Below the pieces are notes generated by a model that searched no databases, had not been told where the DNA came from, and saw only the letters and a program-made list of their open reading frames with translations. Position numbers and translations under genes: made by a program. This document shows, in pieces, positions 1 to 47,166 of a stretch of DNA of 47,166 nt (positions are counted from its first letter, which is position 1; the number at the start of each line of letters is the position of its first letter). Source of the DNA: an uncultured Acidobacteriia bacterium. GTDB taxonomy: Bacteria > Acidobacteriota > Terriglobia > Bryobacterales > Bryobacteraceae. The stretch is taken from contig CAIRXZ010000154.1 of NCBI GenBank assembly GCA_903882645.1, forward strand, positions 1-47,166, in the 5' to 3' direction.

Positions 1-202
1 ATATTAATAATATCTCAGATTGGAACGAAAAACAAGCCCCCTAGCGAATGCGAATTTGCCTCAGTTTGAGCAGAGCGCACTCCAGATGCGCAGGCAAGGG
101 CTGTCAGCACCAATCAGAATGCTGGTTGCGGAATCGCTGCATGGGCGGGTGCGCCTAACCGTCTCGGAAATGCTATCGCGAAAGGCCCTTGGCTTGCCCT
201 CC

Positions 203-424
203 CTACTCGGGTTCTTCCGTTCGATCCGACGGCACGTAATAGTCCTGCGCGCCGAGGTTGTCTTCGGCTTCCGAATCGATCGCGGCAAATTGTTCCAGGA
301 GGATCTCGTCCTCCCGAACCTCGCTCTTGGGGCGTCTGGCTTTCTTGCGGTTCGAGTCGGCCGGCGGCTGGCCGTCGCGGTACGGTGCGTAAGGCGAAGT
401 GGGACCTATCCGGAAATCGTCCAT
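203..424 (-). CDS. Small charged hypothetical protein
   Basis: This 73-residue protein is not recognised. It is hydrophilic, with a Tyr/Pro-rich start (IGPTSPYAPYRDG), a basic middle (RKKARRPK) and an acidic C-terminus, with no membrane segment or signal peptide, so it is probably cytosolic and partly disordered. The ATG at 422-424 is preferred to the upstream in-frame start at 508 because an AGGGAGG ribosome-binding site lies 8 nt before it and the extra N-terminal residues look random. No neighbour is close enough to suggest an operon. Bases 1-202 to its left show no gene I can support. Confidence 0.6.
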   Translation of the reverse strand: MDDFRIGPTSPYAPYRDGQPPADSNRKKARRPKSEVREDEILLEQFAAIDSEAEDNLGAQDYYVPSDRTEEPE

Positions 425-850
425 GAGGCGGCCTCCCTGGTCCGATTTGTACCGAAAGGCGAGGCGAAAGTCAAAGCCTAGGGCGACCCGCGCGCTCCGC
501 GATGTCACTGGCTACTGCGCGGCCGCAACACATCTTCGACGATTCCGGTTATCGCAGGCAGTTTGGCGACCTGCAACCTTGTGTTATGCAGTTTCCGGGC
601 TATATGAGGTAATACATCATATAAATGATGTAAATAATTTATATTAAATACTTTGAGCGAATACTGCCAATAGCTTGCACTCATTGCCGGGTTATGCGCG
701 CGGCCCGTCGCAGCCATGCTGCAACACGGCCAATGTGGTGCTTTTCGGCCACCCGCCAGAGCTGACTGAACTCGCTAAGTTAATCAAAATCAACGCGTTA
801 CGGTTTGGTATTGTGCGTGCCGATGCCAGGGTGCAGCAAGGAGGCCCGAC
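425..850. other. Intergenic region with AT-rich patch and palindrome
   Basis: No gene is supported here. The block 590-660 is much richer in A+T than its surroundings and carries the palindrome listed separately, so it probably holds promoters for the flanking divergent genes. The only other clear signal is an AAGGAGG ribosome-binding site at 838-844, in front of the secreted FecR/DUF6600 protein. Confidence 0.5.
613..632. promoter_or_regulatory. Perfect 8-bp inverted repeat, possible operator
   Basis: TACATCAT and ATGATGTA form a perfect 8-bp inverted repeat around the spacer ATAA, inside an AT-rich block between divergent genes. The symmetry suits a dimeric repressor or a small hairpin. 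No T-run follows that would make it a terminator. The binding protein is unknown. Confidence 0.4.
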
Positions 851-2872
851 ATGAAACAAATGCCGCGATTCCGATTCGTTGCGCTGGCTGGCGCGGCGTT
901 GTTGTCGGCCGGGTTATTCAAACCGGCCTTCGCGCAGGCGGACCCCGACGACGCACAACGTGGGGTGGCCCGCATCAGCCTGATGGAAGGCGACGTTTCT
1001 GTCCGCAGGGGCGATTCCGGAGACTGGGTGGCGGGCGCGGTCAACGCTCCGTTGCTCACCGGCGACCGGGTGGCCACGGCTCCCAACTCGAGGGCCGAAG
1101 TGCAGTTCGACGCCGCCAATGCGTTGCGCCTCGGTAGCGATTCCTCCGTTCACTTGGCGCAGTTGCAATATGAACGGTATCAACTGGAAATCGAGCGCGG
1201 CACGGTGACCTACCGGGTGCTGCGTCCTACCGGCGTCAATATTGAAGTATCCACTCCAAGTGTCTCCGTACGGCCTTCGAAGCAGGGCATTTATCGGATC
1301 GGGGTGAGCGAGTCGGGCGAGACCGAAGTCACCGTTCGCGCGGGTAATGTCGAGGTCTACTCGCCCAGCGGATCGCAATGGGTGAATGCGGGCCAAACCT
1401 TGCGAGCGCGCGGAGCGGCCTCCGATCCCGAGTTCCTGGTCGCGGCTGCGATTCCCGTGGACGATTGGGACCGCTGGAATGACGGCCGCGATTCGCTCGA
1501 ATTGAACTCGCCGAGCGCCCAGTACGTGCCTGCCGGGGTTTACGGCGCCGAGGACCTGGACCGGTCCGGCACTTGGTCGAACGTGCCGGATTATGGATAC
1601 GTCTGGCAGCCCACGGTGGCCCCTGGCTGGTCGCCCTATAGTCTGGGACGATGGGTTTGGGAAGACTGGTATGGCTGGACTTGGGTGAGCTACGACCCCT
1701 GGGGTTGGGCGCCTTACCACTACGGCCGTTGGTTTTACCGCGACACCTTCGGATGGGCTTGGTATCCCGGTGCTCGGTTCTCACGGCATTACTGGTCGCC
1801 GGGGCTGGTTGGTTTCTTTGGATGGGGTGGCGGCGGTTTCGGGTTCGGCAACATCGGCTGGGTGCCGCTGGCCCCCTTCGAGGTGTTTCACCCCTGGTGG
1901 GGCCGGGCCTATTACGGACGGCCTGGGTACATCAACCGTAACATCAATATTTCAAATGTAAACATCACAAACATATACCGAAACTCTCGTGTGGCAAACG
2001 GCATTACGGCGGTTCGCGGCGCGGATTTCCAGAGTGGACGGTTCCAGGGCGCCATGCATTATACCGGATCCCAGATCGGCGCTGCCAGGATGGTGCAGGG
2101 CGCCTTGCCGATTGCTCCGGCTCAGGCCAACCTGCGCTTCTCGGACAGGCAGGCGGCTGCCGCGCCGCGGGCCTCTGCGAACACGCGCTTCGTGGCGCGC
2201 GAGCAAGCCAGTCCCGTGAACCGCATCCCGTTCGCGCAGCAGCAGCGGGCCTTCGAGCAGGCGCGAGCCGGCGGGACGGTTGGAAGCGCGGGCGGGGCAG
2301 TGCCCCAACGAGCGGCGTCACCGGCGCAGGGCGCCGCGCGGCAAGGCTCTCCGGCGCCGCAACCGGCCTCGCAGAACTCATGGCAACGCTTCGGCGACCG
2401 CCCGGCGCAGGGCCAAAGCCCATCCGCGGCCGGCCGCGAGGCACCTGTGCAGGATAATGCCCGCCAGGCGCAGAATTCGGCTAGCGCCGCGCAGGCTCAG
2501 CAGAGCCGCTCCGGTTGGAGCCGATTTGGGGAGCCGGCCGCTGGAGCCGAGAGAGAGCAGTCGAGTCCGCCGGCCCAGTCGGCGCCGCAGGCTGCTGGCA
2601 GCCCATGGAGTCGATTCGGAGCATCGGGGCAAACACCTAGCCAGCAACGGCCGCAGGGATCGCAGCCCCCAGCGTATCGCTCCGCGCCGGCGCAGAGTTA
2701 CCGGCCCCCGCAGTACAGCGCGCCGCCGGCGCCGAGCTACCGCGCCCCGCAATACAGCGCGCCTTCGGCCCCGCGTTCCAGCGCGCCAAGTTACAGCGCC
2801 CCGCGGAGTTCCGGCGGTGGCGCCGTCCGCAGCGGCGGTTCGGGGGGCAGCGCTCACGGAGGGCATAGGTAG
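851..2872 (+). CDS. Secreted FecR-domain / DUF6600-type protein
   Basis: The 673-residue product has a signal peptide (cleavage near FAQA, residue 29), then a FecR-like beta domain at about 40-200 (LMEGDVSVRRGDSG, LLTGDRVATAPNSRAEVQF). A central segment at about 225-355 is extremely rich in Trp, Tyr and Gly (GYVWQP, GWAPYHYGRW), as in the DUF6600 family. The C-terminal 250 residues are low-complexity Ala/Gln/Pro/Ser, with three copies of a W-x-RFG motif near residues 511, 556 and 586 and Tyr/Pro-rich repeats at the end. FecR domains normally sense or scaffold at the envelope, so I infer an exported structural or sensory role. The ATG has a good AAGGAGG site 6 nt upstream. A terminator follows. 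Confidence 0.85.
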   Translation: MKQMPRFRFVALAGAALLSAGLFKPAFAQADPDDAQRGVARISLMEGDVSVRRGDSGDWVAGAVNAPLLTGDRVATAPNSRAEVQFDAANALRLGSDSSVHLAQLQYERYQLEIERGTVTYRVLRPTGVNIEVSTPSVSVRPSKQGIYRIGVSESGETEVTVRAGNVEVYSPSGSQWVNAGQTLRARGAASDPEFLVAAAIPVDDWDRWNDGRDSLELNSPSAQYVPAGVYGAEDLDRSGTWSNVPDYGYVWQPTVAPGWSPYSLGRWVWEDWYGWTWVSYDPWGWAPYHYGRWFYRDTFGWAWYPGARFSRHYWSPGLVGFFGWGGGGFGFGNIGWVPLAPFEVFHPWWGRAYYGRPGYINRNINISNVNITNIYRNSRVANGITAVRGADFQSGRFQGAMHYTGSQIGAARMVQGALPIAPAQANLRFSDRQAAAAPRASANTRFVAREQASPVNRIPFAQQQRAFEQARAGGTVGSAGGAVPQRAASPAQGAARQGSPAPQPASQNSWQRFGDRPAQGQSPSAAGREAPVQDNARQAQNSASAAQAQQSRSGWSRFGEPAAGAEREQSSPPAQSAPQAAGSPWSRFGASGQTPSQQRPQGSQPPAYRSAPAQSYRPPQYSAPPAPSYRAPQYSAPSAPRSSAPSYSAPRSSGGGAVRSGGSGGSAHGGHR

Positions 2873-2906
2873 GGCATCTCGCCAAGCTTCTTGTTTCTTC
2901 CCTTAA

Positions 2907-2945
2907 GGCCCGGTCCCAGTTCAGCGGGGGACCGGGCCATTTTTT
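2907..2945 (+). terminator. Rho-independent terminator
   Basis: An 11-bp GC stem (GGCCCGGTCCC with GGGACCGGGCC) is followed within two bases by TTTTTT. It lies 35 nt after the stop of the FecR/DUF6600 gene and would end its transcript before the converging polysaccharide operon. Confidence 0.85.
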
Positions 2946-3155
2946 CAGTCCGGCAGTAAAGTTTACATAATATTCGTTATCAGCAATTGAACATCCAATG
3001 TAAACGACCTCTTGGACCCTCATGCCCCCCCCATCCCTGCGCCGGGCAGCGTCCTGCTGCCAGTCTAAGAAACGTGTAACATAATTACTTCCAATATATT
3101 ACACCGCCTTGCTCACCTCATACCTGAACTTTTCCTCCGACTCGCCCCAGCCGGG
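2946..3155. other. Intergenic space between converging genes
   Basis: AT-rich spacer between converging transcripts. It contains GTTTACAT (2961-2968) paired with ATGTAAAC (2998-3005), and GTGTAA (3074-3079) paired with TTACAC (3099-3104). Either could be a weak hairpin ending the leftward operon, but neither has a clear U-tract. No gene is supported. Confidence 0.4.
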
Positions 3156-4268
3156 CTATTGCGCCGCATCCTCGCGCAACGCCATCTCGTACGCCGCGGC
3201 GGTCCTCTCGATCATCGGCTCCAGCCGAAAACGCGCCTCGTAAGTGAACCGGGCGGAAGCTCCCAGCCGTAACCTGACCCCGGCGTCCCCAATCAATCCT
3301 GCAAGCGCCGCGCCGAGCGCTTCCTCGCTCCCCAGGGGCGTCAGCATCCCGTTGACTCCATGATCCACGATCTCCCGCAGCCCTCCTACATCCGTCGCGA
3401 CCACCGGGAGCCCGGCCCGCATGGCCTCCAGGACGCTGCGCGGCAGGGCTTCGGAGCGCGACGACAAAACGAAGACCTGCGCGCGCGAAAGCGCCGTGGC
3501 CACATCCTGACAGTAACCCGAGAAACGGACCTTGCCGGCGATTCCCAAACTCCCGGCCAAGGCGCGGCTAGCGGACTCCAAGGGGCCGTCGCCCACCAAC
3601 TCCAACTCCCAATCGAGGTCGCGCAAGCGGGCCGCCGCCCGCAGCAGGACTGCATGGTCCTTGGGGGGCTCGAATCGCGCCACGCAAACGACCCGCACGG
3701 GACTCGCCCCCGGATCGGCGCGCAGCCCATCCGGGATCTCCCCTACCCCGTTGGGGATCACCAACAGCCGCTCGGGTGGTGCGATGGCGTGAGCCAGCGC
3801 CAGCCGCCGCTCCTCTTCGCAGACGCAGACGATGGCCCGCGCCCAGCGCGCCGCGATCCGTTCCGCGGTCCGGAACAATGCGCCCCGCGGGCCTGGCATG
3901 CGGTCTCCGACCGGCAGGCCGTGGGGCGTGTAAATCGCTGGAACGCCGAGGCGGGCCGCGGCCGCGCGTCCGATCCAACCGGCCTTGGCGGTGTGGGTCG
4001 AAACCAGGTCGGGCTGGAAATCCCGCAGCGCCGCCGTCAATTCCAACAGCGCCAGCAGGTCGCGGCCCGGACGAATGGGCCGCCGCAAGAAGCGCAACCC
4101 ACGGACCGGCGCGCCGGCCTCGGCCAGTTGCCTGCCCGCCGGGCCTTCGCCGCCCACGAAGACGGCCACCTTGTGCCCGCGCGCCAGCATCGCCCGCGCC
4201 ATCTCGAGGACGTGCACCGTCGCGCCGCCCACCGCGTCGGCGCGCGTCACCACGTAGGCGATCCTCAT
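3156..4268 (-). CDS. Glycosyltransferase family 4
   Basis: This 370-residue GT-B retaining glycosyltransferase is the last gene of the leftward polysaccharide operon. The N-terminal Rossmann half begins MRIAYVVTRADAVGGA with the usual Gly-rich acceptor loop. The C-terminal half carries the family-4 EX7E motif (SEALPRSVLEAMRAG) followed by PVVATDVGGLREIV, which binds the nucleotide-sugar donor. It should add a sugar to a lipid-linked or exported glycan in the cytoplasm; donor and acceptor cannot be read from sequence. The ATG at 4266-4268 overlaps the methyltransferase stop as ATGA, which fixes this start against a longer open frame reaching 4520. Confidence 0.9.
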   Translation of the reverse strand: MRIAYVVTRADAVGGATVHVLEMARAMLARGHKVAVFVGGEGPAGRQLAEAGAPVRGLRFLRRPIRPGRDLLALLELTAALRDFQPDLVSTHTAKAGWIGRAAAARLGVPAIYTPHGLPVGDRMPGPRGALFRTAERIAARWARAIVCVCEEERRLALAHAIAPPERLLVIPNGVGEIPDGLRADPGASPVRVVCVARFEPPKDHAVLLRAAARLRDLDWELELVGDGPLESASRALAGSLGIAGKVRFSGYCQDVATALSRAQVFVLSSRSEALPRSVLEAMRAGLPVVATDVGGLREIVDHGVNGMLTPLGSEEALGAALAGLIGDAGVRLRLGASARFTYEARFRLEPMIERTAAAYEMALREDAAQ

Positions 4269-5044
4269 CGGTCTTCCTTTCGAGACACGATCACCAGGAA
4301 CGCCAGTTTGCGAAACAAAGCCACAGCCGCCGCGCGCACCGGCGGCAGGCTCAAAAGCCGTGCGGCGGGCGCGCGCCATCGCCGCTGGCAAAGCCGGTAG
4401 CGGATGTAGTCGGCTTCCCTCCCCTCGTTGCGAAAATACCGATCGAAGGCGGCGAAGATCTCGGCGCGCGGGCGGTAATGCGTGTGGGCGTCTATCCACG
4501 CCAGCTTGTCGATGGCCCACTGGCGCCGGGTGGGAGCCTGCTCCTTCCAGTAGCCGAAACCCACCGACCGCAGCGCCCAGGCGAACAAAGAGCGGGCGCG
4601 GGAACCGCGCGGGAACCAGTGCGCGAACGGGATGCCGATATGACCCTCCCGCCAGACGTCGCGCGACGGGAAGACGCTCAGCAGCGTGCCGCCGGGCTTC
4701 AGCACGCGATGGATCGCGGCGAGCTCGCTTCCGAGGTCTTCGACATGCTCCATGACTTGGTTGCCGACCACCAAGTCGAAGGATGCGTCCGGAAAGGGAA
4801 GGCGGCCATCGCGGATTTCATGCACGGCCGTGCCGAGCAAGCCCGCCGCCACGGCTTCCGCCCGCGCGTTGGAACCGCTGTAGTACACGTCGGCGCCCTG
4901 CATGTTCAGGCCGGCGGCGCGAGCTTCCGCCACCAGTTGGCCGGCGCCGCAGCCGAAGTCGAGAATGGCGCAGCCGGCCGGCTTCCCCGCCCCGCCCGCG
5001 AACCGGCGCGCGAAATCAAGCACGAAGCGGCTGGTCACGTCCAT
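4265..5044 (-). CDS. Class I SAM-dependent methyltransferase
   Basis: The 259-residue protein has the Methyltransf_11-type Rossmann fold. The SAM loop is LDFGCGAGQL near residue 30, followed by the acidic post-I region (GADVYYSGSN), the motif DLVVGNQVMEHVED and LKPGGTLLSVFP. Sitting between glycosyltransferases with overlapping ends, it most likely methylates a sugar or caps a growing glycan; small-molecule methylation is possible. The C-terminal 100 residues are basic with hydrophobic stretches and may contact the membrane. It overlaps the preceding glycosyltransferase by 10 nt and the following one by 4 nt, so translational coupling is likely. Confidence 0.88.
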   Translation of the reverse strand: MDVTSRFVLDFARRFAGGAGKPAGCAILDFGCGAGQLVAEARAAGLNMQGADVYYSGSNARAEAVAAGLLGTAVHEIRDGRLPFPDASFDLVVGNQVMEHVEDLGSELAAIHRVLKPGGTLLSVFPSRDVWREGHIGIPFAHWFPRGSRARSLFAWALRSVGFGYWKEQAPTRRQWAIDKLAWIDAHTHYRPRAEIFAAFDRYFRNEGREADYIRYRLCQRRWRAPAARLLSLPPVRAAAVALFRKLAFLVIVSRKEDR

Positions 5045-6168
5045 CGCGATCTCTCCAGCAAATCGCGGTAGGTTGCTTCCCAGACCGAGACCACCGCCTG
5101 GATGTCGAACCGCTCCTTGGCCCGCGCCCGGGCCGCGCGGGCCATCCGCTCGCGGGCATCCGGCGGCAGGGATTGCAGGCGCGACATGGCCGCCGCCATC
5201 GCCGCCGGATCGGAGACCGGGACAACCAGACCGGCCTCGCCGCCCTCCAGGACTTCGCGGACGCCGCCTGCGTCGGATGCCACCGCGGGCAACCCGCTGG
5301 CCGCTGCCTCGAGCAGAACCATGGGCAAGCCCTCGACCACGGAGGAAAGCGCGAATGCATCGGCCGCGTTCATCAGCGCGGGCACGTCGTCCACTCGCCC
5401 GAGGAAGCGCGCGTCAATCGCCAGCGAGGCGGCGAGTTTCTTGAGTTCCGCCTCCTGCGGCCCCTCGCCGGCGATCAGCAGCACGGCCCCGTGTTGCGCC
5501 GCGAAGGCCCGTAGCAGCGTGGGCCAGTCCTTCTTCCACATTAAGCGGCCGGCCGCCAGCCACACGAACTCGGATGTCAGACCCAGTTCGGCGCGCGTGC
5601 GCGCGCGACGGTCCGGGTCCGGCCGGAAGACCCCGGTATCGACGCCGTTCGGAATCACCAGCAGCTTCGCCCGCCGGACTGCCCCGCTCGAAGCGTGGCG
5701 TTCGGCAACGGCGCTGCTGACCGCCGCCACGGCGTCGGCCATCGGATCGGTCAGGCGGTACATCCAGTCGCGCAGGCGGGCGGACCACCGGGAGCGCTTC
5801 CCCGCCCCACTTTCGGCGGCGCTGTGCAGCGTCGATATCACCACCGGCACGGGGCAAAAGAGCCGCGCGAGGCGCGCCATGAGGTTGGCGTGGAACATGT
5901 GGCTGTGCAGCACCTGGGGGCGCAATCGGCTCAGCAGGAGCGCCAGCCGCCCGAGGCCGCGGGGGTCCGGTCTCCCCGGCCGCATGTCCAGTGAGAACAC
6001 GTGCACGCCGGCTGCCTTCAGCGTGTCCGCGTAGCCCGCCAAAGGAAGCAGCGAGACCGCCGCCGGCTCCCAGCCGCGCCGCCGCAACTCTAACGCCAAG
6101 CGGAGCACTTGCGATTCCGCCCCGCCCGGCGCGAGCGACGTGCTCAGCATAACGACCCGCGGCATCAT
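5035..6168 (-). CDS. Glycosyltransferase family 4
   Basis: A 377-residue GT-B enzyme. The N-terminus MPRVVMLSTSLAPGGAESQ is the classical Gly-Gly-Ala-Glu acceptor loop of GT4 proteins. The linker has LLVIPNGVDTGVF, and the donor site has the EX7E motif in SSVVEGLPMVLLEAAASG followed by PAVASDAGGVREV. It is the fourth gene of the leftward operon, starting in a 4-nt ATGA overlap with the upstream glycosyltransferase. Sugar specificity is unknown. There are two adjacent ATG codons (MMPR); the first fits the overlap. Confidence 0.9.
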   Translation of the reverse strand: MMPRVVMLSTSLAPGGAESQVLRLALELRRRGWEPAAVSLLPLAGYADTLKAAGVHVFSLDMRPGRPDPRGLGRLALLLSRLRPQVLHSHMFHANLMARLARLFCPVPVVISTLHSAAESGAGKRSRWSARLRDWMYRLTDPMADAVAAVSSAVAERHASSGAVRRAKLLVIPNGVDTGVFRPDPDRRARTRAELGLTSEFVWLAAGRLMWKKDWPTLLRAFAAQHGAVLLIAGEGPQEAELKKLAASLAIDARFLGRVDDVPALMNAADAFALSSVVEGLPMVLLEAAASGLPAVASDAGGVREVLEGGEAGLVVPVSDPAAMAAAMSRLQSLPPDARERMARAARARAKERFDIQAVVSVWEATYRDLLERSRWT

Positions 6169-7277
6169 CCCTCACCCCTGTATACGCGCTCGAAAAGCGC
6201 CGCGTAGCGATCCACCATCACGCTCGTGTCAAGGCCGGCCGAGCGCAACGCCGCGGCTTCTCCCAGCGCGCGGCGGCGTTCCGGATCGCACGCCAGAGCG
6301 GCCAGCGCGGCATCGAGCGCGGCCGCATCGCCCGGGGGCGCGAGCACGCCCGTCACGCCGTCCTCGACCAGGTCCGGAACCCCGCCCACCGCCGGGGCGA
6401 CCACCGGCAGCCGCGCGGCCATGGCCTCGATCATCGCGACCGGAGCGCCTTCCCACTCCGAGGCCGAAAGAAAAATGTCGCAGGCGGAGAGCAGTTCCGG
6501 CACATCCTGGCGCAAACCGAGAAAGTGCGCGCGGCCAGCGAGGCCCAGACGCTCCGCCAGGCGGCGGCTCTCGCCCAAAAGAGAACCTTCGCCCGCCATG
6601 GCCAGATGCGCGGCGGCGCAGCCGCCGAGAGTGCGCGCGAACGTCCGGATGAGGCCCAGCGGATTCTTCTGGGGATCGAACCGCGCCACGGAGACCACCA
6701 GCAGATCGCTGGGGCCGAAGCCGTTGGCGCTCCGCCAGGACTCGCGGGCGCCGGGGCGGAATCCGCGGAGCGTGTCCGCGCCATTGGGAATGGTGGCGGC
6801 CGGCGCCATGCCGTACCAGCACGTAAAGGAGCGCGCCAAGACGGCCGAGATTGCCACCGGCAGCGCTCCGGTCCGAAACGCGGCGCGGTGGATCGTGCGC
6901 CCGATGAAAGTGGTTTCCTTTTCCGCCAAGTTATGGACCGTATGGACGATAGTCCCCTGGCGGGCCACAATCCACGCCGGCAGCACGTAGTTCAGCACAT
7001 AGGAATGCGTGTGTACGATGTGCGGGCGGAATTGGCGGAGCAATCCGCTGAAGCGCAGCCACATGCGCGGGTCGAGACCGCGCCGCTTGCCGAGATGCCA
7101 CACGGGGACGGCGCGGCGCGCGAGCTCGGGTTCCAGGCCGCCGGGGAATGGGGGGTAGAGCGAGACCACTTGGGCCTCGAACCGTTCGGGGTCCAACCCG
7201 CAAGCGATCGAAACGGCGACCCGTTCCGCGCCGGCGCGCCGCAGCGACGCCAACACCTCCAGCACCCGGATTCTCAA
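6165..7277 (-). CDS. Glycosyltransferase family 4
   Basis: This 370-residue GT-B enzyme begins MRIRVLEVLASLRRAGAERV with the GT4 acceptor loop. It has IVHTHSYVLNYVLPAW in the N-terminal domain, TIPNGADTLR at the interdomain linker, and EX7E in SEWEGAPVAMIEAMAA before PVVAPAVGGVPDLVEDG. It is the third gene of the operon and overlaps the polymerase gene by 4 nt. Its similarity in plan to the other two glycosyltransferases suggests sequential addition of sugars to one repeat unit, but the order cannot be inferred. Confidence 0.9.
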   Translation of the reverse strand: MRIRVLEVLASLRRAGAERVAVSIACGLDPERFEAQVVSLYPPFPGGLEPELARRAVPVWHLGKRRGLDPRMWLRFSGLLRQFRPHIVHTHSYVLNYVLPAWIVARQGTIVHTVHNLAEKETTFIGRTIHRAAFRTGALPVAISAVLARSFTCWYGMAPAATIPNGADTLRGFRPGARESWRSANGFGPSDLLVVSVARFDPQKNPLGLIRTFARTLGGCAAAHLAMAGEGSLLGESRRLAERLGLAGRAHFLGLRQDVPELLSACDIFLSASEWEGAPVAMIEAMAARLPVVAPAVGGVPDLVEDGVTGVLAPPGDAAALDAALAALACDPERRRALGEAAALRSAGLDTSVMVDRYAALFERVYRGEG

Positions 7278-8458
7278 GGCTCACGCCCCTCGAATGCGCG
7301 CGCCCAGGCGGTCATGATCAGGGCGAACATCAGCCAGGTGGGTTTGCGGTGCTCCCACGTCAGCGTGAATACCCCCACGGCCCAGACCGCGAGGAACGTG
7401 AACCACAGCGCGCGCTCGCTCGAAGATAGCAGCCAGGAGAACCACGCCAGGGTGGCCAGCAGCATCCCCCAAATCAGGAACCCCACCGCGCCGGTCTCAA
7501 CCAGCACCGAAAGGAACGTGTTGTGCGCGGCGTACTGGTGTCCGGGCAGCGGCGGCCTCCCCAGCCAGGGGACCGCGGCCTCGGCATAGGCCCCCGCCCC
7601 GACGCCACGCACCGGATGATGCGTGAAGAGCCGGATGCCGGCTTTCCAGATGCGGGTGCGGTTGTGAAATGTTCCGCCGGCGACCTCCGCGGGCAGCGTG
7701 GCCAGCCGCTCGCGGGCGGCCGCCGGGGCGAACCGGAGCGATCCGAGGATCAAGAGCAGCAGCAGCCCGATGGAAACGAGCCGTTGCGTAAGCGTGGACG
7801 GGCGCCAGGCCAGAATGACGAAGAGGACATTCAGCAAGCCGGCGATCAGCGCGGTGCGCGACGCGGTGAGCAGGATGGCGACGATCGCCAGCACGGCCGC
7901 GAGCCGGACCAGCGCGGCCGCCAGTCCGCGGGAGCGCGCGCTCAGGTAGAACGCCACGGTCAGCGCGAGCGCCAGCGTGATGGCCAGATCGTTGGGATCG
8001 AATCCGGCGGTGGCGTAACGGCGCCAGTACGTCTGCCGATTCTCGGCGGCTCGCACGATGGTCCACACCGACGAAACCGCCGCGCCTGCCAGGTAAGCCT
8101 GGAGCAGCCTGGTCTGCGCCGTGGCGGTGCGGCACAGCTCCCAGACCAGCCAGACCATCCCGAGCAACTGGACCAGCGTGACGAAGCGGGCGGCGGTGGC
8201 CGGCGGGGACGCGCTCCAGCGCCAGGTGAGGCCGCTCCACAGCACAAAAGCGGCGGCCAGCAGCAGGGCCGCGTTGGGCGGACGGAGCCGTCGCCGCCAC
8301 GCCACCGCCGCCGCTCCAGTGGCGAAAGCCGCCAGACCGATGACGCGCGAGATGTCTCCGAGCCCCGGGAACTGAACGCTCTTTTCCAGCGGAAGCGAGC
8401 AAACCAGCGCACAAAGCAACACCCACGCGGCGCGGTCGAGAAAGGACTTCGATCTCAT
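7274..8458 (-). CDS. O-antigen ligase / polymerase-like membrane protein
   Basis: A 394-residue polytopic membrane protein with roughly ten to twelve hydrophobic segments. The Wzy_C signature lies in its second half: NRTRIWKAGIRLFTHHPVRGVGAGAY, then a periplasmic loop ending in HQYAAHNTFLSVLVETGAVGF. This family polymerises or ligates undecaprenyl-linked glycans at the outer face of the inner membrane. The start at 8456-8458 (MRSKSFLDRAAW) is chosen because it overlaps the flippase stop as ATGA; the open frame continues upstream to 8587 but reads as non-protein. Polymerase and ligase cannot be told apart from sequence alone. Confidence 0.85.
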   Translation of the reverse strand: MRSKSFLDRAAWVLLCALVCSLPLEKSVQFPGLGDISRVIGLAAFATGAAAVAWRRRLRPPNAALLLAAAFVLWSGLTWRWSASPPATAARFVTLVQLLGMVWLVWELCRTATAQTRLLQAYLAGAAVSSVWTIVRAAENRQTYWRRYATAGFDPNDLAITLALALTVAFYLSARSRGLAAALVRLAAVLAIVAILLTASRTALIAGLLNVLFVILAWRPSTLTQRLVSIGLLLLLILGSLRFAPAAARERLATLPAEVAGGTFHNRTRIWKAGIRLFTHHPVRGVGAGAYAEAAVPWLGRPPLPGHQYAAHNTFLSVLVETGAVGFLIWGMLLATLAWFSWLLSSSERALWFTFLAVWAVGVFTLTWEHRKPTWLMFALIMTAWARAFEGREP

Positions 8459-9717
8459 TGCGCCGCTCGCCGGGCTTCCCGCAGGGACCCGCGCAGGATC
8501 GGCAACGATCCGGCGATCTGTACCAGCCACGAAGCGGCCAGAGCCACCGCCGCGCCCTTCAATCCCCATCTCGGGATCAGCGCCCAACTCGCGATGCCCG
8601 AGGCGGCGGCGACCACCGCAAATAATGGCGCCTGGAAGGCGAACGCCCGCACGCTGGTAACGATGTATCCCAAGGCCCCGGCGACATAGCTCACCAGGGC
8701 GGCGCCCATGAGCCAGACGAGGAGATCGGAATACGCCGCGTAAGGCCGGCCGTAAGCGAGGACCAGCGCGAGACGGCCGGCCGCGAGCGCAACGGCGACC
8801 CCCGCGGCGCCCAACAGGCCGGCGGCGCCTGCGAATCGCAGCGCCAGCCTTCGGAAGCCGGGCATGTCGCCCTTGCTGAAGCAGCCGGCGAGTTGTGGGG
8901 TAGCCGCCTGCCCGAGCGCGTTGATCACGGTGGATCCGACCGCCATGAACGAAGCAGGCGCAGCGAAGGCGCCCAGGGCGGCCAGGCCGAGATGGCGTTC
9001 AATCGCGTAGCGGGGAAGATTGCCGGCGAGCGAGGCCAGCATCAGGACGGCTCCGAGCGGCAGCGCGGCCGCCAGAATGCGCGCCTGGCCGTGGAAGCCC
9101 GAGGCCGCGCGCGACTCGCCCGCCGATCCCGCCGGCCGGTCATACGCCAGCAAAATGGCGATCCGCGCGGCGGCTTGCGCGGTGACCGCAACCAGCAGAT
9201 TGTGAGTCAGCCACAGCGCCGCGCCCAGCGCCGCGGCCGAGAGCGCGCCGCGCGCGGCGGTCGAGCGCGCAATCTGGTCCATGCGGTTGCGCCGCTGGAG
9301 CGCCGCGTAGTAGATGTCGCTCAGGTTATCCGCGCTTAGAACCACCACGGCCGCCACCAGAACCGGCGCAACCGGCCGGGAATATCCGCCGGACAGAGCG
9401 ATGGCGAGAACGGCGCCGGCCGCCAGGGCCGTGGTCCACAGCCGCACCACGAGGTAATCGCCAAACGAATGGCGCCGCTCCATGTCGGTCGCCAGCACGG
9501 CCCGAAGGTTCAAATGAGAGAACATCGCGACCGGCGTCACAATCGCCAGCGCCAGCGCGTACTCACCCAGCATCTCGGGGCCGCCGATCCTTGCGATGGC
9601 GCTCAACGCCGCCCATTGGCTGGCCGCGAACACGGTGTTCCCCGCGAACGTAGCGAGGAAGCCCTTGCGCAGAGACGCCGGGACCTGCGCGGGCGCGTGG
9701 CGGGGATCTCGAAGCAT
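8455..9717 (-). CDS. Polysaccharide flippase (Wzx/MATE-like)
   Basis: The 420-residue membrane protein has about twelve to fourteen hydrophobic helices and the plan of oligosaccharide flippases (MOP superfamily): an N-terminal FLATFAGNTVFAASQWAALSAIAR helix, GPEMLGEYALALAIVTPV, and a second half with repeated Ala/Gly-rich helices. It should move lipid-linked glycan across the inner membrane. It is the first gene of the six-gene operon. I see no ribosome-binding site before the ATG, and a TACAAT box lies 11 nt upstream on the same strand, so the mRNA may be almost leaderless. Confidence 0.85.
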   Translation of the reverse strand: MLRDPRHAPAQVPASLRKGFLATFAGNTVFAASQWAALSAIARIGGPEMLGEYALALAIVTPVAMFSHLNLRAVLATDMERRHSFGDYLVVRLWTTALAAGAVLAIALSGGYSRPVAPVLVAAVVVLSADNLSDIYYAALQRRNRMDQIARSTAARGALSAAALGAALWLTHNLLVAVTAQAAARIAILLAYDRPAGSAGESRAASGFHGQARILAAALPLGAVLMLASLAGNLPRYAIERHLGLAALGAFAAPASFMAVGSTVINALGQAATPQLAGCFSKGDMPGFRRLALRFAGAAGLLGAAGVAVALAAGRLALVLAYGRPYAAYSDLLVWLMGAALVSYVAGALGYIVTSVRAFAFQAPLFAVVAAASGIASWALIPRWGLKGAAVALAASWLVQIAGSLPILRGSLREARRAAQ

Positions 9718-9728
9718 CGGTTTCTATC

Positions 9729-9734
9729 ATTGTA
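9729..9734 (-). promoter_or_regulatory. Candidate -10 box of the polysaccharide operon
   Basis: On the minus strand this reads TACAAT, 11 nt before the flippase ATG. No convincing -35 hexamer lies 16-18 nt further upstream. If used, transcription would begin within a few bases of the start codon. Confidence 0.35.
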
Positions 9735-9817
9735 ATGGTCATCCGCGATGGCGCCGCGCGGCGCGGGAGGGCGGAGTGCTTACCCTAACTGGGGATACAT
9801 CATCTATTGGCGGTCCG

Positions 9818-9841
9818 TTGGCAGGCGTTTTCGCCTGCCAA
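9818..9841. repeat. GCAGGCG hairpin repeat
   Basis: TTGGCAGGCG, TTTT and CGCCTGCCAA form a perfect 10-bp stem with a 4-nt loop. The same GCAGGCG/CGCCTGC core recurs near 11177, 16790, 18892, 18944 and 34318, always outside intact genes, which marks a REP-like family. Confidence 0.6.
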
Positions 9842-10078
9842 CCTCCTTTCGCGGCAACATCCCCAAGACGGTTAAGCACCCGGGAGGGCGCGATGCGCGC
9901 GCGACCCCTTTCCGCCGCGCTCGAAGTCCCGCGCTTTCCCGCCGCCCGATAGCCCTAAATAGCTATGCTCTCAAGCGCTTGCATGAGTCCTTCGGGCGTA
10001 ACCTTCATCTCATAATCGACGTAGTTTCGAGCGGAGACCATGATTTCGGGAACAATCCGCTGCTGGAAAGGAACGAAA

Positions 10079-11104
10079 ATGTTGAAACGCAAGAATCTGT
10101 TGAGAATGGCCGGGGCGATCGGGGCGCTGATGCTCCCGGCGCTCGCCTCCGCGGCGGGCGACATCTGTTACTTGCGCGATGCGGCGGCGCCGAGCGCTTC
10201 GACCGCCTATCTTCTGTGCGAACAGGGCATGCTGTACGCAACCACCGATAGCGGCGGCCACTGGGCCATGCAACGAACCGGCGCCGACCAGACGCTGCAT
10301 GCGATGGTGTTCCAAGACGACACGCACGGCATCGTAGTGGGCGAGGGCGGCACGATTCTGGCCACCAGCGACGGAGGCAAGACTTGGCAGCAGCGCCTGG
10401 ACGACAAGAAGGCGCACTTCACCACCGAGCACCTGCTGACGGTCTACGCGATTGGCGATCTCATGTGGGCCGCCGGGTTCGACGGCGCCTTACTGCATTC
10501 GACCGATGGAGGCCGCACTTGGGAGAAGCAGAATAGCGGCACCACCATGGCCATCCAGGGCCTCTACTTCCTGGACAAGGATCACGGCTGGGCGGTGGGC
10601 TGGTCGGCGACCATCCTGCGCACCGCCGATGGCGGCAAGACGTGGGAGAATGTCTCCACCGACAAGGCCACCTGGTCTCTCGACTCGGTCTACTTCCGCG
10701 ACCCGAATAACGGCTGGGCCGCTGGATTCGCCGGAGAACTGCTCCGCAGCCGCGACGGAGGCAAGACTTGGGCGGTCCAGGAAAGCCCCGTCCAGTCCGA
10801 GCTTTCGTCGATCGCGTTCGACAAGTCCGGCCGCGTCTGGATCGCGGCGGACGAACAGCTTCTGGTGAGCCAGGACGGCGGCGAGAAGTGGTCCGTGGAC
10901 AAAGTGGACAACCATCTTTTCCTTTGCAAGGTCTTCGGCAAAGGCGATTCGTTGTGGGCGCTTGGCGAGCTCGGACTGCTACAGCAAAAAGGCGCGAGCA
11001 TGGAATGGCAGCGGTCCCAGAGCCTGGTCCCGGCGGGAACTTCCATCGCGGACTCGCTCGAAGCGTCGACCGAAGTTCCGGCCGGCGATTCCACGGCGAA
11101 ATGA
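10079..11104 (+). CDS. Exported Ycf48-like / BNR-repeat beta-propeller protein
   Basis: The 341-residue product starts at the ATG at 10079, placed by the ribosome-binding site GGAAAGGAAC and by a good signal peptide (MLKRKNLLRMAGAIG, cleavage near ASAAG). The mature part is a run of about six blades with the BNR/Ycf48 motif, seen as GWAVGWSATILRTADGGKTW, NGWAAGFAGELLRSRDGGKTW and HGIVVGEGGTILATSDGGKTW. Proteins with this fold include Ycf48/HCF136 and many bacterial periplasmic propellers of unknown role. This is not a photosynthetic context, so I infer a periplasmic propeller scaffold rather than a photosystem factor. Confidence 0.85.
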   Translation: MLKRKNLLRMAGAIGALMLPALASAAGDICYLRDAAAPSASTAYLLCEQGMLYATTDSGGHWAMQRTGADQTLHAMVFQDDTHGIVVGEGGTILATSDGGKTWQQRLDDKKAHFTTEHLLTVYAIGDLMWAAGFDGALLHSTDGGRTWEKQNSGTTMAIQGLYFLDKDHGWAVGWSATILRTADGGKTWENVSTDKATWSLDSVYFRDPNNGWAAGFAGELLRSRDGGKTWAVQESPVQSELSSIAFDKSGRVWIAADEQLLVSQDGGEKWSVDKVDNHLFLCKVFGKGDSLWALGELGLLQQKGASMEWQRSQSLVPAGTSIADSLEASTEVPAGDSTAK

Positions 11105-11130
11105 CCCCGCGGGGGATGGGCGGAAAGGCA

Positions 11131-11152
11131 GGGGTCGGGCATGCCCGACCCC
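11131..11152. repeat. Perfect palindrome in REP-like element
   Basis: GGGGTCGGGCA and TGCCCGACCCC are exact reverse complements (22 bp). The palindrome is followed by GCGGCGAAAGCGCCTGCCCC, a copy of the GCAGGCG-type hairpin family. It lies 27 nt after the stop of the Ycf48-like gene, with no U-tract, so I call it a dispersed repeat rather than a terminator. Confidence 0.55.
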
Positions 11153-11185
11153 TACGCGGCGAAAGCGCCTGCCCCACCTTGTTAC

Positions 11186-11698
11186 CTACGCGTTGAGGGC
11201 TCGATCCATCCGTTCGATAGCTTCGTCCTTGACGTCTCCCAAGTCGTTGGTGTCGCGCATGTCCGGGGTGTCCATCCTGACTCCGGCATGATTCATGCGG
11301 ATCATGGCGACGTCCAGCCACGGGTTGCCGGGAAACGCGGCCAGCGCTTGCAGGCCGTGGACGGACGCGCCCTTGGCCAGGACGATCTTCTTCGACTTGG
11401 CCTCCGAAAAGGCGTCCTGGATGCGCCTGGTTTCGTCCGGCCACTGGGCGCTGCGCATGCAGTGCATCAGCAGAATATCGAAGTACTCCGTGTTGAGGAC
11501 CTGGCGGAAGCGGTCGAACTTGGCCTGCGGATCGTCGTTCGGACGAACCGTGTACTTGGTCATCAGCCTGTAGGAATCGCGCGGCAGGCCTTTTAACGCC
11601 TGGCCCAGCATGGCTGGAGTCGTGTACGACTCAGCAGTCTCAAAGAACCGGATGCCGTGGTCGTACGCGTAGCGGACAAGACGCGGGAAAACGCCGCT
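11186..11698 (-). pseudogene. Decayed aldo/keto reductase
   Basis: About 170 residues read as an aldo/keto reductase: VRYAYDHGIRFFETAESY (catalytic Tyr block, with Glu where Asp is usual), LMTKY (catalytic Lys) and FDILLMHCM (catalytic His). The N-terminal strand and the first part of the barrel are missing. Upstream of 11698 the same frame reads through non-protein DNA including a GCGCTTTCGCCTGCC repeat. Near 11220-11232 the frame passes from the GVRMDTPDMRDTNDLGDVKD region straight into EAIERMDRALNA, the usual C-terminal end, so I infer an in-frame loss of roughly 50 residues. Bases 11701-12034 beyond it hold no other gene. Confidence 0.6.
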
Positions 11699-12034
11699 CC
11701 TCGGAAGAATCGGCCCGCGGGCGCTTTCGCCTGCCGGCGGACCGCCAAAGGAATACGAATCCCCACCTCGGGGAGGGTTCCCTCGTCCGGCTGGGCGCCG
11801 CACCACGCGGCCGCGCGTTAGATTCCGATTGGAGATTGCAATGAGAGTCGATTCATTCGATAATCGGGCCTTAAGAGGGCCGGCGATGGAGTACCTTTCC
11901 CCGGACCAGATCTGCCGCATGCCGGGCGGAGATGGAGACTTTGCTCGCGGCCAAGGCGGTGGTTGGAAAGCCGAACGCCCGCCAGTCGATCAAGTAAGAA
12001 TCCAAATGGAAATCCCGGCTCAAAGGACAACAGG

Positions 12035-13087
12035 ATGAAACGATTTCTTACGACTATCATTTGCCTAACGCTCGGCGTGGCATTTGACCTGAACGCGCAG
12101 CCCCCCTTTCCTCCGGGTGGTCAAATGCCCGGAGGCGGGCGTGGACCCGGTGGCTTCGGAGCCCAGCAAGGTCCTCCGCCGACTTACGCCGACATCGATT
12201 ACGCGCCGCCCGAGCCCGCCACGAGCAACGGCCATAAGCTCGACCTTTATATTCCGGCGGGCGCGGCTAAGCCCCTCCCCGTAGCGATATGGACCGCCGG
12301 CTCCGCATTTTCCGCGGATAACGGCAAGAATGGGGCCGGCCGCCTGGCCGAACAGTTGAATCCGGCCGGTTATGCCGTGGCGGGCGTTTCGGTCCGGTCA
12401 AGCTCCCAAGCGCTGTTCCCGGGCCAATTGCACGATATCAAGGCCGCCATCCGGTGGCTCCGGGCTAATGCGGCCAAATACAACTTCGATCCGAATCACA
12501 TCGCCATTATCGGCGATAGCTCGGGAGGGTGGGTCACCTCCATGGCTGCCGTGACCGGAGACGCGCCCGAAATGGAAGGCTCGGTGGGGACGACGGGCGT
12601 CTCAAGCGCGGTCCAAGCCGCGGTCGCGTTCTATCCTCCGACGAACTTTGCGACGATGGACGCCTGGGCCATCCGCAAGTGCGCCGGGCAAGACTGTCAC
12701 GACTCGGCGAACTCCCCCGAATCCCGGCTGCTCGGCTGCGCGATCCAGACCTGCCCGGACAAAGTGAAGGCGGCCAGCCCCATGACTTACATCACCCCGG
12801 CCGATCCGCCGATTATGATCCTGCACGGCGATTCCGATCAGTCCGTGCCGCACAACCAGGGCGAGCAATTCTACATGGCGCTCAACAAGGCATGCAAAGA
12901 GGCTGTCTTCATCAGCCTTCCCAAAGCCCCGCACGGGAACTGGACCGGCTTTCTGACCAACGATTCATTGCGGGAGGCCGCGACGATTCGTTCCACCTCC
13001 TCGGCCGGCTGCACAGTGGTTAACCCGACGCCCTACACGCCGACCTGGAAGACTGTGATCGATTTTCTCGACAAATATATGAAGTGA
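12035..13087 (+). CDS. Secreted alpha/beta-hydrolase (esterase/lipase-like)
   Basis: A 350-residue product with a signal peptide (MKRFLTTIICLTLGVAF, cleavage near LNAQ), a Gly/Pro-rich linker of about 35 residues, then an alpha/beta-hydrolase domain. The nucleophile elbow GDSSGG places Ser162. HGDSDQSVP supplies Asp268 and APHGNW supplies His300. The oxyanion segment reads IWTAGSAF instead of the HGGG of typical hormone-sensitive-lipase relatives. It probably acts on an ester outside the cytoplasm; the substrate is unknown. The start at 12035 is chosen over 11963 because of the signal peptide and the AAAGGACAACAGG leader. Confidence 0.85.
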   Translation: MKRFLTTIICLTLGVAFDLNAQPPFPPGGQMPGGGRGPGGFGAQQGPPPTYADIDYAPPEPATSNGHKLDLYIPAGAAKPLPVAIWTAGSAFSADNGKNGAGRLAEQLNPAGYAVAGVSVRSSSQALFPGQLHDIKAAIRWLRANAAKYNFDPNHIAIIGDSSGGWVTSMAAVTGDAPEMEGSVGTTGVSSAVQAAVAFYPPTNFATMDAWAIRKCAGQDCHDSANSPESRLLGCAIQTCPDKVKAASPMTYITPADPPIMILHGDSDQSVPHNQGEQFYMALNKACKEAVFISLPKAPHGNWTGFLTNDSLREAATIRSTSSAGCTVVNPTPYTPTWKTVIDFLDKYMK

Positions 13088-13136
13088 TGGCGGCAAGCGC
13101 GTGCGCGAGCCAGCTCGCGCACGCGGCACAAGCTTT

Positions 13137-13172
13137 GTTCCCGGTATTGCTATTCCGGGAAGTCGCGGAAAC
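13137..13172 (+). repeat. 36-bp hairpin repeat, left copy
   Basis: The element starts GTTCCCGG, has the loop TATTGCTATT, closes with CCGGGAA and ends GTCGCGGAAAC. The stem is 7 bp. A second copy in the same orientation lies at 15286-15321 with two differences that preserve base pairing. The pair brackets the two unknown membrane genes. Confidence 0.8.
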
Positions 13173-13293
13173 AAAGTGCCCGATTGGTATCCGTCGGGCG
13201 GCGGACTTGTCTGAGCGTCAAGAACTATTAAGCGTACATGCGGTCTGGCTTTGTAAGAGCCATCATTAAGTGATGAGGCTGGCAAATTTGCAC

Positions 13294-14973
13294 CTATCGC
13301 CACCGTTTTGAGGAGTAAAGCTCCTGCAATTGACGGTTGAGTCTCGTGGGAGGGTAGTCGTTGCGGTAGAATGTCAGTTCCCTCGCGTCGTCTTTCAGAG
13401 GCTCAAAGCTCATTCTGAACATGTATACTTCGCCGACTTCCAAAAGGTAGGATGAACCTGAATAGGGTTGGTACTGGTCAGCGTCTGTTCCGTCAGGACG
13501 AAGCTTCAAAATCGAACTGCCCTCACGAAACCTGTAGACCCTACCCCTCTCATCTTTCAGGTAGGTTACAAATAACCCACTTGCGTCCGACAGGTTGTTT
13601 ACCCGTAACGGATTCTTTAATCTCGCCGCGATTTGCAGATCCGTAAAGCCTCTTTTCAGCGCGAGCCAAACCACAGCTAGTTCCGGAAGATCCTCAGATG
13701 AGGATATCATCCAGTCAGAGTCCTGTAGATTGGACAGAATCACTGGAACTGCTGGCTTTACTGGGCTTGGTGGCTGAGGTGGTGAAGCGGTCAAAGGCGC
13801 ACTGGTTGGTTGAGGCGTCGGCGTAGGTGTCAGCGATGGCGTAACTACTGGAGCTGGCTGTTGCAGAGTAGCTACAACCGGATTAGGAGGTGGCGATGGG
13901 GTTGCGGCAACCGGCGATTCTGCGGCGGCTTCAACCGGGTTTGACGGCTGAACCTGCGGGATTGGCGGGATCTTTTCCGCCTTGGCCAAAGCGGAATCCA
14001 GATCCAGCGCCGGGCTAAAGTAAGCAAGATGGAGCCGGAGCTGGGAAATCCCTTGCCGCAACGTCGGGAAAGTCAGATCAAAATGGTAAGTTTCGTCCAC
14101 CCGCACATAATGAGCCGGCCAGAAATTCTCTATCTCTTTGTCGCCATACCAATGCTCTATTATTGTGCTGGAGGTTTTCACCGAATCGTAAAGGGCAGTG
14201 TCCGCGGACAGATTGTACGCCTGCCGAGAATCATCCACCAGGTAGGCTGCCTGAGATGTTGTAATAAGGTAGATCTGTCCCCTCCAGGTAAATGTTCCGG
14301 ATGAACTGTTAGGCAACAACCATCCGGGCTGCCCATCTTTACCTTGGCAAGCCAAGTAGACGATCGTCCTGTCCGGCGCAATTTGAATTTTTTCGGTCCA
14401 AAGCACCAGATCCTCCGAAACAACCTGATTTGGATCCGAAGGAGACTTCCCGAATGAACGCTTCTTTTTTTCCTGCTGCTTCTGGTACTCTTCGGCAGTT
14501 GCCGGGTCAAACTCTTTCAGCTTCTTGCCCGTGTCGGGATCAAACTTGAGTCCCTTGGGGAAGCTCTTGATGGTGCCGTCCGGCATACGCAGGTAGACGG
14601 CTTGGGCCTGGGAGGTAAATGGGTTGAACAATCCGGAGGTGTAGGGCGACGAGACAAAGTACATGACCACAAACCAAGCGGCCAAGACCCCAGCCACGAT
14701 CGGCACCCACGTTTTGTCCCGCTTGATGACCTTGTGCAGTACTCCGTTTGCGAAGTAGGCTATGAGCGTCGCGAAAGTCACGGCCACCAGTTTGCCGAGA
14801 TATTCGCTCATGCCGTAGCCTTCCATCGCGTTCTTAACGCTCGAGTAAACCCAGACGAAGGTTAGGACATCTGCCAGAATCAGGCAGAACCAGAACCCCA
14901 GTCCAATGCCGGCGGCGACTAGTACGAAACCGCCTGCTTTTCTACCAACACTTCTTACGCTATCGAAATTCAT
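13294..14973 (-). CDS. Unknown membrane protein with proline-rich linker
   Basis: I do not recognise this 559-residue protein. Three hydrophobic segments (about residues 14-42, 62-80, 89-108) are followed by a soluble, Lys-rich region to about 335, then a Pro/Thr/Ser/Ala-rich linker (336-410) and a C-terminal domain (411-559) that may be beta-rich (DLQIAARLKNPLRV, RVYRFREGSSILKL). The plan suggests an inner-membrane anchor with two soluble domains joined by a flexible linker. G+C is 50 % in the line 14401-14460, lower than the flanks, which suggests transfer. The ATG has AGAGGAGC upstream. It is the second gene of a pair with the small membrane protein 75 nt upstream. Confidence 0.75.
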   Translation of the reverse strand: MNFDSVRSVGRKAGGFVLVAAGIGLGFWFCLILADVLTFVWVYSSVKNAMEGYGMSEYLGKLVAVTFATLIAYFANGVLHKVIKRDKTWVPIVAGVLAAWFVVMYFVSSPYTSGLFNPFTSQAQAVYLRMPDGTIKSFPKGLKFDPDTGKKLKEFDPATAEEYQKQQEKKKRSFGKSPSDPNQVVSEDLVLWTEKIQIAPDRTIVYLACQGKDGQPGWLLPNSSSGTFTWRGQIYLITTSQAAYLVDDSRQAYNLSADTALYDSVKTSSTIIEHWYGDKEIENFWPAHYVRVDETYHFDLTFPTLRQGISQLRLHLAYFSPALDLDSALAKAEKIPPIPQVQPSNPVEAAAESPVAATPSPPPNPVVATLQQPAPVVTPSLTPTPTPQPTSAPLTASPPQPPSPVKPAVPVILSNLQDSDWMISSSEDLPELAVVWLALKRGFTDLQIAARLKNPLRVNNLSDASGLFVTYLKDERGRVYRFREGSSILKLRPDGTDADQYQPYSGSSYLLEVGEVYMFRMSFEPLKDDARELTFYRNDYPPTRLNRQLQELYSSKRWR

Positions 14974-15048
14974 GACGCTCCTCTTTTTCTGAGTCGGATG
15001 AGGCGCTAAGAGGTAAACTCCGGCGCCTATGTTGTTGTTTGACGCGCA

Positions 15049-15240
15049 TCAGCGTGGATACTGCTTCGCTTTCTGCGAACGGCCGTCCACGAAAACTATG
15101 GCGGCCAAAATCAAAACATTGAGCAGGACGCCGAAGATGGCCCAGCGTACGGGGCCACGTCCCGTCTTCTTCGCGTAGAAGTTGCCGGCATAGCCGAAAA
15201 CTATGCAGGTAATAACAAACACCAGCCAAAGGTCTGGCAT
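15049..15240 (-). CDS. Small two-helix membrane protein
   Basis: The 63-residue product has one hydrophobic helix at about 4-20, the motif AKKTGRGPVRWAIFG, and a second helix at about 32-50, ending in a basic tail. The layout (helix, KxxGRxxxRW, helix) is common among small conserved bacterial inner-membrane proteins of unknown role. The ATG has AGAGGAAC upstream. It precedes the larger membrane protein on the same strand and shares the lower G+C, so the two probably form one unit. Confidence 0.65.
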   Translation of the reverse strand: MPDLWLVFVITCIVFGYAGNFYAKKTGRGPVRWAIFGVLLNVLILAAIVFVDGRSQKAKQYPR

Positions 15241-15285
15241 CTCGTTCCTCTTTCTTGTTTGTAAGGTGCAAATGAGCCTGAAAAG

Positions 15286-15321
15286 GTTCCCAGTATTGCT
15301 ATTCTGGGAAGTCGCGGAAAC
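15286..15321 (+). repeat. 36-bp hairpin repeat, right copy
   Basis: The same element as at 13137-13172, in the same orientation, 2149 bp away. Position 7 is A instead of G and position 20 is T instead of C. These two positions pair in the stem, so the hairpin is conserved while its sequence changed. Confidence 0.8.
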
Positions 15322-16021
15322 AGTACAATTTATTGAAGTTCAGTAGTGTCCGGCAAAGTACTTTGTAGAGCATGATAAGCCCTGTGCTTTGAATGCGATA
15401 GGCGGAAAACGGAGTTTTTTGATTTCAAAATTGAATTTCGGGGCGGCACTGATAGTCAAGCACTTAACGGTGTTCCTGTCGCCAAAACGTCTGTGGACCT
15501 CCAGTTTTTTACACTTTCGAGGAATACCCTCGACTTACTGGTAGGCCCATTTTACGGGGGTCTGGGCATACGTCGTTCCGGTGCGAATTAGGCCGCCCTT
15601 GCAACTGATAGATAAAGAACCACTTACAGCCGGCAGCAGTGATTGAAGTTATCTTCCACAGGGAAACCGGCCCTAATCGCGATCCCAAGCAGAATCAATC
15701 AGTTACGAGAGGATTCGCCATTCTTCGCAAATCGATTTTCGACTTTTCCCGAGACGCCGCTTGCGATAGTCGTGTAAGTCATTGACAAATCGGGCCGAAA
15801 CAGTCACGGTGATCGGGCCTTCAGAATCGAAAGTCGAAAATCTCGGTCAAATGCGGCCTTTTCGCGGTTATCCGGAGCCGGCCCGGGGCCGATTGGCGGC
15901 GTCCGGCCGGCAAAATGTCGCAAGCGGCCCGGAGAAATCGGGGCGGGAAGCCTTTTCGACAATCGATCCGACGATCTCGCCCGTGGAGATTGCCAGGCCC
16001 AGTCAAGATGGCATAACCGTC
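15322..16021. other. 700-nt region without a supported gene
   Basis: No convincing coding frame is present; the best one (15782-16027, plus strand) looks like chance. The left part is A+T-richer and continues the low-GC island, and the switch to GC-rich sequence comes near 15840. A 13-bp inverted repeat, GATTTTCGACTTT (15734-15746) and AAAGTCGAAAATC (15830-15842), sits near that boundary. The region could be a remnant of a mobile element, but I see no transposase fragment. Confidence 0.5.
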
Positions 16022-16351
16022 TTATGACGGCGAGAGGCCGAGCTGGACGCAGATGGCCCGCTCCACAGCGCCGACGTCGTCGAACGACAAGGCGCCTAAC
16101 CTGGATTTGAGCCGCCGCTTGCTGACGGTGGCGATCTGGTCGGCCATTGCCTTGCGAGGCTCGCCATTCAAATCGATTGGGGCTTCGCACGGGTAAACGC
16201 GGGTTACATTGCTCGTGATTGGAACGACCTGAACGCGGTTGAGATGGCGGTTGGACGCGTCATTACCGACGATGACAGCGGGGCGGGTCTTTTGGATTTC
16301 GCCGCCGAGCGACGGATCGAAATCGACCCACCAGACTTCACCGCGCAGCAT
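16022..16351 (-). CDS. mazF: MazF/PemK-family endoribonuclease toxin
   Basis: The 109-residue protein has the PemK/MazF core: RGEVWWVDFDPSLGGE at the N-terminus, KTRPAVIVGNDASN, VQVVPITSN and MADQIATVSKRRL. This family cleaves mRNA at short sequence motifs when freed from its antitoxin. Length is normal (about 110 residues). It overlaps the upstream antitoxin gene by 14 nt, so the two are translated from one transcript. The cleavage sequence cannot be predicted from this reading. Confidence 0.92.
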   Translation of the reverse strand: MLRGEVWWVDFDPSLGGEIQKTRPAVIVGNDASNRHLNRVQVVPITSNVTRVYPCEAPIDLNGEPRKAMADQIATVSKRRLKSRLGALSFDDVGAVERAICVQLGLSPS

Positions 16352-16580
16352 GGGGTTCCGTGAAAGAGGCGTCCGCGATCACGCCTTCGGACCACTCCAG
16401 CGCCTCCTGTTCGCGCGCCTGGTCGCCGGCCATCTCGCGGTACGAAGCCTCGATATCCTGCGGCACGACGTGGGGACGGGCGAGTTCCTCGATGAACCGG
16501 CTAATCCGGCGTCGGCCGATGGTCCGGTGAAGCCCGTCATAGACGGCCTCGCTGACGGTGATTGTGAGCTTTCGCTTCAT
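16338..16580 (-). CDS. Ribbon-helix-helix antitoxin of the MazEF pair
   Basis: The 80-residue protein begins MKRKLTITVSEAVYDGLH with the beta-strand and helix pattern of ribbon-helix-helix DNA-binding proteins, followed by RRRISRFIEELARP. The C-terminal half is acidic, as expected for a toxin-wrapping tail. The start at 16578-16580 is supported by the GGGAG site 4 nt upstream and by the operator palindrome ending directly at the ATG; a longer open frame to 16823 has no such support. It should neutralise the toxin and repress its own promoter. Confidence 0.85.
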   Translation of the reverse strand: MKRKLTITVSEAVYDGLHRTIGRRRISRFIEELARPHVVPQDIEASYREMAGDQAREQEALEWSEGVIADASFTEPHAAR

Positions 16581-16619
16581 GGCGCTCCCTATACGTATTG
16601 TACACGTATAGAGAGCGCC
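16581..16619 (-). promoter_or_regulatory. Operator-promoter of the toxin-antitoxin operon
   Basis: Two 16-bp arms (16581-16596 and 16604-16619) match as inverted repeats at 15 of 16 positions around a 7-nt centre. The core is TATACGT and ACGTATA. On the coding strand the centre holds TACAAT, a candidate -10 box, and the arm next to the gene holds the GGGAG ribosome-binding site, immediately followed by the start codon. Confidence 0.7.
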
Positions 16620-16843
16620 TGCCCCTGGAGTTTCCACATTTGGGAACGTACGAAGGTATGATCGGCTTGCGGCGCCGCCAAAGCCATGCCCTGATACAAG
16701 GCCCGATGTTGGGTTGGGAGTGTCAAGGCACGGCGGAGCGCAAGCAGCGCCGCGCACAAATATAGAAACTCCGGCGGTAAGCGAAAGCGCCTGCCCCGCG
16801 ATGGGCGGCCCGCGGGATTCCACTCCGCCGGACGCGCGAAGGG

Positions 16844-17059
16844 TTATTCCACAGTGACGCGCGTGCCCTTGCGTTCTTCGTGCGACAGGTGCTCGATGCG
16901 GTCGTCGATCAGGCTGCGCAGGCCTTTCAGGAACTCCACCCGCGAATTGCGGAAGTGGTTCTGGGTCGATTCCGACCAGCGGCGCTCGAGCGCCGGCAGA
17001 ACGGCGCAGAAGAAACAGCCGGTGTGAGGGACTCCGGCGTCGGTCTTTTCTTCTTCCAT
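16844..17059 (-). CDS. Small CxxC protein coupled to the ArsA-like ATPase
   Basis: The 71-residue product is not assigned to a family. After an acidic start it has TGCFFCAVLP, a CxxC pair that could bind metal or form a disulfide, then an amphipathic helical region (RVEFLKGLRSLIDDRIEHL) and a basic tail. The ATG lies 2 nt after the stop of the ATPase gene, with AAGGAGAG overlapping that gene's end, so it is co-transcribed and probably translationally coupled. I infer a partner or client-binding subunit of the ATPase, as yet without experimental support. Confidence 0.7.
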   Translation of the reverse strand: MEEEKTDAGVPHTGCFFCAVLPALERRWSESTQNHFRNSRVEFLKGLRSLIDDRIEHLSHEERKGTRVTVE

Positions 17060-17061
17060 TT

Positions 17062-18249
17062 TCAGCTCTCCTTCATCTCCACGGTCAGAACTCTATTCTC
17101 CAACGTCGCGCGCGCGGGGGAAAGGGCGGCCATCGAAACCGGCAACCCGATGTGGCGGCGCAACGTGCCAATCTCCACCACCAGTTCGTCGCCCTTCTTG
17201 AAGAGCCCGACCTCGCCCTTGGCGGCGAACGGCAATCGCAGGCGGATCTCGTAATGGCCGTCGCGCTTGGAGAACGTGTAGGGCGCTTCAGTGCGTCCCG
17301 CGGCGGCGGGGTCCTCCTTCTCGCCATAGAGCGAAGCGGCCAGTTCCTCCAGGCGTTCGCGCCCCAACACCTCGTGCGCGAACAGCGGCACGCGCTTGAC
17401 CGGCGTGGGCGCGAAGTAGGCTTCGATCTCCTCGAGAATCCGCTCCTGCGACGCACGCCATTCCTGGAACCAGGCGTCGGTCACGGCCAGCGGAAGCACC
17501 CGGTTGACGATAACGCCATCCACGGTGAGGCCGTGCAGCGAGAAATACACATACGCGCGCTGCGTCTCCCGGAGCACCATGCGTTCCGGGTTGGTGACCA
17601 GACGCACGCTGGTAATCCGGGGGTTTTCCAACAGCTCGCCGACGCCATCGAGTTTCCCGAAGAGATCCTGGATGTTCGCGAAGTAGTTGTCGGGCGGCAA
17701 CTCCACCGGCGACACGCGGTTGGCCAGCGGGCGCACGGCCTTGAGGAGCCCGCGCTGGAAAGGGAAGATGTGCTTCATGTACCACTCGAGAGTGGTCGGC
17801 ATGCTGACGAAGCGCAACGATTCGGCGGTGGGGGCGCAATCGAGGACGATGACGTCGTAGCGTTCCTCGCGGCGGAACTGGTTCACGTACATCATGGCGC
17901 TCAGCTCCTCCATGCCCGGCAGGATGGCCAGCTCCTCGGCTTCGACGTCGCCGATCCCGGTGGTCCGCAGGACCGACACCACGTAGGACGAGATCTCGCG
18001 CCAATGCCGCTTGATCTCCTTCTGAATGTTTACTTCGTGGATGGCCAGGCGTTCGTCGATGGGGTAGGGGTCGCCGGTCTTGCCGTGGAAGAGCTCCGTT
18101 TCCAGATCGAAGGCGTCCGCCAGGCTGTGCGCGGGGTCCACGCTCATCACCAGGGTTCGGTAGCCGAGGCGGGACAGTTGCAGGCCCGTGGCGGCCGCAA
18201 GACTGGTCTTTCCGACGCCGCCCTTGCCGCTGAACAGAAGGATGCGCAT
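17062..18249 (-). CDS. ArsA/GET3-family ATPase with C-terminal HSP20-like domain
   Basis: The 395-residue protein has the deviant Walker A SGKGGVGKTS (Lys9 and Lys14), switch I SVDPAHSLADAFD and switch II LDCAPTAESLRF, typical of ArsA/GET3/TRC40 ATPases. Residues from about 315 form a separate beta-rich domain (GHYEIRLRLPFAAKGEVGLFKKGDELVVEIG), matching the HSP20-like domain found at the end of many bacterial ArsA-like proteins. Only one Cys is present (in switch II), so the arsenite-binding Cys triad is absent and no arsB/arsR is nearby. An arsenic role is therefore unlikely; client or tail-anchored protein handling is an inference. It is divergent from a PadR regulator, 67 nt apart. Confidence 0.88.
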   Translation of the reverse strand: MRILLFSGKGGVGKTSLAAATGLQLSRLGYRTLVMSVDPAHSLADAFDLETELFHGKTGDPYPIDERLAIHEVNIQKEIKRHWREISSYVVSVLRTTGIGDVEAEELAILPGMEELSAMMYVNQFRREERYDVIVLDCAPTAESLRFVSMPTTLEWYMKHIFPFQRGLLKAVRPLANRVSPVELPPDNYFANIQDLFGKLDGVGELLENPRITSVRLVTNPERMVLRETQRAYVYFSLHGLTVDGVIVNRVLPLAVTDAWFQEWRASQERILEEIEAYFAPTPVKRVPLFAHEVLGRERLEELAASLYGEKEDPAAAGRTEAPYTFSKRDGHYEIRLRLPFAAKGEVGLFKKGDELVVEIGTLRRHIGLPVSMAALSPARATLENRVLTVEMKES

Positions 18250-18282
18250 AGTTCTATCTTACGGCGGGTAGGGGGCTTGCAC

Positions 18283-18306
18283 ACGATATTCCGTCTGATA
18301 TATCGT
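18283..18306. promoter_or_regulatory. Probable PadR operator
   Basis: ACGATAT (18283-18289) and ATATCGT (18300-18306) are a perfect inverted repeat with a 10-nt spacer, in the 67-nt divergent region between the ATPase and padR-type genes. Spacing and ATAT core fit PadR-family sites. A second pair, ATCTTACG (18256-18263) and CGTAAGAT (18304-18311), overlaps it. Confidence 0.5.
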
Positions 18307-18316
18307 AAGATACATC

Positions 18317-18844
18317 ATGCGTAACGAATGGTGGCAGTCCTACGGGGGCGTCTGGCCTTGGGCCACGGGCTTTGGCCGGCGCCGCTTCTTTGAATCGGGC
18401 GAGCCTCGGTTGGCGATCCTCTCGCTGCTCAGCGAAGGGCCCAAGCACGGTTACCAGATCATGAAGGAAATGGAAGAGCGCTCGGGCGGGCTTTACCGCG
18501 CCAGCGCCGGGAGCGTCTATCCCACGCTCCAGCAGCTCGAAGACGAAGAACTCATCCGGGCCGATCAGCAGGAAGGCAAGCGCGTTTACAGCATTACCGA
18601 CGCCGGCCGCCAGGAGCTTGCGAAGGACCCGGACGCGGTGCGGCGCATCTGGCAGCGCGCCGAGAACTGGGGAGAGTGGGGCCATTGCATGAACCCGGAA
18701 ACCTTGCACATCCTGAAACCGCTGGGTTCGCTCAGCAAGGCCGCCTGGCAGGCCGTCAGCCGCGTGGGCGGCAAGCCCGAAGGCGAGGAGCGCCTGCGCG
18801 AGATCCTGGAACGCGCCCGGCGGGAACTGGAAGAGCTGCGGTGA
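18317..18844 (+). CDS. PadR-family transcriptional regulator
   Basis: The 175-residue protein has the PadR winged helix at about residues 27-105: PRLAILSLLSEGPKHGYQIMKEMEER, then GSVYPTLQQLEDEELIRADQQEGKRVYSITDAG. The C-terminal part is helical (EERLREILERARRELEEL) and likely dimerises, as in the Vinculin-like PadR group. An aromatic N-terminal tail (MRNEWWQSYGGVWPW) precedes it. It probably represses its own promoter and one or both neighbours: the ArsA-like ATPase behind it and the ABC exporter downstream. Confidence 0.9.
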   Translation: MRNEWWQSYGGVWPWATGFGRRRFFESGEPRLAILSLLSEGPKHGYQIMKEMEERSGGLYRASAGSVYPTLQQLEDEELIRADQQEGKRVYSITDAGRQELAKDPDAVRRIWQRAENWGEWGHCMNPETLHILKPLGSLSKAAWQAVSRVGGKPEGEERLREILERARRELEELR

Positions 18845-19110
18845 TAGCCTTCGGCCATCAGCCGTCAGAAGCTGAGAAATAGTCGCGAAACGCAGGCGAA
18901 ACCGCCTGCGCCACCTCTGGAAGCCCTGTGTTTGTAGCGGTGGGGCAGGCGGTTCCGCCTGCCGAGCCCGCTTGCGGGCTGTTCTTTCACAGCTTCTCAG
19001 CCATCGGCTTTGGCGGCGCGCCTTCGGCGCGTGCCGCTGCCTGAGGCGCGGTTGTCTTGGCTGATGGCTGAACGCTGAAAGCTGAGAGCTGTTTTATCCT
19101 GGAACCAGAC
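18845..19110. repeat. Cluster of hairpin repeats between padR and the ABC genes
   Basis: Three perfect hairpins follow each other: GCAGGCG/CGCCTGC (18892-18909), GGCAGGCGG/CCGCCTGCC (18944-18963) and AGCCCGC/GCGGGCT (18965-18980). Imperfect copies of AGCTGAGAA and TTCTCAGCC, and a series of GCTGA-spaced words up to about 19091, surround them. No gene is supported. The cluster may slow or end transcription between padR and the ABC operon. Confidence 0.6.
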
Positions 19111-20133
19111 ATGGGAATCGGAATCCGAATCGAAGAGTTGCGCAAGGTCTATGACACGCCGCCGCCCATGGCCGCGCGGGGCGCCGCCTTTGCCCGGGCA
19201 GGCATGCGGTCCGGACGCAACGAGAAGAAGAACTTCGAAGTGGTGGCGCTGGCGGGCATCTCGCTCGAAATTCGTCCGGGCGAGGTCTATGGCCTGCTCG
19301 GTCCCAACGGGGCCGGAAAATCGACTACCATCGGCATCCTCACTACCCGCGTGAAGCCCAACGGAGGCCGGGCGTTGCTGGGCGAGTACGATGTCTGGAA
19401 GGAGCCGGTCAAGGTGAAGCGTCTGATCGGCGTGGTTCCCCAGCGGCCCAACCTGGATTTCGCCCTCACCGCGCGCGAGATCCTGCTGTTCCACGGCGCC
19501 TATTTCGGACAGACCGCCCGCGAACGCTCGCGGCGCGCCGCCGAGTTGCTCGAGAAATTCAAGCTGACCGACCGGGCCGACCACATGGCCCGCACCTTCT
19601 CCGGCGGCATGATGCAGCGCCTCTCGATCGCGCGCGCCATGATGCACGATCCCGAAGTATTGTTCCTCGACGAGCCTTCCGCCGGCCTCGACCCGCAAAC
19701 CCGGCTGCTGCTCTGGGAAATCATCCGCGACTACAACCGCCTCGGCAAGACCATCGTCCTGACCACGCACAATATGGACGAAGCCGACGCGCTGTGCGAC
19801 CGCCTGGCGATCATCGACCACGGCCGCATCATCGCCCGGGGCACGCCCTCCGAGCTGAAGGCTTCGATCCCCGGCGGACACCTGTTGCGGTTGCGGTTCG
19901 ACCGCGTCCCGGAGCCGCTCGCGGCTGCCTTGCAGGCGCTGCCGGGCGTGCTCGAAGTGCGCCCGGTGGACTCCGCCGGCGCGGACGTCTATGCGGACCG
20001 CGGCGGCACGCTGATTCCGGCGATCGTCAGCGCCGCGCAGGCCGCGGACGTGGAGCTGCGCGATGTGAGCATTTCCGAACCCAGCCTGGAGACCCTGTTT
20101 TTGCACCACACCGGAAGGAGCCTGCGAGATTGA
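19111..20133 (+). CDS. ABC exporter ATP-binding subunit
   Basis: The 340-residue ATPase has Walker A GPNGAGKST (about 64-72), the Q-loop region GVVPQRPNLD, signature FSGGMMQRLSIARAM, Walker B VLFLDEPSAGLDPQ and H-loop LTTHNMDEAD. The C-terminal 90 residues follow the DrrA/CcmA-type accessory domain (DUF4162-like). About 40 residues between LRKVYDTPP and the nucleotide-binding core form an unusual Ala/Arg-rich insertion near the N-terminus. With the permease it forms a two-gene exporter of the ABC-2 type, commonly for drugs or lipids. It may be under control of the PadR regulator upstream. Confidence 0.92.
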   Translation: MGIGIRIEELRKVYDTPPPMAARGAAFARAGMRSGRNEKKNFEVVALAGISLEIRPGEVYGLLGPNGAGKSTTIGILTTRVKPNGGRALLGEYDVWKEPVKVKRLIGVVPQRPNLDFALTAREILLFHGAYFGQTARERSRRAAELLEKFKLTDRADHMARTFSGGMMQRLSIARAMMHDPEVLFLDEPSAGLDPQTRLLLWEIIRDYNRLGKTIVLTTHNMDEADALCDRLAIIDHGRIIARGTPSELKASIPGGHLLRLRFDRVPEPLAAALQALPGVLEVRPVDSAGADVYADRGGTLIPAIVSAAQAADVELRDVSISEPSLETLFLHHTGRSLRD

Positions 20134-20900
20134 ACTGGAAAACGTTCTTCGCCATGCTTTCGCGCGACGCGCATGTGGCCCGCCGCAACCTGCTGCCGCT
20201 GTTGCTGCAGAACCTCCTGCAGCCGCTGCTTCTGGTATTCGTGTTCGGCCGCGTGCTGACGACCGGCGGCATGATGGCGGCCCGCTTCAAGGACGTGATG
20301 CTGCCCGGCGTCATAGCCATCAGCATGGCGCTCTCCGGCGTGCAAGCCGTCGCCATGCCGCTGATGGTCGAGTTCCAATTTACCCGTGAGATCGAGGACC
20401 GCCTGCTGGCGCCCATGGCCAACGGCTGGCTGGCGGTTGAGAAGGTGATCGCCGGCATGGTCCAGGCGCTGGTGGCCGGTCTGGTGGTGATCCCGGCCGC
20501 GTGGCTGGTGCTGGGATCGGGCGTACACATCAGCCTGCGCCATCCGTTCGAGTTCGTGGCGGTCTGCCTGCTGGTGTCGCTCTTTTCCGCCGCCGGCGGT
20601 CTGACGCTGGGTTGCTCGGTGGGCCAGACCCAGATCGGGCTGATGTTCAGCCTGGTCCTGGCGCCCATGATGATGTTCGGCTGCGCGTACTACCCCTGGA
20701 GCATGTTGAGCGCCTTCCCCGGTTTGCAGTACGCGGTGCTCATCAACCCGTTGGTGTACGCCAGCGAAGGCCTGCGCGGCGCGTTGGCGCCGCAAGTGCC
20801 GCACATGCCCGCTTACGTGGTGGTGGGGGCGCTGCTGGCGATCGATATCGCGCTGCTGGTGGCGGGGGTGAGGCAGTTTCGGAAGAAGGCGCTGAGTTAG
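20130..20900 (+). CDS. ABC-2 type permease, TTG start
   Basis: The 256-residue membrane protein has six hydrophobic helices and the ABC2_membrane plan (LLPLLLQNLLQPLLLVFVFG, VMLPGVIAISMALSG, MFGCAYYPWSML, INPLVYASEGLRGAL). I place the start at TTG 20130, which overlaps the ATPase stop as TTGA and has GGAAGGAG at 20112-20119. The first ATG (20154) would remove eight residues and lies further from that site. It pairs with the preceding ATPase as a half-transporter permease dimer. DNA polymerase IV follows after 29 nt. Confidence 0.85.
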   Translation: MNWKTFFAMLSRDAHVARRNLLPLLLQNLLQPLLLVFVFGRVLTTGGMMAARFKDVMLPGVIAISMALSGVQAVAMPLMVEFQFTREIEDRLLAPMANGWLAVEKVIAGMVQALVAGLVVIPAAWLVLGSGVHISLRHPFEFVAVCLLVSLFSAAGGLTLGCSVGQTQIGLMFSLVLAPMMMFGCAYYPWSMLSAFPGLQYAVLINPLVYASEGLRGALAPQVPHMPAYVVVGALLAIDIALLVAGVRQFRKKALS

Positions 20901-20929
20901 GCGCGCTATTACAGGCCCAGGTAGCCGCG

Positions 20930-22153
20930 GTGAAAACCTACTTCCACGTCGACATGGACGCGTTCTTCGTCTCGGTGGAAGAGCTGTTCGACCCGTCGCT
21001 CAAGGGCAAACCCGTGGTGGTTGGCGGCAGGCCCAACGAGCGCGGGGTGGTCTCGGCGGCATCGTACGCGGCGCGCAAATTCGGGGTCCATTCGGCCATG
21101 CCGCTGCGCACCGCGTACCAGCGTTGCCCGCAGGCTGTTTTTGTGGACGGCCATCCGGAGCGCTACCGCGAATACTCCCACAAGGTTTACGAAGTGCTGT
21201 GCGAGTTTTCGCCGGTCGTCGAAATGGCCTCCATCGACGAAGCCTATCTCGACATGACCGGGACCGAGCGCCTGCTCGGGCCGCCGTTGCGCGCGGCCCA
21301 CCGATTGCATCAGCGCATGAAGGAGCAGACGGGTCTGAATTGCTCCATCGGCATTTCGGCCTCGCGCATGGTGGCCAAGATCGGCTCGGACCAGGCCAAG
21401 CCCAACGGCGTGCTGTGGGTGATTCCCGGCCAGGAAGCGGCATTTCTGGCCCCGCTCGACGTGCGCCGGGTTCCGGGCGTGGGCAAGGTGATGGAAAAGA
21501 ACCTGCACACGCTGGGCATCCGCAAAGTGGGCGACCTGGCGCGCCTGGACGAAGATCTGCTCAGCCAGCGCTTTGGGAAATGGGGCCTGGCGCTGGCCGG
21601 CAAGTCGCACGGCCTGGATGCGGGCGGCTGGTTCGACAGCGAGATCGGCACCGATGTTGGTCCCAAATCCATCAGCCACGAACACACCTTCAACGAGGAT
21701 ACGGCCGACGTGGCGCGGCTCGAATCGACGCTCTCGCGCCTGTGCGAGATGGTAGGGCGGCGCCTGCGGGAGCACGGCCTGCGCGCCCGCACGATTCAGC
21801 TCAAGCTGCGGTACTCGGATTTCTCGACCATCACGCGCGCCCACTCGATCCCGCGTGGAACCGGGATCGATGTCGAGTTGTTCGAGGAGATCCGCGACCT
21901 GTTCCGGCGCAACTGGAAACCCGGCGCGCCGGTGCGGCTGCTCGGCGTACACGCTTCGTCGTGGGCCGAAAGCGCCGCGCAACTGGACCTGACCGGCGAA
22001 GAGCGCCGCGAGAAGTGGTCGCGCGCCCTGGAGGCCGCCGACAAGCTGCGGGACAGATTTGGGGATTCGGTCGTTTCCCTGGCCGCCAGCCTGCGCGGCG
22101 ACTTCCGCGAGCGCGCCCACGAAAACCCCGCCGGATTGCCCGGCAAGAAGTAG
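20930..22153 (+). CDS. dinB: DNA polymerase IV (Y-family)
   Basis: The 407-residue enzyme begins MKTYFHVDMDAFFVSVEE with catalytic Asp8 and the DMDAFF motif. ASIDEAYLDMTG supplies Asp103 and Glu104. The thumb helix-hairpin-helix reads VPGVGKVMEKNLHTLGI, and the little-finger domain covers roughly 245-350. The start is a GTG at 20930: the family's conserved N-terminus begins there and no ATG precedes it in frame within reason. The ribosome-binding site is weak. It lies 29 nt behind the ABC permease and may be read from the same transcript, an odd pairing for a lesion-bypass polymerase. No LexA-like box is visible before it. Confidence 0.93.
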   Translation: MKTYFHVDMDAFFVSVEELFDPSLKGKPVVVGGRPNERGVVSAASYAARKFGVHSAMPLRTAYQRCPQAVFVDGHPERYREYSHKVYEVLCEFSPVVEMASIDEAYLDMTGTERLLGPPLRAAHRLHQRMKEQTGLNCSIGISASRMVAKIGSDQAKPNGVLWVIPGQEAAFLAPLDVRRVPGVGKVMEKNLHTLGIRKVGDLARLDEDLLSQRFGKWGLALAGKSHGLDAGGWFDSEIGTDVGPKSISHEHTFNEDTADVARLESTLSRLCEMVGRRLREHGLRARTIQLKLRYSDFSTITRAHSIPRGTGIDVELFEEIRDLFRRNWKPGAPVRLLGVHASSWAESAAQLDLTGEERREKWSRALEAADKLRDRFGDSVVSLAASLRGDFRERAHENPAGLPGKK

Positions 22154-22474
22154 CGAGATCTCGCCTCCGGTGGGGCTGCCGCCCGGTCTGTTGGAGAGGG
22201 CCTGCGACCCGCGGAACTTCATGAAAAACACTGACGTCGGCCCCCGGCTCGCTCCCGTGGAGTGGGCCTCCGGCCTGCCATGCCCGCTTTCTTGCGGGCA
22301 TCTGCCGGCCGCGAGGATGCCGCCAGGAATGGCGGCATGGCAAGCCGGAGGCTCGCTCCACGAAGGGGCGCCGATGCCTACGCTGGTTTTTCGACTCTGC
22401 CTTCTTTCAGGTTGGCGGCGCCGGGCGCTACACACTTTCCGGCGGGCCGCCGATAAGAGACCTGAGGAGTCAAC
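22154..22474. other. Intergenic region carrying a cloverleaf repeat
   Basis: Between dinB and flbD, 321 nt hold no gene. The 107-bp structured repeat described separately occupies 22256-22362. The rest includes a GC-rich leader and ACCTGAGGAG before the flbD start. Confidence 0.5.
22256..22362 (+). repeat. Cloverleaf-forming dispersed repeat, copy A
   Basis: Outer arms (22256-22283 and about 22333-22362) are inverted repeats starting CGTGGAG and ending CTCCACG. Inside are two hairpins, GCCCGC...GCGGGC and GCCGCC...GGCGGC. The whole element is nearly identical to the reverse complement of 39101-39210. It has no coding capacity. This is the plan of a MITE or REPIN-like non-autonomous element. 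Confidence 0.75.
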
Positions 22475-22741
22475 ATGATCCGGCTGACCCGGCTCAACCG
22501 CGTACCGCTGGTTCTCAATTCCGACCTGATCGAGCACATCGAGGCAACCCCGGACACGGTGATCACCTTAACCACCGGGCAGATCCTGCGGGTGCGCGAG
22601 AGCGCCGATGAAGTCGTCGAGCGCATCGTCGATTTCCGCAGGCAAATCTACGGACCGGAGGCCCAGCCCGCGAGACTTCGCCAGGAACCACCGGCTCCGG
22701 AAGTGGACGAGACTCCCGACCAGCAGCGAGACCTTGGTTGA
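22475..22741 (+). CDS. flbD: Flagellar protein FlbD
   Basis: The 88-residue protein opens MIRLTRLNRVPLVLNSDLIE, the characteristic FlbD start, followed by HIEATPDTVITLTTGQILRVRESADEVVERIVDFRR. The last 25 residues are Pro/Glu-rich and extend the usual ~70-residue length. FlbD-family proteins sit in flagellar gene clusters and are linked to flagellar assembly or stator function. It precedes motA by 6 nt and starts after GAGGAG, so it is the first gene of this three-gene unit. Confidence 0.88.
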   Translation: MIRLTRLNRVPLVLNSDLIEHIEATPDTVITLTTGQILRVRESADEVVERIVDFRRQIYGPEAQPARLRQEPPAPEVDETPDQQRDLG

Positions 22742-22747
22742 CGCTCC

Positions 22748-23740
22748 ATGGCTGAAACCGCGGCGGAGAAGAACAAGGCGGAAAGCAAGGGACCGGCGCC
22801 CAAACCGGGGCCGCAGCCCGCGCCGAAAGCCGCGCCCAAAAACATGGGCTACACGCTCGATTTTTCCACCGTGGCCGGCATCGGCATCGCTCTGGCCGGC
22901 ATTATCGGCGGACTGCTCCTGGAAAAAGGTAAACTTCAGGATGTGATACAGGGGACGGCCGCCATGATCGTGCTGGGCGGGACCTTCGGCGCGGTCCTGG
23001 TCACCAACCCGCTGCCGGTTGTCGTGCGCGCGATTCAGGGCTTGGCGCACGTGTTCATCGAGCGGGCCGCTCCCGCTTCAGCCATCATCGAGGCTCTCAT
23101 CCAGTACTCCACCAAGGCTCGCAAGAACGGCATCGTGAGCCTCGAGCAGGAAGCCGCCGCCATCCCCGACCCATTCCTGCGTAAGGCGCTGAGTCTGGCG
23201 GTGGACGGCACCGACCTCCAGGAAATCAAGAAAATAATGGAAGTCGATATCGCCTTGGGCGAACAATCGGCGGAAAGCGAAGCCAAGGTCTGGGAAGCCG
23301 CGGGCGGCTACGCGCCGACCGTCGGCATCATCGGCGCCGTAATGGGTCTCATCCAGGTGATGAAACACCTCGAGGACATCAAGGAGGTGGGCCACGGCAT
23401 TGCGGTGGCCTTCGTCGCGACGGTATACGGAGTTGGCTCGGCCAACCTCTTCTTCCTGCCGGCGGCCAATAAGCTGAAGGCGCGCGCGCGCCAGGCCGCG
23501 CTGCTCAAGGAAATGACTCTGGAAGGGGTGGCCGGCATCGTGGAAGGACTGAACCCGACCCTGATCCGCCTCAAACTCGAAACCTACGACCGCCATCCCC
23601 AGAAACCCAAGCAAGCCAAATCGGCCAAGACCCCGCCAGCCGCCGCGCCCGCGGGTAAGCCCGGCGCCCCGCCCGCGCCGGCCGGCAAGCCCGGAGCCCC
23701 GCCACAGCCCGCATCGGCCGCCTCTGGAGCGCGAAAATGA
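22748..23740 (+). CDS. motA: Flagellar motor stator protein MotA
   Basis: The 330-residue stator subunit has four membrane helices: TVAGIGIALAGIIGGLLLE, AAMIVLGGTFGAVLVT, then after the cytoplasmic loop YAPTVGIIGAVMGLIQVM and GIAVAFVATVYGVGSANLFFL. The loop carries the conserved charged segment contacting the rotor (ILEALIQYSTKARKNGI-like, FLRKALSLAVDG). Unusual are a ~35-residue Ala/Lys/Pro-rich N-terminal extension and a C-terminal tail with two PAGKPGAPP repeats. It overlaps motB by 4 nt (ATGA) and conducts ions with it to turn the flagellum. Confidence 0.93.
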   Translation: MAETAAEKNKAESKGPAPKPGPQPAPKAAPKNMGYTLDFSTVAGIGIALAGIIGGLLLEKGKLQDVIQGTAAMIVLGGTFGAVLVTNPLPVVVRAIQGLAHVFIERAAPASAIIEALIQYSTKARKNGIVSLEQEAAAIPDPFLRKALSLAVDGTDLQEIKKIMEVDIALGEQSAESEAKVWEAAGGYAPTVGIIGAVMGLIQVMKHLEDIKEVGHGIAVAFVATVYGVGSANLFFLPAANKLKARARQAALLKEMTLEGVAGIVEGLNPTLIRLKLETYDRHPQKPKQAKSAKTPPAAAPAGKPGAPPAPAGKPGAPPQPASAASGARK

Positions 23741-24558
23741 TCCGCCGCAAACCGCCCGAACACGAGAACCATGAACGATGGCTGGTTTCCTACGCCGATT
23801 TCATCACCCTGCTGTTTGCCTTCTTCGTGGTGATGTTCGCCTCCACGCAAGCCGACAAAACCAAAGCCAAGCAAGTGTCGGAAGCCGTGCAGGAAGCGCT
23901 CGAGCACGGCCAGCTCAGCGCCGCCATTTCCGTGGTGTTGGGCCGCGGGAAATACCAAGCCAACAAAGCCCCGATCGCGCCGGCCCCCGAAAAGCCGCCC
24001 GACCCGCCGCCTCCCCCGCCTTCGTCCATGGGCCATCCCGCCGATCTCGTCAAATCGCTGGCCACCCTCCAAAGCGGGCTGGAGCAGGAGTTGAAGAGCG
24101 GAAAGGTGCAGGTAACGCTGGAGGCGCGCGGACTGGTGATCAGTTTGCGCGAAGCCGCGTTCTTCGCCTCCGGGGACGACGCCATCGAGCCCGGCGGCCT
24201 GCCCATCATCGCCAAGATCGCGGCCGTCATCCAGGATGTGCCCAATCCCCTCCGGCTGGAGGGCTACACGGATTCGGTGCCCATCCACAACTCGCGGTTC
24301 CACAGCAACTGGGAACTGTCGTCGGCCCGCGGCATCGCCATGCTGGAGTTGCTGCGCCAGAAACACCGGATTCCGCCGGAGCGCATGTCCGTGGCAGGGT
24401 ACGCCGAGAATGCGCCAGCCGACGACAACTCTACCGCGGAAGGCCGTGCGCACAACCGGCGCGTCGAGGTCGTGCTGCTCTCCGCCGAAGCGATCAAGTC
24501 CGAGCCGCAACCCGCCATCGCCCAGAAACCGGCCGCGCTAGCCCCTCAACCGCACTGA
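23737..24558 (+). CDS. motB: Flagellar motor stator protein MotB
   Basis: The 273-residue protein has one N-terminal helix, WLVSYADFITLLFAFFVVMFAS, whose Asp is the ion-binding residue of MotB. The pattern resembles proton-type stators more than PomB. A linker with a proline run (PPDPPPPPPSS) leads to the OmpA-like peptidoglycan-binding domain at about 135-255 (LRLEGYTDSVPIHNSRF, NWELSSARGIAMLELL, GRAHNRRVEVVLL). It anchors the stator to the cell wall. The start overlaps motA. A low-complexity tail of about 20 residues ends it. Confidence 0.93.
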   Translation: MIRRKPPEHENHERWLVSYADFITLLFAFFVVMFASTQADKTKAKQVSEAVQEALEHGQLSAAISVVLGRGKYQANKAPIAPAPEKPPDPPPPPPSSMGHPADLVKSLATLQSGLEQELKSGKVQVTLEARGLVISLREAAFFASGDDAIEPGGLPIIAKIAAVIQDVPNPLRLEGYTDSVPIHNSRFHSNWELSSARGIAMLELLRQKHRIPPERMSVAGYAENAPADDNSTAEGRAHNRRVEVVLLSAEAIKSEPQPAIAQKPAALAPQPH

Positions 24559-24568
24559 CTCAGCGAAG

Positions 24569-24785
24569 TTTGACGCGGAGACGCGGAGTTCGAACCGGCA
24601 ATCTCCCGATTCGCCGCCACATCCTGGACGAGCGCGTTCCTCCGCTCCCTCCGCGCCCGAATTTCGGGACGAGCACAGGTCCGCATGACGGACCGAACCT
24701 CTCCAAACGGTTCTCTCGGCGTCTCTGCGCCTCGGCGGTGAATCCCCTTTCGCTTTTCTCCGCGTCTCCGCGCCTCCGCGTCAAA
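24569..24785. repeat. Inverted GCGGAGACGCGGAG repeat block
   Basis: TTTGACGCGGAGACGCGGAG at 24569-24588 recurs inverted at 24759-24785 (ending CCGCGTCAAA), and a related GTCTCTGCGCCTCGGCGGTGA word sits at 24721-24741. These fill most of the 239-nt gap between converging motB and uvrB. Such words are widespread non-coding repeats in bacteria with many intergenic repeats. No terminator with a U-tract is visible. Confidence 0.5.
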
Positions 24786-24797
24786 CATCCCGCTTGC

Positions 24798-26771
<1,974 letters not shown>

Positions 26772-26783
26772 GATCCCAGCCGG

Positions 26784-27554
26784 TTAATGGATGTTGACCT
26801 TGACGGGGATGATCTCCCCGGTAGGGTCTACGCGGAAGTTCAGAACCAGGGTCCGGGATCCCTCGATGGCCTTCACAGTCAGCGCCGCCTTGCCGCCCGG
26901 CTTCAGATCGGCGCGCGGCGGCGTCACTTCCAGGCCTTGCGGCTTGCCTTCCAAGGCAACGCTCATCGTGCCCGGCGCGGCGTTAGCGAAGGTCACCTCG
27001 GCCGATTCGCCGGCCTTCAAAGCCAGCGAGTCCCTGTCGGCGCTCACCTTGTGGAGCGCGAAGTCCGGAGTGATGGGGAAGTTCGCTGGCATCCCCGGCG
27101 GTCTGGCCGGACCGCTGGCGGCGGTCCCGCCCATTTTGCCGAACGGCGTGTCGCGCGGCTGAGTCTGGTCCACGTACCAATACCACTTTCCGCCCTCCAG
27201 CTTCCAGGTGGTGGACACCGGCAACTTCATCCGCCTGACTTCGATGCCGAAGACCACATCCCGCTCGCAGACGCCGTCCACCTGGGCGCGCCTAAACTTG
27301 TCCGAGTAAACGATGCTCTGGATTTCGAAGCTCAGGTACTTGACCTTGTTGGCGCTGAAGAAGTAGTCCTTGGTGTCCTTGGCGACCAGAGCTTCCGCGT
27401 CGCGGAAGCGGCCGGTCACGAAGTCCTGGTAGAACTCGTTGACGCGCGCGCGAAGCGCCCGATCGACTTTGGCGGGGGGTTTGTCCGCCGGCTTGACCCC
27501 GTCCTGCGCGTACAACGCAGCCGAAAGCAGGGCAAAGGTAACGATGCGCACCAT
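26784..27554 (-). CDS. Secreted hypothetical protein
   Basis: I do not recognise this 256-residue protein. It has a short signal peptide (MVRIVTFALLSAALYAQ), a segment of about 20-140 resembling a nuclear-transport-factor-like cone fold in plan (VNEFYQDFVTGRFRDAEALV, WKLEGGKWYWYVDQ), then a Pro/Gly linker and an Ig-like beta region at 160-256 (LALKAGESAEVTFANAAPG, KPGGKAALTVKA). It is probably periplasmic or surface-bound. It lies 12 nt upstream of uvrB, yet a functional link to DNA repair is not apparent. Confidence 0.75.
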   Translation of the reverse strand: MVRIVTFALLSAALYAQDGVKPADKPPAKVDRALRARVNEFYQDFVTGRFRDAEALVAKDTKDYFFSANKVKYLSFEIQSIVYSDKFRRAQVDGVCERDVVFGIEVRRMKLPVSTTWKLEGGKWYWYVDQTQPRDTPFGKMGGTAASGPARPPGMPANFPITPDFALHKVSADRDSLALKAGESAEVTFANAAPGTMSVALEGKPQGLEVTPPRADLKPGGKAALTVKAIEGSRTLVLNFRVDPTGEIIPVKVNIH

Positions 27555-27614
27555 ACCCCTTATTCTATGGCACAGGCGGCCCCCCGGAGGTGTGCAGGGC
27601 GCGCTGAACGTGGG

Positions 27615-28562
27615 TCATTTGGATGGCGCCAAGCCGCCCTTGCGCCCTTGTACCAAGCCAAGCATGCCCCAGTCGGCCAGGTTCGTAACCCGCCCTTGGC
27701 CGTGCGGCGGCTTCAGTTCCTCGATCTTGAAGTCCACCTTCGTCCCGTTCACTTCCACCAGGGCATGCCCGAAGAACCAGCCATCCTCGTATTTTCCGGA
27801 GGCCCGCAAATGCCCGCCGGAGCTCGCCATCGAAATGTACGTCACGCCTTCCAGCTCGAGATGCGCCAGCAAGTGAGTGTGGCCCGCTATTACGTACTGC
27901 GCTCCGTATTGGCGGGCGAGCTGGTGCAGCGCGAAGTTCGGATTCTGCATCGCCACGGCGATCAGCCAGGATGGCCGGTGGAAGAAAACGAACTTCACCG
28001 GTTGGGCCGCGTGGGCTTTAAGGTCGTTCTCCAGGAACGACAATTCCCCGGCCGGCAACTCCTCCGAGCGGCTGTTGTCGAGGATCGTGAAGTGCGCGTT
28101 TTCATAATCGAAGCTGTAGTGCGGCGGACGCTCCGTATGCCGCTGGTAGAGCCTCTCGGATGCTTCGGACCAGATGTCGTGGTTTCCCGGAACGGCATAC
28201 AACCGGAAACTCCTGTAGGGTTCGAGGATTCGTTCCACCGCCTGCCACTGGGCGGCCGCGGTTGCGTCGTCCGAGCCCTCGATCAAGTCCCCGGTCGCTA
28301 CCACGAACGCCGGGTGCTCGGCGGCGGTCTCCCGCCACGCCTGTTCGAAAACGCCGGCCTGCGCCTCCCCCGTCCGGTCGCCCAGAATCGCGAAGCGGAA
28401 GGACTTCTGGTCCGCCGGGTTCCCGGTTCGGACCAAGGCGAATACCGACGCCGCGGCGGCCAAAAGAAACAGCCGGCGGCGGCCAATTCGAGCGGAAGGC
28501 GATTTGTTGGGAGCGCCGGAAGTCACACCATCCATTATTACCGGGCGCGAGGCGGTCCGCAT
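27615..28562 (-). CDS. Exported metallophosphoesterase
   Basis: The calcineurin-like phosphoesterase motifs are all present: LGDRTGEAQ, VVATGDLIEGSDD, VPGNHDIW, FFHRPSW and IAGHTHLLAH, which ligate two metal ions. A basic and hydrophobic N-terminus (IGRRRLFLLAAAASVFAL) indicates export, possibly by the Tat route because of the paired arginines. The start is uncertain: ATG 28562 has GGGGAG upstream, while ATG 28535 gives a shorter leader. The open frame beyond 28562 reads as non-protein. The substrate could be a phosphodiester or phosphomonoester in the periplasm. Confidence 0.85.
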   Translation of the reverse strand: MRTASRPVIMDGVTSGAPNKSPSARIGRRRLFLLAAAASVFALVRTGNPADQKSFRFAILGDRTGEAQAGVFEQAWRETAAEHPAFVVATGDLIEGSDDATAAAQWQAVERILEPYRSFRLYAVPGNHDIWSEASERLYQRHTERPPHYSFDYENAHFTILDNSRSEELPAGELSFLENDLKAHAAQPVKFVFFHRPSWLIAVAMQNPNFALHQLARQYGAQYVIAGHTHLLAHLELEGVTYISMASSGGHLRASGKYEDGWFFGHALVEVNGTKVDFKIEELKPPHGQGRVTNLADWGMLGLVQGRKGGLAPSK

Positions 28563-28626
28563 CACGGCGACAACTCCCCGAGAAGCCGGTTTCCACCCAC
28601 GGCCGCAACATCGCGCGGCCGATGAC

Positions 28627-29082
28627 CTAGCGCTCGAAGCGGCCCATGTACCGGGCTTCGGCCAGGACATGGCCCTTGAGCGCGCGGGAAAGCAGGGGCG
28701 CCTTCACGCCGGGCGCAAGGCCGAGGGTCTCCACGTCGAGAGCGTACAGCTTGAAGTAATAGCGATGCGGGCCGTGGCCTTTCGGCGGGCTGGGACCTCC
28801 GTAGCCCTGCTTTCCGAAATCGTTCGCGCCGCTCACGCCCAGGCTCCCCGGCTTGCAGCCTTGCGCCAGGGTGTGCGCGCCGGGCGGTATATCGAACAGA
28901 AGCCAGTGGGTCCACGTGCCCACGGGCGCGTCGGGATCGTCCGCCACCAGGGCGAAACTGCGCGTGCCGGCGGGCTCGCCGCTCCATTCGAGCGATGGTG
29001 AGACGTCCGCCCCGCGGCAGGTGTGGAGATCCGGAATCCAGCCTCCGTCCGGGAACGCGCTGGAGAACAGCTTGAATGCCAT
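28627..29082 (-). CDS. YbhB/YbcL-family PEBP-like protein
   Basis: The 151-residue protein belongs to the phosphatidylethanolamine-binding-protein family. It shows DPDAPVGTWTHWLLFDIPP and the ligand-pocket motif GPSPPKGHGPHRYYFKLYALD. Bacterial members are small soluble proteins of uncertain role; some bind anions or lipids. The ATG at 29080-29082 (MAFKLFSSAFPDGG) is preferred over 29115 because GGAGG lies 8 nt upstream. It sits between the TPR lipoprotein and the metallophosphoesterase on the same strand. Confidence 0.9.
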   Translation of the reverse strand: MAFKLFSSAFPDGGWIPDLHTCRGADVSPSLEWSGEPAGTRSFALVADDPDAPVGTWTHWLLFDIPPGAHTLAQGCKPGSLGVSGANDFGKQGYGGPSPPKGHGPHRYYFKLYALDVETLGLAPGVKAPLLSRALKGHVLAEARYMGRFER

Positions 29083-29170
29083 CGAACTCGCCTCCGCGAT
29101 TTGATCGTAGCGCAAACCACGGCGGGCGGAGCGGCCGTCCCGCTTGGAGCGTTCGGCTTAAGTCGCCGGA

Positions 29171-31531
29171 TCAGAGCCGGGCCAGCAAATCCTGGATCTT
29201 CTGCTTCTCGTCGGCGTCGGGATTGTACGCCAGCGCCTTTTTCAGTTCGTCCCTGGCGCGCGCCTTGTCGCCCTTCTGCACCAGCGCCAGGCCCAGGTGA
29301 TAGTGGAATGTCGGCCGGGTGGGCAGTTTGGTCACAAGCGCCTCAAAAATGGGCACCGCGTTGTCCGGCAGATTCTTCTTCAGATAGATCCAGCCCAGGG
29401 TGTCGGACACGTCGGGCACGTTCGGTATGAGCTGCGAGGCGCGCGTAGCCATGCCGAGCGCGACATCCAGATCGCCATTGTGCTCGGCGATGCCGAACGC
29501 CAAGTTGTTCAGCACAACCCCGTTGTTGGGATCCAGCTTCTGGGTGGCTTCGTAGACTTGACGCGCCTCGTTCCACTTGTCGACCGCGGCCAGCGTCATG
29601 CCGAGCGTGGTCAGCAGGCGTATGTCCTCCGGCATGGTCTGGCGGGCGGTCTGCAACGCGGTGACGGCCGCCGCGTAATCGCCCTTCCGGCGGTAGGCCT
29701 CGCCGATTCGCAGGTATATCTCTCCTTGCGCTCTCGTTCCCTTCTCGGTGGTCGCCAGAACCTTCTGGTACTCCTCAATGGACATATCGAAGCGGCCCGC
29801 GCGCATCGCCACGTTGCCGAGCGCCAGGTGGAAGTCCATGCGGGTCGGCGTCTTGGCGCATTCCGTCTGAAGGAGCTTTACCGCCTGGTCGGTCATGCCC
29901 TGGTCCATGTAGGTTTCCACGATGCCCATCAAGCCCCGCGTGTTGGCCGGGTTCAATTCGTAGGAGCGCCGGAAAGATGCCTCCGCGTCCTTGAATTTCT
30001 GTTGGGCCAGTTCTACGATGCCGATCTCGAAGACAATCTCGGGGGAGTTGGGATTAACCTTGAGCATCTGGTCGAGCAGCCGGCGGGAATCGTCGAACCG
30101 CTTTTGTCCCATGAGCGCCGCCGAGTCGATCAGCAGAGCGCTGGTGTTGTTCACGTCGTACTTCAGGATGTCCTGGGCGGATCTGAGCGCCCCGTCGTAC
30201 TCGCCCTTGGCCACCTGCAACTGGGCGATGGCGAGGCGCGCCGCGGTATAGTCCGGCCGCAGTTCGATGGCCTTCGCCAACTGCTGTCGGGCCTGCTCCG
30301 CGTCGCCCCGCAGGAAGTAGGCGCGCCCCAGATTGTAGTGCGACACGTAATTGTTGGGAGAGCGCGCAACCGCCTGCTGCAACTCGGCCAGGGCTTTGGC
30401 GACGTCGCCCTTGTCCAGCATCAGACTGGCCGCCACGCCGCGCGCGTCCGAGTCGTTGGGGTTGTCTTTCAGGAGCTGAGCGTTGACTTCGGCGGCTTCC
30501 GTGCGTTTGCCCTGGCGCATGTACACGTCGATGACGCGCTTCTGGTAGGACGCCTTGTTCTTGCTGTCCTTGCTCATGCCCTCTTTGTACTCGCGGATGG
30601 CGGAATCCCCGTCTCCCGCCCGAAGGTAGAAATCGCCCACATCGAAATATGCGCGCGCGTATTCGCCGGATTTCGATTTGAGCTGCTGAAGCACGCCGAG
30701 CATTTCGTCGCGGCGGTTCTCCAACACGTACTGCTCGGCCAGCCAGACCAGGAAGCGGTACTGTTTGGGATTGGCCCGGTACCCGGTTTTCAGGACCTCC
30801 TCGGCTTCCTTGCGCTTGTTCTGCAGCCACAGCAAGGTATACAGTTCGCGGTACGCTTCCAGGTAAGTCTTGTCCTTGTCCAGGACGGCGCGGTAGTGCT
30901 GCTCGGCCTCCGCAAAATCGTTCCTCAGCGTCAGGCCGCGGGCCAACTGCATCACAACGCCTTTGTTTCCCGGCTGGATGGCATCCGCCTTGCGGTATTG
31001 TTCCAGGGCCGAGTCCAGATACTGGTGCGCCTCGTCGGATTTCTTGACCTTGCCGGCTTCCACCGCCCTGACGTACAGGAGGTCGCCTGTGAGACGCAGG
31101 CCATCGAAGGAGTTCGGGTTCCGCGCAAGCAAAGCCTTAGTGAAGCCCTCGACCTCGGCCAAAAGGGTCTGGTCGTGGGCTATCAGGGGACTCAGAAAGA
31201 TCTCGGAGAGCTTGACGATCGCGTCCCAGTGCTCCTGCTGGCTGGGCGGAATCAGCTCCACCGCGCGCCGCAACCGCCGGAGGGCGCCGGCCCAGTCCGG
31301 CTGCGGCTGGGCCAAAGCGACCAGCGCCAGCTTGTAATGCGCGATCCCGTACCGCGGATCGATCTTGACGGCGTTCCCGTACTGGATCGAGGCTTCCTTG
31401 AATCTCTTCTTCTCGAAGTACTTGTTGCCGCTTTCCAGGTACCGCCTCTTGGTGCTTTCTTTGTCGCGGCTGCAGGAAACCAGCAGCAGCACGGCGATGA
31501 GCGCGAGCGCAATGGAACGGATCGAACGCAT
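29171..31531 (-). CDS. TPR-repeat lipoprotein (PrsT-like)
   Basis: The 786-residue protein carries a lipoprotein signal ending LLLVSC (lipidated Cys20) and then about 17-20 tetratricopeptide units spanning nearly the whole chain, with typical motifs such as NLGRAYFLRGDAEQARQQLAKAIELRP and NLAFGIAEHNGDLDVALGMA. Its length and repeat plan resemble the PEP-CTERM-system TPR lipoprotein PrsT, which accompanies exosortase and exopolysaccharide loci. No PEP-CTERM protein or exosortase is in this window, though a polysaccharide operon lies 20 kb away. It probably acts as a scaffold at the outer membrane. Confidence 0.85.
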   Translation of the reverse strand: MRSIRSIALALIAVLLLVSCSRDKESTKRRYLESGNKYFEKKRFKEASIQYGNAVKIDPRYGIAHYKLALVALAQPQPDWAGALRRLRRAVELIPPSQQEHWDAIVKLSEIFLSPLIAHDQTLLAEVEGFTKALLARNPNSFDGLRLTGDLLYVRAVEAGKVKKSDEAHQYLDSALEQYRKADAIQPGNKGVVMQLARGLTLRNDFAEAEQHYRAVLDKDKTYLEAYRELYTLLWLQNKRKEAEEVLKTGYRANPKQYRFLVWLAEQYVLENRRDEMLGVLQQLKSKSGEYARAYFDVGDFYLRAGDGDSAIREYKEGMSKDSKNKASYQKRVIDVYMRQGKRTEAAEVNAQLLKDNPNDSDARGVAASLMLDKGDVAKALAELQQAVARSPNNYVSHYNLGRAYFLRGDAEQARQQLAKAIELRPDYTAARLAIAQLQVAKGEYDGALRSAQDILKYDVNNTSALLIDSAALMGQKRFDDSRRLLDQMLKVNPNSPEIVFEIGIVELAQQKFKDAEASFRRSYELNPANTRGLMGIVETYMDQGMTDQAVKLLQTECAKTPTRMDFHLALGNVAMRAGRFDMSIEEYQKVLATTEKGTRAQGEIYLRIGEAYRRKGDYAAAVTALQTARQTMPEDIRLLTTLGMTLAAVDKWNEARQVYEATQKLDPNNGVVLNNLAFGIAEHNGDLDVALGMATRASQLIPNVPDVSDTLGWIYLKKNLPDNAVPIFEALVTKLPTRPTFHYHLGLALVQKGDKARARDELKKALAYNPDADEKQKIQDLLARL

Positions 31532-32043
31532 ATCTACCTCACGAGTTGATTCTCTTATACTCTAAGACAGTCGCAGACCTTTTGCCACAACCGGGAGCGC
31601 TCAGCGGCGCCCCGGCGGCATCTAAAGGTACACGAGCCGCCGCCCGCGAAGGCGCGCAGCTATACTAAAATACCACCGGGCGCGCCGGCCGGCGCAATCG
31701 CCCGATTTCCCGCGCGCCTTCAGGCGCCGGCGGGGTTGCGGCGCGGGATGCGCGAACACGGAAGTTGGGATTCGGGAATGCTCCGAATCCAAGCCCGTAA
31801 GAGCGAAAGACAATAGCCCACGGCGCAAGCCGTGGGGAAGCCGCGAGATTCGCGAAGCCCCGGCAGGGGCGAAAGATCGAGCGGAGCCGCCCGCGCGTCC
31901 GTGCTAGAATCGGAGCGTCTCCCTCCCTCTGGTTCAAAGCGATCTTGTAGCCACGCGGATCTCTATGCTCAAATTCGCAGAACCTTCCCCAGATCTTCAA
32001 ACGCCACTCGGCCCGGTAGCTGGCGCCGCCGCTCTTGGGGACG
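31532..32043. other. 512-nt region with repeats, no supported gene
   Basis: Between the TPR gene and trpD. The stretch 31797-31880 holds a dispersed repeat (listed). The segment 31920-32043 reads on the minus strand as SYRAEWRLKIWGRFCEFEHR and nearby residues, directly after trpD with a TTG that overlaps its end, but the frame dissolves into the repeat. It may be a gene remnant. A CTATACTAAAATA patch at 31661-31673 is AT-rich and could be a promoter. Confidence 0.4.
31797..31880. repeat. Dispersed repeat with CCCACGGC hairpin
   Basis: CCCACGGC (31817-31824), GCAA, GCCGTGGG (31829-31836) form a perfect 8-bp hairpin. It is followed by CGCGA...CGCG and GCCCCGGCAGGGGC, a second symmetrical word. 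The block recalls widespread intergenic repeats with a CCCACGGC stem followed by a CCCCGGCAGGGG word; I have no copy number for it here. Confidence 0.5.
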
Positions 32044-33078
32044 TCAACCGTCTCCAAAGCGCGGCCGGGTGAACCGCGCCAGGGCCTCGACCTTCGCCTT
32101 GGCGGCCCCGCTGTCGAGGGATTGAGCCGCGAGCGTCATACCTTCGGCAAACGTTCCGGCTTTCCCGGCCGCGACCAGGGCGGCGGCGGCATTCACCAGA
32201 ACAATGTCGCGTTGCGGGCCGGAACCACCGCGGAGGACCGTCTGAGCGATCGCGACGTTCCGCGCGAGATCGCCGCCCCGAAGGGCTTCCGGAGCCGCCG
32301 GGGACACGCCGAAATCGTCGGGAGTGAGCGATAGACGTTCCACCGCGCCATCCGCGATCGAAAACGCCAGGGTCGGGCCGGTAGTCGTGATCTCGTCCAA
32401 ACCGTCCGAGCCGTGCACCACGAAGCCGCGGCGCAGTCCTAACGACGCCAAGGCGCCGGCGATCAGACCAGCGGCGCGAGCCGAGGGAGCGCCGGCCAGT
32501 TGCGAATCCGCCCCGGCGGGGTTCGTCAGCGGACCGAGCAGGTTGAAAACGGTCCGCATTTTCAGATCCACCCGCACCGGCTGCGCGTGCCTCATGGCGG
32601 TGTGCACGGCCGGGGCGAACAGAAAGCCGATGCCTATTTCGCGGATCGCGCGGGCCGATTCGGCCGGCGGAAGCGCGATATCGATCCCCAGGGCTTCCAG
32701 CAGGTCGGCGCTGCCGCAGCGGCTCGAGATGGCCCGGTTGCCGTGCTTGGCCACCCGGACTCCCGCGCCGGCTACGGCAAAAGCGGCGATGGTCGAGATG
32801 TTGAAGGTCCCGGCGCCGTCCCCGCCCGTGCCGCAGGTGTCGAGAAGCGGACCCCCGCCGGGGCCGCAATCGACCGGCGTGGCCATCTCCCGCATGGCGC
32901 TCGCGAACCCCACTAGTTCCTCGACCGTCTCGCCTTTCATGCGCAACGCAATCAGGAACGCGGCCATTTGGGGTTGGCTGGCCTGGCCCCCGAGGATGGT
33001 CAGCATAGCCTCCCGGGCCTCTCCCGAGGACAGATCGGCGCGCTCCGCGACGCGCTCCAGGTAAGGTAAAAGGGACAT
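32044..33078 (-). CDS. trpD: Anthranilate phosphoribosyltransferase
   Basis: The 344-residue enzyme joins anthranilate to PRPP in tryptophan synthesis. The PRPP loop is [19 protein letters not shown] (about residues 78-96), followed by [22 protein letters not shown], which binds anthranilate and the second metal, and [12 protein letters not shown]. Length is normal. No other trp gene is adjacent, so the pathway is dispersed in this genome. It is divergent from sucC with only 50 nt between start codons. I see no ribosome-binding site, so a short or leaderless mRNA is possible. Confidence 0.95.
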
Positions 33079-33084
33079 GCTATA

Positions 33085-33112
33085 TTGAGGGTTTCGGCTC
33101 TCGCCATACTAA
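33085..33112 (+). promoter_or_regulatory. Candidate promoter for sucCD
   Basis: TTGAGG (33085-33090) and TACTAA (33107-33112) are separated by 16 nt, upstream of the sucC ATG at 33129. The match to a housekeeping promoter is moderate. The same 50-nt space must also drive trpD on the other strand. Confidence 0.35.
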
Positions 33113-33128
33113 CACAAGCGGTATTTCC

Positions 33129-34286
33129 ATGAAAATTCACGAGTACCAGGCCAAGGCCATTCTGGCTCAGTTCAACGTCCCCGTCCCCCGCGGCGAGGTG
33201 GCGTTCACCGCCGAAGAAGCCGAGGCGGCGGCCAAGCATCTGGGGGGCAGCGTGGTAGTGAAGGCGCAGATCCACGCCGGCGGACGCGGAAAGGGCGGCG
33301 GCGTCATGGTCGCCAAGGACGCCGCGGAAGCCGCCGCGATCGCGCGCCACATGATCGGCATGAAGCTGGTGACCCATCAGACGGGACCGGAAGGCCGGAT
33401 CGTTCAGCGGTTGCTGATCGAGGAGACCCTTCCCATCGAACGCGAGTTGTATCTGGGGATCGTGTTGGACCGCGTGCAGGGGTTGCCGGTATTCATGGCT
33501 TCGGCGGCGGGCGGCATGGAAATCGAGGAGGTCGCCGCCAGAAACCCGGAGATGATCCTGAAGGAGACCTTCCTTCCGGGCGTTGGGCTGATGGCCTACC
33601 AGGCGCGAAAACTGGCCTTCGGAATAGGGATTCCGGCGGCCAGTGTGAATGGCGCCGTAACGGCCATGATTGCGCTGGCCAAGGCCTGCGTAACCATGGA
33701 CGCGTCGCTGGCCGAGATCAATCCAGTCATCTTGACGAAGGAGGGCAAGGCCGTCGCGCTCGACGCCAAGATCAATTTCGACGACAATGCGCTGTACCGC
33801 CACAAGGAGTTGATGGACCTGCGGGACGTCAACGAAGAGGACGCGCTCGAAGTGGAGGCCTCGCGCTACGGGCTGAACTACATCAAGCTCGATGGCGCGG
33901 TCGGCTGCATGGTGAACGGGGCCGGACTGGCGATGGCCACCATGGACATTATCAAGTACGCGGGAGGCAACCCGGCCAACTTCCTGGATGTCGGCGGCGG
34001 CGCCAGCGCCGAGCAAGTGAGGAACGCGTTCCGCATCCTGCTCACCGACAAGCACGTGAAGGCGGTGCTGATCAACATCTTCGGCGGCATCCTGCGCTGC
34101 GACACGCTGGCTACGGGCGTCGTGGCGGCGGCGCGCGAGCTCAACGTCGCGGTCCCGGTCGTGGTCAGGATGGAAGGCACGAACGTGGAGGTGGGGCGGC
34201 GCATTCTGATGGACTCCGGGCTGAACTTCACCCTCGCGCTGGATATGCGGGACGCCGCGGAGAAAGTGGTGAAGCTGGCCGCGTAG
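33129..34286 (+). CDS. sucC: Succinate-CoA ligase beta subunit
   Basis: The 385-residue subunit begins [20 protein letters not shown], the standard SucC start. It has an N-terminal ATP-grasp domain ([49 protein letters not shown]) and a C-terminal CoA-ligase domain ([43 protein letters not shown]). With SucD it makes succinate and ATP or GTP from succinyl-CoA in the citric-acid cycle. No clear ribosome-binding site precedes the ATG. A hairpin repeat separates it from sucD. Confidence 0.97.
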
Positions 34287-34294
34287 GAGACAAG

Positions 34295-34316
34295 CGCCGA
34301 GACGAGTCTCGGCGCG
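34295..34316 (+). repeat. Intra-operon hairpin between sucC and sucD
   Basis: GCGCCGAGAC, GA, GTCTCGGCGC form a perfect 10-bp stem directly after the sucC stop. It is followed at 34316-34339 by GGCAGGCAAGGGCGCCTGCGCC, a relative of the GCAGGCG repeats. No U-tract follows, so transcription probably continues. Confidence 0.6.
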
Positions 34317-34349
34317 GCAGGCAAGGGCGCCTGCGCCACGGGAAAACAG

Positions 34350-35216
34350 ATGAGCGTACTCATAGACCAAAACACCCGGCTGATCGTTCAAGGATTCACC
34401 GGCAAGGAAGGCACGTTCCATACCCAGCAGGCCATCGCCTACGGCACAACGGTGGTGGGCGGGGTGGTCCCTGGCAAGGGCGGCGCGAAGCACCTCGATC
34501 TGCCCGTTTTCGACACGGTTGCGCAGGCCGTGCCGGCGACCGGCGCCAATGCCGCCGTGATCTTCGTGCCGCCGCCGTTCGCCGCGGACGCGATCATGGA
34601 GGCGGCCGATGCCGGCCTGCCGTTGATCGTATGCATCACCGAAGGCATTCCCACGCTGGACATGGTGCGCGTGTGGCGGTTTCTGAAGGACAGGCCGTCC
34701 CGCTTGATCGGTCCGAACTGCCCTGGAATCATTTCACCCGGCAAGTGCAAGATCGGCATCATGCCCGGCCACATCCACAAAGAAGGCCACGTGGGCGTAG
34801 TCTCGCGCTCCGGAACTCTGACCTATGAGGCGGTTGGCCAGTTGACAAGCCTTGGAATCGGACAATCCACCTGCATCGGCATCGGCGGCGACCCGATTAT
34901 CGGAACAAACTTCGTGGACGCCCTGGCGCTTTTCAACGCCGATCCGGACACCCACGCCATTGTGATGATCGGCGAGATCGGCGGGAACGCCGAGGAGACC
35001 GCCGCGGCTTACGTCAAGGCCAACGTGAAGAAGCCTGTCATCGGCTTCGTGGCGGGCCAGACGGCCCCTCCGGGTCGGCGCATGGGTCATGCGGGGGCGA
35101 TCATCGCCGGCGGCTCCGGCAAGGCGTCCGACAAGATCGAGGCCATGCGCGAAGCCGGCATCGCGGTTTGTTCCTCGCCGGCCGAAATCGGAGAGAAGGT
35201 CCGGGGCTGCCTGTAG
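34350..35216 (+). CDS. sucD: Succinate-CoA ligase alpha subunit
   Basis: The 288-residue subunit has the CoA-binding fold at the N-terminus ([24 protein letters not shown]), [21 protein letters not shown], and the active-site histidine in [20 protein letters not shown], which is phosphorylated during catalysis. Length is that of family members. It forms the ligase with SucC, encoded 63 nt upstream. The ribosome-binding site (CGGGAAAACAG) is weak. Confidence 0.97.
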
Positions 35217-35240
35217 AGAGGTTCGGAAAAGGATATTGAG

Positions 35241-35323
35241 CCGCCGATAAACGCAGATGAACGCGGATGAACGGAATGTAAGTGTTTTGTTTTCAATCTG
35301 CGTTCATCGGCGTTCATCGGCGG
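35241..35323. repeat. Inverted repeat of GAACGC words between sucD and ndk
   Basis: CCGCCGATAAACGCAGATGAACGCGGATGAACG at 35241-35273 is largely mirrored by TCTGCGTTCATCGGCGTTCATCGGCGG ending at 35323. This GATGAACGC-type repeat could form a long imperfect hairpin. It lacks a U-tract. Confidence 0.55.
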
Positions 35324-35393
35324 CCGTTGATTCTAAGGAGCTTCGCGGCCTCGCGGTGCGAGAATAGGCAAGTACCGAACGAAGGAGCTTTTT

Positions 35394-35813
35394 TTGAGCG
35401 TAGAACGCACGTTTTCAATGATTAAGCCAGACGCCGTGGCGGCGGGCCAAGTTGGCGAAATCCTCGCCATGATCGAGCAGGCCGGTTTCAAGATCGTGGG
35501 CCTGCGCATGATCCGTATGACGGAGAAACAGGCGCAAGGCTTTTATGCCGTCCACCGCGAGAAGCCGTTCTTCGCGGGCCTGGTGAAGTTCATGACCGAG
35601 GGGCCGATCCTGGTGATGGCGCTGGAGCGGGAGGACGCCGTCCGGAAATGGCGCGAGGTCATGGGCGCCACCAACCCCGCCAACGCGGCTGAAGGCACCG
35701 TCCGCAAGCGCTTCGCCTCCAGCATCGAGCGCAACTGCGTTCACGGCTCCGACGCGCCGGAGACAGCCGCCGTCGAACTCGGCTTCTTCTTCAGCGCGGC
35801 GGATTTGCTGTAG
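35394..35813 (+). CDS. ndk: Nucleoside diphosphate kinase, TTG start
   Basis: The 139-residue enzyme transfers the gamma-phosphate between nucleotides. It shows ERTFSMIKPDAV at the start and RNCVHGSDAPETAAVELGFFF at the end, with the phosphorylated His117. Length is normal. The start is a TTG at 35394: GAAGGAG lies 7 nt upstream, and the next in-frame ATG, inside FSMIKPD, would cut the first beta-strand. The TTG sits at the end of a run of eight T residues, an unusual start context that could allow slippage. Confidence 0.95.
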   Translation: MSVERTFSMIKPDAVAAGQVGEILAMIEQAGFKIVGLRMIRMTEKQAQGFYAVHREKPFFAGLVKFMTEGPILVMALEREDAVRKWREVMGATNPANAAEGTVRKRFASSIERNCVHGSDAPETAAVELGFFFSAADLL

Positions 35814-35844
35814 GAATAGCGTGTCGGGTAACAAGAGCCTCCTT

Positions 35845-35941
35845 CCGGGTGGGGCAGGTTGGAAACCTGCGAGCCGATTGCCAATCGGCTCGCGCGGCGG
35901 TTGCCAACCGCCGCGCAGCTTGACAAGCTGCCCCACCCCGG
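35845..35941. repeat. Multi-hairpin repeat upstream of pntAA
   Basis: Outer arms (CCGGGTGGGGCAG and CTGCCCCACCCCGG) enclose four small inverted repeats: CAGGTT/AACCTG, GCGAGCCGATT/AATCGGCTCGC, GCGGCGGTT/AACCGCCGC and AGCTT/AAGCT. This is a highly ordered multi-branch structure. It occupies most of the ndk-pntAA gap, ends 46 nt before the pntAA start and is non-coding, although one frame stays open through it. Confidence 0.7.
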
Positions 35942-35987
35942 AGCGGGCCATTCTGCCGCACGCGCGCTGAGCTTATCGGGAGGCAAG

Positions 35988-37148
35988 ATGGGCTTGACCG
36001 TTGGGATCGTGACCGAGTCCGCGCCGGGCGAGCGCCGGGTCGCCATGGCGCCGGGTTCGGTGAGCTTGCTCGCCAAGACCGGCGCCCAGGTGATTCTGCA
36101 GACCGGGGCCGGCGTCGCGGCTGGATTCCCGGACTCCGAGTACCTCGAAAAGGGCGCCCGCATCGCCGCCCGGCGCGAAGACGTGTTCGCGGCGGCCGAC
36201 GTAATCCTTCAGGTCCGCGCCTTAGGCGCCAATCCGCAGACCGGCGGCGCGGATCTGGCGCTGTTCCGCGCGGGTCAAACAGCCATCGGCTTCGGCGAGC
36301 CGCTGACGTCCCCCGAGGCCGCGCGCGAACTGGCGGCCCGCGGCGTGAATTTCCTGGCCATGGAGCTGATGCCGCGCATCACGCGCGCCCAAAGCATGGA
36401 CGCGCTTTCCTCCATGGCGACCATCGCGGGGTACAAGGCTGTCCTGATCGCGGCCGATTCCCTGCCCCGCATGTTCCCCATGCTCATGACCGCCGCCGGC
36501 ACCGTGGCGCCGGCGCGCGTGCTGGTGATCGGCGCGGGCGTCGCCGGACTGCAAGCCATCGCCACCGCCAAACGTCTGGGCGCGGTCGTGAGCGGCTACG
36601 ACGTGCGTTCGGCAGTGAAGGAGCAGGTGGAGAGCCTGGGCGCCCGCTTCGTCGTGCTGGACATGGAGAGCGCCGGAGCCGAAGGCGCGGGCGGCTACGC
36701 CAAAGCCATGGACGAGGCGTTTTACCAGCGGCAGCGCGAGCTTGTGGGCGGCGTGCTGGCCGAACAGAACGTCGTGATTTCGACCGCGGCCGTGCCCGGC
36801 AAAAAGGCGCCCATCCTGATTACCCGCGAGATGGCGGCCCGCATGGCGCCCGGATCGATCATCGTGGATATCGCCGCCGAGCGCGGAGGCAACTGCGAGC
36901 TGACCCGGCCCGGCGAGACGGTCGAGGCCGGCGGCGTCCGCATCATCGGCCCGCTGAATCTGGCCTCCACAATTCCCTACCATGCCAGCCAACTGTACGC
37001 GCGGAACATCGCGACATTCTTAAAGTATTTAATTAAGAATGGTGAGCTAAGTATTGACCGCGAAGACGAAATCGTGCGCGAGACGCTCGTCACTTTTGGC
37101 GGCGAAGTGGTGCATCCGCGCGTGCGCGAACTCATCCAAGCTCAATAA
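35988..37148 (+). CDS. pntAA: NAD(P) transhydrogenase alpha-1 subunit (NAD domain)
   Basis: The 386-residue soluble domain I begins MGLTVGIVTESAPGERRVAMAPGSV, with the alanine-dehydrogenase-like fold. It has the NAD-binding loop RVLVIGAGVAGLQAIATAKRLGAVVSGYDVR, MITREMAARMAPGSIIVDIAAERGGNCELT-type motif at about residues 285-310, and a C-terminal helix. It starts at ATG 35988 after GGGAGG; the open frame upstream of it is non-protein repeat DNA. The complex couples proton entry to NADPH formation from NADH. Here the alpha chain is split in two (this and pntAB), an arrangement found in many bacteria. Confidence 0.96.
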   Translation: MGLTVGIVTESAPGERRVAMAPGSVSLLAKTGAQVILQTGAGVAAGFPDSEYLEKGARIAARREDVFAAADVILQVRALGANPQTGGADLALFRAGQTAIGFGEPLTSPEAARELAARGVNFLAMELMPRITRAQSMDALSSMATIAGYKAVLIAADSLPRMFPMLMTAAGTVAPARVLVIGAGVAGLQAIATAKRLGAVVSGYDVRSAVKEQVESLGARFVVLDMESAGAEGAGGYAKAMDEAFYQRQRELVGGVLAEQNVVISTAAVPGKKAPILITREMAARMAPGSIIVDIAAERGGNCELTRPGETVEAGGVRIIGPLNLASTIPYHASQLYARNIATFLKYLIKNGELSIDREDEIVRETLVTFGGEVVHPRVRELIQAQ

Positions 37149-37157
37149 GGAGCATCC

Positions 37158-37454
37158 ATGCCTTCGAATCTCGAGTTGAGTCTGTATGTCTTCATGCTGG
37201 CGACCTTCGTCGGGTTGGAGGTGATCCGCAGGGTCTCGCCCTTGCTGCACACGCCGCTGATGTCCCTGACCAACGCCATTTCGGCCATCTCGGTGGTAGG
37301 CGCCATTCTGATCACCGGCGCCGAGGGCGCCACCACCCTCAGCAAGGTTCTGGGATTCATCGCCATTACCGCCGCCGTCACCAACATCGTGAGCGGCTTC
37401 CTCATCACCGACCGCATGTTGAAGATGTTCCACAAGCGGGGGGAGAAGAAGTAA
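37158..37454 (+). CDS. pntAB: NAD(P) transhydrogenase alpha-2 subunit (membrane)
   Basis: The 98-residue protein has three hydrophobic helices (LSLYVFMLATFVGLEVI, LMSLTNAISAISVVGAILI, VLGFIAITAAVTNIVSGFLI) and the conserved PLLHTPLMSLTNAIS. It forms the first membrane helices of domain II and corresponds to the C-terminal part of longer PntA chains. It starts 9 nt after pntAA and its stop overlaps the pntB start as TAATG. Confidence 0.95.
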   Translation: MPSNLELSLYVFMLATFVGLEVIRRVSPLLHTPLMSLTNAISAISVVGAILITGAEGATTLSKVLGFIAITAAVTNIVSGFLITDRMLKMFHKRGEKK

Positions 37455-38194
37455 TGGCCCACCTGGTGAACTACATTTACATCGTTTCGGCGGCGCTGTT
37501 CGTTCTCTCGCTCAAATGGATGAACTCTCCGGCCACGGCGCGGCGCGGCGTGTTCGCCGGCGAAATCGGGATGTTGATGGCCGTTACCGGCACGCTGCTG
37601 GCGCACCATGTTTTCAATTGGCAGTGGGTTTTCGCGGCGTTCCTGATCGGCATGGCGGCCGGCATTCCCATCGCCTACATCATGCCCATGACGGCCGTGC
37701 CGCAGCGGACCGCCATGTCTCACGCCTGCGGCGCGCTGGCGGCGGCCCTGGTGGGGACAGCGGAATTCTACCGGAACCCCAACCAGCCGAAGTACATCCT
37801 GGTGGCGCTCATGATCGAGACGCTGCTCGGCTTCCTCACCTTCACGGGAAGCCTGATGGCCATGGGCAAGCTCCAGGAAGTGCTGCCGCAGCGGCCCATC
37901 ACCTACCGCAACCAGAACGTCATCAACCTGGGATTGTTCGTGATCGCGGCGGCTCTCGGCGTGAGGCTGGTCCTGGTTCCCACCGACACCTGGATGTTCC
38001 CGGTGTTCGCGGGTCTGGCGCTGCTGTTCGGCGTGCTGCTCATCATCCCCATCGGCGGGGCCGACATGCCCACCGTGATCGCGCTGCTGAACTCCTACGC
38101 GGGCCTTTCGGCGTGCGCCATGGGATTCGTGCTGGACAACAAGCTGCTGGTGATCGCCGGCGCTCTCGACGGCTCCTCGGGCCTGATCCTCTAG
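37454..38194 (+). CDS. pntB: NAD(P) transhydrogenase beta, membrane part, cut by amber stop
   Basis: This 246-residue open frame is the N-terminal membrane domain II of PntB: MAHLVNYIYIVSAALFVLSL, then helices through LLNSYAGLSACAMGFVLDNKLLVIAGALDGSSGLIL. It ends at TAG (38192-38194). The next codons in the same frame, ATC ATC ATG TGC AAG, continue the family sequence (IIMCKAMNRS), and domain III follows at once. So exactly one codon of an otherwise intact ~459-codon pntB reads stop. A Ser or Thr codon (for example TCG, one change away) would be expected there. Whether this is a true mutation, a sequence error, readthrough or a genuine split is open. Confidence 0.85.
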   Translation: MAHLVNYIYIVSAALFVLSLKWMNSPATARRGVFAGEIGMLMAVTGTLLAHHVFNWQWVFAAFLIGMAAGIPIAYIMPMTAVPQRTAMSHACGALAAALVGTAEFYRNPNQPKYILVALMIETLLGFLTFTGSLMAMGKLQEVLPQRPITYRNQNVINLGLFVIAAALGVRLVLVPTDTWMFPVFAGLALLFGVLLIIPIGGADMPTVIALLNSYAGLSACAMGFVLDNKLLVIAGALDGSSGLIL

Positions 38195-38200
38195 ATCATC

Positions 38201-38830
38201 ATGTGCAAGGCCATGAATCGTTCGTTCGCGAACGTGCTGTTTGGGGCGTTCGGGCAGCTTCAGACGAAGGCCGGCCACGTGGAACAGCGCCCCGTGCGCA
38301 GCGCCAGCCCCGAAGAAGCCGCGTCGATTCTGGAAGCCGCATCGAGCGTGATTATCGTGCCGGGCTACGGCCTGGCCGTAGCGCAGGCGCAGCACAAGAT
38401 CCGCGAATTGTTCGACGCCCTCACGCGCCGCGGCGTGGACGTGAAGTTCGGGATTCACCCCGTGGCGGGCCGCATGCCGGGCCACATGAACGTGCTGCTG
38501 GCGGAAGCCGACATCCCCTACGACCGCCTTTTCGAGATGGACGATATCAACGGCGAGTTCGCCCAATGCGACGTGGCCTTAGTCATCGGAGCAAACGATG
38601 TGACGAACCCCGCGGCGCGCACCGACAAGTCCAGCCCCATTTACGGAATGCCCATCCTGGACGTCGATAAAGCGCGGACGGTGATGGTCATCAAGCGCTC
38701 CATGAACCCCGGTTTCGCCGGCATCGACAACCCGCTGTACTACATGGACAAGACCCTCATGCTGTTCGGCGACGCCAAGGCGTTCGTATCGGAGATATTG
38801 AAGGAGTTGCCCGCCCGGGCGGCGGCGTAG
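38201..38830 (+). CDS. pntB: NAD(P) transhydrogenase beta, NADP(H) domain III
   Basis: This 209-residue frame continues PntB after the amber codon, in the same reading frame, six bases after the stop. It begins MCKAMNRSFANVLFGAFG and contains the NADP-binding fold: IIVPGYGLAVAQAQHKIREL, VKFGIHPVAGRMPGHMNVLLAEADIPYDRLFEMDDIN, VALVIGANDVTNPAAR and the conserved KRSMNPGFAGIDNPLYY. All expected motifs are present. No ribosome-binding site precedes the ATG, so independent translation would be inefficient unless coupled to the upstream stop. If made separately it would be a free soluble domain III. Confidence 0.85.
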   Translation: MCKAMNRSFANVLFGAFGQLQTKAGHVEQRPVRSASPEEAASILEAASSVIIVPGYGLAVAQAQHKIRELFDALTRRGVDVKFGIHPVAGRMPGHMNVLLAEADIPYDRLFEMDDINGEFAQCDVALVIGANDVTNPAARTDKSSPIYGMPILDVDKARTVMVIKRSMNPGFAGIDNPLYYMDKTLMLFGDAKAFVSEILKELPARAAA

Positions 38831-39252
38831 GGTCGGGCGGCGGCGAAGACTATTACCTATCGGGAATTCCGTCAAGCGGAATGGCTGCCACGGTAAAATG
38901 AAAACATCGTGCAGAAACTTGTCGGAAAGCGCCGGCTGAACCCCACTATACGGCCAGGCAACCGCATCGCCGACCTGCGCGGATTCCTGCGCCGGTCCGG
39001 CGTCCTTGAACTGCGGCGAGGCGAGCGAGAAGCTGAACTGGAGCGCGACCGGAGCCGCATGCGGGGTACGGGGTAGCCGCTTGAAGTGCGGGTGGCGCGT
39101 TGTGGAGCGAGCCTCCGGCTTGCCATGCCGCCATTCCTGGCGGCATTCTCTCAATGGCTGGCGGATGCCCGCAAGAGAGCGGGCGTGACAGGCCGGAGGC
39201 CCACTCCACGGAAGCGGAAAGGCAGCCTGCCGGAAGCTGACCGCCCGCCCCT
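38831..39252. other. Intergenic region with cloverleaf repeat copy B
   Basis: Between pntB and the converging efflux operon. The repeat at 39101-39210 is listed separately. The segment 38890-39080 contains no frame I can support; a GTG-started frame at 38910 (about 55 codons, Arg-rich) is most likely chance. No clear terminator follows pntB. Confidence 0.45.
39101..39210 (-). repeat. Cloverleaf-forming dispersed repeat, copy B
   Basis: The same element as 22256-22362 in reverse orientation. It has outer arms TGTGGAGCGAGCCTCCGGC and GCCGGAGGCCCACTCCACG and two inner hairpins (GCCGCC...GGCGGC, GCCCGC...GCGGGC). Differences from copy A are concentrated in the middle, between the two inner hairpins. 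Confidence 0.75.
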
Positions 39253-40497
39253 TTACTCGTACCTCAGCGCGTCAATCGGGTTGATATGCGAGGCCTTGAC
39301 CGCCGGGTAGATGCCGAAAACCACGCCGACGGCTACCGAGACGCCAAACGCGATCAGGACGGAGCCGGGCGTCACGATGGTCTTCCACTCGGCGGTGCGG
39401 GCGATCAGCCAGGCGAGGAAATACCCGAAGCCGATGCCCAGCGCGCCTCCGCTCACCGAGATCATCACCGATTCGGTGAGAAACTGCCGCACGATGTCGA
39501 TGCGCCGCGCGCCGATCGAGCGCCGGATGCCGATCTCCTTGGTCCGCTCCATCACCGTGGCCAGCACGATGTTCATGATGCCGATGCCGCCCACCAGCAG
39601 CGAGATGGCGGCGATGGCCACCATCACATACGTGAAGATGGTCTGAGTGCGCTTCTGCTGCGCCAGCAGCGCCGCCGGAATGGTGACCGAATAATCCTCC
39701 ACTCCGTGGTGCGTCGAGTTCAACACGGCGGTCACGATCTTCGCCACCTCGATGCTGTCGGCATCGGCGCGCAGGCGGACCTCGACGCCGTCCAGATCGT
39801 CCCGCATCGAGCTCATGGGATCCCAGAAGCGGTATTGAAACGTGTTGAGCGGGATGAAGACGATGTTGTTCAAGTCCTGCATCGAGGCGCCCGAACTCTG
39901 CGAGCCGGACATGAGCTGCGCCTGGAGAACCCCCACCACCTGCAGCCAGTTCTCGTTGACCTTGACCGACTTGCCCACCGCGGGGGTGTACCCCAGGAGA
40001 TTCACCTTGGCGGTCTCCCCAAGCACGCATACCGGGGCGCTCGAAGCGTCGTCGGAGGCGTCGAAGAACTGTCCTTCGGCCAGACGCAGGCTGTGTATGA
40101 CGCTGTAGGACGGGGCCACGCCGTACAGCTCGGGCAGGTCTCCGGCGGGCTTCGGGAGCACGCTGGCCGGGTGGAGCGTCTTGCGCGGCGAAACCGCTTC
40201 GATGGCCTCGATGTTCGCGCGCAGTATCCGGACGTCGCGGTCGTTGAGGCCCTGGGACGACTTGCGGCGCTGCTGGAACTCGTCCCGGCTCATGGTCGGA
40301 CGCGAGTCCACCAGAACGTTCCGCACCCCCAGTTGCTCGATAAACCGCAGCGACTCCTCGCGCGCGCCGGCGCCGATCGCCAGCATGCCGATCACGGATC
40401 CGACGCCAAATACGATGCCCAGCGCCGTGAGCAGGGTCCGGGTCTTCTGCGCGCGGAGATTCGCGAACGCTTGCCCGAAATCCGAAATGAAGATCAT
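39253..40497 (-). CDS. MacB/FtsX-type ABC permease
   Basis: The 414-residue protein begins MIFISDFGQAFANLRAQKTRTLLTALGIVFGVGSVIGMLAIG, the MacB permease start, with one N-terminal helix, a periplasmic core domain (about 45-270) and three C-terminal helices (FTYVMVAIAAISLLVGGIGIMNIVLA, then GALGIGFGYFLAWLIA and VLIAFGVSVAVGVVFGIYPA). The motif ERTKEIGIRRSIGA lies between helices. Such permeases normally pair with a LolD-like ATPase. Here the ATPase is absent from the operon. Its start overlaps the third adaptor's stop as ATGA. Confidence 0.92.
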   Translation of the reverse strand: MIFISDFGQAFANLRAQKTRTLLTALGIVFGVGSVIGMLAIGAGAREESLRFIEQLGVRNVLVDSRPTMSRDEFQQRRKSSQGLNDRDVRILRANIEAIEAVSPRKTLHPASVLPKPAGDLPELYGVAPSYSVIHSLRLAEGQFFDASDDASSAPVCVLGETAKVNLLGYTPAVGKSVKVNENWLQVVGVLQAQLMSGSQSSGASMQDLNNIVFIPLNTFQYRFWDPMSSMRDDLDGVEVRLRADADSIEVAKIVTAVLNSTHHGVEDYSVTIPAALLAQQKRTQTIFTYVMVAIAAISLLVGGIGIMNIVLATVMERTKEIGIRRSIGARRIDIVRQFLTESVMISVSGGALGIGFGYFLAWLIARTAEWKTIVTPGSVLIAFGVSVAVGVVFGIYPAVKASHINPIDALRYE

Positions 40498-41780
40498 TTC
40501 TGTATCGCCTTGGTTGCGCTTTGCTGCTGAGAACCGGGCTTTTTCTGTTCGCTCGGGTTCGAAAGAGCGACCGCTTCGCCCTCGTTGACGCCGGTCAGCA
40601 CCGCCTGGCTCTCGCTGCGCTTGATCAGCGTCACGTCGCGCGGCGTGAAACCGTTGGCGGTCTTGAGGTATACGAACGAGCGCCCGTCCCTCTCGAAGAG
40701 CGCCTGGGACGGAACCCAGAGTACGTTGTCCAGAGTTTCGGCGGTGATCACCAGGTTGGACGACATGCCCGGCCGAAGCTCCGGGCTCGCCTGGTCCAGC
40801 GTCATGCGGCAATCGAACTTGCGGTCCCAGGCTTGGCCGCTCGTGTCGCCCAGGCTCTTCACGCGGCCGGTAAACGACTTGCCCGCCAGAGCCACCACCG
40901 CTACCGTCACGGCTTGGCCAACCACCAGATGCCCCCGGTCCAGCTCCGAAATCTGCGCGCTGACCTCCCAGCTATTCATGTCCGGAATCTGGGCGATGCC
41001 CATCCCCGGCCGTATGGTGTCGCCTATCTGTATGGGAGGCAGGGTCATGCCCGTGGTCAGGATGAACGTGTTGAAAGTATTCTGCTGGAGACTGACGTAA
41101 CCCGACGTCTTGGCCTTCAGGGTCATGTTCTCGATGTTCTTCCGCGCCATGTCCGCCATCATCCGCGCCTTGGACTGAGCGGCCTTCTGGATCGCCAGCG
41201 ACGCCGCCGTGCTCGTCTTCTGATTGACCTGGTCCTCCTGCGTCTGTTTCAGGTGGTTCTGGGCGGCCTCCAGGGAGATTTCGTTCTGGCGGGCGACCAG
41301 GGCGGCCGAAACCGCATTTCTGCGGATCTCCTGTTCGGCGAGCCGGACCTGAGTCGTGGCCGCCTCCACGGCGTAGCTGTTCTCTTCGTCATTGGCGCCG
41401 TTATCGGCTTCCGTCTGGGCAAGGTTCTGGTCGGCTTCGGCCAGGTCCGATTCGGCCTCCCGCAGATTGTATTCCTGCTGCGTGGTGTCGAACTCGGCTA
41501 CCACGTCGCCTGCCTCCACCAGATCCCCCGGCTGGCGCAGAAACGTCACGTTCAAGGTGTCCTGGGCCACCGCGGGCGCGGTCAGCACCTCGGCGTTGCC
41601 CCCTTGCAGGCTGCCGCGCGCGGCTACGGTAATGGCGACCGGTCCGCGCTTCACCCGCGTGGTGGGCGTCTCGGAGGCGGTCGAAACCGCCGCCGTCCTC
41701 GCGATGCGCAGCGCGCCCCACGCGATGACGACCGCCACCGCGAAGACCAGCGCCAGGATGACTAATGTCCTGGATCTCAT
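40494..41780 (-). CDS. HlyD-family periplasmic adaptor (third of three)
   Basis: The 428-residue adaptor has an N-terminal anchor helix (LVILALVFAVAVVIAWGAL), the lipoyl half-motif VAAEFDTTQ-like (AGDVVAEFDTTQQEYNLREAESDLAEADQNL), a long coiled-coil hairpin at about 100-200, then beta-barrel and membrane-proximal domains (MTLKAKTSGYVSLQQN, VLWVPSQALFERDGRSFVYL). It links an inner-membrane pump to an outer-membrane duct. It starts in a 4-nt overlap with the second adaptor and precedes the MacB-like permease. Confidence 0.9.
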   Translation of the reverse strand: MRSRTLVILALVFAVAVVIAWGALRIARTAAVSTASETPTTRVKRGPVAITVAARGSLQGGNAEVLTAPAVAQDTLNVTFLRQPGDLVEAGDVVAEFDTTQQEYNLREAESDLAEADQNLAQTEADNGANDEENSYAVEAATTQVRLAEQEIRRNAVSAALVARQNEISLEAAQNHLKQTQEDQVNQKTSTAASLAIQKAAQSKARMMADMARKNIENMTLKAKTSGYVSLQQNTFNTFILTTGMTLPPIQIGDTIRPGMGIAQIPDMNSWEVSAQISELDRGHLVVGQAVTVAVVALAGKSFTGRVKSLGDTSGQAWDRKFDCRMTLDQASPELRPGMSSNLVITAETLDNVLWVPSQALFERDGRSFVYLKTANGFTPRDVTLIKRSESQAVLTGVNEGEAVALSNPSEQKKPGSQQQSATKAIQK

Positions 41781-43033
41781 TTCTTCCGTTCCTCGGCGGC
41801 CACATCCACCAATGCGACCGTGGCCCCGCCCGGAACCCCGGTCACGGCCACCTCATCGGGATTCCGGGCCTCGATTCCAACCTCGGCCGCGCGGTACCGG
41901 CCCCTTTCGGCGATATAGACCACGGGCTTGCCGGCGCGTGTAAACAGGGCCTTGGACGGGATGCTCACGGCGTCCGGGATGCGCCTGACGATCACGTCCA
42001 GGCCGCCGTTCATATCCGGCCGCAGCCGCGGGTCGGGCCGCAGCAGTTGCGCGCTCGCCCGAAAGCTGCGGGTGTACGGATACTCCAGGCTCATCTCCGC
42101 CAAGGCTGTTACCTCGTTGACTTTGGCGGGTACGCTCGCTTCCGGAAGAGCATCGACTCGCACCAGGGCATCCTGATTGACGGCCACGCGGCCGCGGTCG
42201 GCCTCCTCGAGCTTGACATTCATTTCCAGGGTGTCCAGGTCGGGAATCGATCCCAGGATCATGTTGGACCCCACGTTGTCGCCCACCTTGTAGGGCTTGG
42301 CGTCGGCCGTGGTGAACACTCCCGAATAGTTCATGTAGAACAGGAGCAACCCGCCGCTGGGGGCTTTCAACTCCATCTGAGCGATGCGCGCCGTGGTAAT
42401 GTCCACATCGGTTTGGACTTGGTCGCGCTGCCGCGTGAGCGACGCGATATGGGAGGCGGAGGAGGCCTCGTGCAAGGCAATAGTGGCTTCCTGGAGCTTC
42501 AGCTTCTGCTGGGCGATTTCCAGGTCGATGGCGCTCTCCTTGCCCGCGATCGGACCCTTTTGGAGCTCGTCCTTTTTGACCTGGTACCCCGCCTGCTCCA
42601 CGGCGAACTGTACGTCCGCGAGTTGTCTTTGGTCCTGCTGTGCCGTGATCTTGGCTTGCGCGAAGGCCTGATCCAGAGTGGCCTGGGCCTGCTTCAATTG
42701 CGCCTGCTTCTGCATCAACTGCTGTTGGGCCGTGCTGGAATCGAACCGCAGAATGACGTCGCCGGCCTTGGCGGTGGACCCCGTAGGGGCGATCCAGCCG
42801 ATCCGCAGGTTTGGCACCATCGGAGTGTAGATCCCCACCGAGCGGCGCGCCCTCACCGAACCGCGGCAGCGGACCAGCACGAGAAACTCGCCCTTCTTCG
42901 CGGGCGCGTTCGGATACGTCGCGCCGGCCTGGGTCTTGCGGACGCGATAGACGCCCAACCCGGCCCCGCAAAGCAGCGCCAGCACGCCGATCCGCACGGT
43001 CCAGGCCCGGACCCGGCTCCACGCCGGGCTCAT
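41777..43033 (-). CDS. HlyD-family periplasmic adaptor (second of three)
   Basis: The 418-residue adaptor has an anchor helix (VRIGVLALLCGAGLGVYRV) and the lipoyl motif GSTAKAGDVILRFDSST, after which come a Gln/Ala-rich coiled coil (about 100-210), a beta-barrel segment and a C-terminal part (SIPSKALFTRAGKPVVYIAERGRYRAAEVG). It is similar in plan to the next adaptor but not closely alike in sequence by eye. It overlaps both neighbours by 4 nt. Confidence 0.9.
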   Translation of the reverse strand: MSPAWSRVRAWTVRIGVLALLCGAGLGVYRVRKTQAGATYPNAPAKKGEFLVLVRCRGSVRARRSVGIYTPMVPNLRIGWIAPTGSTAKAGDVILRFDSSTAQQQLMQKQAQLKQAQATLDQAFAQAKITAQQDQRQLADVQFAVEQAGYQVKKDELQKGPIAGKESAIDLEIAQQKLKLQEATIALHEASSASHIASLTRQRDQVQTDVDITTARIAQMELKAPSGGLLLFYMNYSGVFTTADAKPYKVGDNVGSNMILGSIPDLDTLEMNVKLEEADRGRVAVNQDALVRVDALPEASVPAKVNEVTALAEMSLEYPYTRSFRASAQLLRPDPRLRPDMNGGLDVIVRRIPDAVSIPSKALFTRAGKPVVYIAERGRYRAAEVGIEARNPDEVAVTGVPGGATVALVDVAAEERKK

Positions 43034-44088
43034 CTGGCGCCTCCCGAGGCCGCCGGCGCGCGAGGCGGCGGCTCGAGCACGATCGCGGCGGAAAGATCCG
43101 GCAGCAAGTGCGGGTCCCGCCTGTCGATGGCGAAAACCGCGAGGAAAGTCTTGATAGGCGTTCCCAACGCCGACGACGCCACCGGGCTGGCGAACACAAA
43201 GTGGGCCGGTATCGCGATTTCCGGATAGGCGTCCAGATAAACCGAAACCTTGCTCTGGGCCGCGAGTCCCAGGATATCCGGCTCGTTGATGGAGCAGCGA
43301 ACCCGCATCTCCGAGGGCTCGAAGATGCTGACCAGCGGATACCCGCGGTAGATTTGATCGCCCACTTGCGCGTGTCCGTAATTGCCGGCCCGGTAGGTGA
43401 GTTCGTGAATCACCATCCCGGCCAGCGGGGCGTGGATTTCGAGCTTCTTGATGTTGTCCTCCGCCCGCTCCATGTAGATCTTCTGCCGGTCCCGCTGCAA
43501 CTCCAGGATGCGTAGCGCGGCAGCCTCCGATTTCTCGTGGAAAGCGGTTGACTTCGTGAGGCTGTCCACATGAACCTTGGCCCCGGCGGCCTTGATTTCG
43601 TTTTCAGTCTTGTCGATGTCGGCCAGAGTCGAGCCTTTGGTCAGCTCGAGGTTCGCCTTTTCCAGATCCGCCCGGGCCTGGCGCAAATCCACCGCTCTCG
43701 TCGCGACATTTGTGCGGTTTTGGGCGACCTTCTGGTCGAGTTGGTGACCCAGGTCTTCGAACTTGGCCTTCGCGTCGCGGGCGGCATCCATCTGCTGGGT
43801 GGGGTCGAAGGTGGCGATCAGATCGCCTTCGTTGACGTGCGACCCGTTGGCGACAAGCTGGGTCAGCGTCATCATGCTGAGCTGGCCCTGAATCTGGGGG
43901 ACCAGGATCTTGACCGAGTGGACGGCTTGAATCAGGCCGGTAATGCGGATTTCGCGCTTGATCCGCTGGCCGGACTCGGGTCGCGGCGCCGTGGAAGCGG
44001 CTTGAATTGTGGAAGGAGAGGTACGAGTGCAGCCGGCAAACAGCAGCGCCGGCAAGACAACCGTGAGCACGCGCGCGGATCGGCCCAT
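43030..44088 (-). CDS. HlyD-family adaptor, lipoprotein type (first of three)
   Basis: The 352-residue adaptor starts MGRSARVLTVVLPALLFAGC, a lipoprotein signal with the lipobox Cys20. It has SHVNEGDLIATFDPTQQ (lipoyl half-motif), a charged coiled coil at about 85-200, and LEIHAPLAGMVIHELTYRAGNYG. It ends in a Pro/Ala-rich tail overlapping the second adaptor. The ATG at 44086-44088 is chosen because of the signal peptide and GGAGGT upstream; the frame beyond reads as random. It is the first gene of the four-gene operon. Confidence 0.88.
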   Translation of the reverse strand: MGRSARVLTVVLPALLFAGCTRTSPSTIQAASTAPRPESGQRIKREIRITGLIQAVHSVKILVPQIQGQLSMMTLTQLVANGSHVNEGDLIATFDPTQQMDAARDAKAKFEDLGHQLDQKVAQNRTNVATRAVDLRQARADLEKANLELTKGSTLADIDKTENEIKAAGAKVHVDSLTKSTAFHEKSEAAALRILELQRDRQKIYMERAEDNIKKLEIHAPLAGMVIHELTYRAGNYGHAQVGDQIYRGYPLVSIFEPSEMRVRCSINEPDILGLAAQSKVSVYLDAYPEIAIPAHFVFASPVASSALGTPIKTFLAVFAIDRRDPHLLPDLSAAIVLEPPPRAPAASGGAR

Positions 44089-44309
44089 ATAGGAGTGTAC
44101 CTCCAAAGTATTGACGCCACGCGGCGCAAAAAGTTTAGGGTATTTTACGACAATTTGGTGTGAAACTGAGGCACGCCTGTGCCAGGAACCCTGCCTGCGC
44201 CAAAAGCGCTGGTTCCGTGACCGCTCATTCGCGCTCAATCCCTCGTTCCGAGCCGCGACCGTGAGGGAGCGGTTCCCGCCCACGAGCACAACATCACGCA
44301 GTCGAAGAC

Positions 44310-44501
44310 CTAGTGCCGATCTTCGAGGCGGCTCAGCCTCTCGTGGTGGATTTCGGCGATGCGTGCGAGGGCGCGGATGTTCTCGCCGTCCCGGTTAATG
44401 GCGGTCGTGATTTCGTCGATTCGCTTTTCGCTGTCGCGCTGCATGGCGGCGATGAGTTCGACGGTTTGGACGAGGGCTTCAAGGCGTTCGTCGATGTTCA
44501 T
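44310..44501 (-). CDS. Small coiled-coil protein
   Basis: The 63-residue protein is helical and charged (MNIDERLEALVQTVELIAAM, then SEKRIDEITTAINRDGENIR and HHERLSRLEDRH), with hydrophobic residues at coiled-coil spacing and no membrane segment. Its function is unknown. The ATG at 44499-44501 has AAGAGG 8 nt upstream; an in-frame ATG at 44519 adds six residues. It is divergent from the PDZ protein and 222 nt before the efflux operon start. Confidence 0.6.
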   Translation of the reverse strand: MNIDERLEALVQTVELIAAMQRDSEKRIDEITTAINRDGENIRALARIAEIHHERLSRLEDRH

Positions 44502-44589
44502 GGGGCGTGCCTCTTCCATTCTACCAGTTGAGGCGGCGATTGAAGGTCCGCCGTGGGCGTTTGTGGCTATCATAGCAACAGGTTCATCC

Positions 44590-45795
44590 ATGGAACTCTG
44601 GTTGCGGCGCGGCCTGACTGGCCTGCTGGCTTGCGCGGCGCTGTTCGGGCAGTCCGTCCTGGAACTGCCCTCGGGCCCCGCGCCGGCAAGAACGCCTGCG
44701 TTCGCGCTGCTCGATTCGGCGGATGCCGCGCAGTGGCAAGCCTGGGCCAAGGACTCGGGTTGGCGGGTGATCGTCCCCGGACCGGGCTTGGCGGCGGATG
44801 CCGGCATGGATGCGCGCGTGAAGGCGCTGGCCGCGGCGGTCGAAGACGCCGTGCGGAACGGGGGGGTGGATGCCGCTCGCGTCTACCTGGCGGGCCGCGG
44901 CGCATCTGTGGCGGCGGTGTTCTACGCCGTATCGCGCATGCCGGACGCGTGGGCGGCGGCGTTCGCGCTGGGCGGGTCGCCCCAGCAGGCCATCGACGCC
45001 GGATCGCTGTTCGCCGCGAATTTCACCAACACGCCGATCCTGTGGGCGGGCGCCGCGGAGGGCGACCAAACGCTGGCGGAGAAGCTGAAAGACGCCGGCC
45101 TCAACCTGGAGTGGCGTCCCGCAAACAGCCTGAATATCGCCGGCGTCGTGCAGTGGCTGGCGGAGCGCACCCGCGAGGATTTCCCAATGGCCATCGATTG
45201 CGAGACCAATTCGGTGGCCTTCGCGCGCTGCTATTGGACCCAGGCGGTCAAGTTCGATCCGGCCGAGCGCAACGACGTGCTTCCCACTACGCTCGTCAAG
45301 CCGAGCTCCGGCGCCGCGCTCGACCTGGGCGGCTTCGGTTACAAAGCCGATGACCCCGGGCCCGGCGTGACGGTCGCTTCCCTGCCCGGCAAATACAGCG
45401 GCCCTCTCAAGCTGGGCGACCGCATCGTTGAGCTCGATGGCAAGCCCGTCGGGAGCGCGCGCGAGTACGCCGAAACCATGCGCAACGCCACCGGGGAAAA
45501 GGATGTGGCCATCCTGGTCGAGCGCGCCAAGGAGCGCAAGCGCATCGAGACGCGCATCGTTCTGCCGCGGCGCCAGCCGGCCGTGACCGCGCGGGTGCGG
45601 GCCAAGTACGATCCCGCCTCGAAAGAGATCCAAATCGTCTCGCGCACCGTGACCGCCCTGCGCGTGACCATCCCGCCGCGCTGGCTTCCGGCGACCCTCA
45701 ATTGGAATGGCCTCCCGCTCGAAGAAATCCAAACACCCGGCTGCATCGCGCTCACCATCGAGAATGAGCTGTTGCACTCGGAGAAGTGCCCGTAG
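44590..45795 (+). CDS. Secreted PDZ-domain protein with hydrolase-like N-domain
   Basis: The 401-residue product has a signal peptide (LRRGLTGLLACAALFGQS). Residues about 40-205 follow an alpha/beta-hydrolase plan: ARVYLAGRGASVAAVF aligns with the nucleophile elbow, but Gly stands where Ser is needed, so the site looks dead. Residues about 250-330 form a PDZ domain (GVTVASLPGKYSGPLKLGDRIVELDGKPVGSA). The C-terminal 70 residues are beta-rich. It is probably a periplasmic peptide- or protein-binding factor. Two bases after the start, the ribosome-binding site is weak. Confidence 0.7.
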   Translation: MELWLRRGLTGLLACAALFGQSVLELPSGPAPARTPAFALLDSADAAQWQAWAKDSGWRVIVPGPGLAADAGMDARVKALAAAVEDAVRNGGVDAARVYLAGRGASVAAVFYAVSRMPDAWAAAFALGGSPQQAIDAGSLFAANFTNTPILWAGAAEGDQTLAEKLKDAGLNLEWRPANSLNIAGVVQWLAERTREDFPMAIDCETNSVAFARCYWTQAVKFDPAERNDVLPTTLVKPSSGAALDLGGFGYKADDPGPGVTVASLPGKYSGPLKLGDRIVELDGKPVGSAREYAETMRNATGEKDVAILVERAKERKRIETRIVLPRRQPAVTARVRAKYDPASKEIQIVSRTVTALRVTIPPRWLPATLNWNGLPLEEIQTPGCIALTIENELLHSEKCP

Positions 45796-45807
45796 GACGG
45801 CCTCGCC

Positions 45808-46173
45808 ATGCGGAGACTGACCGCCCGGGAAGCCGCCCGCCGCCTGCTGCGCGCTCCCAGGAGCGCGGCGCGCGACGCCGCCATGCGCAAGGCCATCCGC
45901 CAGATCCCCCGCGGCAAGGTGGCGACCTACGGGCAGGTGGCCGCCGCGGCGGGCTATCCCCTCTATCACCGCCACGTGGCCCAATTACTGCGCCGGGAGG
46001 GCAACGCGCTGCCCTGGCAACGGGTGGTGGGCGCGGGGGGCGCTATCAAGCTGAGGTACGACGCCGGCCTGGAACAGCGAACCCGTCTCGAGATGGAAGG
46101 CGTCCGCTTCCGCGGCAAGCGTGTGGACATGGTGGACCATCAGCACAGGTTCCGAACGTGGGAGTTCGATTGA
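45808..46173 (+). CDS. Alkyltransferase-like protein (MGMT-related, Cys lost)
   Basis: The 121-residue protein has the DNA-binding domain of O6-alkylguanine-DNA alkyltransferase: IPRGKVATYGQVAAAAGYP, HVAQLLRREGNALPWQRVVGAGG. Where the repair enzyme has PCHRV, this has PWQRV, so the acceptor Cys is replaced by Trp. Alkyltransferase-like proteins bind alkylated guanine tightly and hand it to nucleotide excision repair, which fits the presence of uvrB in the window. It starts 13 nt after the PDZ gene and may share its transcript. The first 25 residues are an Arg/Ala-rich extension. Confidence 0.9.
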   Translation: MRRLTAREAARRLLRAPRSAARDAAMRKAIRQIPRGKVATYGQVAAAAGYPLYHRHVAQLLRREGNALPWQRVVGAGGAIKLRYDAGLEQRTRLEMEGVRFRGKRVDMVDHQHRFRTWEFD

Positions 46174-46258
46174 AGCGCGGCGCCGCGGCAGACCGGCAGG
46201 ATTCTGCCCCGTTCGCGGTGACCTTGCTGCCGGAGCCCCTTCCCCGTCCCCGCGCTCG

Positions 46259-46591
46259 TCAGGGTCGCCGGCAATGCGGCCGGTGGAACGCTGGAGAGGG
46301 TGACACGCGCTTGACCGGCGCGTCGCGGTTGAGGTCGATCCAGCGGGTTGGCAGCGCGAGTTCATGCGCATCGAGATGGCCACGCATGATGTGGACGGCC
46401 GGTCGGATCGCCACCTTAACCGTCTCCGATCGGCGCACCCTGACGCTACACGCAACCTCGACCCGCGCGTCGGGAATGACGCCTAAGTTCTGTAGGATGA
46501 ACACGACGAACGGAAAGCCAGTCTCTCTGGGCGACAGACTGGCCAGATCGAAGCCATCTTCTGGCGCCTGTTTACGACGGGACATGGGCAT
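46259..46591 (-). CDS. Small hypothetical protein, possibly truncated
   Basis: About 110 residues (start ATG 46591 or 46585). The middle reads ETGFPFVVFILQNLGVIPDARVEV, then MRGHLDAHELALPTRWIDLNRDAP, which looks like a real conserved core. The last 15 residues (KRVSPSPAFHRPHCRRP) are out of character and may follow a frameshift. No motif allows a functional guess. No ribosome-binding site is clear. Confidence 0.45.
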   Translation of the reverse strand: MPMSRRKQAPEDGFDLASLSPRETGFPFVVFILQNLGVIPDARVEVACSVRVRRSETVKVAIRPAVHIMRGHLDAHELALPTRWIDLNRDAPVKRVSPSPAFHRPHCRRP

Positions 46592-46606
46592 GAAGAACAA
46601 CGTGAG

Positions 46607-46696
46607 CTACGCAAGTTCGCGCTCCGCTTTGACCTCGGCAAGAAGCGCTTGGAAACATTCACTAGAGAGAGATGGCGTTTGCATTAGTCGTCTCAT
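46607..46696 (-). other. Possible 29-codon ORF upstream of the small hypothetical protein
   Basis: On the minus strand an ATG at 46694-46696 opens MRRLMQTPSLSSECFQALLA and ends with TAG at 46607-46609. The reading frame is the same as that of the gene just downstream, so it could be a leader peptide or the interrupted 5' part of that gene. GAGAGAGATG (46665-46674) and CATCTCTCTC (46694-46703) form a 10-bp inverted repeat over its start. Evidence is thin. Confidence 0.25.
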
Positions 46697-46726
46697 CTCT
46701 CTCAACGATGAATAGCTCAATGCCCC

Positions 46727-47146
46727 TTAGTCCGGCACGCAACTCACTTTTCCTGTATCGGGGTTAGTATGGCGATGCTGTCCGGCCGGACATGGTGCGG
46801 CTTGGCCCTGCTGGCCGGTCTGGCCCGTTTGTCCCGCCTGGCCCGTTTGTCCCGCCTGGCCCGTTTGTCCGGCCTGGCCCGTTTGTCCGGCCTGCCCTGC
46901 CTCGCCCGGCTGCCCGGTCTGGCCCGGTTGTCCGGCCTGCCCTGCCTCGCCCGGCTGCCCCGATTGGCCGGGCTGTCCAGCCTGTCCCTGCGCTCCAGGT
47001 TGTCCTTGCTGTGGCGTTGTGTTTGTTGGCTCTATAGCAGAATCTATGGGTAGGATTGGTGGCTCTTGGGGGAATTCGTGGCTGAATCGGTGGGAGTGAA
47101 CCCTCCTGCACCCGACGGGGGGCGCACCCTCTGAGAACCCAAACAA
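46727..47146 (-). CDS. Collagen-like repeat protein, 5' end uncertain
   Basis: About 139 residues, with 23 consecutive Gly-x-x triplets ([19 protein letters not shown] onward), almost all GQA, GQT or GQP, then a Cys-containing tail [21 protein letters not shown]. Collagen-like tracts in bacteria form stalks or filaments. The tail could be a capping or attachment unit. The start is uncertain: the only initiation codon in view is TTG at 47146, and the frame stays open to the end of the window, so the protein may extend further. The N-terminal region before the repeat has no clear signal peptide. Confidence 0.6.
46822..46990. repeat. Tandem DNA repeats encoding the collagen-like tract
   Basis: An 18-bp unit (GGCCCGTTTGTCCCGCCT on the plus strand) is repeated about four times near 46822-46893, followed by two copies of a 45-bp unit starting at 46891 and 46936. 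Near-identical units indicate recent expansion and a length that may vary between strains. Confidence 0.7.
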
Positions 47147-47166
47147 AACCTTTCTGAGAAGGAAAA

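Follow-up and report, generated by a model that had tools for sequence, protein, structure and literature searches.

An in-frame TAG codon in the transhydrogenase gene pntB of an acidobacterial draft genome: very probably a recent nonsense change or a consensus error

The transhydrogenase of Rhodospirillum rubrum is built of three chains, and the linker that joins domains II and III of the enzyme probably mediates domain III movement. The Thermus thermophilus enzyme is likewise described as three chains in PMC5742237, which also states that NADP(H) is bound much more tightly by isolated domain III than by the complete enzyme. For Escherichia coli, a paper on the human enzyme (PMC5026163) places Ser250, Ser251 and Ser256 in TM14; substitution at these three residues is reported there to enhance activity, and substitution of Met259 to be inhibitory.

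The window analyzed here is one entire contig (C154; 47,166 nucleotides) of an uncultured Acidobacteriia bacterium of the Bryobacteraceae. Its source genome, hereafter G000, is a draft assembly of 5.27 Mb in 366 contigs with an estimated completeness of 99.3%; G001, G002, and G003 denote the remaining three genomes of the same genus in our comparison set. The plus-strand genes around the stop codon under study are sucC, sucD, ndk, pntAA, pntAB, and pntB, all of which except sucC were identified by Pfam. The last three form an ordinary proton-translocating transhydrogenase operon in the order pntAA-pntAB-pntB (Table 1), in which the final base of pntAB (37454) overlaps the start of pntB. The start codon of pntAA (ATG 35988) was picked from the sequence, and Pfam was run on the open reading frame at 35859-37148.

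Translation of pntB (37454-38830) yields 246 residues and then a TAG codon, beyond which the same frame continues for 211 residues to its terminal TAG. The upstream half matches positions 2-248 and the downstream half positions 251-455 of the 456-position PNTB profile (PF02233), and the gene read through is a single 602-bit match containing one TAG; the agreement of each half with the profile lies far beyond chance. The profile is matched by the membrane part as well as by domain III, and pntAA and pntAB adjoin the gene as they should in this family, but the one unbroken frame that would join the two parts is interrupted at 38192-38194. Translation and Pfam together bear out the original prediction that codon 247 of pntB, a conserved gene that is open elsewhere, is an in-frame TAG. 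The locus is the sole PNTB match within the G000 assembly (E <= 0.001); hence, no second allele contig is present there. Among named genomes, the best matches to domain III (best 80 of at least 589) come mostly from Acidobacteria, including two Bryobacteraceae, with some from Planctomycetes and Verrucomicrobia.

Table 1. Features of the transhydrogenase locus and of the other in-gene stops; positions without a prefix are those of the window.
Feature	Position	Strand	Evidence
pntAA, subunit of the proton-translocating transhydrogenase with the NAD(H)-binding domain I	35988..37148	+	Pfam AlaDh_PNT_N and AlaDh_PNT_C
pntAB, first transmembrane helices of domain II	37158..37454	+	Pfam PNTB_4TM, 113.9 bits
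Upstream 246 codons of pntB, transmembrane domain II as far as TM14	37454..38191	+	Pfam PNTB; alignment to PDB 9l76_C
In-frame TAG, codon 247, where E. coli PntB has Ser256 (TM14)	38192..38194	+	Translation; relatives
Intact downstream part of pntB, with the rest of TM14, the linker and the NADP(H)-binding domain III	38195..38827	+	Pfam PNTB; 1e3t match; dN/dS
First ATG past the TAG, at the E. coli Met259 position; possible, unsupported re-initiation site	38201..38203	+	Sequence
Normal terminal stop of pntB, TAG	38828..38830	+	Translation
TAG of ABC exporter, in the nucleotide-binding domain	L183:4775-4777 (G000:C128)	-	Pfam and relatives
In-frame TAG of GH2 glycoside hydrolase	L167:4257-4259 (G000:C53)	-	Pfam and G001 copies
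Lone TAG of TPR gene of G003	L273:1128-1130 (G003:C72)	-	TPR repeats on both sides

Upstream of pntAA, the window also carries a dispersed, cloverleaf-like hairpin element of ~88 bases (35849-35936; DNA fold z -9.3), which ARAGORN calls as tRNA-Ala and the Rfam tRNA model does not. Matches to this element number 61 in G000 (both orientations, with overlapping places counted), 31 in G001, 5 in G002, and 0 in G003. Possibly, the element is a small repeat of the mobile or REP-like type.

To place the stop in the protein, we aligned residues 4-246 of pntB to residues 5-255 of PDB 9l76_C (462 residues), which we take to be E. coli PntB. Since residue 246 corresponds to residue 255 and the second residue past the stop to residue 258, the stop falls at position 256, presumably Ser256 of the E. 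coli protein. The last helix before the hinge had been proposed as its location, a placement that the alignment makes more precise: the TAG lies inside TM14, at Ser256, shortly ahead of the domain II/III linker. The solved isolated domain III 1e3t, presumably that of R. rubrum, begins at MNRS, which is the seventh codon past the stop in our gene.

Apart from G000, the comparison set contains three genomes of the genus (G001, G002, and G003), and all three have TCG (Ser) at the place of the TAG. More broadly, 138 of 143 PntB loci span the site (one place, L004/L005, is counted twice, and some genomes give two loci), and every one of the 138 has a sense codon there: Ser in 95, Thr in 40, Ala in 2, and Cys in 1. 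With G000 included, PNTB was matched in 162/237 genomes of the family and in 174/396 genomes of a phylum sample; among the matches listed, which leave out the weakest, G000 is the only genome with an in-frame stop inside the match. A TAG conserved in relatives, which would speak against a recent mutation, was found neither at the 138 spanning loci nor in the matches listed. The single base change put forward in the original prediction agrees with the sister TCG and with the sense codons at all spanning loci; of the two ancestral codons it had named, TCG stands, and ACG, from which two changes would be needed, does not. A PNTB match is missing from 75 of the 237 family genomes, and from 46 of the 148 with completeness of 90% or more and contamination of 5% or less; given that so many lack it, loss of the transhydrogenase would be tolerable in this group.

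Sequence downstream of the stop looks well preserved. Between G000 and G001, domain III (199 codons compared) has a dN/dS of 0.066 and domain II (246 codons) one of 0.108, and the polarized amino-acid changes on the G000 branch amount to none in domain III (199 codons) and one in domain II. By these values, domain III shows no decay and has been under selection in the past; therefore, either the lesion is a new one, or the organism does not carry it, or else domain III continues to be expressed.

We consider it very probable that the pntB TAG is a fresh single-base nonsense change, either a recent mutation or an error of the draft consensus. The stop is found in one genome, stands one base from the codon of the sister genomes, and is followed by undecayed sequence. 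The TCG (Ser) of the sister genomes would have become TAG by one base change, which may have arisen as a null mutation of recent date within the population sampled or as a consensus error of the draft assembly, and we put the chances of these two origins at about even. If the TAG is real, ribosomes would halt past codon 246 and release a membrane fragment that lacks both the last part of TM14 and the whole of domain III, so that the transhydrogenase would be expected to be inactive.

The intact downstream half might instead belong to a real split gene, in which translation terminates at TAG 38192 to begin anew at ATG 38201, and domain II together with a soluble domain III forms a four-subunit transhydrogenase. 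The restart codon named for this arrangement does exist: ATG 38201 is the first possible one, only 6 bases 3' of the TAG. The open reading frame beyond the stop almost coincides with the solved isolated domain III (1e3t and structures of the same sequence), starting MNRS; domain III is undecayed, and breaks of the chain elsewhere in the enzyme are normal, as in T. thermophilus with its three chains (PMC5742237). Yet no other pntB is broken at this place among the family and phylum matches listed, and in 24 genomes chosen from those searches and inspected closely, no break was seen at the domain II/III boundary; a split that had become established should be conserved in relatives, and this one is not. 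ATG 38201 codes for a residue that is conserved in intact relatives; thus, finding an ATG here does not point to a start. It has no Shine-Dalgarno-like motif ahead of it, either by eye or by a motif set whose first match lies 28 codons past the pntB TAG, although coupling without such a motif is conceivable. Pattern scanning of 38000-39000 gave no promoter-like site (0.3 expected) and one terminator-like site (38219-38234), against 0.6 expected by chance. Moreover, the break would cut inside TM14 and part domain III from its linker, and a detached domain III might trap nucleotide, considering how much more tightly the isolated domain binds NADP(H). Nothing in the sequence singles out ATG 38201 as a selected restart, and we regard a split gene with re-initiation, as had been suggested for this locus, as highly improbable.

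Several candidate split or broken pntB genes in other genomes did not hold up. Nine genomes of the same phylum (G442, G498, G528, G552, G560, G561, G577, G584, and G614) drew suspicion because each has two PNTB matches, with a comparatively low best score; in all nine, both matches lie in one open frame. These loci (L222 and L224-L231) have overlapping matches in frames of 396-811 codons, mostly 520-551, and their profile matches suggest PntB variants with an enlarged membrane domain. Other two-match genomes among the 24 inspected are not split genes: several are cut by contig ends, and others are fragments. G605 has a PNTB fragment of 42 positions with one TAG, next to other pieces. G400 and G518 have matches below the cut-off, with two TGA codons in the former and one TAG and one TAA in the latter, and each also has an intact copy. 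Finally, an apparent frameshift in pntB of G001, near the same codon, is an artifact of an NN in the assembly 17 bases past the Ser codon. The G001 assembly (L284 = G001:C505, L282, L283, and L285) has seven N runs in 41 kb, six of them NN; consequently, the NN at pntB is not peculiar to this site.

Stops within other genes of G000 were surveyed in a sample of 1,114,017 bases (1.11 of 5.27 Mb), in which only stops, and not frameshifts, were scanned for. The scan gave 53 sites with coding signal on both sides (26 TAG, 14 TAA, and 13 TGA), 13 of which were checked by Pfam on both sides, with the other 40 judged by eye. Three of the 13 are in-gene stops, namely those of pntB, an ABC exporter, and a GH2 enzyme (Table 1). 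In the ABC exporter, ABC_membrane and the first part of ABC_tran precede the TAG, and the rest of ABC_tran follows it. The corresponding codon specifies Gln in relatives (CAA in G001 and CAG in G002), and the copies of G001, G002, and G003 are open, with frames of 665, 628, and 651 codons, respectively. This is the one ABC_tran match out of 56 in G000 with an internal TAG; for comparison, none of the 27 Pkinase matches in that genome contains a stop. In the GH2 enzyme, GH2 domains lie before the TAG and DUF4982 and GH2_C5 past it, and the downstream part was found at E <= 1e-30 in G000 and G001 only, among 31 genomes searched. The place of the TAG is Tyr in both G001 copies, the closer of which has one internal TAA at a locus that also has N runs, and decay of this gene may go back further. 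Outside G000, the TAG of the G003 TPR gene is probably a similar lone in-gene stop.

The remaining sites of the scan gave no further confirmed case. Five of those checked by Pfam are junctions of two families (L169:8302, L173:12747, L256:14627, which is scpA/scpB, L249:1671, and L258:3650), and at another three, which have the appearance of natural ends, the domain before the stop is almost complete (L212:13177, L181:13417, and L212:11142). Neither side gave a Pfam match at L206:13784 or L173:8097, nor at L163:5594, a site of an earlier scan only. By eye, the other 40 are gene junctions, such as sucC/sucD and pntAA/pntAB, or antisense frames. On a separate note, a thioredoxin-like C-terminal tail (L212:10987-11139, minus strand; G000:C285) stands in frame directly past a redoxin gene that ends in TAG and is possibly the remnant of a second gene.

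Since at least two other lone in-gene TAGs occur in the same assembly, pntB is not special within G000. The three confirmed stops and the likely one of G003 are all TAG, with no TGA or TAA. In this codon usage, TAG is the stop favored among one-base changes (57%), and four of four would be TAG with a chance of ~0.10; the pattern is not significant, yet it is not nothing. The three G000 sites correspond to Ser, Gln, and Tyr, each of which has a codon one base from TAG; this variety, rather than one consistent amino acid as recoding would lead one to expect, fits scattered point changes and not a reassigned codon. The tetranucleotide CTAG, to which the change from TCG to TAG gives rise, occurs less often in the sample than expected (139 versus 351), and this depletion points weakly to a recent or erroneous change.

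A run of lone TAGs could also mean that TAG is read through or suppressed, with an amino acid inserted and full-length PntB made. All three such codons in G000 are followed by intact sequence, no in-gene TGA or TAA was confirmed in the 1.11-Mb survey, and an inserted residue could be tolerated at this place, where substitutions of E. coli Ser250, Ser251, and Ser256 are reported to enhance activity (PMC5026163). Against this stands the evidence on how the genome uses TAG. G000 encodes RF1 (527 bits), and TAG terminates 248 of the 665 coding open reading frames in the 1.11-Mb sample, a share like that of G001 (10/29), G002 (18/42), and G003 (51/110); neither loss of RF1 nor depletion of TAG as a terminator, the marks of recoding, is seen in this genome. 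A second stop within ten codons follows 33/247 TAG, 51/298 TGA, and 17/119 TAA terminators, so tandem stops in the sample are not enriched behind TAG compared with TGA and TAA. From both sets of counts, TAG is an ordinary stop in G000, and it terminates both sucC and pntB itself. The suppressor tRNA(CUA) that the original prediction proposed to look for did not turn up: none of the 43 tRNAs that ARAGORN calls in G000 has the anticodon CUA, in a set that is incomplete (no tRNA-Phe and no tRNA-Ile(GAT)). Rfam gives 44 tRNA matches, and the 44th is a fragment. The RNA downstream of the TAG shows no unusual structure relative to shuffles (z -0.48), and no Rfam family reaches its gathering score at 35-40 kb of the window. 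Readthrough, which had been listed among the explanations of the stop, appears extremely improbable. Taking the two alternatives together, we think it very unlikely that the lineage has either a working two-chain transhydrogenase, restarted at ATG 38201 after TAG 38192, or readthrough of amber codons in several genes by a suppressor tRNA missing from the assembly.

Among the tRNA-like sequences of G000, a 3' tRNA fragment (L162:100-170, G000:C366; 29.5 bits) that ARAGORN does not call is perhaps an integration remnant.

The pntB TAG is mainly a caution for annotation, as gene-calling software would presumably report two shorter genes here. Were the stop real, fixed, and functional, it would provide a natural test of whether domain III needs tethering to the proton channel. 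Compared with known systems, the locus is like the three-chain PntAA-PntAB-PntB transhydrogenase in its gene order, its three genes, its domain content, and the Pfam coverage of all its parts, and solved relatives exist for both halves of the G000 PntB; it differs from that enzyme in a single in-frame TAG at the Ser256 position. The lesion, a lone stop found in one genome, separated from the sister codon by one base and set in an otherwise intact gene, resembles nonsense pseudogenes and single-base errors of draft consensus sequences. We found no departure from these, and the same assembly holds more cases. Overall, this isolated in-gene nonsense stop looks more like a recent point mutation or an error of assembly than a new type of split gene.
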